A stretch of DNA of 64,000 nt from Xylanimonas ulmi (GTDB lineage Bacteria; Actinomycetota; Actinomycetes; Actinomycetales; Cellulomonadaceae). Positions 1-64,000 of this stretch are shown here, in pieces. Numbering within the stretch: the stretch's first letter is position 1; each line of letters opens with the position of its first letter. Location of the stretch: NCBI RefSeq assembly GCF_004216535.1, contig NZ_SGWX01000001.1, forward strand, positions 2,418,001 to 2,482,000. The letters are read 5' to 3'. Under the pieces are notes generated by a model, which was not told where the DNA came from, made no database searches, and saw only the letters and a list, made by a program, of their open reading frames with translations. Both the position numbers and the translations under genes were made by a program.

Positions 1-1
1 A

Positions 2-298
2 CCGGCCGGCGCGAAGATCACCAACCTCAAGACCTACCTGCTGGGCGAGGCACCGTGGGACGCTCTCGAACAGTTCGAGAAGTTCGCGAGCGACCGCGGG
101 GTCACGCCGAGCGCGCTCGCGCTCGGCTGGCTGCTCGCACAGCCGACGGTCACGAGTGTGATCGCCGGCATCACCACGCCCGAGCAGCTCGACGAAAACC
201 TCGCGGCGACCCGATGGGTCCCGACGCCCGAGGAGGAGAGGGAGCTGCGAGGCCTCTTCGCCGGCACGCTCTCGGGCGGCCCGGGTCGCGTCGGCTGA
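2..298 (+). CDS. Aldo/keto reductase, C-terminal part (5' end outside window)
   Basis: The frame is open from base 2 to a TGA at 296-298 and gives 98 residues. The segment TSVIAGITTPEQLDEN, preceded by ALGWLLAQP, is the conserved C-terminal part of the aldo/keto reductase (AKR) superfamily, where the motif helps build the cofactor-binding end of the TIM barrel. These enzymes reduce aldehydes or ketones with NADPH in the cytoplasm. The catalytic tetrad lies upstream and is not visible, so the substrate cannot be given. The neighbouring rhodanese gene is convergent and ends 52 bp away. Confidence 0.85.
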   Translation, partial: PAGAKITNLKTYLLGEAPWDALEQFEKFASDRGVTPSALALGWLLAQPTVTSVIAGITTPEQLDENLAATRWVPTPEEERELRGLFAGTLSGGPGRVG

Positions 299-349
299 GC
301 GACGCAGGGTCGCTTCCCCCGGTGGTGATCGCCCGGGGGAAGCGACCCG

Positions 350-1150
350 TCAGGCCAAGCGTGTCGCCACCGGCCGCGCCTCGGCGCTCCAGGCAGACCA
401 CGAGCCCGGGTAGAGCGCGGCGTTGACCGCCAAGGTGTGCAGGACGTGGACGAGGACGGTACCGGCCACCCCGCTGCCGCAGTACGCGCCGACGGGATCA
501 CCGCCGACGAACGTGCCGAACAGGGATCTGAGCTCCGCCTCGCCTCGGATGCGGCCGTCGTGCAGTGCAGCCGTCGCGGGCAGGCTGATGGCGCCGGGGA
601 TGTGTCCAGCAAGATAGGCTCTGCCTCGAGCGTCGAGCAGGCGACCCGACCGCGCGAGTTGTGCGGCGCCCTCGGCATCGACAGTGGGCAGCGAGCCGAG
701 CCGTAACGATGCGGTACCCGCCCCGGCGGCGGGCTCGTCGTCGGACAGCGAACCGCCGGCTTCTTGCCATGCCGAGAGCCCGCCGTCGAGCACCCGGACG
801 TCAGCGAGACCCGCCCAGCGCAGCACCCACCAGACCCGGGTCGCCGTCGACACCTCGTCAGTGGAGTACACGACCACGGGAGTGTCGTCGTGCACACCCC
901 ACCGGCGGACAAGCCGTGCCAGCTGAGCCTCGGTCGGGAGCGGATTTTCGCCACCGCCAGGGTGCGACGGCCCCACGAGCTTGTCGAAGTCGACGACGTA
1001 CGCGCCAGGTATCCGTCGTCGCGGGGGCACCGAAGCCGCCCACCCTGGTCGTCGGCGGGACACAGCGAGGACCACCGCGTGCTGGCCGTGGCTGAGCGCC
1101 TCGGCCAGCTCGCCCGGTGAGATCGTCGGCCGGGACGGCGCAATGCTCAT
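350..1150 (-). CDS. Two-domain rhodanese (thiosulfate/3-mercaptopyruvate sulfurtransferase-like)
   Basis: The 266-residue protein has two rhodanese domains, about residues 10-135 and 150-262. The second carries the active-site loop YCGSGVAG with the catalytic cysteine at about residue 224. The first has serine (YSTDEV) at the equivalent position and should be inactive, the usual arrangement in tandem rhodaneses. The motif HIPGAISLP (residues 183-191) is typical of the family. Such enzymes move a sulfane sulfur from thiosulfate or 3-mercaptopyruvate to an acceptor in the cytoplasm. The CGSGV loop is closer to 3-mercaptopyruvate-type enzymes, but the donor is uncertain. It reads as a single-gene unit. 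Confidence 0.9.
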   Translation of the reverse strand: MSIAPSRPTISPGELAEALSHGQHAVVLAVSRRRPGWAASVPPRRRIPGAYVVDFDKLVGPSHPGGGENPLPTEAQLARLVRRWGVHDDTPVVVYSTDEVSTATRVWWVLRWAGLADVRVLDGGLSAWQEAGGSLSDDEPAAGAGTASLRLGSLPTVDAEGAAQLARSGRLLDARGRAYLAGHIPGAISLPATAALHDGRIRGEAELRSLFGTFVGGDPVGAYCGSGVAGTVLVHVLHTLAVNAALYPGSWSAWSAEARPVATRLA

Positions 1151-1357
1151 AGCCGGTCGTCTCCTTCTCGTAGGGAACGTACGTCGGAGCTTCGGACGGA
1201 CGCCACGTCACGTCAAGGACTCGGGTGAGCTGCCCACATCCCGATATCGCGACGACGCCCCCCGGCACGAACAGGTCCGCTAGCGCCTTTGCTCCACATG
1301 CACCGTGACTTCGGCGTCAAGCGCAACGCTCTCTGGCCGTGCCTCGCTGAGCCGTCG

Positions 1358-1753
1358 CAGCAGGGCACGGACAGAACGTCGCCGTCGCCCGCGGCCAGCA
1401 CGCCGTCACCGACCCCGTCCACGCCCTCCACCGGTGGGTCGAGCGGCGCGGAGACGCCCCGGCCCGCTGTTCGTCCGCGTCCGCCGTGGCGACCGGATCA
1501 TCACCGAGGCCTTACGGGCGAGTCCGTCGCTGACATCGCCCACGCGCGCGCCGCCGAAGCCGGGCTGTCGGACCTGCGCGTCACCGGCCACTCGCTCAGG
1601 TCCGGACGCGCGACGGCCGCCGCCGCAGCCCCACGTCAGCGTCGACCGGGTCGCCGTTCAGAAGCGCCGCCTCCAGTTCGATACGTCACCCAGCACTGCA
1701 TCCGCCCCGTCGAGGCGCTGGAGATGACCTTGTCGCGGGACCTAGGGCTGTGA
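1358..1753 (+). pseudogene. Decayed tyrosine recombinase (phage integrase type), C-terminal half
   Basis: Reading across three frames recovers the C-terminal half of a tyrosine recombinase. The pieces are VAVARGQHAVTDPVHALHRW (about 1375-1435), GPLFVRVRRGDRI (1460-1500), ADIAHARAAEAGL then DLRVTGHSLRSG (1530-1605), VSVDRVAVQK (about 1637-1665) and IRPVEALEMT ending at TGA 1753. GHSLRSG contains the conserved H-x-L-R of the active site. At least three frameshifts separate the pieces and no intact N-terminal half is seen, so the gene is dead. It is the first of two such remnants, and both end in the same PVEALE-T-SRD sequence. Confidence 0.7.
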
Positions 1754-1779
1754 TCGCCGCCAGCCGTAGGATCGGACGC

Positions 1780-1920
1780 ATGGAGCCGGACACTGAGGCC
1801 GAACGCGAGCGGGTGCTCGCTCAGGCCCAAGCTGAGGCGAAGGCGTTGCGCGAAGAGCCTGACTACACGGCCGAGGTGCGCTCGCTCGACGAGGCCGTGG
1901 GTCCGATCTGCGCGCGGTGA
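1780..1920 (+). CDS. Small hypothetical acidic protein between integrase remnants
   Basis: An ATG at 1780 opens 46 codons of a charged protein (MEPDTEAERERVLAQAQAEA at the start), mostly predicted helix and rich in Glu and Ala. It follows the decayed recombinase by 26 bp. Its stop codon overlaps a GTG in another frame (GTGA at 1917-1920), which hints at a former translational coupling, but the downstream frame is not a recognisable protein. The size and position would suit an accessory or antitoxin-like gene of the old mobile element. No family is recognised. Confidence 0.4.
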   Translation: MEPDTEAERERVLAQAQAEAKALREEPDYTAEVRSLDEAVGPICAR

Positions 1921-2305
1921 CTGACCTCGCACTCGCCGGCCGCGCGTTGGCCGCCCACGAGCCGCTAGCATCGCCACCAATGGCCACGATCCGGCAGACC
2001 CGGAAACCGCGGAACTCCAACGATCCCCGGCGTACGCGCAGGCCACGACGAGACGACAGAAGACCCCCCGGAGTCCAACCGCTCGGAGAACGTCGAGGGG
2101 CGAATCCCCCTAGCTCGACCACCGGAAGGGCCGTGGACGCACCTCAGCGGCGTTCTTGCGTGTCGGGTCTTCCTGTCGAAGAGGGCTCAGACAGGGCTAC
2201 CGGACCTTCGCGTCACCAGCCTCTCTGCGCTGGTGGACGCCACAGCCGCCGCAGGCGACACCGGCGTCGAGCGCATCGCCGCCCATACTCGCCACCGCCA
2301 GACTG

Positions 2306-2330
2306 GGCTCTGGCGCACTTTCGGTGGTGT
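2306..2330 (+). repeat. Inverted repeat of the ISL3 element, left end
   Basis: This 25-bp terminal repeat matches 3936-3960 exactly in inverted orientation. It starts GGCTCTGGCG and ends CGGTGGTGT. Confidence 0.9.
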
Positions 2331-2358
2331 GGCCTGCGGTTGTGGCCTGCGGTGACGC

Positions 2359-3901
2359 TCATGCGGTCAGGAGGATGCGGTGGCGTAGGAGGTCGAATCC
2401 GGCGCGTCCGTACATCTGGCGTTTGAGCATCTTGGTGCGGGTGTTGACGCCCTCGGTGCGCCCGTTGTGGTGCGGGAGGGTGACCGCGGCGACGACGGCG
2501 TCGCGGTCTTGTTCCAGGCCGCGGACGAAGGAGTGCAGGTGCGGCAACACCGCCGCGCGGGCCTGCTCGATCCAGGTGGTCAGGGCGTCGGCGTTCGACT
2601 CGTCGGGGGCGAGCAGCCGGGCGAACCCGGCGACGAGGTCGTGCAGGGCGGTCATCTCCGGGCACGCCGCGACGAGCCGTCCGAGGCGTTCGGTCTGCCG
2701 CTCGGTCAGGGCGGTGGGTCGGGTGAGCAGGAGCCGGGTCGCGCGCCGAGGCGACAGGTGCGGGTGCTCGCCCGGGTGGCGGTGCTGGTTCAGGTACCGG
2801 TAGAGCAGGTTCTGGCTGCCCGTGTAGCCGAGCTCGCGGATCTCGGCCAGCAGGACGGTGACGCTCACACCCGGCTCTGCGTCCCGGCGTCGGCGTAGGG
2901 GGTCGCGGTAGGGGTCGACCAGAGTGGCCCGATACCGCGGTGGGCGGGCGATCTGCTCGGGCTTGGCGGCGCGGGCGTACCGCTTGACGGTGTTCAGCGC
3001 GATCCCGAGGCGGCGCGAGCAGTCCAGCAAGCCCGACCCCGGCGTCGAGCAGGCCGTGGACCTGATCCCACCGCTGCGTGGTGGTCTCGGCGAGCCGTCC
3101 TTCGCGCATGCCGGTCGCGGTGGCCGCCGCCCAGCACGCCGAGTGCGCCGCGACCTCCTTGCCGACGGCGTCACCGAGGCCGTGCCACAGGTGCCACCGG
3201 TCGGCGACCTGTGTCGCGTCCGGCAGGACGTCGCGCACGGCCTGGGCGTAGACGGTCGACCCGTCCCTTGTGACGACCTGCACCCCGGGATGGGCGGTCA
3301 GCCACGCCTTGACGACGGCGCCGTCGCGGCCGGGGACGACGTCGACCCGGCGGCCGGTGTCCGCGTCGATCAAGACGGTGGCGTAGACCTGCCCGCGCCG
3401 CAACGCGAAGTCGTCGATCCCCAGCACCCGCGGCACGACCAGCGCCGGGAGCTCGATCCTGCGCAGGACGCGCAGCGCGGTCTCTCGCCGCAGGCGCATG
3501 CCGAGAGCGGGGGCGAGCCGGGCCGAGGCGCGCCCCGCGAGCTCGGTCACCACGGCCTCGAGGGCTTCGGTCAGCCGGGCCGTGCGCCGTTGATAACGCT
3601 CGAGCACGCCCGGGACCTGCTCACGGAACGTCCTGCGCGGGCAGTGCGGCGACTGGCAGACCAGGCGCCGCACCCGGACCCGCAGCACGACCCGCAGCCC
3701 AGCGACGGGCAGGTCAGCCGGCGCGCGCTCGTGCCAGGCATGCAACCGCGTCGACGGCTGACCACAGACCGGGCAACCCGCTGGCCCGCCACGTGTCGTC
3801 ACGGCGAGGACGAGCCCGCCCTCGCCCTCCTCCACGTCCTGGACGATCAGCCCGTCCAGCCCCGCGAACACCGCCCTGACCAGCACCGACGCATCGAGCA
3901 C
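2359..3901 (-). pseudogene. ISL3-family transposase, frameshifted
   Basis: The gene starts at a GTG at 3901 and reads an N-terminal zinc-binding region (CPVCGQPSTRLHAWHERAP, then CQSPHCPRR), followed by the DDE catalytic region (GIDDFALRRGQVYATVLID and ADRWHLWHGL). At about 3030-3045, around residue 285, the coding frame switches to another that carries on with an HTH-like CSRRLGIALNTVKRYAR and the C-terminal LPHHNGRTEGVNTRTKMLKR. The total span of 1543 nt is not a multiple of three, consistent with one inserted or lost base. ISL3 transposases come from a single frame, so this is a mutation or a sequencing error rather than programmed frameshifting. Confidence 0.85.
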
Positions 3902-3935
3902 GGCAGATCATGACAGATCCGCCGAACGCCATCGG

Positions 3936-3960
3936 ACACCACCGAAAGTGCGCCAGAGCC
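3936..3960 (-). repeat. Inverted repeat of the ISL3 element, right end
   Basis: This is the exact reverse complement of 2306-2330. The transposase start codon lies 35 bp inside it. Confidence 0.9.
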
Positions 3961-4136
3961 GCCAGCGACACCCTCATCCAGCACGACATCCACCCGTCGA
4001 GGCGCTGGAGACGACGTCGCCGCGTGACGAGACTCCAGGATCTCCGCCCAGGACGCCGAGGACGTCTGGCGCATGTCGCGGTCTCCCCCGCCGCGGCGAT
4101 CGGACCGGACGCCTGGAAGGATGAGCGCGACGCTCC

Positions 4137-4319
4137 GTGACGCCGCCCGAAGCGCCCAAGCGGTTCTCCGTGATCAACGCCCCTGCGCGACGAGAGATCA
4201 CCGTCGACCGAGCCCTCCGAGCCCGCATCCGAGCGCTCGCCCTCGCTGTTGGCCCCACGCGACGTCGTGGATCCCCTGCGACACGCGCCGCTGAAGCCGA
4301 AGACGCGACTCTGGCGTGA
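4137..4319 (+). CDS. Possible small protein in the decayed mobile region
   Basis: A GTG at 4137 opens a 60-codon frame that starts MTPPEAPKRFSVINAP and is rich in Arg and Ala. It follows the end of the second recombinase remnant, just as the 46-residue frame follows the first. There is no clear ribosome-binding site and no family is recognised. It could equally be chance open sequence in GC-rich DNA. It ends 10 bp before the convergent ABC ATPase gene. Confidence 0.25.
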   Translation: MTPPEAPKRFSVINAPARREITVDRALRARIRALALAVGPTRRRGSPATRAAEAEDATLA

Positions 4320-4329
4320 GCCCGCGGGC

Positions 4330-5001
4330 TCAGTCGACCTCGGTGACCCTTCCGTCCGCGATCCGCAGCCGACGCTTGGCGCGCTTGGCCACCCAGGAGT
4401 CGTGGGTGACCATGACGACGGTCAGCCCCTGGTCCCGCCACAGGCCTTCGAGCAGTTCGACGATCTCGTCCCGCATGTGCTCATCGAGGTTGCCGGTCGG
4501 CTCGTCGGCGAGGAGCACCGTGGGCTCTTTGATGAGCGCTCGGGCGATGGCCACGCGTTGCTGCTGACCGCCTGACAGCTCCCCGGGCAGGTGCGAGCCG
4601 CGGTCGCCGAGTCCGACCGACTCGAGCGCGGCCTGCGCGCGCGCCGCGCGCTCGCCCTTGGCGACGCCAGTGGGCACGAGGGCCGTCTCGACGTTCTCCT
4701 GCGCCGTGAGCGTGGGGATGAGGTTGAAGTTCTGGAACACGAAGCCGATGCGCTCGGCCCGCACACGGGTGAGCTTGTCGTCGCTCATCGTGGCGAGGTC
4801 GTCGCCGTCGAGTCGCACGGCGCCCTGGGTCGGGCGGTCCAGGCCGCCGAGCATCTGGAGCAGGGTGGACTTGCCACCGCCGGTGGGCCCCTGGATGGCC
4901 ACGAGCTCGCCGTCGGGGATCTCCAGGGTGACGTCGCGCAGCGCGCGCACGACGCGCTTGCCCTGGCGGTAGGTGCGGGAGACGTTCTCAAGCTGGTACA
5001 T
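4330..5001 (-). CDS. ABC transporter ATPase, LolD/MacB type
   Basis: The 223-residue ATPase has a Walker A GPTGGGKST (residues 38-46), the Q-loop region FVFQNFNLIPTLTAQENV, the signature LSGGQQQR, the Walker B LLADEPTGNLD and the H-loop VTHD. PTGNLD and the short length place it in the MacB/LolD/FtsE group, which partners FtsX-type permeases for lipoprotein, peptide or antibiotic export rather than import. The ATG at 5001 was chosen because homologues start right before the ENVSRTY strand. The open frame continues upstream but only into the permease gene. It lies 28 bp behind the permease gene, with which it forms one transporter. Confidence 0.92.
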   Translation of the reverse strand: MYQLENVSRTYRQGKRVVRALRDVTLEIPDGELVAIQGPTGGGKSTLLQMLGGLDRPTQGAVRLDGDDLATMSDDKLTRVRAERIGFVFQNFNLIPTLTAQENVETALVPTGVAKGERAARAQAALESVGLGDRGSHLPGELSGGQQQRVAIARALIKEPTVLLADEPTGNLDEHMRDEIVELLEGLWRDQGLTVVMVTHDSWVAKRAKRRLRIADGRVTEVD

Positions 5002-5029
5002 GTCAGTGTCCTTGGAGGTGAGGGCCGGG

Positions 5030-6541
5030 TCAGGCGAGGGACCGCAGGGCTTCGGCCGGGCGCAGGCGGGCCGCTCGGCGGCCGCCGAAGACGCCCGCGA
5101 CGAGTCCGCCGAGGATCGCCAGGCCGACGGCCGCGACGACGATCCACACCGACACGGGCGCGTGCAGGACGACGTCGACCGTGGACGCCGCGGCGTCGCG
5201 CGCGGCGCCGAACGGGCCGCCGGCCCCGCCTGCGCCGCCAGCCAGCTGCCCACCGCCCTGCGCGGCGCCGCCGGCACCCGGACCGCCGAGCCGGAGCGCT
5301 CCACCGCCGGTCCCCCCGCTGAGCGTGATGCCTGCGAGGTTGATCGCCAGCACCGCGACGCCGCCGAGGATCACCCCCGTGACGCCGCCGATGGCCCCCT
5401 GCGCCACGGCCTCACCGGCCACCTGCCCGACCACGCGGCGACGCGGCCAGCCGATCGCCTTGAGGGTGCCGAGCTCGCGCGTGCGGCGGTTGACGCCGGA
5501 GACGGTGAAGAGGATCGCGAGTCCGAACGCCGCCACGAGCACGACGATCGACAGCGCGAGCCCGAGCTTCGAGATGAGCGACGACGCGGTGGCGAGCGAG
5601 CCCGAGACGTCGCCGGCGAGGTCGGCCTGTGTGGAGACCGACGCGTCGGGCAGGGCCGCCGCGATGGCGTCCTTGACGGCGTCGACGTTGGAGGACGAGT
5701 CGACCGAGACGTACAGGTCGGTGACCATGTCGGCCTGGTCGGACAGCGTCTGTGCGACCGCGAGCGGCATGTAGACGTTCGACGACGTCGCGACGCCCTC
5801 ACCGCTCGACGAGGCCACGACGCCGACCACCTCGAGGTCCGTGCCGCCGATGGTGACGGTGTCGCCGACCGCGATGTCGTTCTGGGTGGCGTACTGCTGG
5901 TCGAGGACGGCGACGTCCGCGTCGGCGTCGTCGGCGGCGAGGCCGCGGCCGTCCGCCACGACGACCGTGGTGAGCGGGCCGACGGCGTCGGCGCTCGGGT
6001 CGACGCCGCTGACGGTGACCTGTGTGATGCCGAAGGCTCCTCCCCCGAACGCCCGGCCACCGCCGTCGCCGTCAGCGGGTGGCCCGGCCTGCTGGTCCTG
6101 GCCGTCCGCGGGGGCCTGGGGCAGCTCGCCCGAGAACTCGGTGTTCTGGAGGCTGAGGGTCGCCGAGACGCCCGTGACGTGGTCGAGGGCCGCGACGGTG
6201 TCGAGGGCCGAGGCGTCGAAGGCCTGCGAGCCGATCTGGGTGGTCAAGCGGGACTGGGTGAGCTGGGTGGCGCCGTCGGCGTCGGTCGAGCCGCCGTCCT
6301 CGCCGAAGTCGAACCGCTGCCGCGGCCCGTCGCCCTGGCTGAAGTCCGCGGCCTGGTTGACCGTGATGTCGGTGCCGACGCCGTAGACCGAGGCGAGCAC
6401 GTCGCTCTGGGCCCGCTCAACACCGGAGGCGAAGGAGGAGACCACCATGACGAGCGCGATGGCGACGCCCAGTCCGGTGGCGACGACGACGGTCTGCTTA
6501 CGCCGGTGACGTAGCTCGCGGCGGAGGTAGGTGAGGAACAA
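5030..6541 (-). CDS. FtsX/MacB-type ABC transporter permease
   Basis: This 503-residue membrane protein has one N-terminal helix (TVVVATGLGVAIALVMVV), a large extracytoplasmic MacB-like core (about 45-320) and three C-terminal helices of the FtsX domain. It pairs with the ATPase gene downstream. The start is set at the TTG at 6541, which has an AGGAG five bases upstream; the frame stays open far beyond it but no better start fits. Between helices 3 and 4 lies a Gly/Ala-rich loop of about 40 residues (GGTGGGALRLGGPGAGGAAQ and onward), an unusual low-complexity insertion. The transported substrate is unknown. Confidence 0.88.
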   Translation of the reverse strand: MFLTYLRRELRHRRKQTVVVATGLGVAIALVMVVSSFASGVERAQSDVLASVYGVGTDITVNQAADFSQGDGPRQRFDFGEDGGSTDADGATQLTQSRLTTQIGSQAFDASALDTVAALDHVTGVSATLSLQNTEFSGELPQAPADGQDQQAGPPADGDGGGRAFGGGAFGITQVTVSGVDPSADAVGPLTTVVVADGRGLAADDADADVAVLDQQYATQNDIAVGDTVTIGGTDLEVVGVVASSSGEGVATSSNVYMPLAVAQTLSDQADMVTDLYVSVDSSSNVDAVKDAIAAALPDASVSTQADLAGDVSGSLATASSLISKLGLALSIVVLVAAFGLAILFTVSGVNRRTRELGTLKAIGWPRRRVVGQVAGEAVAQGAIGGVTGVILGGVAVLAINLAGITLSGGTGGGALRLGGPGAGGAAQGGGQLAGGAGGAGGPFGAARDAAASTVDVVLHAPVSVWIVVAAVGLAILGGLVAGVFGGRRAARLRPAEALRSLA

Positions 6542-6717
6542 CTCGACTCCTGGTGCGGAAGGGAGCGCCGGGGCGCTGTGGTCGCGCCAGGCTAGGGCGG
6601 TGGCCTGCGGCGATCCTGGTGCGAGGCTGGACGTTCGCTGCTCGTCGCGCACGCGGCCAGCGCGGGTCAGCCGCCGCGGATCGCGACGTACCGCGCTCAG
6701 CGCCGACCGGAAGGGGA

Positions 6718-6748
6718 TTGACAGGATTACGTACTTTCGGAAATCCTG
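6718..6748 (+). promoter_or_regulatory. Putative promoter and operator between the ABC exporter and the winged-helix gene
   Basis: TTGACA at 6718-6723 could be a -35 element for the gene starting at 6755. It overlaps an inverted repeat, CAGGATT-N13-AATCCTG at 6722-6748, with perfect 7-bp arms. The position directly before the start codon suits an operator for the encoded winged-helix protein, which may also control the divergent ABC operon. Confidence 0.4.
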
Positions 6749-6754
6749 AACACT

Positions 6755-7303
6755 GTGACCACGGATGAGGATCTTCTCGCCGACTTGGAGCGGCGCGTGT
6801 CCCTGCTGGAGAGGCGGGCGCAGACGGGTCCGGCCGAGGTCGGCCCCGAGGCCGCACGGAGCGCGAACGCCGACGCCGAGCAGGCGCCGGGCGCGGCCGC
6901 CGCGGACGCGTTCTGGGCGCTGGAGGGGCTGCGGGCGCGCGAGCCGGCGCCCGGCGCCGTCATGATTGTCGGCGACGTGACGCTCCCCGACGGGGCCGCC
7001 GCCTGGCAGGAGGGCGCGCTCGCCCAGGATCTGATCGACGACGAGTGGGACCGGGCCGCCGACGCCTTGGCGGCCCTCGGGCACCCCGTGCGGCTGCGGG
7101 TGTTGCGCGAGGTCCTGCGGGGCCACAGCACCGCCCGCCAGCTCGCTGAGCTCGACGGGCTCGGCACGACCGGGCAGGTGTATCACCACCTGCGGCAGCT
7201 CACCGCGACAGGCTGGTTGCGCGCACGCCCGGGCGGACGCCATGAGGTCCCCGCCGAGCGCCTGGTCCCCCTGCTGACCACCGTCCTCGGCGCGCGGCGT
7301 TGA
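6755..7303 (+). CDS. Winged-helix (ArsR-like) transcriptional regulator
   Basis: The 182-residue protein has a short N-terminal coiled segment (DLLADLERRVSLLERR), an Ala-rich linker and a C-terminal winged helix at about 110-180. LAALGHPVRLRVLREVLRG followed by TTGQVYHHLRQLTATGWLRAR is the ArsR/HTH_20 fold. No metal-binding ELCVCDL-type motif is present, so the signal is unlikely to be metal. The GTG at 6755 is the first in-frame start after the inverted repeat at 6722-6748. It is divergent from the ABC exporter and shares 4 bp with the downstream peptidase gene, so it probably controls one or both. Confidence 0.85.
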   Translation: MTTDEDLLADLERRVSLLERRAQTGPAEVGPEAARSANADAEQAPGAAAADAFWALEGLRAREPAPGAVMIVGDVTLPDGAAAWQEGALAQDLIDDEWDRAADALAALGHPVRLRVLREVLRGHSTARQLAELDGLGTTGQVYHHLRQLTATGWLRARPGGRHEVPAERLVPLLTTVLGARR

Positions 7304-8220
7304 CCACCGTCCGGGGGACCACAGCCACGGCGGACCGCGCTCGGGACCGCCTCCGGCGCCGTGTCGCGCGACACGGCGTCTGGTGGCTGCGCGCATTCGT
7401 CGCCTGGGTCGCATGGGGCGCGACCGCGGGCGCGCCGTGGTGGGCGTTCCTCCCCCTCGCGGGATCGTTGCTCGCCGGGTCGCTCGTGCGGCCGCGGTGG
7501 GACCGCGACCGGGAGCCGGTCGTCGTCGCGGCGCCTGTGCGGGGCACGTGGGTCGCGCTCAACAGCCCCGGCAGCGCCGTGCCGAGCCACGGGGTGCGCG
7601 CCTACGGGCAGACCTACGCGATCGACATCTTGGTCCCCGCTGACCTCGAGCCCGTCGACGCGCCCCACGCCACTGCGTCGATCGGGTGGCTGGCCGGGGC
7701 GCGGCCACAGACGTTCCCCGCGTTCGGCAAGCCGGTGTACGCGATGGCCGACGGCGTCGTCGTCGCGGCGCGCACCAGGCTGCGCGACCATCGCGCGCGC
7801 AACACCTGGCTCGGGCTCGCCTACCTCCTCGTCGAGGGGTTCGTCCGCGAGCTCGGCGGGGTCGGGTTCGTCGTCGGCAACCACCTCGTCGTCGACCACG
7901 GCGACGGCGTCTGGGCCCTCTACGCCCATCTGCGGCGCGGCGGCACGCGCGTCCGGGTCGGCGAACGGGTCACCACGGGCCAGGTCCTCGGCGAGGTGGG
8001 CAACTCGGGCAACACCTCCGAGCCGCACCTGCACGCCCAACTGATGGACCGCCGCGCTCCCACCGCCGCGCAGGGCGTGCCGCTGCGGTGGACCGGCGTC
8101 GTCGTGCGCGACGACGTCGTGGCGCCGCGCTACGGGCGCGCGCGGGTCGGCGACGGGCAGCCCGGGCTTCCCGCGAACGGCCAGGTCTTCGAGGCCACCC
8201 TCGCCGCACCGACGGCGTGA
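7300..8220 (+). CDS. M23 family metallopeptidase (LytM-like), membrane anchored
   Basis: The 306-residue protein has one or two N-terminal membrane segments (about 28-62) and an M23 peptidase domain at about 95-265. The zinc site is visible: H97 and D109 in HGVRAYGQTYAID, H210 in YAHL and H243/H245 in PHLHAQL. M23 enzymes cut peptidoglycan cross-links outside the membrane. The gene starts with TTG overlapping the stop codon of the regulator gene (TTGA at 7300-7303), which points to translational coupling. A role in envelope remodelling alongside the ABC exporter is inferred from position only. Confidence 0.88.
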   Translation: MTTVRGTTATADRARDRLRRRVARHGVWWLRAFVAWVAWGATAGAPWWAFLPLAGSLLAGSLVRPRWDRDREPVVVAAPVRGTWVALNSPGSAVPSHGVRAYGQTYAIDILVPADLEPVDAPHATASIGWLAGARPQTFPAFGKPVYAMADGVVVAARTRLRDHRARNTWLGLAYLLVEGFVRELGGVGFVVGNHLVVDHGDGVWALYAHLRRGGTRVRVGERVTTGQVLGEVGNSGNTSEPHLHAQLMDRRAPTAAQGVPLRWTGVVVRDDVVAPRYGRARVGDGQPGLPANGQVFEATLAAPTA

Positions 8221-8324
8221 CTCATGAGCCTGCGGTCGGGCGCCTCCTCGCCCGCCGCGCACGCGGGCCCGACCCCGACGGCCGAAGGCTCTCGGGCCTG
8301 CTGCTGCCGGGGTCGGCGTGACCG

Positions 8325-9029
8325 TCAGCGCGTCCAGGTGATCGCGGTGCCCTGGAGGGCCGAGTATCCGGCGAGCGAGTCGGCCCACAGCACCGACCCC
8401 TCGCCGTCGGCGATCGCCTCCACGCAGAAGGGGACCTCCTCGCCGATCTCCAGGCGCGGTGACCGCGAGCACTCCTCGTCCAGCGCGCCGCTGGACATGA
8501 TGACGCCGGCGGTGTTGTCCAGGCGCACCGCGCTGGTCGAGAACGCGTAGGACACGCCGGTGTCGTCCGCCTCGGGGTCCGCGACGACCCGCATCGTGCC
8601 GTAGACGGTGTAGCCGGGCAGGCCCTTCGACTGCTGGCCGAAGACCTCGGTGAGCCGCTGCGCCGGGTGCTCCCTGACGTCCGTGATCGTGACGACCATG
8701 GTCGCGTCTCCGTCGGTGACCGTCGCGTACTCGCCGAACCTCAGCGTCGAGCCGGGCTCGGTCGGCTCGCCCGCGTCGACGGGCGCTGGCTCCTCGGACG
8801 GCGTCGGCTCCGCCTGCTCCGCTGAGGCGTCGTCCGACGGCGTCGGGGCCGCGGACGTCGCAGTCGCCCCGCCGTCGGCGTCGGGCGTCGTCGCGTCGGA
8901 GCCGGACGCGCAGCCGGCCAGGGCTGCGAGCGCGAGCGCGGCGGTGACCGTGACCGTCAACCACGGCGCGGGTGCGCCCGGGCCGTCCTGTGGAGCGCAG
9001 GCCGCGGCGGGGCTGGGCGTTGGGTGCAT
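8325..9029 (-). CDS. Putative secreted lipoprotein
   Basis: The 234-residue protein has a signal peptide ending in the lipobox LAGC (Cys40). A Thr/Asp/Ala/Pro-rich linker (about 41-95) follows, then a beta-rich domain (FGEYATVTDGDATMVVTITD and onward) resembling DUF4352/TRF-type immunoglobulin-like lipoprotein domains. Two cysteines, in DEECSR and PFCVEA, could form a disulfide. The ATG at 9029 has AGGAGA seven bases upstream. It is convergent with the M23 peptidase gene. A ligand or partner cannot be named. Confidence 0.75.
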   Translation of the reverse strand: MHPTPSPAAACAPQDGPGAPAPWLTVTVTAALALAALAGCASGSDATTPDADGGATATSAAPTPSDDASAEQAEPTPSEEPAPVDAGEPTEPGSTLRFGEYATVTDGDATMVVTITDVREHPAQRLTEVFGQQSKGLPGYTVYGTMRVVADPEADDTGVSYAFSTSAVRLDNTAGVIMSSGALDEECSRSPRLEIGEEVPFCVEAIADGEGSVLWADSLAGYSALQGTAITWTR

Positions 9030-9412
9030 GGGACATCTCCTCACTGGTTGTGGGGCAGGTGCGTTGCTTCGACACCGAGGCGGCGACCCGTCGCGGTCAG
9101 GTCCGCGATCGAGTCCCCGTGGCGGCGCCGTCTCGGACGCGTGGGCGACCGACGCTCCGGGCGGTCACAACGGCGTGACCTCCCGGTTTGGCCTCCACAT
9201 CGTCCATTCGCGCCGTCGTCGTGTCGACGATCGGCGGCGTTGTTGTCGCACCCTGAGAACTGCCGTGCTGCGGATCGATCGCTTGCGGCAGCGCCCTGAA
9301 CCCGTCGGGCGCGAGGAACCCGGCGCGGGTGCGGCCCACCAGTCTGCGGGCGGACCCGTCGGGGACCCGACCTCGATGGGCTGCGCGGGGTCGGCACCCT
9401 ACGATCACGACC
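9030..9412. other. Intergenic region without a recognisable gene
   Basis: This stretch separates the lipoprotein gene from the divergent kinase gene and must hold both promoters. Frames exist on both strands but none shows a family motif or a ribosome-binding site. The minus-strand frame through 9100-9360 (including LVGRTRAGFLAPDGFRALPQ) looks slightly protein-like and could be an old gene fragment. Confidence 0.4.
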
Positions 9413-9931
9413 GTGGCTGATTCGCTCGTGATGGTCAACGGCCTGCCCGGCGCCGGGAAGTCGACGCTCGCACCGCGACTTGCGAGGGCACTCGCGGCGA
9501 CGTCCCTCAGCAAGGACGCCGTCAAAGAGGCCCTGGCCTTCGCCACCCCCACCGACCTCCACGGAGCGATCGGGGCCATCGCGATGGACGTCGTGTGGAG
9601 GCTCGCCGCGCGGGCGGCTGGCGTGGTCGTCGTGGACTCATGGTGGTTTCGACCCCGCGACCTGGGCTTCGCCCGCGCGGGGCTCCAGGTCGCGGGCGCC
9701 GACCAGGTCGTCGAGGTGTGGTGCGACACGCCACTCGACGTCGCGCGGCGCAGGTACGACGCGCGCAGGCGCCACGCCGTGCACGACGATCACCGCGACA
9801 TGGCACACGAATGGGCCGTCTGGGCCTCGCAGGGCGTCCCGCTCGGGATCGCGCCGGTCGTGCGCGTTGACACGACGTCGCCCGTGGACATCGACGAACT
9901 CGCCGCGCAGGTCGCACGCCTGCTCACGTGA
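9413..9931 (+). CDS. P-loop kinase / AAA-family ATPase (chloramphenicol-phosphotransferase or gluconate-kinase-like)
   Basis: The 172-residue protein begins almost directly with the Walker A NGLPGAGKST (residues 9-18). A helix with LSKDAVKEAL follows, then a Walker B-like VVVVDSWWF and a basic lid segment RRRYDARRRH. This is the layout of small zeta-toxin/AAA_33-type kinases that phosphorylate small molecules or nucleosides. The GTG at 9413 puts the P-loop near the N-terminus as in homologues; upstream in-frame starts would add a tail with no counterpart. It stands alone and is convergent with the GH51 gene. The substrate is unknown. Confidence 0.8.
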   Translation: MADSLVMVNGLPGAGKSTLAPRLARALAATSLSKDAVKEALAFATPTDLHGAIGAIAMDVVWRLAARAAGVVVVDSWWFRPRDLGFARAGLQVAGADQVVEVWCDTPLDVARRRYDARRRHAVHDDHRDMAHEWAVWASQGVPLGIAPVVRVDTTSPVDIDELAAQVARLLT

Positions 9932-9997
9932 AGCGCGCCGGCGGAACCTGAGCCCGAACTCGCGCCACTCGCCTCAGCGTTCACCGCAAGGCCCGGC

Positions 9998-10016
9998 GAT
10001 GGCCGCGGCGGCCATC
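9998..10016. terminator. Possible bidirectional terminator hairpin
   Basis: GATGGCCG-CGG-CGGCCATC is an 8-bp stem with a 3-nt loop between the convergent kinase and GH51 genes. It has no U-run, so the call is weak. Confidence 0.35.
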
Positions 10017-10020
10017 TTGC

Positions 10021-11550
10021 TCAGACTCGAGCGAGGCGCAGCATCGACCACGAGACGGGGGGAAGAACGGCCGACGCGCGCCCGCCAGAGACTGCCGCGC
10101 TCCCGTTCGCTGTGGGCAAGACCGAGGTGTCATCCTCCGCCGTCGCGAACCACCGCTCCTCGCCGGGCAGGTCGTGGTCAGTGCTCGCCATCGAGACCGC
10201 CTCGATGACGCGGAGGTCACCGAACCCTCGGACGTCGACGTCAAGCGTCAACTCCGCGTCGAGCGCCCGGTTGACGGCGAACAGCACCAGCTCGCCCGTC
10301 TCGGTGTCGTGCGTGGCGACGACGTCGAGCACGGGAGCATCACCGTGCTTCGCTGTCTCGGTCGACGGGGCCCGCACAACGACCTGGAGAACCTCGCCCC
10401 GTGCGTGCCGCGAGGTGAGCGCGAACGGGTGGAACGTCGTCTGCCTCCAGACCCGGCCGCCCGGCTCCGTCATGATCGGAGCGATCACGTTGACCAGTTG
10501 GGCGAGCGACGCGGCGTGCACCCGGTCGGTGTGCCGCAGCAGGGACATCAACAGATTGCCGACGACGACGGCGTCCGCCACCGAGTACCGGTCCTCAAGC
10601 AGCACGGGGGCGATCGGCCAGTCGTCGCCCGACGGCGGCTGAGACTCGGCGCGGTCGATGTACCAGACATTCCACTCGTCAAACGAGATGCTGATCCGCT
10701 TGTCGTGCTTACCCGCCGCGCGCACCGCGTCGGCCGTCGCAACCACCTCCTCGATGAACCGGTCCATGTCCACTGCGGAGGCGAGGAACGAAGGCAGGTC
10801 GCCGTCGGCCTCGTGGTAGTAGGCGTGCGCCGAGATGAGGTCGACCTGGTCGTAGGCCTCGGTGAGGACCGTGTGCTCCCACGATCCGAAGGTGGGCAGG
10901 TCGCGACCCGAGGATCCGCACGCCACGAGGGTGAGGTGGGGGTCGACCTGCCGCATCGCACGCGCCGCCTCCGCGGCCAGACGTCCGTACTCGTGAGCGG
11001 TCTTGTGGCCGGTCTGCCACGGGCCGTCCATCTCATTGCCCAGGCACCACATGGTGATCCGGTACGGCGCCTCGGCCCCGTTCGCCCGGCGCTGGTCGGA
11101 GAGCGCCGTCCCGCCCGGAACGTTCGTGTACTCGAGAACGTCGACGGCGTCGAGCACCCCGGCGGTGCCGAGGTTGACCGCCATCATCGGCTCGACTCCG
11201 GCGACCTCGCACCACCGCATGAACTCGTCGAGCCCGACGGTGTTCGACTCGGTCGAGTGCCACGCCAGGTCGAGCCGGTGCGGCCTGTCCTCGACCGCGC
11301 CGATGCCGTCCTGCCAGCGGTAGGCGGAGACGAAGTTGCCGCCCGGGTATCGCACCGTGGAGACGCCCAACTCCCGGACCAGATCGATGACGTCCTGTCG
11401 GAATCCGTCGGCGTTCGCCGTCGGGTGATGTGGGTCATGGATTCCGGTGTAGACGCACCGGCCGAGATGCTCGACGAACGAGCCGAAGGTGTTGCGGCGA
11501 ACGGGTCCGACGACGAACGCCGGATCGACGATGGCGGTTCCACGCAGCAT
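10021..11550 (-). CDS. Alpha-L-arabinofuranosidase, GH51
   Basis: The 509-residue protein is a GH51 arabinofuranosidase with a TIM barrel (about 45-370) and a C-terminal beta-sandwich. The acid/base is E173 in CLGNEMDGPW and the nucleophile is E292 in ISFDEWNVW. RYPGGNFVSAYRWQDGIG is a family signature. It removes arabinose side chains from arabinoxylo- or arabino-oligosaccharides. There is no signal peptide, so it acts inside the cell on imported sugars. The ATG at 11550 has AGGAG six bases upstream. It is the last gene of the GH39 locus, 31 bp after the permease gene. Confidence 0.95.
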   Translation of the reverse strand: MLRGTAIVDPAFVVGPVRRNTFGSFVEHLGRCVYTGIHDPHHPTANADGFRQDVIDLVRELGVSTVRYPGGNFVSAYRWQDGIGAVEDRPHRLDLAWHSTESNTVGLDEFMRWCEVAGVEPMMAVNLGTAGVLDAVDVLEYTNVPGGTALSDQRRANGAEAPYRITMWCLGNEMDGPWQTGHKTAHEYGRLAAEAARAMRQVDPHLTLVACGSSGRDLPTFGSWEHTVLTEAYDQVDLISAHAYYHEADGDLPSFLASAVDMDRFIEEVVATADAVRAAGKHDKRISISFDEWNVWYIDRAESQPPSGDDWPIAPVLLEDRYSVADAVVVGNLLMSLLRHTDRVHAASLAQLVNVIAPIMTEPGGRVWRQTTFHPFALTSRHARGEVLQVVVRAPSTETAKHGDAPVLDVVATHDTETGELVLFAVNRALDAELTLDVDVRGFGDLRVIEAVSMASTDHDLPGEERWFATAEDDTSVLPTANGSAAVSGGRASAVLPPVSWSMLRLARV

Positions 11551-11581
11551 GGATACTCCTCGAAGTGCGAAGTTGGCGCCG

Positions 11582-12511
11582 TCAGCCCTTGACGGCCCCG
11601 GCCATGACGCCGGCGACGAGTTGCTTGCCGGCGAAGACGAACACGATGAGCAGTGGCGCGGCCACGAGGAACACACCAGACATCACCAGACCGGTGTCGG
11701 TGGTGAAAGCGCCCTGGAGTTGCGGTACGACAAGCGGCATCGTGAGTTGAGAGCGCATCACCACCGAGGGCCAGAAGAAGCTGTTCCACGAACCGACGAA
11801 GGTGAACAGCGCCAGGGTCGCCGCTGCCGGTCGGGCCGCGGGGAGCGCGATGGACCAGAATGTTCTGAACATCGACGCACCGTCGACGCGGGCCGCCTCG
11901 ACGAGCTCGAACGGCAACGCCTCCTGGAGGTACTGCGTCATCCAAAACACGCCGAATGCGCCCACCAAGCCTGGGACTGTCAGCGCCAGAAGCGAGTCGA
12001 TCCAGCCGAAGTCGTTCATCATCACGAACATCGGGATGGTGCCGATCTGAGCCGGTATCGCCATGGTGGCGATGACCGTGACGTAGAGCGCCTGCCGGCC
12101 TCGGAAGGTCAGCTTCGAGAAACTGAACCCGGCGAGCGCCGAGAAGAAGACGGTCGACGCGCTCACGGAGATGGCGACGAGTACGGAGTTGAGGAACGCC
12201 ATCCAGAAGTTGAACTGAGACGCGCTGAAGACCGCGCCGAAGTTCTCCAGCAGGCGCATTGTCGGAAGCCATGTGGGCAGCCGGCCGACAGCGCGCGCAA
12301 TCTCCTGCGTGGTCGAGGACCCATACATGGCCGACGCGTACAGCGGGAAGACCGAGATGACGAACACGATCGTGAGCACCACGTAGGTGACCGGGCCGGG
12401 CCTGCGGCCGGACGGGCTGTGCGCAACGACGGGCTTGCCTCGCGCGGCGCGCCTGCGCGCGTACTTGGCGGCGCTCCGTCCGGCCCTGTTCTCAATGAAG
12501 CCGGTGCTCAT
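11582..12511 (-). CDS. Sugar ABC transporter permease, MalG type
   Basis: The 309-residue permease has six predicted membrane helices and the inner-membrane permease EAA motif EAARVDGASMFRTFWSIALP, which contacts the ATPase. A basic N-terminal tail of about 40 residues precedes helix 1. It forms the channel with the MalF-type partner encoded just upstream, whose stop codon overlaps its ATG by 4 bp (12508-12511). By context it imports arabinoxylo-oligosaccharides delivered by the binding protein at 13752-15065. No ATPase gene is nearby, so it probably uses a shared MsiK/UgpC-type ATPase. Confidence 0.93.
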   Translation of the reverse strand: MSTGFIENRAGRSAAKYARRRAARGKPVVAHSPSGRRPGPVTYVVLTIVFVISVFPLYASAMYGSSTTQEIARAVGRLPTWLPTMRLLENFGAVFSASQFNFWMAFLNSVLVAISVSASTVFFSALAGFSFSKLTFRGRQALYVTVIATMAIPAQIGTIPMFVMMNDFGWIDSLLALTVPGLVGAFGVFWMTQYLQEALPFELVEAARVDGASMFRTFWSIALPAARPAAATLALFTFVGSWNSFFWPSVVMRSQLTMPLVVPQLQGAFTTDTGLVMSGVFLVAAPLLIVFVFAGKQLVAGVMAGAVKG

Positions 12512-13632
12512 CGGTTCGCTCCTTGCTCGGAGATCTCAGACGACTTCGAGGCTCGGCCGACGATCGACGCGACGCCAGCCTCGCTGGCCTGCCGCTCTGC
12601 CTCGGCCGCAGCAGCGCGCGCGGCGGAGATCACGGCATTGCGCTGCGCCTTCGAAACCCGTGTCGTCTTGGTCTTCGACGACGAGACCGAACGAGTGAGC
12701 AGGAAGTTGACGAGAGAGAAGGTCGCGATGACGGCCGCGAAGATCCAGCCGACTGCCGCCGCTTGGCCGAGGCGGTCCTGCCAGTCACCGAAGCCGAGGT
12801 TGTAGAGGTAGAGCACGACAGTGGTCCACTGGTTGTCGGCGCCGCCGCGACCGCCGCCGGTGCCGCCGCCGTCGAACATGCGGGCTTCGTCGAAGATCTG
12901 AAGACCGCCGATGGTCATGGTCAAGATGACGAAGATCATCGTCGGGCGGATGCTCGGGATCGTGACCGAGACGAATTGTCTGGCTCGGCTCGCGCCGTCG
13001 ACCGTGGCGGCCTCGTACAGCTCGCGCGGGACCGCCTGCATGGCCGCCAAGAGAATCAGGGCGTTGTAGCCCGTCCAGCGAAACACGACCATCGCGCCGA
13101 TAGCCATGTGTGACAGCAGGCGGTCCTGGAAGAACGGCGAGCTGACGTGTGTCCAGACTCCGATGTCTTGGAGGTTGGGCACCAGGAGGCCGAACTGGCT
13201 GAAGACCTGCCCGAAGATCATCGACGTCGCAACGGGCATCACCACGAACGGAATGAGGACGCTCATCCGCCAGAAGGTCTTGGCGTGCAGGTTCTGGTCG
13301 AGGATCGCAGCGATGACCAACGCGAGGATCAACTGAGGGACGGCGCCCCACAGGAAGATCGAGAAGGTGTTCTCAAGGGAGCGCCAGAACAAGGGCTGGC
13401 GCAGGACCCAGGTGAAGTTGTCGAGTCCGACGAAGTCACCCATTCCTGCGCGACGATGCCAGTCGTGAAGCGCCACCACGATATTGAAGAGGAGCGGAAA
13501 CGCCCCGAAGATCGCGAAGAGTATGAAGAACGGCGAGACGTAGAGGTACGGCGAGAGTCGGATGTCCCACCGCGAGAGTCGTTGTCCCCATCCCACGCGG
13601 CGCGCACTGCGCTGTGCCGCTGAGGTTGCCAT
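12508..13632 (-). CDS. Sugar ABC transporter permease, MalF type
   Basis: The 374-residue permease starts at the ATG at 13632 and has six membrane helices with the EAA loop at YEAATVDGASRARQFVSVTIP. Compared with typical MalF-type permeases it has an extra cytoplasmic C-terminal tail of about 55 residues (KTKTTRVSKAQRNAVISAAR and onward), basic then Ala/Glu-rich, and a Gly-rich periplasmic loop (GGGTGGGRGG). It overlaps the MalG-type gene by 4 bp. A stem-loop lies in the 119-bp gap to the binding-protein gene, a common way to make more binding protein than permease. Confidence 0.93.
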   Translation of the reverse strand: MATSAAQRSARRVGWGQRLSRWDIRLSPYLYVSPFFILFAIFGAFPLLFNIVVALHDWHRRAGMGDFVGLDNFTWVLRQPLFWRSLENTFSIFLWGAVPQLILALVIAAILDQNLHAKTFWRMSVLIPFVVMPVATSMIFGQVFSQFGLLVPNLQDIGVWTHVSSPFFQDRLLSHMAIGAMVVFRWTGYNALILLAAMQAVPRELYEAATVDGASRARQFVSVTIPSIRPTMIFVILTMTIGGLQIFDEARMFDGGGTGGGRGGADNQWTTVVLYLYNLGFGDWQDRLGQAAAVGWIFAAVIATFSLVNFLLTRSVSSSKTKTTRVSKAQRNAVISAARAAAAEAERQASEAGVASIVGRASKSSEISEQGANR

Positions 13633-13672
13633 GTCGGGCGCCTTCCGTGACGAGTGGTCGTGAGTGCTGGTG

Positions 13673-13715
13673 AGCAGGCCTGCGGCCGGCGAGGAGGACC
13701 GGCCACAGACCTGCT
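13673..13715 (-). terminator. Intercistronic stem-loop between binding-protein and permease genes
   Basis: AGCAGG (13673-13678) pairs with CCTGCT (13710-13715), and inside it GGCCGG (13684-13689) pairs with CCGGCC (13699-13704). It lies just downstream of the binding-protein stop codon on the transcribed strand. Such hairpins protect the upstream message or reduce read-through into the permease genes. Confidence 0.4.
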
Positions 13716-13751
13716 TCTCGGGCGAGGTCTGACGTCTCCCCGTCAGGAGGC

Positions 13752-15065
13752 TCAGTCGGCCGTTTCGAAGCCGAGCGCCTCGAAGTTGCTGACCACAGAG
13801 TCCCAAGCGCTCTCGGCGGTGGCGCCGCCCGACTCGACGAGGCGGATGCCGTCGGTGACGACCGTCTGGATGCCGGCGAAGTTCTCGCCGCGGAACCCGC
13901 CGGCGGCGGCGTCGCCGGCGGCTGCGGCGAGGTCGCCGTAGATCTGCCCGATGCGCTGGCCGCCGAAGAACTCGTTCTCCGTCTCGGCGATGTCAGCGCT
14001 CGACATGGCCTCCAGTTGCGAGGGGAACTGGCCAGTCGTGTGGAACCACTGGATGGCTGCCTCGGATGAGGTCAGGTGGTCGGCGAGCTTGACGGCCCAT
14101 TCGGTGTTCTCACCGGTGGCGGGCACGGAGAAGAAGGATCCGCCCCAGTTGCCACCGCCCTCGGGGAACGCGGAGGCGATACGCCAACCATCGACGCCAT
14201 CAGCGTTCTCCTGGATGATGCCTGCCATCCAGGCGGGGGTGATGACAGTGGCCCACTGCTCGTTCTGGAACCCGGCGCCCCAGTCGGCGTGACCAATCGC
14301 GATCCCCGCGGAGACGCCGTCCTCGGCCGCCTGAGCGAACATCATGAAGAGGTCCTTGACCTCGGCGTTGTCCGCCATGTTGTACGGCTTGCCCGACGCC
14401 GGGTCCTCGAACGCGGACGGGAGCAGGTTGATCGCAGCCTGGAAGGCGTTGGTCAGGGAGTCGACGAAGTAGTTGTCACTCGCCGCGACGTACTCGCGCC
14501 CGGCGTCCAGGAAGGTCTGCCAGGTGGCGTTGTCGCCGCCGATGAACTCACCGAAGGACTCCGGGTCGGTGACGCCGACGCTCGCGGTCATCTCCTGGTT
14601 GAAGGCGACGCCGAGCGGACCGATGTCCGTGCCGTACCCGGTGATCTTTCCGTCGACCGAGCCCTGCGTGACCTTCCAGTCAACCCAGCGGCCCGGGATC
14701 TCGGGCAGCTCAACCCAGTCCTCGGGGATGGCCATCATCTCCGTCCACCAGTCGAGTTCGATGAGGTGGACGTCGGACAGGCCAGCGCCATCGGCCGCGA
14801 GACCGTTGCGGAGCACGGTCTGCGCCGACGCGCCGTCGGGGAACGAGTTCACCACGACCTCGATGCCGTACTCCTCCTCGAACGAGTCGAGCAACTCCTG
14901 GGGGAAGTCCATCCAGGCGGCGACAGTCAACTGCGCCGGCTTGTTGTCCTCGGTGGCCTCACCGGCGCTGCCGCCGCCGCCCGCGCCGCCTCCGCAGGCG
15001 GTGAGGGCGAGAGCAGCCGTGGCCGCGAACCCAGCCGCTGCAGCGGCCTTCTTGCTGATCCTCAT
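13752..15065 (-). CDS. Sugar ABC transporter substrate-binding lipoprotein
   Basis: The 437-residue extracellular solute-binding protein (family 1 fold) has a signal peptide with lipobox LTAC (Cys24) and a Gly/Ser linker. The mature part starts PAQLTVAAWMDFPQELLDSF. Trp-rich segments such as LDWWTEM and DGWRIASAFPEGGGNWGGSF suit stacking on sugar rings. It is anchored outside the membrane and hands sugar to the two permeases encoded downstream. The position between GH39 and GH51 genes points to xylo- or arabinoxylo-oligosaccharides, which is inferred from context. Confidence 0.93.
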   Translation of the reverse strand: MRISKKAAAAAGFAATAALALTACGGGAGGGGSAGEATEDNKPAQLTVAAWMDFPQELLDSFEEEYGIEVVVNSFPDGASAQTVLRNGLAADGAGLSDVHLIELDWWTEMMAIPEDWVELPEIPGRWVDWKVTQGSVDGKITGYGTDIGPLGVAFNQEMTASVGVTDPESFGEFIGGDNATWQTFLDAGREYVAASDNYFVDSLTNAFQAAINLLPSAFEDPASGKPYNMADNAEVKDLFMMFAQAAEDGVSAGIAIGHADWGAGFQNEQWATVITPAWMAGIIQENADGVDGWRIASAFPEGGGNWGGSFFSVPATGENTEWAVKLADHLTSSEAAIQWFHTTGQFPSQLEAMSSADIAETENEFFGGQRIGQIYGDLAAAAGDAAAGGFRGENFAGIQTVVTDGIRLVESGGATAESAWDSVVSNFEALGFETAD

Positions 15066-15111
15066 GATCGGAGGTCCTTTCGTCACTTCGTTGTGTGGGT
15101 GGTTGGTTCGA

Positions 15112-16749
15112 TCAGTTGGTGGCCGGCGCGACCGACATGACGGCCCAGGCAGCGAGCGCAATGTCGATCGTCAGAACGCCGGCCGCGTCGACCGTGATGG
15201 TCCGGCGGTCGAGGTGGTCGGCGACCTTCTGGAGGTCGGCGAGCTCCTGACGAGTGGGGTTGAGTGGGGCGCCGAGACGGTGCCAGGCCTCCGCGACATT
15301 GCCGTGGCTCCAGTCGAGGATCTCGACGGCGAACCGAGCGCCCGGGGTCAGGCCGCCGATCGAGTGATGGACCTGTCGATCGGGTCCCAGCTCGGCGAGG
15401 AACCGGGTGTCGGCATAGGTGCGCTGCGAGGCGAGCCCCGTCGTGCCCAGATCGGCCGGGTAGTTGTAGAAGATCGCCGAAACGTCGCCGGTCTGCGAGG
15501 ACCGCGTGATGGCGCCGTCGTCCAGCTCGGCCAGCAGGCGGTCGCCGAGGCGATTGAGCATGGCCATCGCGTGGAACGTCGGCTTGTGAAGGCCGTTCTC
15601 GTTGACAAAGCCGAATCCTCCGTGGAACGGGCCGATCCCGGCGCCACCCTCCTCGAACACATCGGTGAACGTCCAGTACGAGATGGACTCGGCGAGCGGC
15701 GCGCCTTTGAGGAACGCTCTGACGATGTACGACGCCGCGAAGAGCGTGTCGTGGATGGCGTCACGGCTGGACGGCGAGGTCGACCATTCAGTGATGTGCA
15801 GTTCGGCGCCCGGGTACGGACTGTCCTCGATGATCGTGCGCATCAACTGCAGATCGACGAATGTGGCGTCCTTGTGACGAGTGATCGCGCTGACCGCTCC
15901 CAGGGAGTCTGCGGCGTAGTCCGTCGGATACAGGTGCGTGGACAGGAAGTCGATCGGGAGCCCACGCTGCGCGCAGTAGTCGATGAACTCGTGGATCCAC
16001 ACTGGCTGCCAGTCGAGCTCGTCCGGGTCCGCCGCAACGGCGGTCTCGACCTCAAGGGATGCGTCGTGGTACTCGCCGGCGTAGCGCGCGTCGGGAACGA
16101 AGACGCTCGTTGACGGTCCCCCGACCCGCAGCCGCGGGTCGATCTCCTTGAGCGCCTTGGCCGTCGCCTCGTAGAGCTCGAAGTACTCGGTGCGCGTCCC
16201 CGTCCAGAACTTCGGGACGAGGTTCGGCTCATTCCAGACCTCGAACGGCCAACGCCGGACCTCGTCGATCCCGTATCGCTCGATCCAGTGGTTGACGGTC
16301 GCGGTGACGAGCTCGACCCAGGCGCCCATGTCTTTGGGCGGGCTGCAGTGGGCCTTCCACCAGAACAAGGTCTCGGTCTGGGTGGCGAGCTGACGCGGCA
16401 TGAACCCGAGTTCGACGAAGGGGCGGGCGCCCGTGTCGAGGATCGCGTCAAACACCTTGTCGACGTACGCGAAGGTATAGACAGGCTCGGTCAGCTGCTC
16501 TGGAGGCCCGAAGCCACCGCCGTTGTCTGTCCGGTACACGAACATGTCGTCGTGGAACAGTCCGTGGAAGCGGACGTATCGCGCACCCAGCACCTTGACC
16601 GCCTCGCGGAAGTGCGCCTGCCAGTCGGCTCGCAAGGCCTCGTTCGCACGGCCCGCGCCGACGCACTCACTCCAGACGTGCCGGAGGGCGACATCGGTCG
16701 GCGCCTGCCCATCGATCATCAGGGTTGGCGTCGGCACGTCGTCACGCAT
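15112..16749 (-). CDS. Beta-xylosidase, GH39
   Basis: The 545-residue protein is a GH39 glycosidase. The acid/base is E174 in PFEVWNEPN, the nucleophile is E321 in HITEWSTSP, and the N-terminal RYVRFHGLFHDDMFVY segment is typical of the family. A TIM barrel (about 15-390) is followed by a beta-sandwich. It releases xylose from the non-reducing end of xylo-oligosaccharides. No signal peptide is present, so it is intracellular. The ATG at 16749 has AGGAG six bases upstream. As first gene it should carry the promoter of the whole GH39-to-GH51 operon, next to the operator at 16793. Confidence 0.94.
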   Translation of the reverse strand: MRDDVPTPTLMIDGQAPTDVALRHVWSECVGAGRANEALRADWQAHFREAVKVLGARYVRFHGLFHDDMFVYRTDNGGGFGPPEQLTEPVYTFAYVDKVFDAILDTGARPFVELGFMPRQLATQTETLFWWKAHCSPPKDMGAWVELVTATVNHWIERYGIDEVRRWPFEVWNEPNLVPKFWTGTRTEYFELYEATAKALKEIDPRLRVGGPSTSVFVPDARYAGEYHDASLEVETAVAADPDELDWQPVWIHEFIDYCAQRGLPIDFLSTHLYPTDYAADSLGAVSAITRHKDATFVDLQLMRTIIEDSPYPGAELHITEWSTSPSSRDAIHDTLFAASYIVRAFLKGAPLAESISYWTFTDVFEEGGAGIGPFHGGFGFVNENGLHKPTFHAMAMLNRLGDRLLAELDDGAITRSSQTGDVSAIFYNYPADLGTTGLASQRTYADTRFLAELGPDRQVHHSIGGLTPGARFAVEILDWSHGNVAEAWHRLGAPLNPTRQELADLQKVADHLDRRTITVDAAGVLTIDIALAAWAVMSVAPATN

Positions 16750-16792
16750 GGGAGCTCCTTTGGTCTACTGAGGTCACGAAGCGGCCACGGGC

Positions 16793-16805
16793 CGAAATTG
16801 TTTCG
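16793..16805. promoter_or_regulatory. LacI-type operator for the GH39 operon
   Basis: CGAAA-TTG-TTTCG is an inverted repeat 43 bp upstream of the GH39 start. The same CGAAA-N3-TTTCG core recurs at the promoter of the divergent LacI gene, which suggests both are bound by that regulator. Confidence 0.6.
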
Positions 16806-16900
16806 CAACTGTCTGTCTGGTGTTTAGGTTAGGAGGGCGATGCGCGTCGCGCAAGAAGTGGCGCGCTTCGGCCTTGGCGGTGACGCGACCAGAGTGCTAG

Positions 16901-16919
16901 ACTCGAAATAGTTTCGAGT
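16901..16919. promoter_or_regulatory. LacI-type operator at the regulator's own promoter
   Basis: ACTCGAAA-TAG-TTTCGAGT has perfect 8-bp arms and ends 12 bp before the LacI start codon. It shares its core with the site at 16793-16805. The position implies autorepression. Confidence 0.65.
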
Positions 16920-16931
16920 TGAGGAGTGAGA

Positions 16932-17993
16932 GTGGCCGCTCAGGAGAAGGCCCGGCGCGCGACGCTGACAGACGTCGCGTCTGCCGCCGGGGTGTCGAAG
17001 GCGACAGTCTCAAAGACGCTGAACGGTCGCGACGACGTCGCGAGTGAGACCCGTGAGCGCGTCCTCGCGGCGGTCACTGCTCTCAACTACAGGCCAACCA
17101 CGTCACGCACCCCGGCGGCCGAGCGCCGCGCACTCGCAGTCGTGTTCGACATCCCTGCCTCGCCGTACATCCTGAATGTCCTTCAAGGCGTGCTGGCCTC
17201 AGCGACGGACGAGCAACTGGACCTTCTGACGCGCCTTGCCCCAGGTCTCGGGACACGGACACACCGAACGGTGGCTCGCGACTGGATCGCCGAGCAGCGC
17301 GCTTGCGGGGCCGTGGGGATCGTCGGCCTGACACTGTCTGAGCCCGACGCGCTCATCGACGCCGCCGCCGATGCGGGCCTTGCGTTCGTCATGGTTGACC
17401 CCGTCGACACGAACCACGAGCGCATGGTCAGCGTCGGCTCATCCAACTGGGCAGGCGTCCGCGCCGCGGCAGACCACCTCATCGCTCTCGGCCATCAACG
17501 CATCGGCTGGATCGGCGGCCCAGAAGCCTCCGACGCAGCACGCGATCGCTTCTATGGCTTCAGCGCGGCCATGGACGCCGCAGGGCTCGCGCTCGACCCG
17601 GCCCTTGTCCGCGCAGACCAGTTTGATGTTGCGACCGGCGCACGACTCGCCCGCGAACTCCTGACCTCGCCCCACCCCCCGACAGCCATCATGGCCGCCG
17701 ACGATGAGCTCGCAGTGGGCGTGCTCGCAACCGCGCATGAGCTCGGACTTCGGGTGCCCGAGGATCTCAGCGTCACAGGGTTCGATGACACGCCACAGGC
17801 GGCATGGACGACACCGCCGCTGACCACCGTCCACCAGCACCTCGATGGCATGGGCCGGATGGCGGTCCAAACGGTGATCGCGATGTCAATGGGCAAGCAG
17901 CCGGCGTCGCGCCACGTCGAGCTCGCGACGTCACTCACCCTTCGAGGGAGTACGGCAGCCGCGCCGAGCGCTGCGGCGCCAGCCGGGACCTGA
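16932..17993 (+). CDS. LacI-family regulator of the GH39/GH51 locus
   Basis: The 353-residue regulator has an N-terminal HTH (TLTDVASAAGVSKATVSKTL) and hinge helix, then a periplasmic-binding-protein-like sugar domain ending with the LSVTGFDDTPQAAWTTPPLT signature. The GTG at 16932 was chosen because GAGGAG sits five bases upstream; a GTG at 16926 overlaps that sequence. It is divergent from the GH39 operon, with matching palindromes at both promoters, so it most likely represses both until an inducer such as xylo-oligosaccharide or arabinose binds. The inducer is inferred. Confidence 0.92.
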   Translation: MAAQEKARRATLTDVASAAGVSKATVSKTLNGRDDVASETRERVLAAVTALNYRPTTSRTPAAERRALAVVFDIPASPYILNVLQGVLASATDEQLDLLTRLAPGLGTRTHRTVARDWIAEQRACGAVGIVGLTLSEPDALIDAAADAGLAFVMVDPVDTNHERMVSVGSSNWAGVRAAADHLIALGHQRIGWIGGPEASDAARDRFYGFSAAMDAAGLALDPALVRADQFDVATGARLARELLTSPHPPTAIMAADDELAVGVLATAHELGLRVPEDLSVTGFDDTPQAAWTTPPLTTVHQHLDGMGRMAVQTVIAMSMGKQPASRHVELATSLTLRGSTAAAPSAAAPAGT

Positions 17994-18082
17994 CGTTCAG
18001 CGTCGTCTTTCCTCCGACGAAGCCGTCCCCGGCGCCCTCTTTTGACCTGGGGCATTCCTTCAGGTCGCCCTGAACGCGCCGG

Positions 18083-18379
18083 GTGCGGTGCGCAGGGTGG
18101 GGTCCCGTGAACGTGCGGGGTGCGCGGCAGGTGTACCCACTGCGGCGGGCGCCGTTGCGCAGGTGCGCGGCGCGACTACTGCACCCCGGCGCGCCGGCCA
18201 CGAGGACGCGATTCGAGATCACCAACGTCCAATACGGCACGGACCCCGGCGACCTGCCGTCGCTGCCCGTGACCGGCGCGACCGGCGTCGTCCTGATGGT
18301 CGTCGTCGGCGGCACGCTCATCGCGCTCGGTGTCGCGCTCTCGGCGAGCAGCCGCCGCCGTCGCGCACAGCAGGCCTGA
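18083..18379 (+). pseudogene. C-terminal remnant of an LPXTG pilin-like surface protein
   Basis: A 98-codon frame ends in a complete cell-wall sorting signal: LPVTG, a hydrophobic helix (ATGVVLMVVVGGTLIALGVA) and an RRRRAQQA tail. The segment before it, FEITNVQYGTDPGDLPSLPV, looks like the last strand of a Gram-positive pilin or SpaA-type domain. The first 45 codons are Arg-rich with no signal peptide, so the frame is only the end of a longer protein whose 5' part was lost. It lies 171 bp before a class C (pilin) sortase gene, the normal order in pilus loci. Confidence 0.6.
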
Positions 18380-18550
18380 CGCGGCCGGCGCCGCTCCACC
18401 AAGCCGGACGCGGGAGCGGCGCACCCGCGCAGGTCCCCGCGGCTCGCCGCGGGACGGGCGGGGCGAGGGTTGCGACCCTCGCCCCGCCCGGGCGTCACCA
18501 CCGGACCACTCACGCAGGACCACCGACACCAGCGCAGTGAGGCAGCGAAC

Positions 18551-19537
18551 GTGACACACGACGACGGCGACCCGACCGGAGCGGCCCCCTCCCCCAGCCG
18601 CAACACTTCACCGCAGCGCTGGCGGTTCACCTGGCTCGGCCTGACCGTCGCACTCCTGCTGCAGGCCGGCCTCACACTGCTCCTCTACCCGTCAGCCGCC
18701 TCCTGGGTCGCGCAGTACAACCAGTCGAACATCGTGTTCGACCAGGCCAAGATCAACGCAGGGCAAGCCAAGGCCACCATCGACGCGCGCATCGACGCCG
18801 CGCACGAGTACAACGGCCTCCTGCAGTCGGGCGCGCTGTACGCGGGCGGCAGCAGCCTCGCCGAGGGCGTCGGCGTCTCGGGCGCGGACCTCAACTACTG
18901 GGAGCTGCTCAAGTCTCCCCCGACCAACTCACTCGCGCGCCTACGCATCGCGTCGATCGACGTCGACCTGCCCGTCTATCACGGCACCAGTGACGACGTC
19001 CTCGTGAAGGGCCTGGGGCACCTGCAGGGCACGTCGCTCCCGGTCTGCGGCGAGGGCACGCGCGCCGTCCTGACTGGCCATCGTGGGCTCGCGAGCGCCA
19101 CGCTCTTCACCAACCTGGACAAGGTCGAGCCGGGTGACCGGTTCACCATCGAGGTGGTCGGGCGCGTGCTGACCTACGAGGTCGTCGAGATCAAGGTCAT
19201 CGACCCGGATGAGACCGAGGAGATCCGTCCCGTGATCGGGCGGGACCTGGTGACGCTCGTGACGTGCACACCCCTCGGCATCAACACCCAGCGCATCCTC
19301 GTCACGGGTGAGCGGGTGTTGCCAACACCGCCCGCCGACGTCGCCTCGGCCGGCGCGCGCCCCGAGATCCCCGGGTTCCCCTGGTGGGTGATCGGGTACG
19401 GCGCCGGCACCGGGCTGGCGTGGGTGTGGTTCTGGCGGTCGGGTCGGGCGGGTCGCCCTGATCTTGGGCTAGTTGAGCGTCGCGAGCTCCGAGGCGGGAT
19501 CGGCCCCTGCCGCGATGTTCTGCAGCACGATGCCTAG
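18551..19537 (+). CDS. Class C sortase (pilus assembly)
   Basis: The 328-residue protein has an N-terminal helix (LTVALLLQAGLTLLLYP), the sortase barrel with H177 in TGHRGL, C239 in LVTCTP and R248 in NTQRI, and a C-terminal helix (WWVIGYGAGTGLAWVWFW). Membrane segments at both ends and the YHG/LFTNL motifs mark class C, which polymerises pilins. The GTG at 18551 follows a GAGG. Only a pilin tail remains upstream, so its substrate gene here is lost. Its last 69 bp overlap the end of the convergent binding-protein gene; the tail after GRAGRPD is probably foreign sequence read through. Confidence 0.9.
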   Translation: MTHDDGDPTGAAPSPSRNTSPQRWRFTWLGLTVALLLQAGLTLLLYPSAASWVAQYNQSNIVFDQAKINAGQAKATIDARIDAAHEYNGLLQSGALYAGGSSLAEGVGVSGADLNYWELLKSPPTNSLARLRIASIDVDLPVYHGTSDDVLVKGLGHLQGTSLPVCGEGTRAVLTGHRGLASATLFTNLDKVEPGDRFTIEVVGRVLTYEVVEIKVIDPDETEEIRPVIGRDLVTLVTCTPLGINTQRILVTGERVLPTPPADVASAGARPEIPGFPWWVIGYGAGTGLAWVWFWRSGRAGRPDLGLVERRELRGGIGPCRDVLQHDA

Positions 19538-20770
19538 GTCGTTCTCCAGAGACGCGTTGTCCGAGGCGAGCTTGCGGGCGTAGGCGCTCGCGGCGAGCGT
19601 GTCGGTGACGAGCGCGACCGAGTCCTTGCCGAGTTGGGGCTCGTTGTCCGCGATCTCGATCGAGACGCCGTCAGCGACGGGGAAGCCCTGGAGGGTGTTG
19701 ACCCACAACTGCTGCCCTGTGCCCACCGCCATGAACTCGACGAACTTGGCCGCGGCCGCCTGCTTCTGCGAGGAGGAGTCGGAACTGATGGCGATCGCGA
19801 AGTCGACTCCCGACGTCGCCCCCGCATCGTTGGCGCCGATGGTCGGGAAGAGGGCCATTCCGATCTCGTCCGCCTCTGCCGCCGTGCCGGGCTGCTCCTG
19901 GTCGGGGCCGTCGAGCGCCATGCCGACGTGCCACGAGCCGGTCGGAAAGGCGATCGCCTTGCGGGCGAGGAAGAAGTCGTCACGCGCCTGGGGGTAGGTG
20001 GTCACCGTGGTGGCCGCATCCTGGAACACGCCGTCCGTGAAGAGCTTCTGCCACGCCGTGGCGGCCTCCACGAGCGAGTCCGAGTCCCAGGGGATCTCGC
20101 CTTTCGCCGCCTTGTAGACGTCGCCCCCGTCGCCGAACTGGTTGCTCATCCACACGAAGAAGTCCGCGGCGTGCCACGTGTCCGCAGCGCCCATTGCGAA
20201 CGGTGAGTAGCCCGCCTCGCGCGCGGCCTGGCTCACGGCCACGAGCTCGTCGTAGGTCGCGGGCAACGTCAGGCCGAGCTCATTCATCAGTGTCTTGTTG
20301 TAGAGGTAGTACTCCATTCCGGCGAGCAGGACCGGCACCGCCGCGAGCGTGCCGTCCGACGTCGTCGTCTGCTCGAGCGCAGTGGCGTTGACACTGTCGA
20401 TCCAGTCCGAGGCGTAATCGTCGACGGACTGCGCGTAGTCGGCGTAGTCGTCGAACGAGGAGCCAACCTGGATGCCGAACAGGTCCGGGGTCTCCCCTGC
20501 CAGAATCTCGTTGTCGAGGTTGGTCTTGAAGGCGGCGTAGTCCTCCTCTCGCGTGAACGTGATCGTGATACCCGGGTTCTCCTCCTCGAACGCCGCGATC
20601 AGTTCCGGCCACTGTGCCTGCGTGGGCAGCCAGGAGTGGAAGGTGAGCTCGATGTCGCCGTCGCCGGTGGCGCTGTCACCGGCGTCGTCGCTCGAGCCGC
20701 ACCCAGCCAGTGCAAGGCCGGCCGCTGCCGCCATCGCGACGCCGATGCGCAGGTTCTTCGATGGGCTCAT
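19469..20770 (-). CDS. Sugar ABC transporter substrate-binding lipoprotein
   Basis: The 433-residue family 1 solute-binding protein has lipobox LAGC (Cys24), then mature sequence starting IELTFHSWLPTQAQWPELIA. It is the last gene of the GH43 locus, and its ATG overlaps the GH43 stop by 4 bp. Having the binding protein last is unusual, because it is normally the most abundant component and encoded first. It is not closely similar to the binding protein at 13752, so the two systems probably take different oligosaccharides. The 3' end overlaps the sortase gene. Confidence 0.92.
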   Translation of the reverse strand: MSPSKNLRIGVAMAAAAGLALAGCGSSDDAGDSATGDGDIELTFHSWLPTQAQWPELIAAFEEENPGITITFTREEDYAAFKTNLDNEILAGETPDLFGIQVGSSFDDYADYAQSVDDYASDWIDSVNATALEQTTTSDGTLAAVPVLLAGMEYYLYNKTLMNELGLTLPATYDELVAVSQAAREAGYSPFAMGAADTWHAADFFVWMSNQFGDGGDVYKAAKGEIPWDSDSLVEAATAWQKLFTDGVFQDAATTVTTYPQARDDFFLARKAIAFPTGSWHVGMALDGPDQEQPGTAAEADEIGMALFPTIGANDAGATSGVDFAIAISSDSSSQKQAAAAKFVEFMAVGTGQQLWVNTLQGFPVADGVSIEIADNEPQLGKDSVALVTDTLAASAYARKLASDNASLENDLGIVLQNIAAGADPASELATLN

Positions 20771-22806
20771 GGTGTGGTGCTCGCATTCTTGTGGTGGTGG
20801 CCGGCAGGCGGGGTCCCGCTTGCCGTGGTCAACTCGAAGCTGTGGAGCACCGCCCCGGAGAGCTCCGTCTGGGCCCGCAGGTCGGGCCAGGCTGGTGCGG
20901 GCAGGTCGACGGCGTCGCCGCCGATGCGGATGGCGAAGGTGCTCCCGAGGGCGCACATCCGCACCGAGGCACGCGGTGCGTCGAGCGGGCCGTGCGCGAG
21001 TCGGCGCTGCGATCCGGCTGCGGAGTGGACGATCTCGTACCGACCCGACACGACGCGCGCGCGCACGCTCTCCTTGCCCGCCAGGTCGCCCAGGGTGACC
21101 TCGGCATACCCGTACGGCGCGAGGATCTCGACCTCGTGGACGATCCGCGAGGCGGGCGGCAGCGCGTCGGAGGTCAACCGCAATGGCCGACGCCCCCCGA
21201 CGCGCAATCCACGCTCGACGGCGACGCTCCGGCTTGATCGGAAGACCTTGGGCAGGTGACGCAGTCGCTCCCCCCACAAGTCCAGGTGCTCGGTGAGTGT
21301 GAACGCCGAGAACTCGGCAGCCGTCCCCGCGCAGGCGAGCCCGATGCGGGAGGGCGCGTGGTCGTCCGTCCGGGCAGTGAGCAGGCGCAGGTCGTCAAGC
21401 CAGACGTCGATCACCTCGAAGGTGCGCTCGACACGCAGGTGCTGCCACGCCGTCGGATCGAGCACGGGCAACGGTGCAGCCGCGATCCGCTCTTCGATGC
21501 CGCGGCGCACCTGCGCCACCTCGATCTCGCGGCGGGCGGAGTCGATGAGCACGCGCACCTGGTCGGCCTCGGAGCGGAAGACCGGAGCCACGCCGTATCG
21601 CGCGCCGGCGTCGGAGGGCTCGGCTCGCACGTACACCTCGGCGATGAAGCAAGACACCTCGCGCTCATGGACCAGGAGCGCGCCCAGGCCCGCCTCGCAT
21701 CGGACCGCTGGAGCCTGCGCGTCGGTGCGGGCGAGCGGTGAGAACCTGCCCGAGACGACCTGCCAGGCCGTGTCGAGGTCGGCTGCGGCGAAGTCCTCGA
21801 AGATCGTCGGGCCGGCCGGGACGCGCTGCGGTGACGCCGTCGGCGCGTCCGTGATGAGCCGGTCGCCGTCCGGGTAGAGACGGTCGACCCGCATGACCCG
21901 CTGCTCCTTGCGGGGGTCGAGGACCTGGTCAGCGTCGCGCCCGTGGTAGACGATCCAGTCGTCGATCAGATTGGGCGCCTTGACGACCGAGTTGTGTCCG
22001 GTGCCCTCGACGTCATCGTTGCGGCGCACCAGCGGCGCGTAGACGTAGTCGCTCGGGAACTTCGACCAATGCAGGTCGGTCACCGGCGTCATCGAGCCGT
22101 CCGCGGCGCGCACGGCGGCGCGTGAGTAGCCGATGAAGTAGTCGGTTCCGACGTAGGCGTTGCCGGAGTAGGTCAGGAACGCGGTGTCGTGATGCGTGAA
22201 GTACGTGGCACCCTCGATCGTGTACCAGTCGCGCCCATCTCCGAAGCGATTGCGCTCGAAGATCTCTTGGTCGAGCGTCGGCAGGACGACGGGGCGCGGC
22301 TGGCCAGCCAGGCGGTCCATCGCCGTCATCCGGTCAATCAGGATCGAGGTGCCAACGTTCTCTGCCGCGAGTCCCGTGGCGTCGTTCGTCGAGTAGAACA
22401 TGACGTACTCGCCGGACTGCGGGTCACGCACCACGTGGGGATCAATCGAGAACGTGTCGAAGAACCGGCGACGCGGGCGGAACGGGCCTTGGGGCAGCGG
22501 ACTGGTCGCGACTTGAAGAACCTCTTGGTGGGGGTCGTCGGACCCCTGCGGGCGGTCCGAGTAGTACATCCAAAAGGCGCCCTGGGCATAGATGACGCAC
22601 GGCGCCCAGTACTCGGCTCGGCCCTCGACGGTCAGCGCGAGGCCGAGCGACTTCCAAGTCACCAGATCAGGCGAGACGCTCACTCGGACGCCGTCTGATC
22701 CCGTGGCGTAGCAGTAGTAGCGCCCGCGGAACCGCAGCACGAACGGGTCGGGGTTGGCTCGCGTCACGCCGTCGTCGTATGCGGCCGGGTTGGTGAAGGT
22801 GCTCAT
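20767..22806 (-). CDS. GH43 glycosidase (beta-xylosidase / alpha-L-arabinofuranosidase) with C-terminal sandwich domains
   Basis: The 679-residue protein has an N-terminal five-bladed propeller (about 1-320) with the GH43 triad: D20 in NPDPF (base), D122 in SIDPHVVRD and E198 in YTIEGATYF (acid). GHNSVV near 271-276 is also typical. The remaining roughly 340 residues form beta-sandwich modules (starting about FEDFAAADLDTAWQVVSGRF), similar to those that shape the active site in long GH43 enzymes. There is no signal peptide, so it acts in the cytoplasm. It overlaps the permease gene before it and the binding-protein gene after it by 4 bp each. Xylosidase versus arabinofuranosidase cannot be settled from sequence. 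Confidence 0.92.
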   Translation of the reverse strand: MSTFTNPAAYDDGVTRANPDPFVLRFRGRYYCYATGSDGVRVSVSPDLVTWKSLGLALTVEGRAEYWAPCVIYAQGAFWMYYSDRPQGSDDPHQEVLQVATSPLPQGPFRPRRRFFDTFSIDPHVVRDPQSGEYVMFYSTNDATGLAAENVGTSILIDRMTAMDRLAGQPRPVVLPTLDQEIFERNRFGDGRDWYTIEGATYFTHHDTAFLTYSGNAYVGTDYFIGYSRAAVRAADGSMTPVTDLHWSKFPSDYVYAPLVRRNDDVEGTGHNSVVKAPNLIDDWIVYHGRDADQVLDPRKEQRVMRVDRLYPDGDRLITDAPTASPQRVPAGPTIFEDFAAADLDTAWQVVSGRFSPLARTDAQAPAVRCEAGLGALLVHEREVSCFIAEVYVRAEPSDAGARYGVAPVFRSEADQVRVLIDSARREIEVAQVRRGIEERIAAAPLPVLDPTAWQHLRVERTFEVIDVWLDDLRLLTARTDDHAPSRIGLACAGTAAEFSAFTLTEHLDLWGERLRHLPKVFRSSRSVAVERGLRVGGRRPLRLTSDALPPASRIVHEVEILAPYGYAEVTLGDLAGKESVRARVVSGRYEIVHSAAGSQRRLAHGPLDAPRASVRMCALGSTFAIRIGGDAVDLPAPAWPDLRAQTELSGAVLHSFELTTASGTPPAGHHHKNASTTP

Positions 22807-23609
22807 GCCTTCACCGCGCCTGCCGTGACACCCGCTTGCAGGTATCGCTGGCTGAACAGGTAGACGATGATCGACGGGATCGTCATCAGGATCAGACCCG
22901 CGTACATCTGCGATATCTGCTCCTGACTCATGCGGTCGAACTGCAGCAAAGAGATCGCCTGAGTGACCGGGAACCTCTCCGGACTGCGGATCAGCAGCGT
23001 CGGCAACAAGTACTCGTTCCAGGAGTAGACGAAGGAGAGCACCCCCACATTCGCGAGGGCCGGACCGGACAGCGGGACCAGCACGCTGCGGAAGGTGCGG
23101 AAGGTCGAGGCGCCGTCCAGTTTCGCGGCCTCGATCAACTCGTCGGGGAGCGACTCGAAGTGGTTGCGCATCAGCATGAGCATCATCAGCACGTTGAACG
23201 CGACCAGCGGGATGATCACGCCGGTGTAGGTGTCACGCAGGCCGATCGACTTGATGGTGAAGAACAGTGGCGTGATCAGCGCCGCGATAGGGACCGCAAG
23301 GCAGGCGAGCAGCGCGTTGTACAGCACCTTCCGCCCACGAAACCGAAGCTTGGCGAACGCGAACCCGCCGAGCGACGCAATGACCATGATCGTCAGCGCG
23401 GAGGCGCCGGCGAGCAGGAACGAGTTGCCGATGGCGTGCCAGTAACTGAACACGGGATGGTTCAGCACGACCTCGTAGTTGTGGACACCGCCGACGGCGA
23501 GGGACTTGTAGATCGCTATCCCGATCGGGTACAGCCACAGCGCGGTCATCACGACCAGCACGCCGTACATGATGACCTTCACGCCCACCCGCGCGCGCAT
23601 CTTGTTCAC
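22803..23609 (-). CDS. Sugar ABC transporter permease, MalG type
   Basis: The 268-residue permease has six helices and the EAA loop IEAAKLDGASTFRTFRSVLVP. The start is set at the GTG at 23609, which overlaps the stop of the MalF-type gene (GTGA at 23606-23609); an ATG three codons later is possible. It pairs with the product of 23606-24487. Together with the GH43 enzyme and the binding protein encoded after it, it forms the second oligosaccharide import system. No ATPase is encoded in the operon. Confidence 0.93.
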   Translation of the reverse strand: MNKMRARVGVKVIMYGVLVVMTALWLYPIGIAIYKSLAVGGVHNYEVVLNHPVFSYWHAIGNSFLLAGASALTIMVIASLGGFAFAKLRFRGRKVLYNALLACLAVPIAALITPLFFTIKSIGLRDTYTGVIIPLVAFNVLMMLMLMRNHFESLPDELIEAAKLDGASTFRTFRSVLVPLSGPALANVGVLSFVYSWNEYLLPTLLIRSPERFPVTQAISLLQFDRMSQEQISQMYAGLILMTIPSIIVYLFSQRYLQAGVTAGAVKA

Positions 23610-24487
23610 CGCTCCCTGTTCGCGAACCTGATCTGGGCCATCGACAGCACGAAGGCGACCAGGAGGATGACCATGCCGATGGCCGAGGCGTATCCGGCCT
23701 CGCGGTCGGCGCGAGCCTGGTAGAGGAAAGTCGACAGGAACTGGGTCGAGACGCCGGGTCCACCGCCAGTGGTGAGCCATACGATGTCGAAGGTCTTCAG
23801 CGACCCGACGATGCCGAGCACGATGAGCACATTGGTGGTGCCGCGCAAGGACGGGATCGTCACCGAGCGCAGGCGCCGCCACCAGCCGGCGCCGTCGAGC
23901 ATCGCGGCCTCATACAGTTCGTCAGGGATCGACATGAGGCCCGAGAAGTAGACCATCATCGAGAAGCCCATCCACTGAAAAATGTTGATCGCGATGATCG
24001 ACCAGACGCCCAGATCGCGGCCGAGCCACTCGACCACCTCGCCCTGGCCCAGCAGGCCGATCGCTCGCAGCGACTCGTTCAGCGACCCGTAGTTGGCCTC
24101 CATCATGTACTTGAAGACCGTGGCGATGATCGCCGGGGCCATGGCGATGGGCAGGAAGAAGATCGCCTTGAATACGTTGCTTCCGCGAAGCCGCTCCTTG
24201 CAGATCACCGCGACAAGGAGGCCGAGCACGGCCTGGACGAGCACGGTGACCACGAGGAACTGGACGTTGTTGCGCAGCGCGATCCAGAACGTCCGGTCGT
24301 GGATCAACTCGGCGTAGTTGTCCAGCCCGACGAAGTTCATCCGGCGCAGACCGTTCCAGTCGGTCAGGCTCGCCCAGGCGGTGAAGCCGATGCTGAAATA
24401 GATGAGGACGCCGGAGATCACAACGACCGGCAGGACGTAGAGATACGGGACATAGCGGCCCGTCGCCGAAACCCTGGTCTCGCTCAC
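23606..24487 (-). CDS. Sugar ABC transporter permease, MalF type
   Basis: The 293-residue permease has six helices and the EAA loop YEAAMLDGAGWWRRLRSVTIP. It is the first gene of the GH43 operon. The ATG at 24487 is followed by a short N-terminal tail and helix 1 (YLYVLPVVVISGVLIYFSIG). Two palindromic operators lie 36 and 106 bp upstream, in the region shared with the divergent LacI gene. Confidence 0.93.
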   Translation of the reverse strand: MSETRVSATGRYVPYLYVLPVVVISGVLIYFSIGFTAWASLTDWNGLRRMNFVGLDNYAELIHDRTFWIALRNNVQFLVVTVLVQAVLGLLVAVICKERLRGSNVFKAIFFLPIAMAPAIIATVFKYMMEANYGSLNESLRAIGLLGQGEVVEWLGRDLGVWSIIAINIFQWMGFSMMVYFSGLMSIPDELYEAAMLDGAGWWRRLRSVTIPSLRGTTNVLIVLGIVGSLKTFDIVWLTTGGGPGVSTQFLSTFLYQARADREAGYASAIGMVILLVAFVLSMAQIRFANRER

Positions 24488-24522
24488 CGCTCAGCCCCTT
24501 GCTCGATGACGTCACGACGCGA

Positions 24523-24534
24523 TTCAACGTTGAA
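24523..24534. promoter_or_regulatory. LacI-type operator, copy 1 (GH43 operon side)
   Basis: TTCAACGTTGAA is a perfect 12-bp palindrome with the central CG typical of LacI-family sites. It lies 36 bp upstream of the MalF-type start and matches 24593-24604 at 11 of 12 positions. Confidence 0.65.
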
Positions 24535-24592
24535 CCTACGGGCGGGAGCCCACTGGCGAGGCATGTCACCGGGGCTCGAGAACGCAGTTTGG

Positions 24593-24604
24593 TTCAGCGT
24601 TGAA
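24593..24604. promoter_or_regulatory. LacI-type operator, copy 2 (regulator side)
   Basis: TTCAGCGTTGAA is a near-palindromic partner of 24523-24534, 70 bp away centre to centre. That is close to seven helical turns, a spacing that would allow looping by a tetramer or joint control of both promoters. Confidence 0.6.
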
Positions 24605-24699
24605 CTCAACTGCTCAGGAGGCTAACCTTCCCCCCAGAAGGTGTCAACAAATGGCGGACGAGTGTCACCTCGCGCACGTCTGACCGGGGAGGATGCAGC

Positions 24700-25713
24700 G
24701 TGGCACGAGTCAGGCTCGTCGACGTCGCGGCCAGGGTCGGCGTCAGCGCCAAGACGGTCTCGAACGTCGTCCACGGCACCGGGATGGTCTCCGACGCGGT
24801 GCGCGCCAAGGTCCTGGCGGCGATCGACGATCTCGGCTACCGGCCCAACCTCGCCGCCCGACAACTGCGCAGCGGGACGAGCGGGCTCGTTGGCCTCGCG
24901 ATCCCTGACCTGCGTGAGCCGTACTTCGCCGAGTTCGCGTCGGGGTTCTTCACCGCTGCCCAACGCCGGGGCCTGACCGTGCTGGTAAGCCAGACCCACG
25001 GCGACCGTGTCGCCGAACGCAGAATCAGCCAAGGTGCCGGACTGCCCGCGGTCGACGGACTGGTGCTCAGCCCCCTCGCACTGACGACGCAGGACCTCGG
25101 CGAGCGGACAAGCTCGATCCCGCTCGTGCTCATCGGCGAGCACGGCGAGGCGCTCGCGACCGAGCGCGTGCCGCACGTCGGAATCGACAACGTCGCGGCG
25201 GCGAGGGCTGCCACCGAACACCTGCTTGACCTCGGCCGCAGCCGCGTCGCTGTCATCGGCGCACAGGATCACGGGTCGACGGCGACCTCCCGTCTGCGCC
25301 TGGCCGGCTATCGCGCGGCGCTCGAGGCCGCGGGCGTGCCATTCGACCCGGCGCTCGTCGGCGCCGTCACCGACTTCAACAGGGCCGAGGGGTCTGCCGC
25401 CGCCGAACGCTTACTGACCTCTGGAACAGAGTTCGACGGGCTGTTCTGCTTCAGCGACACCTTGGCGTTCGGCGCCCTGTACACCCTCGCGACCCACGGC
25501 GTCGCAATTCCCGAGCACGTCAGCGTCATCGGCTTCGACGACATCGGGGAGGGCCGCTACTCCATGCCCCCCTTCGCCTCCGTGAACGTCAACTCCGAGG
25601 GCACGGCCGAACACATCCTGGACATCTTCGCCGACGGCGCCCCCAGTCACAGCCGGCTCGTCGAGGTGGCCTTCACAGTGCTCAGCGCTGAGGCCCGGGC
25701 GAGCCGCCACTGA
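24700..25713 (+). CDS. LacI-family regulator of the GH43 locus
   Basis: The 337-residue regulator has an HTH at the N-terminus (LVDVAARVGVSAKTVSNVV), the hinge LAARQLRSG, and a sugar-binding core ending in HVSVIGFDDIGEGRYSMPPF. The GTG at 24700 has GGAGG eight bases upstream. It is divergent from the GH43 operon, with two matching palindromes in between, so it is the likely repressor of that operon and of itself. The inducer is not evident. Confidence 0.92.
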   Translation: MARVRLVDVAARVGVSAKTVSNVVHGTGMVSDAVRAKVLAAIDDLGYRPNLAARQLRSGTSGLVGLAIPDLREPYFAEFASGFFTAAQRRGLTVLVSQTHGDRVAERRISQGAGLPAVDGLVLSPLALTTQDLGERTSSIPLVLIGEHGEALATERVPHVGIDNVAAARAATEHLLDLGRSRVAVIGAQDHGSTATSRLRLAGYRAALEAAGVPFDPALVGAVTDFNRAEGSAAAERLLTSGTEFDGLFCFSDTLAFGALYTLATHGVAIPEHVSVIGFDDIGEGRYSMPPFASVNVNSEGTAEHILDIFADGAPSHSRLVEVAFTVLSAEARASRH

Positions 25714-25831
25714 CGAACCGGGTCGCCTGACCCAGCGGAGCGATCGCAGACTCTGTGCGGGCGAAGGCTCAGGTGCTCTCGATCAGCAAGGCGCACGGCG
25801 CGACCGCGCGGGGGCTCGAAACCGGGCCCCC

Positions 25832-25848
25832 GCAACCCTGATGCAACC
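25832..25848 (-). promoter_or_regulatory. Candidate aco-regulon operator upstream of acoX
   Basis: On the minus strand this reads GGTTGCATCAGGGTTGC: two GTTGC half-sites in direct repeat, 11 bp apart. The same 17-bp layout occurs at 31298 and 33525, next to the other acetoin genes. It ends 36 bp before the acoX start. Confidence 0.55.
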
Positions 25849-25884
25849 CTGTCGGCCACCCCTTTCGCCACGTCCACTGGAGCC

Positions 25885-26949
25885 GTGACCGCAATCACAG
25901 ACGAGGTGACGGTCGGGGTGGTCGCCAACCCCGCGTCGGGGCGCGACATCCGCCGCCTGGTCGCGGCCGCGTCGGTCTTCCCCACCGCGGAGAAGGCCAA
26001 TATGGTGCGCCGGATGCTGGCGGCGTTCGCCGCGGTCGGCGTCGGGCACGCGATGCTCAACACCGACAAGACGGGCATCTCGGCGTCCGTGCTGCGCGCG
26101 GCGCACACCCGGCGCCCCGGGCACGACCCGGACTGGCCGCGCCTGACGTTCTGCGACGAGGACCGACGGCGAGGCACCGCACAGGACACGGTCGACGCGG
26201 TGCGCCGCATGGTCGCCGCCGGCGCCCGCGTGATCGTGTGTCTGGGCGGAGACGGCACCGCTCGGGTCGCCGCCGACGCGTGCGGGGACGTCCCGATGCT
26301 GGCGCTGTCGACGGGCACCAACAACGCCTTCCCGCAGATGCGCGAGGCCACGGTGGCGGGCCTGGCCGCCGGGCTGGTTGCCGTCGGCGCTGTCGACCCG
26401 GCGACGACGGTGCGCCGCGCCGGGGCGCTCGAGGTCCGCACGCCGGGGCGGCGCGAGCTCGCGCTGGTGGACGTGTGCGTCTCGTCCGCGCAGCATGTTG
26501 GCTCGCGCGCGCTGTGGCGCCCCGACGACCTGCTGACGCTCGTGTGCTCGTTCGCCGAGCCCGACGGCGTCGGGCTGTCGAGCGTCGCCGGGCTGCTGTG
26601 CCCGAGCCCGCGCGAGGACCCGGACGGCGTCGTGCTGGACCTGGCGCCGCCCGAGCGGGCCCGCTACGTCGTGCGCGCGTCGATCGCGCCCGGGCTGGTC
26701 GTGCCTGTCGGGGTCGACGCATTCCGCCCGCTGCGCCCCGGCGAGACCCTGACTCTCCCCCGCTCGAACGGCGTCATCGCCGTCGACGGTGAGCGTGAGA
26801 TCGAGCTGTGGGGCGGGCGGCCGGCGACCGTCGCCCTGGTGCGCGACGGCCCGCGCTGCGTCGACGTCGCCGCGGTGATGCGCGAGGCCGCGCGCACCGG
26901 CGTCCTGAGCATTCGGCAGACAACACCGACGAACTGGAGGACCTCATGA
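25885..26949 (+). CDS. acoX: AcoX, NAD-kinase-like protein of the acetoin operon
   Basis: The 354-residue protein belongs to the ATP-NAD/AcoX kinase family. It has the N-terminal VGVVANPASGRDIRRLVAAA and the nucleotide-binding CLGGDGTARV (about 114-123), followed by ALSTGTNNAFP. The GGDGT motif is shared with NAD and diacylglycerol kinases. AcoX is found in many acetoin operons but its reaction has not been settled. The GTG at 25885 begins the operon, and its stop overlaps the acoA start by 4 bp (ATGA at 26946). It is cytoplasmic. Confidence 0.85.
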   Translation: MTAITDEVTVGVVANPASGRDIRRLVAAASVFPTAEKANMVRRMLAAFAAVGVGHAMLNTDKTGISASVLRAAHTRRPGHDPDWPRLTFCDEDRRRGTAQDTVDAVRRMVAAGARVIVCLGGDGTARVAADACGDVPMLALSTGTNNAFPQMREATVAGLAAGLVAVGAVDPATTVRRAGALEVRTPGRRELALVDVCVSSAQHVGSRALWRPDDLLTLVCSFAEPDGVGLSSVAGLLCPSPREDPDGVVLDLAPPERARYVVRASIAPGLVVPVGVDAFRPLRPGETLTLPRSNGVIAVDGEREIELWGGRPATVALVRDGPRCVDVAAVMREAARTGVLSIRQTTPTNWRTS

Positions 26950-27944
26950 CCGACACCATGCCGGCTCCCACGGGATCCGCTGACCTGGGCCCGGAGCGGC
27001 TCTTGGACGCCTACCGGATGATGCGCACGATCCGTGAGTTCGAGGAGCGTGTGCACGCCGAGTTCGCGACGGGCGACATCCCGGGCTTCGTGCACCTGTA
27101 CGCGGGCGAGGAGGCGTCCGCCGCGGGCGTGTGCGTCACCCTCGACGAGCGCGACACCATCTCCAGCACGCACCGCGGCCACGGTCACTGCATCGCCAAG
27201 GGCGTCGAGGTCAAGGGCATGATGGCCGAGATCTACGGCCGCGCCACGGGCACCTGCCGCGGCAAGGGCGGCTCGATGCACATCGCCGACCTGTCCAAGG
27301 GGATGCTCGGCGCCAACGGCATCGTCGGCGGCGGCCCGCCCCTGACGTGCGGCACCGCGCTGGCCGCGAAGTTGAGCGGCACGGGCGGCGTCGGCGTCAC
27401 CTTCTTCGGTGACGGCGCGAGCAACCAGGGCACGACGCTGGAGTCGATGAACCTCGCCTCGGTGTGGAACCTGCCGGCCGTGTTCGTCGCGGAGAACAAC
27501 GGCTACGCCGAGGCGACGGCGAGCACGTGGTCGGTCGCGACCGACAACATCGCCGACCGCGCCGCCGGGTTCGGCATGCCGGGCGTCATCGTCGACGGCT
27601 TCGACTTCTTCGCGGTGCACGAGGCCGCGCGTGAGGCGGTCGGGCGGGCGCGCGAGGGCGGTGGGCCGACGCTCATCGAGGTCAAGTTCACGCGGTACTT
27701 CGGCCACTTCGAGGGCGACCAGCAGACCTACCGCGCCGACGAGGTCGCCGACGCGCGCGCCAACCTCGACTGCCTCAAGCGCTTCCGCGCGCGCGTCACG
27801 CAGACGGGCGAGCTCACCGGCGCCCAGCTCGACGGCGTCGACGCCGACGTCGCGCGCCTCATCGACGAGGCGGTCGCCGAGGCCAAGGCGGCGCCGCCAC
27901 CGACCGCCGCGGACCTGGAGACCGACGTCTACGTCGTCTACTGA
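26946..27944 (+). CDS. acoA: Acetoin dehydrogenase E1 component, alpha subunit
   Basis: The 332-residue protein is the thiamine-diphosphate-binding E1 alpha subunit. GDGASNQG begins the ThDP/Mg motif, which ends in the ENNGYA asparagine pair. STHRGHGHCIAKG and RGKGGSMH are also conserved. With AcoB it cleaves acetoin and passes the acetyl unit to the lipoyl arm of AcoC, giving acetyl-CoA and acetaldehyde. The ATG at 26946 overlaps the acoX stop. The gene order acoX-A-B-C and the AcoC fusion downstream separate it from pyruvate dehydrogenase E1. Confidence 0.93.
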   Translation: MTDTMPAPTGSADLGPERLLDAYRMMRTIREFEERVHAEFATGDIPGFVHLYAGEEASAAGVCVTLDERDTISSTHRGHGHCIAKGVEVKGMMAEIYGRATGTCRGKGGSMHIADLSKGMLGANGIVGGGPPLTCGTALAAKLSGTGGVGVTFFGDGASNQGTTLESMNLASVWNLPAVFVAENNGYAEATASTWSVATDNIADRAAGFGMPGVIVDGFDFFAVHEAAREAVGRAREGGGPTLIEVKFTRYFGHFEGDQQTYRADEVADARANLDCLKRFRARVTQTGELTGAQLDGVDADVARLIDEAVAEAKAAPPPTAADLETDVYVVY

Positions 27945-27986
27945 CCTGGCCCACCCCGAACCCACGACCCACCCTCAGGAGCGCAC

Positions 27987-29000
27987 ATGGCACGCACGAT
28001 CAGCTATCGCGAGGCGATCAACGAGGCGATCTCGCTGGAGATGAGGCGCGACCCCAGCGTCATCGTCATGGGCGAGGACAACGCCGGCGGCGAGGGCAGC
28101 CCCGGCGACGACGACGCCTGGGGCGGCGTCCTCGGCGTCACCAAGGGGCTGTACCACCAGTTCCCCGGCCGGGTGCTGGACACCCCCATCTCGGAGTCGG
28201 CCTTCATCGGCGCCGCGATCGGCGCGGCGACGGCGGGCCTGCGCCCGGTGGCCGAGCTCATGTTCATCGACTTCATGGGCGTGTGCTTCGACCAGATCTT
28301 CAACCAGGCCGCCAAGTTCCGGTACATGTTCGGCGGCAAGGCGCGCACACCCGTGGTCATCCGCACCATGTACGGGGCGGGGTTGCGCGCCGCGGCGCAG
28401 CACTCGCAGGCGCTGTACCCGATCTTCACGCACATCCCCGGGCTCAAGGTCGCCGTCCCGTCGAGCCCGTACGAGGCCAAGGGCCTGCTCGCCGCGGCCA
28501 TCCGCGACGACGACCCGGTCATCTTCTGCGAGCACAAGGCCCTGTACGACACGCAGGGCGAGGTGCCCGAGGGCGCGTACGCCCTGCCGTTCGGTGAGGC
28601 CGACGTCGTCCGTGACGGCGACGACCTGACGATCGTGGCGATCGGGCGGATGGTGTCGTTCGCCCGGGACGCGGCAGAGGACCTGGCCCGCCAGGGGGTG
28701 GAGGCCGAGATCATCGACCCGCGCACCACCAGCCCGCTCGACACGGCCACGATCCTGGAGAGCGTCGAACGGACGGGTCGGCTCGTCGTCGTCGACGAGG
28801 CCTCGCCACGGTGCAACGTCGGGACCGACATCGCCGCCCTGGTCGCCCAGGAGGGCTTCGGCTCGCTGCGCGCGCCGATCCAGGTCGTCAGCCCGCCGCA
28901 CACCCCGGTCCCGTTCTCGCAGGCGCTCGAGGACGTCTACATCCCCGACGCCCAGCGCGTCGTCAACGCCGCCAAGACCGTCCTGGACTGGGTCCGCTGA
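27987..29000 (+). CDS. acoB: Acetoin dehydrogenase E1 component, beta subunit
   Basis: The 337-residue E1 beta subunit has the N-terminal TISYREAINEAISLEMRRDP, the catalytic-loop region SESAFIGAAIGAATAGLRPV and a C-terminal transketolase-type domain (VVVDEASPRCNVGTDIAALV). It forms the heterotetrameric ThDP enzyme with AcoA. The ATG at 27987 follows AGGAG with a short spacer (CTCAGGAGCGCAC). Its TGA stop overlaps the acoC ATG by one base. Confidence 0.93.
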   Translation: MARTISYREAINEAISLEMRRDPSVIVMGEDNAGGEGSPGDDDAWGGVLGVTKGLYHQFPGRVLDTPISESAFIGAAIGAATAGLRPVAELMFIDFMGVCFDQIFNQAAKFRYMFGGKARTPVVIRTMYGAGLRAAAQHSQALYPIFTHIPGLKVAVPSSPYEAKGLLAAAIRDDDPVIFCEHKALYDTQGEVPEGAYALPFGEADVVRDGDDLTIVAIGRMVSFARDAAEDLARQGVEAEIIDPRTTSPLDTATILESVERTGRLVVVDEASPRCNVGTDIAALVAQEGFGSLRAPIQVVSPPHTPVPFSQALEDVYIPDAQRVVNAAKTVLDWVR

Positions 29001-30130
29001 TGTCGGTCATCTGGGTCGTCATGCCCAAGTGGGGGCTGTCGATGGAGTCCGGCCGCATCACCGAGTGGCTCGTGAGCGAGGGCGACGAGGTCGCCGAGGG
29101 CGACGAGCTGTGCGAGATCGACACCGAGAAGATCGCGGGCGCGCTGGAGTCGACGGCGGACGGCACGCTGTGCCGGGTCATCGCCGCGGTCGGCGAGGTG
29201 GTCCCGGTCGGGGCCACGATCGCGCTCGTGGCCGACGCGGCGGTCGCGGAGGCCGCCGTCGAGGAGGCCGCGCGGGCCGCGCGCGAGGAGCTCGACGCGG
29301 GGGTGGTCGAGGAGGTCGCCGGTCCCGAGGTCGGCTGCGTCGAGGTCGCGGGGCGCTCGCTCGCCTACGCCCGCAGCGGCGAGGCGGGCACCGCCGTCGT
29401 GCTGGTGCACGGCTTCGGCGGTGACAAGAACTCCTGGCTGTTCGTGCAGGAGCCGCTTGCGGCCGACCACGTCGTGGACGCGATCGACCTGCCGGGTCAC
29501 GGGGAGTCGGCGACCGACGTGGGCGACGGGTCGCTCGCGACGCTCGCGGCGGCGGTCACCGGCTACCTTGACGCGCGCGGGATCGACCGGGCCCACCTGG
29601 TCGGCCACTCGCTGGGCGGCGCCGTGGTCACGGCGGCCGCCGCGGCGGCGCCCGACCGCGTGCTCTCGCTCACGCTCGTGGCGCCCGCGGGGTTCGGCGC
29701 CGCGGTCAACGCCGCCTACCTGCGGGGGTTCGCGGGGGCGACGTCGCGCCGCGAGCTCCAGCCACACCTGCGGGCGCTGTTCGCCGACGAGTCGCTGGCC
29801 ACCCGCCAGCTCGCCGACGACCTCATGCGCCACAAGCGGCTCGACGGCGTCGCGGAGGCGCTCGCCGCGCTGCTGGGCACGCTGCTGACCGACGACGACC
29901 GCGCCGGGCTCGACGCGCTGAGCCTGCTCGACGGGCTCGACGTGCCGGTCATGGTCGTGTGGGGCCGCCAGGACGCGGTGCTGCCGTTCACCAACACGGC
30001 GGCGTTCGACGGGCGGCGTCAAGCCGGGCAGTGCGAGGTCCGCGCGGTCGACGACGCCGGCCACATGGTCCATATGGAGCGGCCGTCGGCGGTGGTCGAG
30101 GCGGTGCGCGCGCTGACGCGCCCGCGCTGA
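29000..30130 (+). CDS. acoC: Acetoin dehydrogenase E2 component: lipoyl domain fused to an alpha/beta hydrolase
   Basis: The 376-residue protein has a lipoyl domain (1-78) with K44 in IDTEKIAG, a short Ala/Glu linker, and an alpha/beta-hydrolase domain (about 115-376) with oxyanion HGFGG and nucleophile S204 in GHSLGG. The acid is in the WGRQDAVLPF region and the histidine in DDAGHMVHMERP. This fusion, lacking the usual CoA-acyltransferase core and E1/E3-binding domain, is the classic AcoC form of acetoin complexes. It needs lipoylation, for which a ligase is encoded at 33573. No E3 is encoded nearby. Confidence 0.93.
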   Translation: MSVIWVVMPKWGLSMESGRITEWLVSEGDEVAEGDELCEIDTEKIAGALESTADGTLCRVIAAVGEVVPVGATIALVADAAVAEAAVEEAARAAREELDAGVVEEVAGPEVGCVEVAGRSLAYARSGEAGTAVVLVHGFGGDKNSWLFVQEPLAADHVVDAIDLPGHGESATDVGDGSLATLAAAVTGYLDARGIDRAHLVGHSLGGAVVTAAAAAAPDRVLSLTLVAPAGFGAAVNAAYLRGFAGATSRRELQPHLRALFADESLATRQLADDLMRHKRLDGVAEALAALLGTLLTDDDRAGLDALSLLDGLDVPVMVVWGRQDAVLPFTNTAAFDGRRQAGQCEVRAVDDAGHMVHMERPSAVVEAVRALTRPR

Positions 30131-30164
30131 CGCGCCGCCAGGGCCGTCGGCGCCGCCAGGGCCG

Positions 30165-31220
30165 TCAGGGCCGCACGAGGATCTTGACGTTCTCCTCCTT
30201 GTTGCCGATGAGCTCGTCGAAACCCTTGGCGACGATGTCGGCCAGGTCGATCCGCCCCGTGATGAACTGGTGCGGGTCGACCAGGCCGTCGGCGACCATC
30301 TGGATGGTCGCGGGGTGGTCGCCCGCGTACGCGAGCGAGCCGAGCACGTTGACCTCGCGGAAGACCAGATCGTTCATCGCGACCGTGGCCTCGTGCCCCC
30401 AGATGGCCACATTGACGCACGTGCCGCCCACGCGCGTGGAGCGCACGGCGGCCCGCAGGACGGCGTCGACGCCCGCGCACTCGAACGAGACGTCGGCGCC
30501 GCGCCCCGCGGTCAGCTCCATCACCGCGTCGACGACGTCGATGGCGCCCGGGTCGATCACGTGCTCCGCCCCGGCTGTCACGGCCTTGGCCTTGCGGACC
30601 TGCGCGGGCTCGACGGCGATGACCTGCTCGACGCCGGCGGCCCGCAGCGCGGCGGTCGTGACCAGCCCGATCGGACCGGCGCCGAAGACGAGCGCGGTGT
30701 CGCCGGGCCGCGCGCCCGAGAGCCGGACCGCGTGGTGGGCGACGGCGAGCGGCTCGACGAGCGCGCCGACGTCGGTGCCCAGGTCCCCCAAGGGGTGCAC
30801 CCAGCGGGTCTCGGCCACGACGTAGCGTGAGAACCCGCCACCGAAGCCCGAGAGCCCGACGAAGCCGAGCGTCGCGCACACGTTGTAGCGCCCGCGCTCG
30901 CACGCGTCGCAGCGCCCGCACACGATGTACGGCTCAACGACGACGCGGTCGCCCACGGCGACGCCCTGCGCGCCCTCGCCGACCTCGGCGACGACGCCGG
31001 CGAACTCGTGGCCGAGCGTGACGGGGACCGACTCACCGGTGAGCGGATGGGGTGAGCCCGCAGGAGGGGCGAAGATCGGCCCGTCGAGATACTCGTGCAG
31101 GTCGGTGCCGCAGATCCCGCACCACTCGACCTCGACTTTGACCGTGCCCGGTCGCACCTGCGGCTCGGGGACGTCATCGATCCGGATGTCGCCGCGGCCG
31201 TGGAAACGCGCTGCCCTCAT
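30165..31220 (-). CDS. 2,3-butanediol dehydrogenase, zinc-dependent MDR family
   Basis: The 351-residue medium-chain dehydrogenase has catalytic zinc ligands in CGICGTDLHEYLDGP and TLGHEFAG, four structural-zinc cysteines in CGRCDACERGRYNVC, and an NAD-binding FGAGPIGLVTTAALRAAG. LHEYLDGPIFAPPAGSPHPL is characteristic of 2,3-butanediol dehydrogenases. It would oxidise butanediol to acetoin for the AcoABC complex. The ATG at 31220 has GGAGG five bases upstream. It is convergent with acoC and divergent from the GAF regulator. Confidence 0.92.
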   Translation of the reverse strand: MRAARFHGRGDIRIDDVPEPQVRPGTVKVEVEWCGICGTDLHEYLDGPIFAPPAGSPHPLTGESVPVTLGHEFAGVVAEVGEGAQGVAVGDRVVVEPYIVCGRCDACERGRYNVCATLGFVGLSGFGGGFSRYVVAETRWVHPLGDLGTDVGALVEPLAVAHHAVRLSGARPGDTALVFGAGPIGLVTTAALRAAGVEQVIAVEPAQVRKAKAVTAGAEHVIDPGAIDVVDAVMELTAGRGADVSFECAGVDAVLRAAVRSTRVGGTCVNVAIWGHEATVAMNDLVFREVNVLGSLAYAGDHPATIQMVADGLVDPHQFITGRIDLADIVAKGFDELIGNKEENVKILVRP

Positions 31221-31297
31221 GGTCACCTCCGCCTGGGGAACGCGGCGAACGCCGCCGCGAGACGGCCAGCACAGCGCGCCCGCGCCCGGCGCGGGAG

Positions 31298-31314
31298 GGT
31301 TGCGCCGTTGTTGC
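31298..31314 (+). promoter_or_regulatory. Candidate aco-regulon operator between butanediol dehydrogenase and regulator genes
   Basis: GGTTGCGCCGTTGTTGC has the two GTTGC half-sites 11 bp apart, as upstream of acoX and lplA. It lies 78 bp upstream of the dehydrogenase start and 117 bp upstream of the regulator start. Confidence 0.55.
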
Positions 31315-31335
31315 CTCCCGGTTTGGTTGCCCCAG

Positions 31336-31351
31336 TGTGACGGTTGTCACA
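31336..31351. promoter_or_regulatory. CRP/GlxR-type binding site
   Basis: TGTGA-CGGTTG-TCACA matches the TGTGA-N6-TCACA consensus of CRP-family regulators exactly. It lies between the divergent butanediol dehydrogenase and regulator genes, so carbon-source (cAMP) control of acetoin use is likely. Confidence 0.65.
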
Positions 31352-31430
31352 TTTGGGCGTCGGTGGGCACTATGGGGGACCGCACCATCCGATGGGGCCG
31401 CAACGACGCGGCTGGAAGAGGGTGATTGGC

Positions 31431-32678
31431 GTGGCCCGGTTCGAGGCGATCCGCCCTGGCACGGACCTGTCGCGCTACGCGCGCGAGCTGGCCCGGGTGC
31501 ACGACGCCGTCGTCGCGGGCGCCCGACCCCACACGCCGCCGCGCGCGATCGTGTCACGCTCGTGGGCGCGAGTGCTGCGGGCGGGCCTGGACCCGTCGCG
31601 GCTCAACGCCCGTGACCGGCTGCCCCGCAGCGAGGTCGAGCGGCGTCGGGCGCGCTCGGCGCTGAGCCTGGTCATCGGCGACCTCGTCCAGACCGTGTCG
31701 GCCGTGGCTGACGCCTCCCCGTTCCTCATGGTCGTCACGGACGCCGACGGTGTCCTGCTGTGGCGCGTGGGCTCCCCCGCCGTCCGCGGGAGGGCCGACC
31801 GCCTCGGCTTCACCGAGGGCGCGCGCTGGACGGAGCACCAGGTGGGGACCAACGCGATCGGCACAGCGCTCGCCGAGGCCGCCCCCGTCCAACTCTTCGC
31901 GGGCGAGCACTTCGAGGAGAGCCAGCACGCGTGGTTCTGCGCCGCGCACCCGATCCACGACCCGCGCGACGGAAGGCTGCTGGGGATCGTCGACGTGAGC
32001 GGCCCCGCCCTGACACTGCACCCGGCCATCGGCGCGCTCGTGGCCACCAGCGTGCGGCTCGCTCAGGCGCAACTGTGGCAGCACCTCCAGCGACGCCTGG
32101 AGCGGCTGCGCAGGCGCGCGGCGCCCGTGCTGGCGACGATCACAGGACCGGTCCTGCTCGTCGACGTGGACGGTTGGGTCGCCCACTACTCGGGCGTCCC
32201 GCCACGGGCGCGCATCGAGGCCCCCCGCGACGACACACCGCTCGCGGTCCCCGGCATGGGCCTGTGCGTCCCCGAGCGCCTCGACGACGGCTGGCTGGTG
32301 CGGCCCGGCCGCGGTGGCCACGCGCTCGCGGCGGTGCTCGATCTGACGGCCTCGCCCGTGCTGGAGGTCCGCTCGCACGACGCCGCCTGGCGCACGCCGC
32401 TGTCGCACCGGCACGCCGAGATCCTCGACCTCCTACACAGTGCGGGGCGCTCCGGGCTGTCGGCGGGCCAGCTCAGCCGGGCCCTGTACGGCGACCCCGA
32501 CCACACGGTGACCGTCCGCGCCGAGATCTCCCGGATGCGCCGGCAGGTCGGCGCGCTCGTGAGCGCGCGCCCCTACCGCGTCGCCGACGGCGTCGCGCTC
32601 TCGGTCACCGGGCCGCCGTCGACCCCGCGGGCGTGCCCTCAGACGAACAGCATCCCGCCGTCGACCAGGACCGACTGA
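31431..32678 (+). CDS. GAF-domain regulator of acetoin catabolism (AcoR-like, no AAA+ domain)
   Basis: The 415-residue protein has the N-terminal AcoR-type region (IVSRSWARVLRAGLDP), a GAF domain (about 95-210) with ARWTEHQVGTNAIGTALAE and the AHPIHDPRDGRLLGIVDVSG segment, and a C-terminal winged helix (about 315-395, HAEILDLLHSAGRSGLSAGQ). Classical AcoR has a sigma-54 AAA+ domain and a Fis HTH. Here both are missing, as in many actinobacterial relatives. It probably senses acetoin through GAF and binds the GTTGC repeats. The GTG at 31431 follows GGAAGAGG. Its last 40 bp overlap the convergent SDR gene. Confidence 0.82.
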   Translation: MARFEAIRPGTDLSRYARELARVHDAVVAGARPHTPPRAIVSRSWARVLRAGLDPSRLNARDRLPRSEVERRRARSALSLVIGDLVQTVSAVADASPFLMVVTDADGVLLWRVGSPAVRGRADRLGFTEGARWTEHQVGTNAIGTALAEAAPVQLFAGEHFEESQHAWFCAAHPIHDPRDGRLLGIVDVSGPALTLHPAIGALVATSVRLAQAQLWQHLQRRLERLRRRAAPVLATITGPVLLVDVDGWVAHYSGVPPRARIEAPRDDTPLAVPGMGLCVPERLDDGWLVRPGRGGHALAAVLDLTASPVLEVRSHDAAWRTPLSHRHAEILDLLHSAGRSGLSAGQLSRALYGDPDHTVTVRAEISRMRRQVGALVSARPYRVADGVALSVTGPPSTPRACPQTNSIPPSTRTD

Positions 32679-33412
32679 CCCGTCATGTAGTCGGAGTCGG
32701 GACCGGCGAGGAACGAGACCAGTTTGGCGACGTCGTCACCCGTCGAGACGCGCCCGAGCGTGATGCCGGCGGCCATCTCCCGCATCGACTCCCCCGTGTC
32801 GACGCCGTTGATGGCGCCGAGGTCACGGTCGATCTCCACCCACATCGCGGTGTCGACGATGCCCGGACAGTAGGCGTTGACCGTGATGCCGTGCGGCGCC
32901 CACTCCTGCGCAGCCGCCTGGGTCAGCGCCCGCACCGCGAACTTGCTGGAGCTGTAGACGCCGAGCAGGGCGAACCCCTTGTGGCCCGCGATCGACGCGG
33001 CGCCGATGATCTTGCCTCCCGAGCCTTGCGCGATCATCTGTCGCGCGGCCTCGGTGTAGCAGAGGAAGACGCCGCGCCCGTTGACGGCGTGCACGCGGTC
33101 GTACTCCTGTGGGCTCACGTCAAGCAGCGCCTTGGTCTGGGCGATCCCGGCGTTGGCGACCATGACGTCGAGCGACCCGAGCCGTTCGGCGGTGTCGGCG
33201 ACCAGCGCCCGCACCGAGGCCAGGTCCGACACGTCACCGTGCAGCGCGACGCTGCGCACGCCGTGCGCCTGCGCCTCCTGGCGCGTGGCCTCCAACTCGG
33301 CGGACATCGACGGCAGATCGGACAGGGCGACGTTGTGGCCGTCCTGCGCCAGCCGCAGCGCGATGGCCCTGCCGATCCCTCGGGCGGCGCCGGTGACATG
33401 GGCGACGGTCAT
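32639..33412 (-). CDS. Short-chain dehydrogenase, acetoin(diacetyl) reductase / meso-butanediol dehydrogenase-like
   Basis: The 257-residue SDR has the NAD-binding TGAARGIG (7-14), NAG at 87-89 and the catalytic S140, Y153 and K157 (GVYSSSK). PHGITVNAYCPGIVDTAMW and a GESMREMAAGITLGRVSTGDD-type segment resemble BudC/diacetyl reductase proteins. It interconverts diacetyl, acetoin and butanediol stereoisomers. The ATG at 33412 has AGGAGGAGA upstream. It is divergent from lplA, and the shared intergenic region carries the GTTGC direct repeat, tying it to the acetoin regulon. Confidence 0.88.
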   Translation of the reverse strand: MTVAHVTGAARGIGRAIALRLAQDGHNVALSDLPSMSAELEATRQEAQAHGVRSVALHGDVSDLASVRALVADTAERLGSLDVMVANAGIAQTKALLDVSPQEYDRVHAVNGRGVFLCYTEAARQMIAQGSGGKIIGAASIAGHKGFALLGVYSSSKFAVRALTQAAAQEWAPHGITVNAYCPGIVDTAMWVEIDRDLGAINGVDTGESMREMAAGITLGRVSTGDDVAKLVSFLAGPDSDYMTGQSVLVDGGMLFV

Positions 33413-33524
33413 GGGACTCTCCTCCTGGATCGTGCTGGACGGGCTCCGCCATGGCGTGGGACAGCGCGGTGGCGTGGGACTGTGTGCGCCTTGAGCCTGC
33501 GCAGCGCGCCGCGGGGCCGCCAAG

Positions 33525-33541
33525 GGTTGCCCGGTTGTTGC
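33525..33541 (+). promoter_or_regulatory. Candidate aco-regulon operator between SDR and lplA genes
   Basis: GGTTGCCCGGTTGTTGC is nearly identical to the site at 31298 (15 of 17 positions). It ends 31 bp before the lplA start and lies 113 bp from the SDR start. Confidence 0.55.
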
Positions 33542-33572
33542 GCCCGGCGCCGCGCACCGGCACGATCCGACA

Positions 33573-34364
33573 ATGCTGCTGTTGAGCGCGCACGACGACG
33601 CGGGCGGCGCCGGCCTGGACCCGGCGCTCGATCTTGCCCTCGCGCACGCGCTGGTGCGGCGCGCGGGCGCGGGCGACCTGTCGGGCGCCGTGCGCGTCTC
33701 CCGACCGGCCGCGCCCGTGGTGGTCTTCGGGCGGCGCGACGTGCGCCACGCGCGCTTCGCGGCCGCCGCCGACGCGGCACGCGCCGCCGGGTTCGAGCCC
33801 CTGGTTCGCGCGGTCGGCGGCCTGCCGGTCGCCTACACGCGCGCCGCCGTCGTCGTCGACCACGTCGGCACGGGCGAGCGCCCGGGCGACGGCATCGAGC
33901 GGCGCTTCGCCGACTTCGGCGACCTGTACGCGCGCGCCCTGCGGCGCTTGGGCGTCGCCGCGCAGGTCGGGCCGGTGCCGGGCGAGTACTGCCCGGGCGC
34001 ACACAGCGTCAACGCGCGCGGGCAGGTGAAGTTGGTCGGCACCGCCCAGCGGGTGGTACGCGACGCGTGGCTGTTCAGCGCGCTCGTGGTCGTCGACGAC
34101 GCCGACCGGGTCCGCGCGGTGCTCGGGGACGTGTACCGGCTGCTCGACCTGCCCTTTGACGCGCGGTCGGTCGGCGCTCTGGCCGACGAGGCGCCCGGGA
34201 CCGACGTCGAGGCCGTGCGCGACGCGGTGCTCGCGGTGTGCGGGGAGCGCGACCCGCTGGTGCCCGCTCCACTCGACGACGCGACGCTCGCGCTGGCCAG
34301 GACGCTGGCCGCCCAGCACCGCGTCACCGTCGGCGCTGTCCCGGGCCCACGCTCACCTGGCTGA
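33573..34364 (+). CDS. lplA: Lipoate-protein ligase A-type enzyme
   Basis: The 263-residue protein has the biotin/lipoate ligase fold. SRPAAPVVVFGRRDVRHA is the ligand-binding loop, VRAVGGLPVAYT the substrate site, and EYCPGAHSVNARGQVKLVGTAQRV contains the conserved lysine (QVKLVGTAQR). It would attach lipoate to K44 of AcoC. The ATG at 33573 lacks a strong ribosome-binding site. The position beside an acetoin reductase gene and an aco-type operator supports a dedicated role, but general lipoylation or an octanoyltransferase role is not excluded. Confidence 0.82.
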   Translation: MLLLSAHDDAGGAGLDPALDLALAHALVRRAGAGDLSGAVRVSRPAAPVVVFGRRDVRHARFAAAADAARAAGFEPLVRAVGGLPVAYTRAAVVVDHVGTGERPGDGIERRFADFGDLYARALRRLGVAAQVGPVPGEYCPGAHSVNARGQVKLVGTAQRVVRDAWLFSALVVVDDADRVRAVLGDVYRLLDLPFDARSVGALADEAPGTDVEAVRDAVLAVCGERDPLVPAPLDDATLALARTLAAQHRVTVGAVPGPRSPG

Positions 34365-34493
34365 CGGCAGGCCCTGCTGACCCATCCGAGAGCGGGCGTC
34401 GCACTGAGCCCCGCGCGAGGCGGCCCGGCCACCCGCGTCTCCTCGCGCCCCTCCCCACGCCGCTCCTTGCGCCGTGTGCGCGAGGCGTGTGGC

Positions 34494-36338
34494 TCAGAAG
34501 GGTGGATCGCGGAGATCGTGGGGGTTGTGGTGGTGGGGGCCTGGGACGGTGGCGTGTTCGGGGTGGGGGTCGTGGAGGGTGTCGGGGTGGGGTGGGGGTG
34601 CGTCGTCGTCGGGGTCGGGGGGCCAGAAGGGGGTGGGTCGTGGGGGTGTGGTGTGGATGGTCGCGGGGACTTGGGCGGGGTGGGTGGTGTGGGCGCGTGC
34701 GGTGGGGGTGGTCCAGGTCAGCGCGCCGGTGTGGTCGGGTTGGCGCACGGTGAAGCGGGTCTGGTGTTTGAGCACATGGTGGTGGCGGCACAGGTGGGCG
34801 AGGTTGTCGGGTGTGGTGGGGCCGTGGTCTTGATGGGCGGTGGTGTGGTCGACGTCGGTTCCGGCCGCGGGCCTGGTGCAGCCGGGGAATCGGCAGGTGG
34901 TGTCGCGGACCTTGAGGTAGTGGCGTAGGTCTGCGGGTGGGCGGTAGGTCTGGGCGCTGATGGCCAGGACGTCGCCGGTGTGGGGGTGGGTGAGCAGGCG
35001 GGTGAAGGAGGTGGCCAGTCCGGCCAGCTCGCGCGCGGTCTCGGGGTCGATCGGGACGGTCCCGTCCAGCAGGGCGGGCTCGTCGGTCCGCCCCAGCAGC
35101 GTCAGGACCGGGACCGTGACGTAGATCTTCGGGCGCACCGACCGGGCCAGGGCGGCGAGGCTGAACTCCGTGCGCTCGAACGCCCCATCGAGTCCGTCAC
35201 CGGCGGCCCGGTCGGCGCCCTCGACACCCGCGGCGCCGGCGCTCCCGGCGCTCCCGGCGCTCCCAGCGCTCCCAGCACTCCCAGCACTCCCAGCGCTCCC
35301 AGCGGCTGCGGTGGCGGTGGTGGTGTGGTGGTCGAGGGCGCCGTCGTCGAGCAGGAGGGCGCAGGCGACGTCGGCGCGTAGTTGGCCCAGGGTGCGCCCG
35401 TCGCCGTGTCCGCGGACGGTCTGGGCGACGGTGGTCAGGCGGTCGGTGATCGCGTGGACGGCCGGTGCGGGGGCGAACAGGGTCAGGTAGGCCATGCCGT
35501 CGGCGACCGCGTCGGCCCACACACCCCGTTTGGTCGCGGCCTCGCCGTGGCGCACCTCGGGCGGCGCCGGGCAGACTCGCTCGCGCGACCGAGCGAGCGT
35601 GCGCTTGAACGTGCGCGGGTTCTGGCGCCCCGCCGCCGCGACGACGTCGCCGTCGAGTCGGGCGGCGGTGCGGGCGTCCAGCTCGGCGACCGCGTCCGCC
35701 ACGGCGCCCGCGTTGGCCCAGGAGACCTGCCCGGCCACGGCGGCGCACAGGGTGCGCGGGGCGCGTGCGACCAACGCCTGAGCCTGGTCCATGCGCTGGG
35801 AGACGGCCTGCTCGCTCTCGCGCACGGCCAGCGCCACGTCCGCCACGACCGCGCGGCGGGCCAGCTCGCGCCGACGCCGCGGACCGGCCGCGCCCACCAT
35901 CGCCTCACCCGTGGCGAGCAGATCCTGCGCCCGCAGCGCCTGGCGGCGCGCGCGCTCCAGCAACACCCCCTCCAGCGCCGCGAGCGCGTTCTGCCGGCGC
36001 CGCACCCCCTCGAGCGCGTCGAGCGTCTCGTCCAGATCGCCCACACCGACGCGTCCACGCACCTCCACCAGGCGGGCGACCTCCGCCGGGAGCGCCGCGA
36101 CGCCCTCGGCGTCGAGCGCGCACGGGTCAAGGACCGAGCGTCCCAGCATCGCGTCGGCCAACCCCGGTTGGTCCAACAGGCGCACCGCGAGCGACCCGTC
36201 ATCCTCGGCCCGCACATGAGCCAACGCCGCCAGCCGCGCGCTGACCTCGGCGCGGAACGCCGCCCGCGCGGCCGCAGCCGCGCGCTGTGCGGCCTCACCG
36301 GGACCTTCGGCCCCCACCGTCGCTGCGTCCTCGCTCAC
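34494..36338 (-). CDS. DUF222 / 13E12-repeat HNH endonuclease-like protein
   Basis: The 614-residue protein has an N-terminal helical DUF222 domain (about 60-320), a Gly-Ser-Ala repeat, and a C-terminal HNH motif in CRFPGCTRPAAGTDVDHTTA followed by NLAHLCRHHHVLKHQ. The tail is a Pro/His/Asp low-complexity stretch (THPAQVPATIHTTPPRPT and onward), which makes the plus strand strongly G/T-rich. The family is widespread and multicopy in actinobacteria, and a DNA-cutting role is presumed. The GTG at 36338 lies only 13 bp from a perfect LexA box, leaving little room for a ribosome-binding site, so the message may be leaderless. Confidence 0.88.
   Translation of the reverse strand: MSEDAATVGAEGPGEAAQRAAAAARAAFRAEVSARLAALAHVRAEDDGSLAVRLLDQPGLADAMLGRSVLDPCALDAEGVAALPAEVARLVEVRGRVGVGDLDETLDALEGVRRRQNALAALEGVLLERARRQALRAQDLLATGEAMVGAAGPRRRRELARRAVVADVALAVRESEQAVSQRMDQAQALVARAPRTLCAAVAGQVSWANAGAVADAVAELDARTAARLDGDVVAAAGRQNPRTFKRTLARSRERVCPAPPEVRHGEAATKRGVWADAVADGMAYLTLFAPAPAVHAITDRLTTVAQTVRGHGDGRTLGQLRADVACALLLDDGALDHHTTTATAAAGSAGSAGSAGSAGSAGSAGSAGAAGVEGADRAAGDGLDGAFERTEFSLAALARSVRPKIYVTVPVLTLLGRTDEPALLDGTVPIDPETARELAGLATSFTRLLTHPHTGDVLAISAQTYRPPADLRHYLKVRDTTCRFPGCTRPAAGTDVDHTTAHQDHGPTTPDNLAHLCRHHHVLKHQTRFTVRQPDHTGALTWTTPTARAHTTHPAQVPATIHTTPPRPTPFWPPDPDDDAPPPHPDTLHDPHPEHATVPGPHHHNPHDLRDPPF
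35241..35303 (-). repeat. 9-bp tandem repeat coding for Gly-Ser-Ala units
   Basis: Seven units of GCTCCC(G/A)GC (two begin with A) lie in frame in the DUF222 gene and encode the linker GSAGSAGSAG. Unit number is likely to vary between strains through slippage. Confidence 0.8.
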
Positions 36339-36351
36339 GCCCTCAGTCTAA

Positions 36352-36367
36352 TCGAACACCTGTTCGA
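36352..36367. promoter_or_regulatory. LexA (SOS) box of the DUF222 HNH gene
   Basis: TCGAAC-ACCT-GTTCGA is a perfect palindrome and an exact match to the actinobacterial SOS box TCGAAC-N4-GTTCGA. It lies 13 bp upstream of the GTG at 36338, so the gene should be repressed by LexA and induced by DNA damage. Confidence 0.8.
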
Positions 36368-36396
36368 CACCAAGGCAGGGTGGCCAAATCGCGACA

Positions 36397-37837
36397 TGTC
36401 ATGTCCCAGGACATCGGTGACGGTTGTGCATCAGGACATCGGTGACGCTTTCGGGGTTCTTGGTGGTGACACTTCTGCCCTGAGGCTCGGGGCATGGCAG
36501 CCCCAGAACCGATCGATCCGCGTGTCCGTCTGGCGATCGCGCAGTGGCCCGATGACGCCCCGCGAGGGTCGGTGACGACGTTCTGCGCGGAGCATGGCAT
36601 CTCGCGCAAGTCGTTCTACGAGTTGCGCAAGCGTGCGGCGGTTGAGGGCCAGGCGGCGGTGCTCGAGCCGCGGTCGCGGCGCCCAGCGTCAAGCCCGACG
36701 AGGCTGACCGACGAGGTCAAGGCGCAGGCCGTCGCGGTGCGGTCGGCGCTGGAGGCGTCCGGGCTGGACCACGGGCCGATCAGCGTGCACGACAAGATGG
36801 TCGCGATGGGTCTGGACCCGGCACCCTCGACAGCGTCGCTCGCACGGATCTTCCGGCAGGCCGGCGTCGCGAGGCTGGAGCCGAGGAAGAAGCCGCGGGC
36901 GGCGTACCGGCGGTTCGTCTACCCGGCGCCGAACGCGTGCTGGCAGCTCGACGCGACCGAGTACGTCCTGACCGGTGGGCGTAAGTGCGTGATCTTCCAA
37001 CTCATCGACGACCACTCCCGTTACGCCGTCGCCTCCCACGTCGCGTGGGGTGAGACATCCGAGGGCGCGATCGTCGTCGTGGACAAGGCCATCGCGGCGC
37101 GCGGCGTCCCGCAGAGACTGCTCAGCGACAACGGCGCCGCGTTGAACCCCACTCGACGCGGCTACGCGGGCCAGCTCGTCGAGCACTTGACCGTCCTGGG
37201 CGTGGAGGCGATCACCGGCAAGCCCTACAAGCCCACCACACAGGGGAAGAACGAGCGTTTCCATCAGACCCTGTTCCGCTACCTCGGCAAGCAGCCCCTG
37301 GCCGACACGCTCGACCAGCTTCAGGCGCAGGTCGACGCGTTCGACCTCATCTACAACACGCAGCGCCCTCACCAGGGGCTGCCCGGCAGGATCACCCCGC
37401 AGGCGGCATGGGACGCGACGGCGAAGGCCGAGGCTCCCCATCCCAACCCGATCCGCGCCCTGTTCACGCGCACCGCGCCCAAGCCGCAGGCAGTCGTACC
37501 GGCGCCCGTGCGGGCGGCACTTCCCCAGGGCGCCTGCATCAAGAAGCTGAACCACGCCGGCACCTTCTACCTACGCAAGGTCTTCTACATGGTCGGCGCC
37601 GAGCACGCCTTCGCGGAAGTCATCGTCGTCATCGACGGCGAACGGATCATCGTCGCCGACCACCACGGCGAGATCCTCATCGAGCACACTCGGGCCGCTC
37701 CCGGAGTCAGGTACGTCGGCAACGGCAAACCCCGCGGAACCCACCCCAAGAAGCCCGAACCGTCACCGAAGTCCTGACACATCAACCGTCACCGATGTCC
37801 TGATGCAGAACCGTCACCGATGTCCAGAGACATGACA
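36397..37837 (+). mobile_element. IS481-family insertion sequence, 1441 bp
   Basis: The terminal inverted repeats at 36397-36447 and 37787-37837 match at 48 of 51 positions. A 15-bp target duplication, GGCCAAATCGCGACA, lies directly outside at 36382-36396 and 37838-37852, which indicates a recent insertion. Each end holds repeated copies of the block GGACATCGGTGACG; the right end has a third, slightly diverged copy at 37761. These are likely transposase binding sites. The transposase is intact. Confidence 0.93.
36494..37777 (+). CDS. IS481-family transposase
   Basis: The 427-residue transposase has an N-terminal HTH (FCAEHGISRKSFYELRKRA), a second helical region, and an rve-type DDE core: D in CWQLDATEY, D in LLSDNGAAL and E in GKNERFHQT. 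NTQRPHQGLPGRITPQAAW follows as in IS481/IS3 enzymes. A C-terminal extension of about 110 residues, ending in KPRGTHPKKPEPSPKS, is common in this subgroup. The frame is complete and sits between intact ends, so the element is probably functional. Confidence 0.94.
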   Translation: MAAPEPIDPRVRLAIAQWPDDAPRGSVTTFCAEHGISRKSFYELRKRAAVEGQAAVLEPRSRRPASSPTRLTDEVKAQAVAVRSALEASGLDHGPISVHDKMVAMGLDPAPSTASLARIFRQAGVARLEPRKKPRAAYRRFVYPAPNACWQLDATEYVLTGGRKCVIFQLIDDHSRYAVASHVAWGETSEGAIVVVDKAIAARGVPQRLLSDNGAALNPTRRGYAGQLVEHLTVLGVEAITGKPYKPTTQGKNERFHQTLFRYLGKQPLADTLDQLQAQVDAFDLIYNTQRPHQGLPGRITPQAAWDATAKAEAPHPNPIRALFTRTAPKPQAVVPAPVRAALPQGACIKKLNHAGTFYLRKVFYMVGAEHAFAEVIVVIDGERIIVADHHGEILIEHTRAAPGVRYVGNGKPRGTHPKKPEPSPKS

Positions 37838-37885
37838 GGCCAAATCGCGACAGGCCACATCGCGACATGGCCACCTCGCGATACA
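37838..37885 (+). repeat. Three tandem GGCCANNTCGCGA blocks
   Basis: GGCCAAATCGCGACA, GGCCACATCGCGACAT and GGCCACCTCGCGATA follow each other with 15-16 bp periodicity. The first is also the target duplication of the IS481 element. Repeated blocks of this kind resemble the ends of another IS481-type element, so this may be an orphan IS end into which the intact IS inserted. Confidence 0.5.
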
Positions 37886-38196
37886 GCGCGGACGGCGGCC
37901 TACTGACGCCAACCCGTCCCCACGTTGGAGCGACCCGGTGGGCGAGGGCACACATCGCCGCCCGCGGACGCGGCCACTGAGAGTTGATTGCGCTGGCCCG
38001 CCGACCGCGAGCGGGCAAAGGCGAGCGTGGCAGACGGACCCACGAGGCTTCCACGGCGCGATGCGCGCTGGCGACCGGCCCGGTCAGGACTTTGTCCCGA
38101 ACCGCTTCACTGTCCGGGGCCAACGCCGTCGAGCGCGAGCACACAAGGGCGCGGCTCCCCGCGGTCCTGCGCGCGGGCTCCCGCGGCCCTGCTCTG
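37886..38196. other. Non-coding stretch after the IS481 element
   Basis: No frame here shows a family motif or ribosome-binding site. The nearest gene, sepX-like, ends at 38197. I see only GC-rich sequence, without clear repeats or hairpins. Confidence 0.4.
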
Positions 38197-39783
38197 CTAT
38201 CCCGCCGCGCGACGCCGGGCGAGGATCTGCTCGAGCGGCAGGCCGAGAGTCTCGGTGCGCGGGTGCGCCTGCGAGTCGGCGGGCGGCTTCGCACCGGCCT
38301 TTGCGTCCGGGCTCGGCGACGCGGGCTCGCTCGGCTTCGGGGCTCCTGGCGCCGACACGGGGCTCGTCCCGAGCGACCACGATGTGTCGGCCTCGGCGAC
38401 CTGCTCTCCCCGATCCTCGACGCGCTGCCACGGCGAGGTGGACCAGCCCGTCGAGACAACGGGCTGCGAGACAACGGGCTGCGCGCCCGTGAGCGGCCGC
38501 GGCTCGCGCCGCGGCGCAGCGGCCTTGGTCACGTAGGTCGGCAGCGGCACGGGTCGCGGCTCCCAGGGCGTGCCACCAGTCGGCCCGCCCACCGGCCCGG
38601 CGGTGCGGGCGGACGGCGCAGCGTCGCCCACCGCTGTCCGGGCGGCGTCGCCCACGGCCGACGGCGTCGAGTCACCCGCGCCCGACGGCGTCGGGTTGCC
38701 TGCGGCAGGCCGCATCCGGTCACCCGCAGTCGGCGGCGTCGGGCTGCCTGCGGCAGGCCGCATCCGGTCACCCGCAGTCGGCGGCGTCGGGCTGCCTGCG
38801 GCAGACCGCGTCCAGTCACCCGCAGTCGACGGCGTCGGGTTTCCCACTACAGGCCGCGCGGCGTCACGCGCCACAGCCTGCGCCGTCGTCGCCCCACGGT
38901 CCGCGCGATAGGCGTCATCGCTCGACGCCCGAGCGCCCGACGCAGTACCCGACGCGGCGCCGGGCGCGCGGCGCGGCTCGCCGTCGGCCTCCTGCGCCAC
39001 GCCCTCGACCACGGTGACCTTCACACGCGGGATCATCTGCGTCATCGTCGACGACCCGCGCACCGCCCGACCGGTCACACGCGCACGGTTGCGCGGCGCG
39101 TGCGGCCCTCCGGCGGCGAGCGCCCGAGCCTGCACGGCACGTCGCTCGGCGGCGCGGCGCTCCGCCGCCCAGCGGGCGTCGGCGCGGCGCGTCGAGGCGG
39201 CGGCCGCGCGGCCCAGCGCCAGTACGGCGACCAGCAGCGCCGTCGGCGCGAGGCCCGCGTACCACAGCAGCGGCGTCAGCGGCACGGCGGCCCAGACCAC
39301 CACGGTCACGATCAGGAGGGCCAGCGTCAGGGCGAGCCTCCGGCGGGCGCGCAGGGCGCGCAGCTCGAGCACGCGCAGGCGTGAGGAGGCGCGCTCGGCG
39401 ACCTTCGGCTCGGTCATGGGCGTCTCCTCTCGTGCGCTGCGTGCGGGAACGGGCACCTTCACGGGGCCGGGCCCGGCGGTCATCGCCAACAGTCCCGCCT
39501 GCGCGGGCCGATCCCGTGCGGGCCGATCGAGTGCCGGCCGATCCAGTGCCGGCCGGTCAGCGACGGGCCGGTCGAGTGCGGGGCGGGCGGTCAGGTCGGA
39601 GGCAGGGATTGCGGCGGGCACGTCGCCCGCGGCGACCGCGAGCACGCGCAGCCCTCCTGAGAAGCGGTCGTCGACGCGTGACTCCAGCAGTTGCTGGCGT
39701 TGGCGCACGCGCAGCGGCACCCCATAGCCCAGCACCAGGACGAACAGCACGAGGGCTGCGAGGCCTGCTGCCGAGGATTCCAC
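38197..39783 (-). CDS. SepX/GlpR-type actinobacterial cell-division membrane protein
   Basis: The 528-residue protein has an N-terminal helix (6-23) followed by VPLRVRQRQQLLESRVDDRF and SGGLRVL, a motif shared with SepX/GlpR. It has paired helices at 149-168 and 171-192, and a long cytoplasmic Pro/Ala/Thr-rich tail. SepX (Streptomyces) and GlpR (Corynebacterium) are septal proteins; GlpR binds the gephyrin-like Glp. The neighbours, a RimJ-like acetyltransferase and 5-formyl-THF cyclo-ligase, match the usual locus. The tail contains 16-residue repeats and the N-terminal region has A-L-D-R-P repeats. The start is the GTG at 39783. Confidence 0.72.
   Translation of the reverse strand: MESSAAGLAALVLFVLVLGYGVPLRVRQRQQLLESRVDDRFSGGLRVLAVAAGDVPAAIPASDLTARPALDRPVADRPALDRPALDRPARDRPAQAGLLAMTAGPGPVKVPVPARSAREETPMTEPKVAERASSRLRVLELRALRARRRLALTLALLIVTVVVWAAVPLTPLLWYAGLAPTALLVAVLALGRAAAASTRRADARWAAERRAAERRAVQARALAAGGPHAPRNRARVTGRAVRGSSTMTQMIPRVKVTVVEGVAQEADGEPRRAPGAASGTASGARASSDDAYRADRGATTAQAVARDAARPVVGNPTPSTAGDWTRSAAGSPTPPTAGDRMRPAAGSPTPPTAGDRMRPAAGNPTPSGAGDSTPSAVGDAARTAVGDAAPSARTAGPVGGPTGGTPWEPRPVPLPTYVTKAAAPRREPRPLTGAQPVVSQPVVSTGWSTSPWQRVEDRGEQVAEADTSWSLGTSPVSAPGAPKPSEPASPSPDAKAGAKPPADSQAHPRTETLGLPLEQILARRRAAG
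38688..38831 (-). repeat. 48-bp tandem repeat, three copies, in the sepX-like gene
   Basis: Copies at 38688-38735, 38736-38783 and 38784-38831 encode 16-residue units around PTPPTAGDRMRPAAGS. The first two differ at one base and the third is more diverged. Degenerate partial copies flank the array. Confidence 0.85.
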
Positions 39784-39881
39784 GTGACGACGTTAGGCGA
39801 GGCAGTCGCCCAGAACCCGCAGTGTGCTCGGCGTGTCTGTCAAGACCCGTGCGTGGCCTCGCGCACGCCGCCGCCCGGCCC

Positions 39882-40493
39882 TCACCCCTGCGCGCGCGTG
39901 CGCTGCCAGCGCGCGAGCAGCCCCCCGGGCACGTCTTCGCTGGTGAGGGCGAACGTGCGGTGGTCGCGCCACTGCCCCTGGATGTGCAGGTACCTCTCGC
40001 GCACGCCCTCGTCGCGGAAGCCGAGCTTCGCGACCACGCGCAGGCTGCGGTCGTTCTCGGGGCGGATGTTGATCTCGACGCGATGCAGGCCCAACACCTG
40101 GAAGCAGTAGTCGGTCGCCATGGCGACGGCGGTGGGGATGACGCCGCGGCCAGCCACGTCCTGCGAGACCCAGTAGCCGATCGCCGCCGAGCACAGTGAG
40201 CCGTAGGTGATCGAGGAGACGGTCAGCTGACCCACGAGCTCGCCGTCGAGTTCGACGGCGAACGGCGCCGTCGCGCCCGAACGCGCCTGCTGGCTCAACA
40301 GCCGCACGTACTCGCCGAACGTCGTCGATCCGGTGGGGCCGCCCGGCGACGTCGCCTCCCACGGCTCAAGCCATGACTGGTTGGCGGCGCGCAGCCGCAG
40401 CCAGGTCTGCGCGTCACGACGGCGCAGCGGGCGCAGCAGCACGACGCCGCGCGCGGTGTCCTCGCGCAGGGTCACCGGCCATGCCTTGGTCAC
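39882..40493 (-). CDS. GNAT acetyltransferase, RimJ/RimL-like
   Basis: The 203-residue GNAT enzyme has the acetyl-CoA region IGYWVSQDVAGRGVIPTAVA and HRVEINIRPENDRSLRVVAK, then the C-terminal LGFRDEGVRERYLHIQGQW typical of RimJ/RimL/ribosomal-protein acetyltransferases. It would acetylate an N-terminal or side-chain amine. The GTG at 40493 puts TLREDTARGVVLLRPL at the N-terminus as in relatives. It lies 98 bp upstream of the sepX-like gene, a conserved pairing, and is divergent from the cyclo-ligase gene. Confidence 0.9.
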   Translation of the reverse strand: MTKAWPVTLREDTARGVVLLRPLRRRDAQTWLRLRAANQSWLEPWEATSPGGPTGSTTFGEYVRLLSQQARSGATAPFAVELDGELVGQLTVSSITYGSLCSAAIGYWVSQDVAGRGVIPTAVAMATDYCFQVLGLHRVEINIRPENDRSLRVVAKLGFRDEGVRERYLHIQGQWRDHRTFALTSEDVPGGLLARWQRTRAQG

Positions 40494-40589
40494 CGTCGTC
40501 AGTCCTCTCGTGCGCGTCCGCGCCGTCGACCGTGTCACCGAACCCTCGCCCCGCCGCCTGCCACCGTGTCGGAGGGACACTGACACAAT

Positions 40590-41246
40590 GTGCGCATGCG
40601 TGGCGACTCCAAAGACGCAATCCGGCCCCAGCCGTACCCCCTGAGCACCGGTATGGAGGCCGCGGACGCCAAAGATGAGCTGCGCCGCGCGATCCGCAAG
40701 CAGCGGGCCGCGCGGTCGGCACGCCAACGCGCCGACGCGGCGGTCGCGTTCGCCGATGTGCTGGAGGCGAGCCGCGAGGTGCGCGAGGCCCGATGCGTCG
40801 CCGCCTACGCGGCGCGGTCGACCGAGCCGAGCACCGACGTTCTGCTCGCGCGCCTCGCGGCGCGCGGCGTGCGGGTGCTGCTGCCCGTGCTGGGCGCTGG
40901 CCTGGCCCGCGACTGGGCTGAGTACCAGAGCGCCGACGACCTGCGCGAACGCGCCCCGGGCCGTCCGCCTGAGCCCAGCGGCCCGACGCTCGGGGCGTCC
41001 GCCATCGCGGACGCCGACGTCGTCGTCGCGCCCGCGCTCGCCGTCGACACCAGCGGACGACGCCTGGGCCAGGGCGGCGGCTGGTACGACCGCGTGCTCC
41101 AGTTCGTGCCCGACGGCGTCACCGTCGTCGCGATGGTGTTCGACGACGAGGTGTACGACGCGCAGACGCGGCCGCTGCCGATCGAGGACCACGACCAGCG
41201 CGTGCACGCCGTGGCGACGCCGCAGGGCTGGCGCGCGCTCGGCTGA
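40590..41246 (+). CDS. 5-formyltetrahydrofolate cyclo-ligase
   Basis: The protein is 218 residues from this GTG, or 198 from the ATG at 40653 (MEAADAKDELRRAIR), which fits the family length better. KDELRRAIRKQRAARSARQR begins the family. VVVAPALAVDTSGRRLGQGGGWYDR is the conserved substrate/ATP site and VFDDEVYD lies near the end. It converts 5-formyl-THF to 5,10-methenyl-THF with ATP in the cytoplasm. A 13-bp repeat (CGGCTGACGCGC, three copies) follows the stop. Confidence 0.92.
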   Translation: MRMRGDSKDAIRPQPYPLSTGMEAADAKDELRRAIRKQRAARSARQRADAAVAFADVLEASREVREARCVAAYAARSTEPSTDVLLARLAARGVRVLLPVLGAGLARDWAEYQSADDLRERAPGRPPEPSGPTLGASAIADADVVVAPALAVDTSGRRLGQGGGWYDRVLQFVPDGVTVVAMVFDDEVYDAQTRPLPIEDHDQRVHAVATPQGWRALG

Positions 41247-41384
41247 CGCGCGCTCGGCTGACGCGCACCGGCTGACGCGCATCGGGTGGGGCGTGTCGCC
41301 CCACACCTGGGCAAACGCCAACACACCGAGTCAAACCGCGGCATTCCTCACCACACCCGGGCCCTCAACGCCCACGATGGCCCG

Positions 41385-41753
41385 ATGAACGACCAACTCA
41401 ACGACGAGCCGGTCGGCTGCGCACTGCCGCGCGGCGTGCTCGGCGCCTGCGTGGAGGCCGACCCACGCCTGTTCTTCGGCACCAGCCGCGCCAGCATCAC
41501 CGCGGCCGTGCGCGTGTGCCGTGAGCGTTGCGTGGTGCAGGCGACCTGCCTCGTCCACGCTCTCGACGCCGGCCAGCGACTGGGCGTGTGGGGCGGCTAC
41601 AGCGAGGAGGAGCGTCGCCTGATGGTGAGCCTGCGGCGTCGGCGTGACGCCGAGGTGGCCGCCGCGCGCGCCCGCGAGCGGGCGCTGCGAGCGCGAGCGA
41701 GCGACGCTCCCCCGCCGCCGCGGCTGCCCCGGCACCTGACCAGCGGCCTGTAG
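41385..41753 (+). CDS. WhiB-family iron-sulfur transcription factor
   Basis: The 122-residue protein has the four WhiB cysteines: GAC in the N-terminal part, then VCRERCVVQATC (C-x22-C-x3-C-x5-C), followed by the G-VWGG turn and a basic C-terminal DNA-binding tail (RRRRDAEVAAARARERA). The cysteines hold a 4Fe-4S cluster, and WhiB proteins usually act by binding the principal sigma factor. The C-x3-C spacing is within the reported family range but less common than C-x2-C. Its stop touches the end of the convergent acylase gene with no gap. Confidence 0.9.
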   Translation: MNDQLNDEPVGCALPRGVLGACVEADPRLFFGTSRASITAAVRVCRERCVVQATCLVHALDAGQRLGVWGGYSEEERRLMVSLRRRRDAEVAAARARERALRARASDAPPPPRLPRHLTSGL

Positions 41754-44420
41754 TCAGGGCGTCAGCCTCAGCACGTCCGACGACGCCGCCTCGACCGCGT
41801 CGCGCGAGAACGGGAACGGGAAGGTGCTCCCCTGCGCCCACGCGCCGAGCTGGTCGGCGTAGTGCGGTGAGCCGGGGTGCCCCGAGGCGCCGGTCACCAC
41901 CACCCAGGTCGAGGCGTCGAGGTCACCCAGGTCGACGACCATGCGCATCGACGGCCCGGTGGTGACCTCGAACGAGCCCGTCCCGGCGTTCCAGCCGGTC
42001 GCGTTGACCACCGACGACGAGCCGGGCATCGAGACCGCCGACGGGTTGACCAGGCGCCGCACCAGCGCGGGGATCGAGTCCCCACCTAGCACCGGGTGCT
42101 CCAGCTGGAGCCGGTGCAGCGTGCCCCAACTCCAGTCGTCGGGGTTCTTCGACATCTCGACGGTCAGGTCGCGACGCGCCGAGACCATCGCCTGGGTGAG
42201 GATCTCGTCACGCGACTCGGTGACGTTGAGCGTCGAGCGGTCGTCCCAGAACCTGTCGTCGGGCCGCTCCAGCATGTCGCGCACGACGACGAGCCACTTG
42301 CCGCCGCCGTCGGGCCGCATGCTCTCGGGAAGGTCGTCCCAGAACGTGTCCTTCAGCAGGTTGCGCCACACGGCGGCGAAGTAGGCCGCGGCTGGGGAGT
42401 CGGCGTCCATGTGGCCGTCCCACTCGCGCAGCAGCCGCTGACCGGCCGCGGTGTGCTCGTCGTCGAGCCGCACGTCGAGCAGCGCGGGCAGCAGCACCTT
42501 GGCGAACGCGCTCCAGTCGTCGTTCTGGATGCGGTTGAAGTCGTCGACCGTGAACGGGTCGCCCGAGTCGATCTGCTCCTGGAGCAGTGTGCGGATGCGC
42601 TCGGAGCGGAAGCCGTAGTCCCAGTCGTTGGTCAGGAACGGGCCCGTGCCCGCGGGCAGCACCGCTTGGTTGGCGGCGACGATGTACCCGCTCGCGGGGT
42701 CGAGGGCGCGCGGCATCTGGTCGGCGGGCACCCACCCCTGCCAGTCGAAGCGCGGGTCGCGCCCGTCGCGCGGCCACGAGCCGTCGGCGGGCACCGGAGA
42801 GTCCGGGACGTCGGCGCGCACCGGCACGCGCCCCGGAGCCTGGTAGCCGATGTGGCCGTCGGCCGTGGCGAACACGATGTTCTGCGCCGGCACGTCGAAC
42901 AGTGCGGCCGCGGCGCGCACGTCGTCGGCGTTCTGCGCGGTGTCGAAGGCGAAGACGGCGTCGGCCGTGCGCCCGGGCGTGAGCGCGGTCCACGCGAGCG
43001 AGACGGCGTAGGTGCCCAGCAACGTGCCCTGCTCGGTCGGCGCGCCGGCGACGGCGTCGACGTCGAGCACGTCCGAGATGATCGGGCCGTGCGCGGTGGA
43101 GCGCACCGTCAGGTCGATCGCGGCCGAACCGGCGACGCGGATGGTCTCGGTGCGCGAGTCGATCGGCTCCCACTCGTCGCCGCGCTGGTAGGTGTCGTCA
43201 CGCACGCGCTCAATGAAGAAGTCGGTGACGTCGGCGCCCATATTGGTCAGGCCCCACGCGAGCGCTCCGTTGTGGCCGATGACCACCCCGGGGAACCCCG
43301 AGAACGAGAACCCGGCGACGTCGAACGGGCACGAAGCGCTGACCGCGTTGCAGTGCAGGCCCACCTGCGCCCAGATGCTCGGGGCCGCGAGCGCCAGGTG
43401 CGGGTCGTTGGCGAGCATCGGCTTGCCCGAGGCCGTGTGGTCGCCCGAGACCGCCCATGAGTTGGAGCCGACGCCCTCGCCCTCGCCGACCAGGACGGGC
43501 ACGGCGTCGAGCGCGGAGCGCGCCGAGGCGAGTGCGGAGTCGAGGGCTTGCGAGGTGTGCGGCACGACGGCGGCGCTCGCCGCCGCGGGCGCGGCGTCGG
43601 CGTCGTCGGCGGGCGCGGCGTCGGCGGGCGCGGCGGGGTCGACCTCCAGGTCGCGCGGCTCCAGGATGGTCGCGTTGCCGCCCGCGGCGTACGACGGGAA
43701 CAGCTCGTCGACCAGGGAGATGTCTTGGAGCGTCGAGTAGGCCAGCGCGCGGTCGAGCTCGTCGTCGTAGTTGCCGCGCAGGTCCCACGCCATGGCCTTG
43801 AGCCAGGCGAGCGAGTCGACGGGGCCCCACGGCTCGGGCGTGCCGACGTCGACGCTCATGCCCAGCACGGTGTACTCGACGGCGATCTCGTCGGGCTCGC
43901 GCGAGTCGAGGTAGGCGTTGACGCCGTCGGCGTACGCCTGCAGGTAGGCGCGGGTCTCGGGCTCCAGCAGCGCGAGCTCCTGCTCGGCGACGCGCCGCCA
44001 GCCGAAGGTGCGCACCACCTTGTCGGCGTCGATCGCCTCGGGCACGTTCCCGACCAGTTCGGCCAGGCGCCCCGCGGTGACGTGGCGGCGGTAGTCCATC
44101 TCGAAGAAGCGGTCCTGCGCGGCGACGAACCCCTGCGCGCGGAAGAGGTCCTCGGCGTCGTCGGCGTAGATCTGCGGCACGCCGCGCTCGTCGCGCACCA
44201 CGCGCACGTCGCCCGTCAGTCCCGCAACCTGCGCGGTTCCGCTGGTCTGCGGCAAGGGGCGGCGCACGACGACCGTCGCGAAGGCCACCGTCGCGGCCAA
44301 CGCGAGCACCGCCACGACGGCGACGACGACGACGACGCGGCGCAGCCGCGACCTGCGGCGACGGGGCGCGTGGGCCGGGGGCTGCTCTGACTGGCCGGCG
44401 GCGGTCACGGGTGCTGACAC
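41754..44420 (-). CDS. Penicillin acylase family protein (Ntn-hydrolase)
   Basis: The 888-residue protein has a basic N-terminus and one membrane helix (about 28-50), then the S45 acylase fold. The propeptide cleavage and nucleophile site is G-SNSWAVSG, where the serine becomes the N-terminus of the beta chain. GKPMLANDPHLALAAPSIW and SGFPGVVIGHNGALAWGLTN are conserved. The alpha chain has an Ala/Asp-rich insert (APADAAPADDADAAPAAASA) just before the site. It acts outside the membrane on amides such as acyl-homoserine lactones or beta-lactams; the substrate is not predictable. The start is the GTG at 44420. Confidence 0.92.
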   Translation of the reverse strand: MSAPVTAAGQSEQPPAHAPRRRRSRLRRVVVVVAVVAVLALAATVAFATVVVRRPLPQTSGTAQVAGLTGDVRVVRDERGVPQIYADDAEDLFRAQGFVAAQDRFFEMDYRRHVTAGRLAELVGNVPEAIDADKVVRTFGWRRVAEQELALLEPETRAYLQAYADGVNAYLDSREPDEIAVEYTVLGMSVDVGTPEPWGPVDSLAWLKAMAWDLRGNYDDELDRALAYSTLQDISLVDELFPSYAAGGNATILEPRDLEVDPAAPADAAPADDADAAPAAASAAVVPHTSQALDSALASARSALDAVPVLVGEGEGVGSNSWAVSGDHTASGKPMLANDPHLALAAPSIWAQVGLHCNAVSASCPFDVAGFSFSGFPGVVIGHNGALAWGLTNMGADVTDFFIERVRDDTYQRGDEWEPIDSRTETIRVAGSAAIDLTVRSTAHGPIISDVLDVDAVAGAPTEQGTLLGTYAVSLAWTALTPGRTADAVFAFDTAQNADDVRAAAALFDVPAQNIVFATADGHIGYQAPGRVPVRADVPDSPVPADGSWPRDGRDPRFDWQGWVPADQMPRALDPASGYIVAANQAVLPAGTGPFLTNDWDYGFRSERIRTLLQEQIDSGDPFTVDDFNRIQNDDWSAFAKVLLPALLDVRLDDEHTAAGQRLLREWDGHMDADSPAAAYFAAVWRNLLKDTFWDDLPESMRPDGGGKWLVVVRDMLERPDDRFWDDRSTLNVTESRDEILTQAMVSARRDLTVEMSKNPDDWSWGTLHRLQLEHPVLGGDSIPALVRRLVNPSAVSMPGSSSVVNATGWNAGTGSFEVTTGPSMRMVVDLGDLDASTWVVVTGASGHPGSPHYADQLGAWAQGSTFPFPFSRDAVEAASSDVLRLTP

Positions 44421-44492
44421 GCAGGCGAGACTACCGTGACGGCCCTGGTGCAGGTCCGAACGGCCCCACGGCTGGCATCCAGGCGCGTATCA

Positions 44493-44519
44493 TTGGCACT
44501 CGGTAAGCCTGAGTGCCAG
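44493..44519. promoter_or_regulatory. CIRCE-like HrcA operator upstream of fmdB
   Basis: TTGGCACTC-N9-GAGTGCCAG follows the HrcA operator layout (TTAGCACTC-N9-GAGTGCTAA) with the exact 9-bp spacer and 8-bp perfect arms. It lies 65 bp upstream of the FmdB start codon, where it could overlap the promoter. Confidence 0.65.
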
Positions 44520-44584
44520 TCGCCCGACGCCCCGCGGCGGTCGCGGCCGCGCACCCGCCAGCGTCTGTTTTCCGAGGAGAGTCC

Positions 44585-44836
44585 GTGCCCACCTATGCCT
44601 ATCGGTGCGCCGCCTGCGGTCACGCCTTCGACATCCACCAGTCGTTCACCGACGACGCCCTCACGGTGTGCCCTGAGTGCGGAGGCGACCTGCGCAAGCA
44701 GTACGGCAGCGTCGGTGTGACGTTCAAGGGGTCGGGCTTCTACCGGACCGACTCGCGCGGGTCCTCGAAGTCGTCGACGACGTCGAAGCCCGCGAAGTCG
44801 TCGTCCTCGTCCTCGTCGAAGGCCGCCTCGGCCTGA
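44585..44836 (+). CDS. FmdB-family zinc-ribbon protein
   Basis: The 83-residue protein begins PTYAYRCAACGHAFDIHQSF and continues with CPECGG, the two CxxC knuckles of the FmdB/CxxC-CxxC-SSSS family. GVTFKGSGFYRTDSRGSSKS is the conserved middle, and the Ser/Lys-rich tail gives the family its name. The GTG at 44585 has GAGGAG six bases upstream. The function is not established, though it is often near heat-shock or cell-envelope genes. The CIRCE-like operator upstream suggests induction by protein stress, and the mscL gene downstream is a frequent neighbour. Confidence 0.92.
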   Translation: MPTYAYRCAACGHAFDIHQSFTDDALTVCPECGGDLRKQYGSVGVTFKGSGFYRTDSRGSSKSSTTSKPAKSSSSSSSKAASA

Positions 44837-44963
44837 TCCACCCGTCACGCGACGGCGTCCCAGGGCGGCGAGCCCGCCCCCAGGGAGCCGTCGCGTCCGT
44901 GTGTCCACAGTCCCCGGCGTACGCCCCGCCGCGGACGGCGCCCGCCGCCTAGCGTCGGCGGCC

Positions 44964-45689
44964 ATGACGACCCCGGATCCCCGCGCGCGGCGCACGCTCG
45001 CCCGACGACGGCGGGGGCGCGCCGCGCGCCGCGTGCTGTGGCGGGCGCGCTTCGCCGTCGTGGCGATCTGCTGCGGCGTGGCCGCGTCGTCGGCGGCGCA
45101 GGCGCTGCGCCCTGAGCCGCCGCCCACGCGCGACGTCGTGGTGGCCGCACGCCTGCTGGCCGCGGGCGCCGAGATCCGCCGCGCCGACGTGGAGGTGCGG
45201 GCCGTCCCGGTGGCGCTGGCTCCGACCGACGCGCTGACCGACCCCGCCGACGCGGTCGGCCGTGTCCCACCCGTGCCGCTCGCCGCGGGGCTGCCGCTGT
45301 CCGCCGAACTCGTGGCCGGCGGCGCCGTGACGGCCCTCGCGCCCGAGGGCACGGTCGTGGTCCCGGTGCGGCTCGACGACGCCACGGCGGCGCTGCTGCG
45401 CCCCGGCGACCGCGTCGACCTGGTCGCGACGTCGTCGCTGGGTGTCGATGACGCCGCCTATCTGGCCAGGCGCGCACTGGTGCTCCCGTCCGCCGCGCGC
45501 CGGGGCGAAGGCGATGGCGGTGGTGACGGAAGTGGCGGCGTGGGCGGGCTGCTCGGCGGGGCGTCGACCGGCGGGGCGTCGACCGGCGCGGGACCGCCGG
45601 TGGCGCTGCTCGCCGTCGACCCGGCCGAGGCGCCGGGACTCTCAGCCGCGTCGGGCATGGGCGCGGTGGGGGCGGTGCTGGTGCCGTGA
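44964..45689 (+). CDS. SAF-domain protein (RcpC/CpaB-like), membrane anchored
   Basis: The 241-residue protein has an N-terminal helix (about 27-45), then a SAF domain (VVVAARLLAAGAEIRRADVE and onward to about 115) and an RcpC-type half (GTVVVPVRLDDATAALLRPG, then DRVDLVATSS). A Gly/Ser/Thr-rich stretch (GGGDGSGGVGGLLGGASTGG) lies near the end. SAF proteins of this type help assemble Flp/Tad pili. Here no tad genes are nearby, and the gene sits between fmdB and mscL as in several actinobacteria. The ATG at 44964 precedes the basic MTTPDPRARRTLARR. Confidence 0.85.
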   Translation: MTTPDPRARRTLARRRRGRAARRVLWRARFAVVAICCGVAASSAAQALRPEPPPTRDVVVAARLLAAGAEIRRADVEVRAVPVALAPTDALTDPADAVGRVPPVPLAAGLPLSAELVAGGAVTALAPEGTVVVPVRLDDATAALLRPGDRVDLVATSSLGVDDAAYLARRALVLPSAARRGEGDGGGDGSGGVGGLLGGASTGGASTGAGPPVALLAVDPAEAPGLSAASGMGAVGAVLVP

Positions 45690-45893
45690 CAACGCCGCCG
45701 ACCACGGACGGCGCCGTGGCACTGCCCTGGCGGCCGAAGTGTCGCGTCTCACCGATCGATCTGCCCGGATGGGGTGGTTTGCGCTTGCAGGCCCGGGGCG
45801 CCGAACGCAGAATCCGTGTGCCACTGGCGCCACCGCTCGGCGGCCGCGCCCACACGATCCCAGCCGTGCCCACACCTTCTCAGGGGGAGTCCC

Positions 45894-46280
45894 ATGCTCA
45901 AGGGTTTCAAGGAGTTCCTGCTGCGCGGAAACGTTCTCGACCTCGCCGTCGGCATCATCGTCGGCACGGCGTTCACCGCCGTCGTCACCGGCCTGACGAA
46001 CGGCTTCCTGACGCCGCTCATCGCGCTCATCTTCGGCCAGCCCGACGTGAGCAAGGTGCTCTTCCACATCGGCAAGACCGCGTTCCCGATCGGGGAGTTC
46101 CTGCAGGCGGCGCTCAACTTCGTCATCGTCGCGGCGACGCTCTACTTCGTGGTCGTCGTGCCGGTCAAGCACCTGACCGAGCGCATGAGGCGCGCCGAGG
46201 AGCCCGCCCCTGAGGAGCCGGCCGCGGACGTCGCGCTGCTGACCGAGATCCGCGACCTGCTCGCCAAGAGCGCCCGCTGA
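45894..46280 (+). CDS. mscL: Large-conductance mechanosensitive channel
   Basis: The 128-residue protein matches MscL in length and layout: MLKGFKEFLLRGNVLDLAVG, pore helix GIIVGTAFTAVVTGLTNGFL, a periplasmic loop, helix 2 (FLQAALNFVIVAATLYFVVV) and a charged C-terminal bundle (LLTEIRDLLAKSAR). It opens under membrane tension to release solutes during osmotic downshock. The ATG at 45894 follows AGGGGGAG with a short spacer. It is convergent with the small gene at 46287. Confidence 0.96.
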   Translation: MLKGFKEFLLRGNVLDLAVGIIVGTAFTAVVTGLTNGFLTPLIALIFGQPDVSKVLFHIGKTAFPIGEFLQAALNFVIVAATLYFVVVVPVKHLTERMRRAEEPAPEEPAADVALLTEIRDLLAKSAR

Positions 46281-46286
46281 GCTGAC

Positions 46287-46508
46287 TCAGCGACGGCCCC
46301 AGTGGGGCGGCACGTCCCGCAGCAGGCGGTCGTCGTTGTCGCCGTGGCCGCCGCGCTCGTCGGCGCTGACGCCGGAGACCTGCTCGCGCTCGGCGCCCGG
46401 GCGCACGACCCGGCGGGGGCGGCGGCGCGAGGTCCGCTCGGGGCGCGGAGCCTGCTCGGGGCCGGGATCCTGCTCAGGGGTGGCGCGAGGCTCGTCGTGG
46501 TCGGTCAC
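46287..46508 (-). CDS. Small conserved charged protein downstream of the DUF4011 gene
   Basis: A GTG at 46508 opens 73 codons: an acidic, Pro-rich start (MTDHDEPRATPEQDPGPEQA), a basic centre (RRRPRRVVRPGAER) and an end DNDDRLLRDVPPHWGRR. Only 22 bp separate it from the DUF4011 gene upstream on the same strand, so they form one operon. The LL-D-PPHWG ending looks like a conserved short motif in relatives. No function is known. The pairing suggests it works with the large protein. Confidence 0.65.
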   Translation of the reverse strand: MTDHDEPRATPEQDPGPEQAPRPERTSRRRPRRVVRPGAEREQVSGVSADERGGHGDNDDRLLRDVPPHWGRR

Positions 46509-46530
46509 GAGGGCATTGTCTCGCGGGCGG

Positions 46531-49500
46531 TCACCCACCCAGCGGCGGCGTGTCGTCCTCGTCGTCCTCGTCCGGGAGCACCGGGACCACCACCTCGCGC
46601 GGCGGCACCACTCCCCCGACCGTGCCGACGCGCTCGTCGCGCACCTGCTGCACGAGGCGCCGCACGCGGTCGGCCTCACCGTCGGGGTCGAGGAACGCCG
46701 CGGCGCTCCACACCTGCGTCACCACCCACCCGAGCCGCTCAAGCCGCTCGGCGACCTGCCGCGTGCGCACGCGCACCGACGGCTCGGCGACATAGGCGTC
46801 GTCGTCGGTCAGCACCGCGACCAGCAGCTCCCCGGGCAGGTCGGGGTGGCCCACGACGAGCGGGATGTGGTCGCCGTCGGGCAGGCCGTAGTCGGTCTCG
46901 ACCAGGTAGCCCAGCCGCCACAGCCGCTCCCCCAGGTCGACCAGCAGGCGGTCGGGCGCCGCGGAGACGTCGACGCCGTTGCCGAGCGCGACCTGGTCGG
47001 CGACGTCGGAGCGCTCGTGGGCGAACTGGAGCACCTCGGCCAGCAGCCGTGGCCCGTCGCCGCGCAGGCGGTCGGGGTCGAGGTCGCCCGCCAGGAAGCA
47101 CGTGACCACGCGCAGCCGGCGCCGGGTCGCGCCGAGCGCGCCGAGCAGCATGGCGTCGCCGCCGGGCTCGCTCAGCACGCCGAAGCGGTGCAGCACACGC
47201 CCATGCGGGGTGCGGCCGAACCCGAGCGAGAGCACGATCGCGTCGCGTGAGAGCCCTGAGGCGCCGGTGACGTCGGCGACCACGACGGGCTCGGGGCGCG
47301 AGCCGGAGAAGAACGGCGCGAGCGCCGGGTTGGCGCGCACCTCGGCGAGCAGCGCCTCACGGATGCGGTCGGCGTGCGTCGAGGTGACCGTGACGACGGC
47401 GAGCGTCTCCTCGGGCCTGGTCAGGGCGTGCTCGATGGCGAGCTCGACGACGCGGTCGACCTCGGCCTGCGTCGACTCGACGGTGCCCGACGCCGGGTCG
47501 GGCATGCCCGCCCCGTCCACCAGGTCAAGGTGCACCAGGGCCTCGGCGCGCGGCAGCGGCGCGGGACGCACGAGCCCCGCGTACCCGTGGCGGGCCAGCA
47601 GCCGCGTGAGCTCGGGGTCGCGCCGCGACTCGCGCGGCTGGACGGTGACGTGCGGCAGCACCGCGGCGAGCTCGTGCACCGCCGTGCCCGACGCCGAACG
47701 CCGGTCGCCGACGACGACGATCTGCCGCCCGCGGGCCAGCGCCGGGACGACCGACTCCAGCGGCACGTGCTGGACGGCGTCGAGCACGACGAGGTCGACC
47801 GTGCGCTCGGCGGGCAGCAGGTGCGGCACCAGGGTGGGCGTCGAGACGACGGCGGGGCGCAGGCGGCGCAGCACCTCCCCGTGCCCGGCGGCCAGCTCGC
47901 GCAGCGAGGTCAGCCGCCCCTCGATGAGCTCGGTGAACAGCGCCTCGGCGTCGTCGCGGTCCTCGCGCATCGCCGTGCCGAGGTGGGCGCGCACGGCCGC
48001 GCGCACCGGCCCGGACAGCGACGCGATATGCCGTCGGTCGAGCTCGCGGAAGCGGCGGGCGAGCGCGTCCAGGCCCGCGCCGTCCTGCCCGGCGAGCGCC
48101 GGGTCGGCGGCCAGCAACTGCTCGAACACCGAACTCCACCACGCCAGGTCGAGTTCGGCCTCCACGAGGCTCGCGTCGACACGCCGTGACGCGAGGTCGT
48201 CGACCAGCTCCCCGAGGCCGGCCGCGCGGACCCGGCGCAGCGCCGCCGTCCGGGCGGGCAGCGTCGCGAGCGCGTCAGCGTCGTCGGCGAGGGCGTGCAG
48301 GCGTGCGGTGAGGTCGTCCAGCGGCAGGTCGGCCAGGCCGGCGCCGAGCGGCGTCGTCGCGAGCACGGGCTCGAGCGCGTCGAGGTCGATGCGCACCGCC
48401 TCGTTGGTGTCCTCGATGGTCGCCAGCCCCTCGGGCAGCACGGGCCAGCCGCCGCGCTCGGCGTGCTGGGCCCACACCTCGCGCTGCGCCTGGACCTCCA
48501 GCAGCGCGGCGTGCATGTCGGGCACGCGCACCCCGGGGCGCACCATGTCCTTGGCCCGCTTGCGCAGCCGACGCCGCGTGAACCAGCCCATGTCGACGTC
48601 GTGCGCGGCCCGCCACTTGCGCGACGCGGTCGCCTGGACCATGTCGGCGGCGGTGCGCTCGAAGACCATGGGGTGGAACAGGTCGAGCGTGCCGCGCATC
48701 CCCGCGAGCATCTCCAACTGCTCGCCGAAGGCGCGCACCGTGGTCGGCGGGGTCAGCCCCGTGACCTCGGCGACGAAGACGACCTGCCGCAGCAGTTGGG
48801 GCAGCGTCGTGTCCTTGAGCCGGTTGACACGCGTGAGCGCCTCGCGCGCGTCGTCGTCGCTCAGCAGCATCGCGTCGTACCAGGGGGTCGAGGTCGCGCG
48901 CAGCGTGAAGGCGCCCAGGTCGGCCGCCTCGCGCAGCGCCGCGGCGGCCTCACGGCGCGCGTCCGCCCCGAGCGCGACGACCGTCGTGGCGGGCAGCCGC
49001 ACACTGGTCGACGGCGAGGGCCGCTCGGCGGTGAGCCGGGCGAGCGCCTGCAGCGCGTCGTACGCGGAGACCTGCCACGGGGCACGGCTCAGGTGCAGCG
49101 CCGAGATGTACCCGGACAGTTGCGCGCTCGCGCCGATGAGCGAGTCGCGCAGCGCGGCCACGCCGTCGTCGTCGAGATGCTCGGGCTCGCTGGCCATGGC
49201 CGTCAGCAGCCGCCGCGCGACGTCCTGACGCCAGGTGGGCACGGGCGGCACGTCGAGCAGCAGCCCGTCCAGGTCGAGCGTCTCTAGCCGCGCGGCGAGC
49301 GCGTCGGCCGCGCGGCGGTGCCCGGTCACGTACAGCACCGAGCGCCCGGCTGCGGTCGCCTCGGCGACGACGGCGGCCACGGTTCCGGCGGCGTCCGCGC
49401 CCACAGGGGAGTCGACGTACAGGTGCCCGCCCGTGGCGAGCGCGTCGACCACGTGCCGCTGGTACGGGTCGAGGTCGCCGACGCCGCGCTCGTAGCCGGG

Positions 49501-50742
49501 CACAGGGTCGGCGCCGGCCGGAGCCGGGACGTCGAGCGCGCCGACCGCGGTGGCCGCCGCCTCGACGCCCGCGAGCGCCGCGACCACCTCGTGGCGCACG
49601 AGCGACGGGGCGAGCTCGTCGATGTCGTCGACGAGCGCCTGACCCGGGTGCACGAAGGTGCCGACCAGCATGCGCCGGTCGAGCGTGAAGTCGTCGAGCA
49701 CGGCGGCGCCGAGCGCCGAGACGCGCTCCAGCACGTCGGACGGCTCGAAGCCGGCGGTCGAGAAGGTCGACTGGGCGAGCGAGGCGGGGTCGAGCAGGGC
49801 GCCGTGGGCGCGCAGCGTGCGCGCGACGATGGGGTTGATCTCGGCGGTGGCCTCAAGCGTGAGGTCGTAGTCGGACTCGCCGTCACCGCGCGGGGTCAGC
49901 GTCACGGGCCGCAGCAGCACGGGGGCGTGCACGACGCGCGGCGCCGCCTCCTCCTCGCGGGCGTCGGACACGGCCGACGTCGGCGCGGGGCGCAGGGCGG
50001 TGCGTGCGGCGACCGAGACGACGGGCAGCGACTGGGTCAGCAGCGGAGCCTCGTCGGTCGCGGCGGCCTGGGCTGCGGGCTCACCCTCGGGCGCGACGGC
50101 GTCGGCGGGCGACACCGCGTCGACGGGCGCCGCGTCGGCGGGCGACACGACGTCGGCGGGCGCCGCTTCGGCGGGCGAGCCATCGTTCTCCGGCGTCGGC
50201 CCTGCGAGCGCCGGGCCACCCGCCTCGGCGAGCGCCGGGCGCGGGGCGCGCCGCGTCGCGTCGGCCAGTGCGGACACGTCGTGCGTCGGGCGGCCGGTGG
50301 GCGGGTCGCCCGCAGGCTCGGTCCAGGTGGCGACGCCGATCGCGAGGTAGGTGGGGGCGAGCCCGAAGCGTTGGGCGTGCTCGGCCGAGCGCATCGACAC
50401 CGCGCGCGCACGCCGTCGCGCGGCGGGCAGCGTGGCGCCCTCGCGGATGAGGTTGGACAGGCGGGTGGGGCGACCGGCGAAGAGTTGCGCGACGCCCGAC
50501 GGGTGCGCCGCCGACAGGTCGATGACCGCCTCGCCCAGCAGTCCGACGTCGGCCAGCGTGGAGCCGCCGACCTGTTCGACGAGGCGCTCACGCCATCGCG
50601 CGACCGCGGCCGCGACGGCCTCGTCGGAGGTGGGCGGGGTGACCAGGCGTGGGCGCGGGGCCGCGGCGTCGTCGGCGCCCGGCGAAGCGACCGACGGCTG
50701 GACCTTCGCGCTCGCGGTGGAGGTGCGTCGAACGGCGTTCAC
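46531..50742 (-). CDS. DUF4011 helicase/nuclease-like protein with degenerate motifs
   Basis: The 1403-residue protein has a DUF4011 domain (about 38-140, with HPSGVAQLFAGRPTRLSNLI), an Ala/Asp/Pro-rich linker, a split superfamily 1 helicase-like region and a C-terminal MTES_1575-type restriction-endonuclease fold (about 1290-1395, ending GWVVTQVWSAAAF). The catalytic motifs are eroded: Walker A reads PVGADAAGT without lysine, motif II reads LDAVQH instead of DEASQ, GDPKQLPP is GDRRSAS, and the nuclease ECDG is replaced by LTDDD. It may be a structural or regulatory relative of defence helicases. The GTG at 50742 was chosen just before the homologous region; longer starts run into the MFS promoter. 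Confidence 0.78.
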   Translation of the reverse strand: MNAVRRTSTASAKVQPSVASPGADDAAAPRPRLVTPPTSDEAVAAAVARWRERLVEQVGGSTLADVGLLGEAVIDLSAAHPSGVAQLFAGRPTRLSNLIREGATLPAARRRARAVSMRSAEHAQRFGLAPTYLAIGVATWTEPAGDPPTGRPTHDVSALADATRRAPRPALAEAGGPALAGPTPENDGSPAEAAPADVVSPADAAPVDAVSPADAVAPEGEPAAQAAATDEAPLLTQSLPVVSVAARTALRPAPTSAVSDAREEEAAPRVVHAPVLLRPVTLTPRGDGESDYDLTLEATAEINPIVARTLRAHGALLDPASLAQSTFSTAGFEPSDVLERVSALGAAVLDDFTLDRRMLVGTFVHPGQALVDDIDELAPSLVRHEVVAALAGVEAAATAVGALDVPAPAGADPVPGYERGVGDLDPYQRHVVDALATGGHLYVDSPVGADAAGTVAAVVAEATAAGRSVLYVTGHRRAADALAARLETLDLDGLLLDVPPVPTWRQDVARRLLTAMASEPEHLDDDGVAALRDSLIGASAQLSGYISALHLSRAPWQVSAYDALQALARLTAERPSPSTSVRLPATTVVALGADARREAAAALREAADLGAFTLRATSTPWYDAMLLSDDDAREALTRVNRLKDTTLPQLLRQVVFVAEVTGLTPPTTVRAFGEQLEMLAGMRGTLDLFHPMVFERTAADMVQATASRKWRAAHDVDMGWFTRRRLRKRAKDMVRPGVRVPDMHAALLEVQAQREVWAQHAERGGWPVLPEGLATIEDTNEAVRIDLDALEPVLATTPLGAGLADLPLDDLTARLHALADDADALATLPARTAALRRVRAAGLGELVDDLASRRVDASLVEAELDLAWWSSVFEQLLAADPALAGQDGAGLDALARRFRELDRRHIASLSGPVRAAVRAHLGTAMREDRDDAEALFTELIEGRLTSLRELAAGHGEVLRRLRPAVVSTPTLVPHLLPAERTVDLVVLDAVQHVPLESVVPALARGRQIVVVGDRRSASGTAVHELAAVLPHVTVQPRESRRDPELTRLLARHGYAGLVRPAPLPRAEALVHLDLVDGAGMPDPASGTVESTQAEVDRVVELAIEHALTRPEETLAVVTVTSTHADRIREALLAEVRANPALAPFFSGSRPEPVVVADVTGASGLSRDAIVLSLGFGRTPHGRVLHRFGVLSEPGGDAMLLGALGATRRRLRVVTCFLAGDLDPDRLRGDGPRLLAEVLQFAHERSDVADQVALGNGVDVSAAPDRLLVDLGERLWRLGYLVETDYGLPDGDHIPLVVGHPDLPGELLVAVLTDDDAYVAEPSVRVRTRQVAERLERLGWVVTQVWSAAAFLDPDGEADRVRRLVQQVRDERVGTVGGVVPPREVVVPVLPDEDDEDDTPPLGG

Positions 50743-50834
50743 ACGCGCCACGGTAAGCAACGACACGCCCGCATCTGGCGGCGGCACGCCGACGCACCGC
50801 GAGCCGCGACGAAAGCGGGCGCGGCGCGGACACG

Positions 50835-50870
50835 ACGATGCCCTTCGGCAGGGGGTCCGAAGGGCATCGT
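50835..50870. repeat. Perfect 14-bp stem hairpin in the DUF4011-MFS intergenic region
   Basis: ACGATGCCCTTCGG (50835-50848) pairs perfectly with CCGAAGGGCATCGT (50857-50870) around the loop CAGGGGGT. It lies between divergent genes, so it is not a normal terminator. It could act in the 5' leader of either message. Confidence 0.6.
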
Positions 50871-50973
50871 TCCGGGCATGGCCCGGTTCGTAAAGCGGTG
50901 CGCACCACGCAGGGGGCGGGCAGTACGCACCGCTACACCGAGTCTGGCGCGAACGCGGGCGCGCGTCAACCAC

Positions 50974-50993
50974 TCTTGGACGGCCGTCCAAGA
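50974..50993. promoter_or_regulatory. 20-bp palindromic operator upstream of the MFS gene
   Basis: TCTTGGACGGCCGTCCAAGA is a perfect palindrome 61 bp upstream of the MFS start. Its size and symmetry are like TetR-family operators controlling exporters. No TetR gene is adjacent. Confidence 0.6.
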
Positions 50994-51054
50994 CTCCCCA
51001 GGCCGCCACAGGGCGCGGAAATCGTTCCACGGCCGACGGCGGCCGTAGACTCCC

Positions 51055-52317
51055 ATGCCCGTGAACCGGGTCCTCGACGTGGTCGCCCCGCGTCGGCTCG
51101 GGCGGCCCTACCGCTGGCTGTTGGGCGCCGCGTGGACCAGCAACCTGGGCGACGGCGTCGCGCTCGCCGCGGGGCCGCTGCTGGTGGCCTCGCAGACGAG
51201 CTCGGCCATGCTGGTCGCCCTGGCCGCGCTGCTGCAGCGCCTGCCGTGGCTCGTGTTCGGCCTGTGGGCAGGGGCGATCGCCGACCGGCTCGACCGCCGC
51301 CGCGTCGTCATGGTCGCCAACGTGCTGCGCGCGATCGTCGTCGCGCTGCTGTGCGTGGCGATCGCGACCGGCGAGGTGAGCATCGGCGTCGTGCTGGCGA
51401 CCATGTTCCTGTACGGGGTGGCGGAGGTCTTCGCCGACACCACCGCGCAGACCCTGCTGCCCGCGCTGGTGCCGCGCCCGCACCTGTCGGTGGGCACCCA
51501 CCGCCTCCAGGCCGCGTTCCTGACGTGCAACCAGCTCGTCGGCCCGCCCGTCGGGGCGTTCCTGTTCGCGCTCGGCGCCGTGCTGCCGTTCATGGCCCAG
51601 GTCGTGTGCGCACTTCTCGCCGTGGTGCTCGTCTCACGCATCGCGGCCTCGCCCGCGCCCGACGGCGCCCCCGGGCTCGCCGTGCCGCGCGACGGCGAGC
51701 GCACCCACGTGCGCCGCGACATCGCCGAGGGGTTGCGCTGGATCGCCGGGAACGCCGCGGTGCGCACGCTCGCGCTGGTGATCCTGGTGTTCAACGTGAC
51801 GTGGGCGGCCGCCTGGTCGGTGCTCGTGCTGTGGTCGCGCGACCACCTGGGCATGAGCGAGGTGGGCTTCGGCCTGCTCACGACGGCGTCGGCGGTGGGC
51901 GGGCTGATCGGCACCGCGCTGTACTCGCGCATCGAGCGGCGGTTCTCCCTCGCCACCGTCATGCGCGCGTGCCTGCTGCTGGAGGTGGCCACGCACCTGG
52001 CGCTCGCGCTGACCACGGCGGGGTGGCTGGCGATCGTGATCATGCTGGAGTTCGGCGCGTACGCGTTCGTGTGGGGCACGGTCTCGACGACGGTGCGCCA
52101 GCGCGCGGTGCCGCAGCGCTTCCAGGGGCGCGTCGGGTCGGTCTACATGGTGTGCGTGTTCGGCGGCCTGGTGGCCGGGCAGGGGCTGGGCGGGCTCATC
52201 GCCGAGCGCTGGGGACTGACCGCGCCGTTCTGGTTCGCGTTCGCGGGCGCGGGGGTGACGCTCGCGCTCGTGTGGCGCCAGCTCGCGCACATCGCCCACG
52301 CCGACGCCGCGGGCTGA
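51055..52317 (+). CDS. MFS transporter (EntS-like exporter)
   Basis: The 420-residue protein has about 12 helices of the major facilitator superfamily, with WTSNLGDGVALAAGPLLVAS at helix 1 and the loop 2-3 motif GAIADRLDRRRVVM. WALWSR-type motifs are replaced by LWSRDHLGMSEVGFGLLTTA in the second half. This is the EntS/MFS_3 group, which exports siderophores or drugs. The ATG at 51055 is the first codon after the palindromic operator. The substrate is unknown; control by an external TetR-like repressor is inferred from the operator. Confidence 0.9.
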   Translation: MPVNRVLDVVAPRRLGRPYRWLLGAAWTSNLGDGVALAAGPLLVASQTSSAMLVALAALLQRLPWLVFGLWAGAIADRLDRRRVVMVANVLRAIVVALLCVAIATGEVSIGVVLATMFLYGVAEVFADTTAQTLLPALVPRPHLSVGTHRLQAAFLTCNQLVGPPVGAFLFALGAVLPFMAQVVCALLAVVLVSRIAASPAPDGAPGLAVPRDGERTHVRRDIAEGLRWIAGNAAVRTLALVILVFNVTWAAAWSVLVLWSRDHLGMSEVGFGLLTTASAVGGLIGTALYSRIERRFSLATVMRACLLLEVATHLALALTTAGWLAIVIMLEFGAYAFVWGTVSTTVRQRAVPQRFQGRVGSVYMVCVFGGLVAGQGLGGLIAERWGLTAPFWFAFAGAGVTLALVWRQLAHIAHADAAG

Positions 52318-52485
52318 GCCCCGACGCGATGATGGGCGCCGACGTCGCGGGCTGAGCGCCCACATCGAGGCCCGCGCGGGCTGGGCGGGCTGACACGGGC
52401 GCCGCCCGCCTACGACCAGGGTCGGACGCAGCAATCCCACCGCGGGGCGATGTGGGGCGCGGTGTCCCGCTGCCAGCCTGGGGGC

Positions 52486-53220
52486 ATGACACCGATCCTC
52501 GCCGCCCGCGGCCTGACCATGGTCTATCCGGGCTCCGCCACCCCCGCCCTCGACGGCGTCGACCTCGACGTGCTGCCCGGCGAGTCTGTCGCCGTCATGG
52601 GCGCCTCCGGCTCGGGCAAGACGACGCTGCTGCACGTGCTCGCCGGCATCCTGCGCCCGACGTCGGGCGCGGTCACACTCACGACGGCGTCCGGGCCCGT
52701 TGCCGTGCACGAGCTCGACGACGCCGGACGCTCGCGGCTGCGACGCGAGGCGCTGGGCTTCGTGTTCCAGCAGGGGCTGCTGCTCGACGAGCTGTCCGCG
52801 CTGGAGAACGTCGCCGTGGCGCGCATGCTCACCGGCGTGCCACGCGCACAGGCCGAGTTCGAGGCCGCGCGATGGCTTGAGGCGCTGGGGCTCGTCGGGC
52901 TCGAGCGCCGGCGGCTCGGCGCACTGTCGGGCGGGCAGGCGCAGCGCGTCGCGATCGCCCGCGCGCAGATCACCGGCGCGAGGCTGCTGTTCGCCGACGA
53001 GCCCACGGGCGCGCTCGACTCACGCACCGGCGCCGAGGTGCTCGACCTGCTGCTGGGGGCCGTCGCGCAGGGGCGCACGCTCGTCGTCGTCACGCACGAC
53101 GGCCAGGTCGCGGCGCGCTGCGACCGCGTCGTCGAACTGCGCGACGGGCGCGTGGTGGCGGACTCGAGCCGGGCGGACGCGGGCGGCACTGGTCCCGCCC
53201 GGCAGGGGTTCCTCTCGTGA
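52486..53220 (+). CDS. ABC transporter ATPase, FtsX-permease partner
   Basis: The 244-residue ATPase has Walker A GASGSGKTT, Q-loop FVFQQGLLLDELSALENV, signature LSGGQAQR, Walker B LLFADEPTGALD and H-loop VTHD. It belongs to the same MacB/LolD/BceA class as the ATPase at 4330 but is a separate copy. The ATG at 52486 follows a GGGGGC stretch. Its stop overlaps the permease start by 4 bp (GTGA at 53217). Confidence 0.92.
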   Translation: MTPILAARGLTMVYPGSATPALDGVDLDVLPGESVAVMGASGSGKTTLLHVLAGILRPTSGAVTLTTASGPVAVHELDDAGRSRLRREALGFVFQQGLLLDELSALENVAVARMLTGVPRAQAEFEAARWLEALGLVGLERRRLGALSGGQAQRVAIARAQITGARLLFADEPTGALDSRTGAEVLDLLLGAVAQGRTLVVVTHDGQVAARCDRVVELRDGRVVADSSRADAGGTGPARQGFLS

Positions 53221-54593
53221 GCGCCGCCACCACCACGGCCCCCCTCGCTCTGTCGCTGCGCACGACGCTCGCCCTGGCGCGCCTGTTCGCGCGGCGGCGC
53301 GACGGCGACCGACTCGCGGCCGCGCTCCCCCTCGCCTCCTTCGCGCTGGTCACCGCCCTGTTGCTGGTCGTGCTGGGTGGCGCGCAGGCGTTCTTCCGGA
53401 TGGACGGGCCCAACGCGGGCGGTTACGTGGCGCTCGCCGTGATCGCGCTGTCGTTGCTCGTGGCGCCGCTGCTCACGCTCGGGGCGGCGGCCGCCCGGCT
53501 GTCGGCGCGGCGGCGCGACGACCGGCTCTCCTCGCTGCGTCTGCTGGGCGCGACGCGCCGCACCGTCACGGCGCTGACGGTCATCGAGGCGGCGTCCGTG
53601 GCGCTGGCGGGGGCGGTCGCCGGGACCGTCGTGTACGCGGGGCTCGCCCCGCTCGTCGGTCTGCTGCGCTTCGCCGGCGAGCCGCTCGGCGCGCAGATGT
53701 GGCTGCCCTGGTTCTGGCTGCCGGCGGTGTGGCTCGGCGTCGCGCTGGTCGCCGCAGGGTCCGCGGCGATCGGGCTGCGCGGCGTCGTCGTCACCCCGCT
53801 CGGGGTGCGCACCCGGCAGCGGCCGGGGACGGCGCGCGGGCGCCGCGCGATCGTGGCCGCCGTCGTCGTGCTGGGCGCCGCGTGCACGACGACGGGGCTG
53901 GGCACGCTCGGCGAGTACGGCGGGTTCGCCGCGGTCGTGGCGGGCATCGCCGGGGCGTTCGCGTGCGGGCTGCTCGCGCTTGACGCCGTCGGCCCCTGGT
54001 ACGTGCGGGTGCGCGCGCGGCGTCTGCACCGGCACGCGCGCGACGTGCCGCGGCTGCTCGCGGCCCGCATCGTGCTCGAAGACCCCAAGGCCGCGTGGCG
54101 GCAGGTGGCCGGGATCTCGGTGACCACGTTCGTCGGCGTCGTCGCGGGCGCCGGGCTCGCGCTGGCCCAGGGCAGCGCCAGCTCGCGCGAGGACGCCTGG
54201 CTGCTCGCGGACATCCGCACCGGCGTCGTCGTGACGCTCGTGGTCTCGTTCCTCATGGCGGCCTGCACCGTGGCGATCAACCAGGCCGCCGCGACGCTCG
54301 ACCGAGCGCGGGTGGCCGTCTCGCTCGACCGGCTCGGGGTGCCGCGCACGCTGCTCGCGCAGGCCGCGCGCCGGTCGGTGATGTCGGTGCTGTGGACCGT
54401 CGTGGTCGGCTCGGCGGCCGTCTCAGCGGTGCTGCTGCTGCCCATCGTGGGCGCCGCGGTCCTCACCCAACCCCTGGCGGTGGCGGTCATGGTCGCGGTG
54501 TTCGCGGCGGGGTTCGCCCTGGTGCGAGCCGGGGCGTCGGTGGCGGCGCGGCTGACGCCGGGGATTCTCGCCCGACCCGAACGGGCGCTGTGA
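53217..54593 (+). CDS. FtsX-domain ABC transporter permease
   Basis: The 458-residue permease has about eight hydrophobic segments in two halves. One FtsX domain lies in the first half (RRRDDRLSSLRLLGATRRTVTAL) and a related one at about 270-440 (ARVAVSLDRLGVPRTLLAQA). It lacks the large MacB-like outer domain of the permease at 5030. With the ATPase gene upstream it makes a complete transporter, perhaps for peptide antibiotics or lipids. The GTG start is translationally coupled to the ATPase gene. Confidence 0.88.
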   Translation: MSAATTTAPLALSLRTTLALARLFARRRDGDRLAAALPLASFALVTALLLVVLGGAQAFFRMDGPNAGGYVALAVIALSLLVAPLLTLGAAAARLSARRRDDRLSSLRLLGATRRTVTALTVIEAASVALAGAVAGTVVYAGLAPLVGLLRFAGEPLGAQMWLPWFWLPAVWLGVALVAAGSAAIGLRGVVVTPLGVRTRQRPGTARGRRAIVAAVVVLGAACTTTGLGTLGEYGGFAAVVAGIAGAFACGLLALDAVGPWYVRVRARRLHRHARDVPRLLAARIVLEDPKAAWRQVAGISVTTFVGVVAGAGLALAQGSASSREDAWLLADIRTGVVVTLVVSFLMAACTVAINQAAATLDRARVAVSLDRLGVPRTLLAQAARRSVMSVLWTVVVGSAAVSAVLLLPIVGAAVLTQPLAVAVMVAVFAAGFALVRAGASVAARLTPGILARPERAL

Positions 54594-55077
54594 GTGGGCG
54601 CCCGCAGGGGCGACCCGAGCCTGGGCGGTGGCGGCGTCGTGTGGGCGCGGACCCCAGTGACCGCCACACTCTGCCGTCGATCCGAGGACCGACGTGCCTG
54701 CACACCGCCCAGGCCGGCTTAGACGCTCACCGGCCCGCCCCCTGCGCGGGGCCGACGAGCAATCCCGGAGTCCCCCTCGCCCCGCCTTGCCGAATTGCTC
54801 CGGCTCCTCGGTCCGAGGGAATCTCGCTGCACTGATCATCTGGCGCTCGAAGAATCATCCGGGCCGGATCGATCGACTTTTCACCTTCCCTTTCACCCCT
54901 CGACGCGGGCCGCACCCAAAAAAACGTGATCGCAAACGCTTTCAACTCGGACAACACCATTCCGCGTGGTGGGCGAGGGCACTCGGTTGTACGTTCCTCA
55001 TGGCCCGACTCCTGATTGCCGCACAACGATGTGTCAAATGATCGCCAGGGTTGGATCCGGAAAGAGGTGACCTGTTC
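54594..55077. other. Long intergenic region with lower GC, upstream of the LuxR gene
   Basis: No gene is recognisable. From about 54830 to 55060 the sequence is clearly richer in A and T than its surroundings (for example CACCCAAAAAAACGTGATCG and TTCAACTCGG). This suggests a promoter or leader region for the LuxR gene, or an acquired segment. Confidence 0.45.
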
Positions 55078-56601
55078 GTGCCATACCTTCAGAGAACCGA
55101 CCCGCTGAGTGAAGGCGCCCCATCCATCCACCCACAAGCGCCCGACCCACCGCGCCGGTCTGGTCTCGACGAGGCCGTGGGCGCCGTCCTGTCGTCCTCG
55201 CTTCCTGGGGCAGCGCGACCGCCCCGCGCGGCGATCGACGCCGTGCTCGGCGCGCGCGGCGGCGCCGTGCAGTGGCAGACGCAAGCCGCTCGCGCGCTGT
55301 ACAAGGCCGCGCGCGTGCGCGCCCTGCTGCTGACCGGTCGCGCGGACGAGGCGGGCGCGCTCGCCGACCGCGAGGCGCTCGCCGCGGTGTCCACCATCAC
55401 CGGCGTGTGCGCTCCCGCGGCGCGCGCCCTGGCCTTCGCCGCGATCGCCGAGGCGTACCTGCTGACGGGCAGGCTGCGCGACGCCGTCGCGTGCGCCGGG
55501 CAGGTCGCCGATTACGCGGCCGGCGCCGACGACGACCGCGTCCTGTTCACCGGGCACGCGCTGCTCGCCGCCGCGTTCACCATGAACGGCGAGGTCGCCG
55601 TCGGCGTGGACCAGCTGGCCTCGGCGAGGCGACTGGTCACCGCCCACGGCTGGCAGGTGACCTCATGGGCGCTGACGGTCACCACGGTCCTGACGGCGCT
55701 GCGCCGCGGAGACGTCGGCGAGATCGAGGACGCGGTGTGCGCGTTCGAGCGCTCGGCCTGGGACCCCGTCCAACAGACCATCCACACCCTGTGCCGCTGC
55801 CACCTGTACGGCGCCCGGGGCGAGTACGAGCGGGCCGTCTCGACGGCGCAGTCGCTCGTCCACGGCGCCGCGGGGTCGGTCGCGCCGTCGTTCCTGGTCG
55901 ACCACCTGGTCGCCGCGCAGGCACTGGCGCTGCTGCAGCTCGGCGATCCAGCGTCGGTGCTCAGCGTCGTGGGCGAGCGCGCCTCCGCCCCGGACCACCC
56001 CGTGTGCCTGGAGGCGCTGGCCGCCACCGCGCATCTCCAACTCACCGAGCCGCGCAAGGCGCTGCGGGTCACCGACCGCTGCGTGCACCGCAACCCGCAC
56101 CACAGCCCCGCGAGCCTGGCCTCGGTGCACGTGCGCCGGGCCGTGGCCTACGGGCGCCTGCGCCAGACCGAGCACGCCGACGCCGAGTTCTCGCGTGCGA
56201 CCCACCTCGCGGTCGAGCTCGGCGCCGTGAGTCCGGCGCTGGGCCTCGACCTGGGCGAGCTCGCCGCGCTGCACCAGCGTCTGCGGCGGCGCGAGCCCGA
56301 GTTCGCGCGCCACCTCGCGGCGCTGCTGCCCGCGAACGTGTCCCGCACGGCGCCCAAGCCGCTCGCGTTCCGCCCGCCGAACCTGACCAAGCGCGAGGCG
56401 CTGCTCGCGAGCTGGCTGCGCACCGAGTGCACGCTCGTCGACATCGCCAAGGCGTTGCATGTCTCGCCCAACACCATCAAGACGCAGGCCCGGTCGCTGT
56501 ACCGCAAGCTCGGGGTCGGCTCGCGCGAGGAGGCGGTCGACCTGCTCACGCAGACGGGGCTGTACCCGGCGCCCGAGGGCGTCTGCGAGGGCGAGGGGTG
56601 A
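55078..56601 (+). CDS. LuxR-family transcriptional regulator with helical-repeat sensor region
   Basis: The 507-residue protein has a C-terminal LuxR HTH (about 435-490) with LTKREALLASWLRTECTLVD and LHVSPNTIKTQARSLYRKLG. The roughly 400 residues before it are Ala/Leu-rich helical hairpins like the TPR-type part of MalT/LAL regulators, but there is no P-loop ATPase. The start is placed at the GTG at 55078, behind GAGGTGA; a TTG at 55051 is possible. It has no partner kinase and stands alone between an exporter operon and a tRNA. The signal is unknown. Confidence 0.85.
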   Translation: MPYLQRTDPLSEGAPSIHPQAPDPPRRSGLDEAVGAVLSSSLPGAARPPRAAIDAVLGARGGAVQWQTQAARALYKAARVRALLLTGRADEAGALADREALAAVSTITGVCAPAARALAFAAIAEAYLLTGRLRDAVACAGQVADYAAGADDDRVLFTGHALLAAAFTMNGEVAVGVDQLASARRLVTAHGWQVTSWALTVTTVLTALRRGDVGEIEDAVCAFERSAWDPVQQTIHTLCRCHLYGARGEYERAVSTAQSLVHGAAGSVAPSFLVDHLVAAQALALLQLGDPASVLSVVGERASAPDHPVCLEALAATAHLQLTEPRKALRVTDRCVHRNPHHSPASLASVHVRRAVAYGRLRQTEHADAEFSRATHLAVELGAVSPALGLDLGELAALHQRLRRREPEFARHLAALLPANVSRTAPKPLAFRPPNLTKREALLASWLRTECTLVDIAKALHVSPNTIKTQARSLYRKLGVGSREEAVDLLTQTGLYPAPEGVCEGEG

Positions 56602-56608
56602 TCTCGGG

Positions 56609-56681
56609 TGCCCGCGGGCGGACTCGAACCGCCGACCCTTCGTTTAGGAGACGAATGCTCTATCCACTGAGCTACGCAGGC
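56609..56681 (-). tRNA. tRNA-Arg, anticodon CCT
   Basis: The minus strand folds as a 73-nt cloverleaf. Acceptor GCCTGCG pairs with CGCGGGC (one G-T pair), with discriminator A. The D arm holds AGCTCAGTGGATAGAGC, the anticodon stem TTCGT/ACGAA encloses the loop CTCCTAA (anticodon CCT), and the T arm is GGCGG-TTCGAGT-CCGCC. CCA is not encoded. It reads the rare AGG codon. Confidence 0.95.
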
Positions 56682-56765
56682 CTGCCGCCGTCGGCGGCGT
56701 GACGCCAACTCCCCGGCGTCCGGACAAGCCTACCGGCCCGCCGCGACCGCCCTCACCTCGCTGGC

Positions 56766-57956
56766 TCAGACCCAGTCCGCCGGAGCCGCCAGCACGCCGC
56801 GCAGCACCTCGCGCGCCCCACCCGCCATGGCGGCGTAGGGCCCGGCGGCGGCGCCGCGCACCGTCACGGGCGCGAAGGGCGCCGAGAGCACGCGGTCGTT
56901 GAGCACGTCGGTGACCTCCTGGCGCAGCCACGGCAGCAGTGTCGTGTAGGCGCCGCCGAGCACGATGGTGCCGACGTCGACGAGGTTCACGAAGTCGGCG
57001 AGGGCTGATCCGAGCGCGAGCGCCGCGCGCCGCGCGGCCTTCTCGGCGGCCTCGTCGCGGGTGTGCAGCGCGTGCACGAGGGTCTCGAGCGGGGCGTCGG
57101 CGGCCAGGCCGGCGGCGCGCATGACGGCGTCCTTGCCGGCGTACTGCTCCAGACAGCCGAAGGCGCCGCAGCCGCAGCGCGGTCCGGCGGGATCGACGAC
57201 GACGTGCCCGATCTCGCCGTTCCAGCCGCGCTCGCCGAGGAAGAGCTCGCGGTTGACGATGATCGCGGCGCCGATGCCGACGTCGGCCGAGACGTACAGG
57301 AACGAGGGGGCGACGTCGCCGTTGAGCTCGGCGAGCCCGGCGAGCTTGGCCTCGTTGGCGACCTCGACGTGCAGCCCGTCGAGGCCGAGCGGCGCGATGG
57401 GCTCGAGCGAGGACCAGCCGAGGTTGGGCGCGACCTGGAGCACGCCGGCGCGGGTGTCGACGAGGCCGGGCAGGGCCAGGCGCGCCCCGGCGACGCGCAT
57501 GCCGTCCTCCACACACACGTCGATGAGCTCGCGTGCGAGCTTGCCGACGCGCGGCAGGATCTCGGCCGGATTGCTGTCGTGAAATGATCCTGGCTCGACT
57601 CGCTCATCGACGATGTCGCCTGTGAGGTCCATCACACTCACGCCGAGGTAGTCGACGTTGACCTCCAGGCCGACGCCTACGACAGATCGCGCCGCCGGGA
57701 CGAGCGGAACTGCCGGCCGTCCCGCCCGCTGAGCGGAGATCGGCGCCAGCTCAGCGAGCAAACCGCCCGCCACCAGCCGATCTACGAGCGTGGACACGGT
57801 GGCTCGCGCCAGTCCGGTGGACGCGGCGACATCGGCGCGCGACAGTGGATCCGGCGAATCAAATACCGCCCGGGCGACCAGTTCCAGGTTGCGCTCACGC
57901 AACGTGTGCTGGCGGGCGGCTGACCCGAGAGACGTCGTCTGCGAATCGGCTGGCAC
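56766..57956 (-). CDS. xylR: ROK-family xylose-operon repressor (XylR/NagC type)
   Basis: The 396-residue protein has an N-terminal winged HTH (LSRADVAASTGLARATVSTL) and a ROK sugar-kinase-like domain. The ROK zinc motif CGCGAFGCLEQYAG and GEIGHVVVDPAG are present. The GTG at 57956 precedes the conserved ARQHTLRERNLELVARAVFD. It is divergent from xylA with a TAGTT-N9-AACTA palindrome in between, so it should repress xylA/xylB and probably itself until xylose binds. Assignment to xylose is from context. Confidence 0.88.
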   Translation of the reverse strand: MPADSQTTSLGSAARQHTLRERNLELVARAVFDSPDPLSRADVAASTGLARATVSTLVDRLVAGGLLAELAPISAQRAGRPAVPLVPAARSVVGVGLEVNVDYLGVSVMDLTGDIVDERVEPGSFHDSNPAEILPRVGKLARELIDVCVEDGMRVAGARLALPGLVDTRAGVLQVAPNLGWSSLEPIAPLGLDGLHVEVANEAKLAGLAELNGDVAPSFLYVSADVGIGAAIIVNRELFLGERGWNGEIGHVVVDPAGPRCGCGAFGCLEQYAGKDAVMRAAGLAADAPLETLVHALHTRDEAAEKAARRAALALGSALADFVNLVDVGTIVLGGAYTTLLPWLRQEVTDVLNDRVLSAPFAPVTVRGAAAGPYAAMAGGAREVLRGVLAAPADWV

Positions 57957-57984
57957 GCCTTGACTGTAGCGGAGCGCCACGCAA

Positions 57985-58003
57985 TAGTTCAGCCGTACAA
58001 CTA
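57985..58003. promoter_or_regulatory. XylR operator
   Basis: TAGTT-N9-AACTA is an inverted repeat whose outer parts resemble the TTAGTTTG...CAAACTAA ends of Bacillus xylO. It lies 46 bp upstream of xylA and 28 bp from the xylR start. Confidence 0.6.
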
Positions 58004-58049
58004 ATGCCGTGCGGGGTTGCTGCGCGGCTCGACGAGGAGAAGACAACCC

Positions 58050-59204
58050 GTGAGCGACATCAAGTACTCCTTCGGCCTGTGGACCACCGGCTGGCAGGGC
58101 GTCGACCCGTTCGGTGACGCGACCCGCCCGCACCTCGACCCGGCCGAGAACATCCGCAAGCTCGCCGAGACCGGCGCGCACGCCTTCACGTTCCACGACA
58201 ACGACGTGTGGCCGATCGACGCCACCGAGGCCCAGCGTCAGGCCGCCATCGACTCGGTCAAGGCCGCGTCGGAGGAGACCGGCCTGGTCTGCGAGATGGT
58301 CACGACCAACACGTTCTCGCACCCGGTCTTCAAGGCCGGCTCGTTCACCTCGAACGACCGCTCGATCCGCCGCTACGGCCTGCGCAAGGTCCTCAAGCAG
58401 GTTGACCTGGGCGCCGAGCTCGGTGCGACCACCTTCGTCATGTGGGGTGGCCGTGAGGGCGTCGAGTACGCCAACTCCAAGGACCTGGGCACCGCGCACG
58501 CGCGCTACGCCGAGGGCATCGACACCGTCGCCGCGTACATCAAGTCGAAGGGCTACGACATGCGCGTCGCCCTCGAGCCGAAGCCGAACGAGCCCCGCGG
58601 CGACATCTTCCTGCCGACGATCGGCCACGCCATCGCGCTGATCAACACGCTCGACAACGGCGACATCGTCGGCGTGAACCCGGAGACGGGCCACGAGCAG
58701 ATGGCCGGCCTGGACTACACCCACGGCCTCGCCCTCGCCCTGTACGTCAACAAGCTGTTCCACATCGACCTCAACGGTCAGAACGGCCCGAAGTACGACC
58801 AGGACCTGGTGTTCGGCCACGGCAACCTGCTTTCGGCCTTCTTCACGGTCGACCTGCTCGAGAACGGCTCGCCGAACGGCACGATCGCCCCCTACCAGGG
58901 CTACCGCCACTTCGACTACAAGCCCTCGCGCACCGAGTACATCGACGGCATCTGGGAGTCGGCCGCGGCGAACATTAAGACCTACGAGCTGCTCGCCGCC
59001 GCGTCGAAGGCCTACCGCGCCGACGCCGAGGTCCAGGCCGCGTTCGAGAAGGCCGGCGTGCTGGACGCCTCGACGACCCTCGCCGCCGGTGAGTCGTTCG
59101 AGTCGTTCCTCGCGGAGCCCGACGAGGACATCGCCTCGCTCGGCAAGCGCCACGAGGGCCTGGTGCACCTGCACCAGCTCGCCCTCAACCACATCCTCGG
59201 CTGA
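58050..59204 (+). CDS. xylA: Xylose isomerase
   Basis: The 384-residue enzyme is a class I xylose isomerase, which converts D-xylose to D-xylulose in the cytoplasm. Visible active-site parts are H49 and D52 in [10 protein letters not shown], the metal-binding glutamates in [12 protein letters not shown] and [10 protein letters not shown], the aspartates in [16 protein letters not shown], and GYRHFDYKP. The GTG at 58050 has GAGGAGA upstream and gives the expected length. A strong hairpin terminator follows at 59229, so read-through to xylB may be limited. Confidence 0.97.
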
Positions 59205-59228
59205 CCCCCCCTCGGGTCACCCACCCCA

Positions 59229-59264
59229 GGCGAGCCCCGTCACCCCCAGGTGACGGGGCTCGCC
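59229..59264 (+). terminator. Terminator after xylA
   Basis: A perfect 16-bp stem (GGCGAGCCCCGTCACC with its complement, loop CCCA) starts 24 bp after the xylA stop. It lacks a long U-run, as is usual in GC-rich actinobacteria. Confidence 0.8.
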
Positions 59265-59389
59265 CCCCATACCCCCCCCGTTTCCCCCGTCGAGGTACCG
59301 GTCCTCCGGCGAAATACCGTCCCTCGGTCACCGTGGACGACGTCGGTGACCGGATTCCGGTACCTCGGCGTTCGTTCTTTGGAGTTCTT

Positions 59390-60874
59390 GTGGCACTGGT
59401 TGCTGGGGTGGACTCGTCCACCCAGTCTTGCAAGGTTGTGGTTCGTGACAGTGACACCGGTGTGCTGGTGCGTAGTGGGGCGGCGAAGCATCCGGACGGG
59501 ACGTCCGTCGATCCGCGGCACTGGTGGACGGCGTTCCGCGAGGCCGCGGAGAAGGCGGGCGGGCTCGCCGGTGTCGCCGCGCTGGCCGTCGGCGGCCAGC
59601 AGCACGGCATGGTCGCCCTCGACGCGCAGGGCAACGTCGTGCGCGACGCCCTGCTGTGGAACGACACCCGCTCGGCACAGGCCGCCGAGGACCTCATCGT
59701 CGAGCTCGGCGACGGCGACCGCGCCGCGGGCGCGCAGGCCTGGGCCGACGCCGTCGGCTCCGTGCTGGTCGCCAGCCTCACCATCACCAAGCTGCGCTGG
59801 CTGCGCGACGCCGAGCCCGAGAACGCCGCCAAGGTCGCCGCCGTCGCGCTCCCCCACGACTGGCTGAGCTGGCGCATCGCCGGCTACGGCCCCGCCGGCG
59901 ACCCGACCGCGCCGCTCGGCCCGCAGCTCGACAAGCTCTTCACCGACAAGTCCGACGCGTCGGGCACCGGCTACTACGACGCCGAGGCCGACGGCGGCGC
60001 GGGCGCCTACCGCCGCGATCTGCTGAGGCTCGCGTTCGGCCGCGACGACATCGTGCTGCCGCGCGTCATCGGCCCGACCGAGTCGGGCGCGCTCGCACAC
60101 CCGTCGGTAGCGGGCACGGGCGCCACGCTCATCGGCCCCGGCGCGGGCGACAACGCGGGCGCCGCGATCGGCCTGGGCATGGCGCCCGGCGACATCGCGA
60201 TCTCGATCGGCACCTCGGGCGTCGTCTCAGCCGTCGCGCCCCGGCGCACCGCCGACGGGTCGGGCGCCATCAACGGGTTCGCCGACTGCACCGGCAACGC
60301 GCTCATGCTCGCCGTCACGCTCAACGCCGCCCAGGTGCTCGACGCCGCGCGCGCGATCCTCGACGCCGACTTCACCCAGCTCGCGGACCTCGCGCTCGCA
60401 GCCCCGGCCGGGTCCGACGGCCTCGTGCTGGTGCCCTACCTGCAGGGCGAGCGCACGCCCAACCGCCCCAACGCCTCGGGCACGCTGCACGGCATCCGCC
60501 TGAAGAACCAGACGCGCGCGCACATCGCCCGCGCCTACATCGAGGGCATGCTGTGCGGCCTGGCCGACGGCCTCGACGCGCTGCGCGCCCTCGACGTGCC
60601 GGTCGAGCGGGTCATGCTCATCGGCGGCGCGGCCCAGTCGCCCGCCGTGCAACAGATCGCCCCGCAGATCTTCGGCCTGCCGATCTCCATCCCGGCGCCC
60701 GGTGAGTACGTGGCCGACGGCGCGGCCCGCCAGGCCGCGTGGGTGCTCGCGTCGTCGGAGGCCGGGGCCCCGGTCGACGCGCCGGCGTGGTCGACGGAGA
60801 TGACGACGACGCTGCCAGCCAACCCGGTGCCGGTGGTCCGCGAGCAGTACGCGGCGGTGCGCGACCTCGTGTGA
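59390..60874 (+). CDS. xylB: Xylulokinase
   Basis: The 494-residue FGGY kinase phosphorylates D-xylulose to xylulose 5-phosphate. The phosphate loop is [12 protein letters not shown] at the N-terminus, GGQQHGMV is the substrate motif, the catalytic base is D189 in [13 protein letters not shown], and [13 protein letters not shown] and [20 protein letters not shown] form the ATP site. The GTG at 59390 has GGAG five bases upstream and matches homologue starts. It lies 185 bp after xylA, behind a terminator hairpin, so it may have its own promoter. Confidence 0.96.
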
Positions 60875-60883
60875 CGCGCAACT

Positions 60884-60940
60884 GTGGTTTCGACGGGCTC
60901 AACCGCCGCCACCCCGGGTGGTTGAGCCCGTCGAAACCAC
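60884..60940. repeat. Intergenic inverted repeat (GTTTCGACGGGCTCAACC type), likely terminator
   Basis: A perfect 21-bp stem (60884-60904 with 60920-60940, loop 15 nt) starts just after the xylB stop. Inverted repeats with the GTTTCGAC-GGCTCAACC core are a dispersed repeat type in Micrococcales genomes. This copy probably also terminates xylB transcription. A weaker, partial GTCGAAACTCC copy follows at about 60962. Confidence 0.75.
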
Positions 60941-61113
60941 ACGCCACACAAACCGCACGCCGTCGAAACTCCTGGGGAAAACCCCAGTCCGTCGGGACCT
61001 CCGGCACCGCCGCGACGGACCTTGCGCCCTATCGACGCAGGCGCAGCCCGTGATCGGGTAGGGAACCGAGGCGTCCACGATGGGGTGGGCGCCCACATGA
61101 GGAGGTCCCACCC

Positions 61114-62169
61114 ATGAAGGCACTCGTCTACCACGGCCCGGGCTCGAAAGCGTGGCAGGACGTCCCCGACCCAACGATCCTGCGACCCACAGACGCCATC
61201 GTGCGGATCGACACCACGACGATCTGCGGCACCGACCTGCACATTCTCAAGGGCGACGTGCCCGCCGTGACCGACGGGCGGATCCTCGGGCATGAGGGCG
61301 TCGGCACCATCACCGAGGTCGGCCCCGGTGTGCAGAGCATGGCCGTGGGCGACCGCGTCATCATCTCGTGCGTCTCGGCGTGCGGCACGTGCGCGTTCTG
61401 CCGCCGCGGCCTGTACGCGCACTGCCTGGCCGACGAGGGCGCGCCCGGGTTGGGCTGGATCCTTGGCCACCTGATCGACGGCACGCAGGCCGAGTACGTC
61501 CGCGTCCCGTTCGCCGACAGCTCGCTGCACAAGCTTCCCGACGGCGTCGACGACGCGACCGCCGTCATGCTGTCCGACATCCTGCCGACCGGGTTCGAGA
61601 TCGGCGTGCGCTACGGCAAGGTGTCACCGGGTGACGTCGTCGCCGTGATCGGCGCGGGCCCGGTGGGCCTGGCGTCCATCGCGACCGCGGCGCTCGGAGG
61701 TCCGAGCCGCGTCATCGCCGTCGACCTCGACGCCAATCGCTTGGAGCAGGCGCGGCACTTCGGCGCCACGGACACCGTGCGGTCGAGCGAGTCGGACTGG
61801 CGTGAGCAGCTTCTGGGCATGACCGACGGGCTGGGCGTCGACGTCGCCATCGAGGCCGTCGGCATTCCCGCCACGTTCACCATGTGCACGCAGATCGTGC
61901 GGCCGGGCGGGCACGTCGCCAATGTGGGCGTGCACGGCAGCCCGGTCGAGCTCGCGCTTCAGGATCTGTGGATCCACGACATCACCATCACGACGGGCCT
62001 TGTCTCGACGTCGACGACGCCGATGCTGCTGCGCCTGGTGGCCCAGCACAAGCTCCCGGCGGGCGCGTTCGCGACCCACTCGTTCGACCTCGACGAGATC
62101 GAGGAGGCGTACGACGTGTTCAGTCGCGCCGCCGAGACCAAGGCGCTCAAGGTGGTGCTGACCCGCTGA
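61114..62169 (+). CDS. Zinc-dependent alcohol dehydrogenase, MDR family
   Basis: The 351-residue medium-chain dehydrogenase has catalytic-zinc ligands in TTTICGTDLHILKGD and GHEGVG, structural-zinc cysteines in CVSACGTCAFCRRGLYAHC, and the NAD(P)-binding VAVIGAGPVGLASIATAALG. AEYVRVPFADSSLHKLPDGV is typical of the group that includes Clostridium/Thermoanaerobacter secondary-alcohol and isopropanol dehydrogenases. It reversibly oxidises small secondary or primary alcohols. The ATG at 61114 follows GAGGAGGT with a short spacer. It is a single-gene unit closed by the hairpin at 62246. Confidence 0.92.
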   Translation: MKALVYHGPGSKAWQDVPDPTILRPTDAIVRIDTTTICGTDLHILKGDVPAVTDGRILGHEGVGTITEVGPGVQSMAVGDRVIISCVSACGTCAFCRRGLYAHCLADEGAPGLGWILGHLIDGTQAEYVRVPFADSSLHKLPDGVDDATAVMLSDILPTGFEIGVRYGKVSPGDVVAVIGAGPVGLASIATAALGGPSRVIAVDLDANRLEQARHFGATDTVRSSESDWREQLLGMTDGLGVDVAIEAVGIPATFTMCTQIVRPGGHVANVGVHGSPVELALQDLWIHDITITTGLVSTSTTPMLLRLVAQHKLPAGAFATHSFDLDEIEEAYDVFSRAAETKALKVVLTR

Positions 62170-62245
62170 TGCGCTGAGGCGCTGGTCTGTTCGCCGTCGT
62201 CCGTTCAGCGGCGAGCGGCGCGCCGCACCGCAGGCAGGCGCGCCA

Positions 62246-62286
62246 GACGACGCCCCACACGCCCGCAACGCGTGTGGGGCGTCGTC
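62246..62286 (+). terminator. Terminator after the alcohol dehydrogenase gene
   Basis: A perfect 17-bp stem (GACGACGCCCCACACGC with its complement, 7-nt loop) starts 77 bp after the stop codon. Confidence 0.75.
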
Positions 62287-62556
62287 GTGCGCCGGGGCGA
62301 GGTGGGGCGCACGCCGGCGCGGAAGTGCCACATGCGCGACAGCGCCGCGAGAGTTCGCGGGAATGGCGCACACGGGCTTCGCCGGAATGGCGCGTCGGGC
62401 CGAAAACGATACCCGCGGCGAAAACGATGGCAAAACGCCATCGGCCCGAGGGATCGCGCCAGCGCGTCATGTGGTCTGACCTCACTCGTAAGGTGAATGT
62501 CGTCGGCACTTGCGGAGCCCCCTGAAAGGGACTCCCTGGAGGAGTGCCCGGCACTC

Positions 62557-62590
62557 TGCGCTCCGGGGCGATCGCCCGCCCCGGAGCGCA
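62557..62590. repeat. Perfect 13-bp hairpin in the 62.2-62.8 kb intergenic region
   Basis: TGCGCTCCGGGGC (62557-62569) pairs with GCCCCGGAGCGCA (62578-62590). It is the second of three strong hairpins between 62246 and 62697. Confidence 0.7.
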
Positions 62591-62601
62591 GGCAACCCCC
62601 T

Positions 62602-62697
62602 CACGCGAGTTCGAGCATTCGTCGTCCCGTTCGAGCGCCCGGGCGCTCGAACTTCCGCCAAGCGCTCGAACACCGCGCAAATGCTCGAACTCGCGTG
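62602..62697. repeat. Nested inverted repeats built on GTTCGAGC/GCTCGAAC
   Basis: An outer 18-bp inverted repeat (62602-62619 with 62680-62697) encloses a perfect 24-bp palindrome at 62629-62652. The 8-mer GTTCGAGC or its complement occurs five times here, about every 16-21 bp. The region precedes the alternate-signal exported protein genes by about 120 bp. It is not a LexA box, because the half-sites are in the opposite order. Confidence 0.75.
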
Positions 62698-62813
62698 CTG
62701 GCGACCGTCCCGGGGAGCGCGGGCCGTCCGTCACGCCGACGACGGCGGCGCCCCGTCCGGGGCACCCCACCGTTCCACCGTGACGCGCCCTGACGCGCGA
62801 GAGACGAGGCCCT

Positions 62814-63518
62814 ATGAGCCAGAGGATGAGCAAGAGGACGCGCGGCGCGATCGCCGCGATCGCCGGCGGCGTGCTGCTGCTGGGCACCGGCGGCACGTTC
62901 GCGCGGTGGGAGGCGTCGACCGGCATCCCTAAGGTCGCGGTCGAGACGGGCAAGCTCGGCGTCGCGAAGACCACCGCCGAGCCGACCTGGTCGTACCTGT
63001 CCGGCGGGAACTGGACGACCGTCCCTGCCGGCGAAACGCTGCTGCTCAACCCGGGGATCACCGTCCGCGGCGCCGTCCCCGTCGAGATGACCGTCGAGGG
63101 CACGACGCTCGAGGCGACGCTCGGCGCGTCCGGCTCCCTGGTGGCCGCGACCGGCTCACCCCAGGGCCTGGAGGAGCAGTTCACGCTCACCTGGCTCTTT
63201 GAGGACGGCAACGGCGTGCGCGAGCTCGTGAGCGGCCCGGGCTCGGTGGTGCTGACCGAAAAGACCACGGGAGACCTCATCGCGCAGATCCACTGGGACG
63301 CCGACAAGAACACCCACGGCGACGGCATGGACACCTCCATCTGGCTCGAGAACATGGTCGTCACCTTGACCCAGCGGCTGCCGTCCGATGAGCCTGGCGC
63401 CGCCGCGCCCGCGGCCGCTGGTGGATCCAGCGAGCCGCACATCAGCTCGGCGACGCTTTTCGTCTGGGACGGCTCGGACGGCGGGAACGTCACGGTGCAT
63501 GAGGTGCCCAGACTGTGA
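62814..63518 (+). CDS. Alternate-signal-mediated exported protein (TasA/SipW-substrate type)
   Basis: The 234-residue protein starts with MSQRMSKRTRGAIAAIAGGV and a hydrophobic core ending GTGGTFARWEA. This is the special signal of SipW-type substrates, in which cleavage follows a short helix and the mature part begins like a camelysin/TasA beta-sandwich (GKLGV and onward). FEDGNGVRELVSGPGSVVLT and a later Ala/Gly-rich linker follow. Such proteins form surface fibres or matrix. The SipW-like peptidase should be nearby but is not in the window. The ATG at 62814 or 62826 may be used. Confidence 0.8.
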   Translation: MSQRMSKRTRGAIAAIAGGVLLLGTGGTFARWEASTGIPKVAVETGKLGVAKTTAEPTWSYLSGGNWTTVPAGETLLLNPGITVRGAVPVEMTVEGTTLEATLGASGSLVAATGSPQGLEEQFTLTWLFEDGNGVRELVSGPGSVVLTEKTTGDLIAQIHWDADKNTHGDGMDTSIWLENMVVTLTQRLPSDEPGAAAPAAAGGSSEPHISSATLFVWDGSDGGNVTVHEVPRL

Positions 63519-63555
63519 CGCCGTCAGCCTGAGCCCGGCGCACCCAGGAGCCCCG

Positions 63556-64000
63556 TTGACCCGCGCCAGGATCGCACTCGTGGCCGCCGGCACGGCCGCC
63601 GCACTCGCCGTCACCAGCCTCGCCGCCGACACGCCCGCGACCAGCGCGCGCTGGCGGGTGGCCGGCGGCGCGACGTCGGTGGCCCTGCGCACGGGCGCCG
63701 TACAACTGTCGGGTCTGACGCCCGACTTCGGGGCTGGGCCGTACGAACTCGACGGGCTTTACGCCAAGCCCCCGCTGTGCGTCCTGAACTGCTCGTTCGT
63801 GCCGGGCGCGCTGACGCTCACCGCAACGGTCACCGGCAGCCTGAAGGGCGCAGCGCTCGACGCCGGGGTGCTGCGGGTCGACCACCAGTGGTCGACCCGC
63901 AGCACCCCGGCCGATCAACGCTCATGGGATCAGGTCACCTCCACCACCGACGTCGCGGGCCAGCGCGCCTACGCCGTGTCGGGCTCGACCATCGGGTCGC
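63556..64000 (+). CDS. Second putative exported surface protein, cut by the window end
   Basis: A TTG at 63556, preceded by AGGAG, opens a frame that runs to the window edge (148 codons seen). It begins with basic residues and a hydrophobic stretch (MTRARIALVAAGTAAALAVT) followed by TSARWRVAGGATSVALRTG. The T-A-RW turn after the helix resembles that of the preceding alternate-signal protein. A cysteine pair (PLCVLNCSF) and Thr/Val-rich strands suggest an extracellular beta domain. It lies 37 bp downstream of the first exported protein gene, so the two form an operon. Confidence 0.7.
   Translation, partial: MTRARIALVAAGTAAALAVTSLAADTPATSARWRVAGGATSVALRTGAVQLSGLTPDFGAGPYELDGLYAKPPLCVLNCSFVPGALTLTATVTGSLKGAALDAGVLRVDHQWSTRSTPADQRSWDQVTSTTDVAGQRAYAVSGSTIGS

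Follow-up and report, generated by a model that had tools for sequence, protein, structure and literature searches.

The stretch of Xylanimonas ulmi DNA analysed here (hereafter the window; 64,000 nucleotides) includes an acetoin/butanediol region in which acoX and acoABC are followed by bdh, the gene of a putative regulator, an SDR gene and an lplA-like gene. The features of this region, with L numbers denoting loci of regulator relatives in other genomes, are as follows.

25832-25848, target strand plus, reading GCAACCCTGATGCAACC, period 11: site 1, candidate operator before acoX (exact match; counterpart before acoX in L036, L038 and L078)
25873-25878, plus strand: possible acoX -10, TCCACT at +30, with the GTG start after a further six bases (leaderless-like)
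25885-26949, plus strand: acoX, NAD-kinase-like (PF01513, 46 bits)
26946-27944, plus strand: acoA, E1 alpha-like subunit (PF00676)
27987-29000, plus strand: acoB, E1 beta-like subunit (PF02779, PF02780)
29000-30130, plus strand: acoC, acetoin dehydrogenase E2 (NF011457, 416.7 bits, cut-off 307)
30165-31220, minus strand: bdh, zinc-dependent (butanediol-type) dehydrogenase (PF08240, PF00107)
31268-31273, minus strand: -10-like TGTGCT, +30 from the proximal half-site of site 2, placed as in acetoin-group relatives
31298-31314, bdh strand minus, reading GCAACAACGGCGCAACC, period 11: site 2, candidate operator between bdh and the regulator (exact match)
31325-31330, plus strand: lone extra half-site (GGTTGC) at 16 bp from the nearer half of site 2 (from sequence)
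31431-32678, plus strand: regulator, DhaR-like GAF sensor with a C-terminal winged-helix-like domain (profile and fold comparisons)
32639-33412, minus strand: SDR, acetoin reductase type (TIGR02415, 304.7 bits, cut-off 304.35)
33525-33541, SDR strand minus, reading GCAACAACCGGGCAACC, period 11: site 3, candidate operator between the SDR and lplA (exact match; TTGGCG at +7, no good -10 at +30)
33573-34364, plus strand: lplA-like (lipoyl-ligase-like) gene (PF21948), regulon membership not supported

The sensor part of the regulator, about residues 34-263 of the profile, resembles Escherichia coli DhaR both by profile (structure 4lrx, E 3.3e-14) and by fold (Foldseek, E 1.3e-15), while the score of the protein against NF008485 is 66.7 bits, far under the cut-off of 551. 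Pfam searches of the protein (415 or 444 aa) gave no match at E 0.001, including none to an AAA+ domain; no receiver domain was matched either, the N-terminal part being DhaR-like instead, and three relatives of the regulator, though not the window protein itself, match Pfam GAF above its cut-off. The C-terminus (about residues 323-375) is probably an OmpR/SARP-like winged helix, as judged by converging tests that are each weak and not significant singly: VicR and YycF appear in a profile search at E 0.6-0.8; AfsR is the best match of the DNA-binding-domain profile (E 0.007), with unrelated RING proteins also listed; GlnR, PhoB and RstA are among the fold matches at TM 0.58-0.63, with no significant E and with other folds interleaved; and Trans_reg_C reaches 15.2 bits, below its cut-off of 26.2. 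The structure model has a pLDDT of 88 for the whole regulator and 91 for the winged-helix-like domain. A search for PF04552 found no sigma54 in the genome, the same search being positive in 4 of 14 control genomes. Judged by its domain matches, then, the regulator is not a member of the sigma54 activator family, given that both the AAA+ match and sigma54 are missing, nor is it a proven SARP, since Pfam detected no BTA domain in the window regulator or in its paralogue P0002. A SARP-like BTA tail had been suspected by eye in the paralogue and was abandoned on this Pfam result.

The initial annotation placed a GGTTGC-N6-GTTGC motif at three positions in this region and nowhere else in the window. 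An exact scan agrees, returning three matches, at 25832-25848 on the minus strand and at 31298-31314 and 33525-33541 on the plus strand; dinucleotide shuffles of the window contain 0.01 exact matches on average and none of 100 reaches three. The half-sites are 11 bp apart at all three sites, and the two plus-strand matches are identical at 15 of 17 positions, both as originally described. Allowing one mismatch returns the same three matches only; 15 of 100 shuffles (mean 1.28) reach that count as well, so that the case for the motif rests on its exact form. The whole genome (one contig, 3,965,098 bases) contains five exact matches as opposed to none for the reversed-pattern control, and the two outside the window both fall within called genes. 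The looser forms are no commoner than their reversed controls (54 versus 80 with one mismatch; 6 versus 5 for the core GCAAC-N6-GCAAC), and for this reason genome-wide frequency by itself is weak evidence. Position is the stronger argument: the three sites occupy three intergenic regions, and a fourth core, at genome positions 108600-108615, has a regulator paralogue on one side and an acetaldehyde dehydrogenase gene on the other.

A scan of named genomes provided 77 loci encoding relatives of the regulator, 1.43 Mb in total. Counted over periods up to 60, GTTGC pairs in these loci are most numerous at periods 10 (46 pairs) and 11 (26); periods 48 (18), 57 (13) and 39 (11) come next and are multiples of three, such as coding DNA gives. 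A GTTGC/GCAAC direct repeat of period 10 or 11 adjoins the regulator gene in 58 of the 77 loci, with 63 sites in 86 kb of regulator flank against 9 in the other 1.35 Mb, a 109-fold difference in density. Among 30 anagrams of the half-site used as controls, only CAACG, which is a one-base shift of the same word, exceeds three loci (17 loci), and in an unbiased ranking of 12,800 pentamer-period combinations GCAAC at period 10 comes first (36 loci; 20 at period 11). Exact repeats occur somewhere in 61 loci. The remaining 16 include L060-L062, with period 10 and one mismatch, L089, L095 and L111, with exact repeats at period 9, and ten loci, mostly from Pseudonocardia, in which no convincing repeat was found, several of the Pseudonocardia loci having none even with mismatches; within the regulator flanks examined, 19 of the 77 loci lack an exact period-10/11 repeat. 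(Alignment A1 of the orthologues comprised 50 of 74 usable rows and the window; L051, L079 and L091 were left out of it and of the first tree on account of stops in the stretch used, and L107, L110 and L112, being short or distant, were left out of the first tree.)

Beyond these loci, TGCAAC-N4-TGCAAC has 23 matches in 18 of 22 whole genomes, the control having none. A strong regulator match is present in 30 other genomes of the order sample, and comparison of two tables places the exact form next to the regulator in 16 of them; the word occurs somewhere in 73 of 396 genomes. In additional class-wide loci (L180-L208), an exact repeat lies near the regulator in 19 of 29. Conservation in front of orthologous acoX genes, which had been named as a check on the motif, was found in all three of the 77 loci with an acoX match (L036, L038 and L078); a class-wide search for more acoX operons at E 1e-40 returned our own genome only (1 of 394). 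The acoX sites and the 58 of 77 loci support the original proposal that, among candidates for an operator of the AAA-less AcoR-like protein, this motif is the best. Taken across many actinobacteria, the repeat near relatives of the sensor looks like a shared switch. Regulator relatives are matched at E 1e-20 in 179 of 394 sampled class genomes, a figure in which many matches cover the sensor half only and may include other architectures.

Read towards the target, the motif becomes TGCAAC-N4/5-TGCAAC, often followed by a -10-like hexamer at a fixed distance. Near-identical sites were removed before the counts of this paragraph. Measured from where the proximal half-site begins, T[AG]NNNT is found at +30 to +32 in 18 of 27 sites of the acetoin group (none at four control offsets) and in 10 of 13 from same-order orthologues (controls 0-1), and the corresponding numbers are 5 of 14 in Pseudonocardia/Amycolatopsis and 1 of 14 in Streptomyces. 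TTG or TTC at +7, 17 bp before the hexamer, is present in 17 of 30 acetoin-group sites and may represent a -35 element or a part of the operator; both readings are available because the trinucleotide is equally frequent in Streptomyces (11 of 14), with no hexamer after it and often with the appearance of an inverted half-site. All 21 of 21 sister-group sites have the hexamer at +16 (controls up to 3), as do 8 of 9 sites of the Herbidospora type (controls up to 2), so that in both the repeat sits over the -35 region. In the window, only site 2 has T[AG]NNNT at +30 (TGTGCT, towards bdh). At site 1, TCCACT at +30 is followed by six bases and the acoX GTG, an arrangement paralleled in L038 by TCTGCT-N6-GTG at +31, and site 3 has TTGGCG at +7 without a good -10.

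This geometry points to acoX and bdh, and perhaps the SDR, as targets. Where a promoter is recognisable the GCAAC strand faces the target; on this basis site 3 would serve the SDR. Orientation was also considered as a general rule, with which 58 of 72 sites agree, but the discriminating sites divide into 14 for and 13 against, and we retain the rule only where a -10 is recognisable. The initial annotation used the motif to tie both the SDR and lplA into one regulon. For the SDR the proposal stands in part: in L072 and L078, bdh and then an SDR (55-56% identity) lie downstream of one site, but the promoter of the window SDR is weak. For lplA it is not sustained: a tblastn search of the 77 loci at E 1e-8, with flanks no longer than 10 kb, gave no lplA match, and the GCAAC strand of site 3 faces the SDR.

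In many orthologues the correctly oriented neighbour is a gene of approximately 600-620 aa, and the two that were tested (L045, L073) belong to flavin-dependent monooxygenase/oxidoreductase families; at other orthologue loci this neighbour is bdh or acoX. A 607-aa gene of the window (34494-36317) was considered as a counterpart of the former, being alike in length, but was rejected as it matches DUF222/HNH. The two sister-group neighbours tested (L110, L113) are aldehyde dehydrogenases, and the neighbour of the paralogue in X. ulmi itself scores above the ExaC acetaldehyde dehydrogenase cut-off. The GG demanded at the start of the motif in the initial annotation conceals the core site near this paralogue.

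The regulator shares its sensor half with the sigma54 activators AcoR and DhaR (PMC3162934; PDB 4lrx) and, in all likelihood, acetoin genes as targets with AcoR; unlike these, it has no AAA+ match, its genome has no detected sigma54, and the candidate operator lies beside a sigma70-type -10. With PhoB, which binds a direct repeat in tandem (PMC3348028) and needs strict spacing to the core promoter (PMC10294691), it would share a winged helix, tandem binding to a direct-repeat DNA pattern and fixed core-promoter spacing; in contrast to PhoB/OmpR, there is no receiver match, sensing is by a GAF-like domain and the half-site is different. SARP activators (PMC10936776) recognise direct repeats with a spacing of 11 or 22 bp, of which the last is 8 bp away from the -10; they bind there as side-by-side dimers and engage sigma region 4 as well. 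The parallel with the SARP AfsR (same paper; PDB 8hvr) comprises direct repeats one helical turn (11 bp) apart near a weak -10 and a probable winged-helix protein, AfsR being the best sequence match noted above. The differences are the N-terminal DhaR-like GAF sensor, the missing BTA domain, the half-site TGCAAC, the common occurrence of period 10 and the location of the acetoin-group repeat upstream of the -35 region rather than over it. As opposed to the 8-bp SARP distance, the -10-like hexamer here lies at +30 in the acetoin group and at +16 in the sister group, counted from where the half-site starts. AcoR-like proteins with a CadC1 HTH in Mycolicibacterium chubuense apparently have the same kind of architecture as the regulator (AcoR-like with an OmpR/CadC-type HTH); the relevant section of the review PMC8784404 describes experimental support for their role as missing and gives no operator, as against the candidate operator here. 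In the open-access PMC literature searched, we found no description of an operator for such regulators.

We consider it likely that the three window sites are operators of the regulator encoded at 31431-32678 and that it activates acoX-acoABC, bdh and probably the SDR through a sigma70-type polymerase. The DhaR/AcoR-like GAF domain would sense a metabolite, most likely acetoin, butanediol or a relative, and the C-terminal winged helix would bind two tandem TGCAAC half-sites, which a spacing of one helical turn places on the same face of the DNA, much as PhoB or the SARP activators do. With the half-site pair just upstream of the -35 region and at a fixed distance from a weak -10 hexamer, the bound protein would then recruit the ordinary sigma70-type RNA polymerase to acoX-acoABC, bdh and probably the SDR. 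Sequence comparison among relatives establishes the association of repeat and regulator, the period and the fixed place before a -10-like hexamer; binding, activation rather than repression, and the inducer are inferred. Our confidence in the operator is high, in activation moderate and in the inducer low.

It is also conceivable, if rather unlikely, that the repeat is the operator of the regulator and that the protein represses, or mainly autoregulates, until released by an inducer. The site often lies between the regulator and a divergent neighbour, the called genes of L038, L040 and several Streptomyces loci leave the regulator as the only possible target of the regulator-side site, and the sister-group repeat covers the -35 region; however, a repeat just upstream of -35 at a fixed distance from a weak -10 suits an activator, and site 1 would control acoX, away from the regulator gene. 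A still less probable reading assigns the sites to another DNA-binding protein, such as the paralogue near 107-108 kb, or to a network sharing one word: the paralogue is adjoined by the same core with period 11, and a family search located a period-11 core near paralogue-type proteins in 24 of 29 loci, but the repeat has stayed next to the regulator gene in close orthologues of the window protein, and each group has its own distance to the -10. Chance or compositional coincidence, to which the genome-wide core frequency equal to the reversed control and the unremarkable one-mismatch counts would be congenial, is very improbable in view of positions and conservation and is contradicted at the family level by the 58 of 77 loci and the 109-fold flank density.

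On balance, the sites appear to be a genuine operator that is conserved, combines its parts in an uncommon way and is probably bound by the regulator. We lean, by a modest degree, towards the broader view that the AAA-less AcoR-like proteins of actinobacteria form a one-component class that combines a sensor taken from a sigma54 activator with a winged helix of the OmpR/SARP type, so that control passed to sigma70 instead of sigma54 promoters; such a class would use one operator code, namely tandem TGCAAC half-sites spaced by one turn and keeping a constant distance to the -10, with at least two promoter geometries, and its period would have changed from 10 to 11 at all three regulon sites together in this genome. 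A readable operator with fixed promoter geometry could make the targets of these regulators predictable from sequence, supplies components for switches that respond to ketones or diols, and allows a direct test of sensor transfer from sigma54 to sigma70.

With respect to the period, the regulator tree nests the window (period 11) in a clade of 28 rows, and the other 27 have an exact period-10 repeat beside the gene (22), one with a mismatch (3) or one farther off (2). The same-order orthologues L144-L166 (n = 23) all have period 10, 16 exactly and 7 with one mismatch. The exact 11-bp spacing noted initially is not a rule of the family: period 10 is the commoner among close orthologues, and those with a recognisable site have it. 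The two period-10 cores of the X. ulmi genome lie away from the three window sites, all of which have period 11, so that the change of period concerns the regulon as a whole.

Among 104 regulators with one measured period (45 with period 11, 56 with period 10 and 3 with period 9), all 45 of period 11 show one of two wing traits, namely an Ala preceding the [RK]PY-type motif (19) or a loop longer by one residue (26), and those of period 10 and 9 have neither. On a tree of regulators in which L119 is an artefact row (branch length 10), wing trait and period coincide in 4 of 4 independent pairs (p 0.125), a number too small for a decision. The Ala was rejected as the determinant of the period on the new loci L180-L208, where all three Ala proteins with a site have period 10 (L190, L191, L201) and L202, lacking the Ala, has period 11. 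The longer loop, a trait that rests largely on one clade, matched the period in two further cases (L009, L113). Within the window itself, the close likeness of sites 2 and 3 suggests that one of them may be a copy of the other.

At a locus of the X. ulmi genome itself (L113, about 107,276-110,207), the AcoR-like regulator has a GAF-type paralogue, whose gene is followed by TGCAACGCAGATGCAAC and then by an acetaldehyde dehydrogenase gene:

L113:2777-4084, GAF-type paralogue of the regulator
L113:4101-4116, candidate operator site TGCAACGCAGATGCAAC, after the paralogue gene
L113:4185-5708, acetaldehyde dehydrogenase gene, scoring above the ExaC cut-off

At the sequence level, this locus is a predicted second regulon with the same operator word as that of the window.

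Many of the orthologue loci have as their apparent target a gene for a protein of about 608 aa (for example, L045:8014-9840, with similar lengths elsewhere), and the products of the two such genes tested both resemble flavin-dependent monooxygenases/oxidoreductases. The inducer might be deducible from the substrate of this protein. In the Herbidospora type, the gene adjoining the candidate operator (L098:9396-9728) encodes a YbaB/EbfC-like nucleoid protein.

With respect to the repeat itself, three consecutive TGCAAC half-sites at a pitch of 10 bp in the locus of another relative (L144:1382-1406) suggest that more than two regulator protomers can align on the DNA. Upstream of the regulator in L089, L095 and L111, exact repeats have period 9 instead of 10. 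In L040, the first regulator, with period-10 sites, adjoins a second with a site of its own:

L040:13224-13239, period-11 site, directly upstream of the second regulator gene
L040:13275-14459, second DhaR-like regulator

Two further genes flank the acetoin region of the window:

24700-25713, LacI-family regulator gene, ending about 120 bp before the candidate site upstream of acoX
34494-36317, minus strand, DUF222/HNH endonuclease-like gene, located after lplA

The LacI-family regulator could act additionally on the acoX region.
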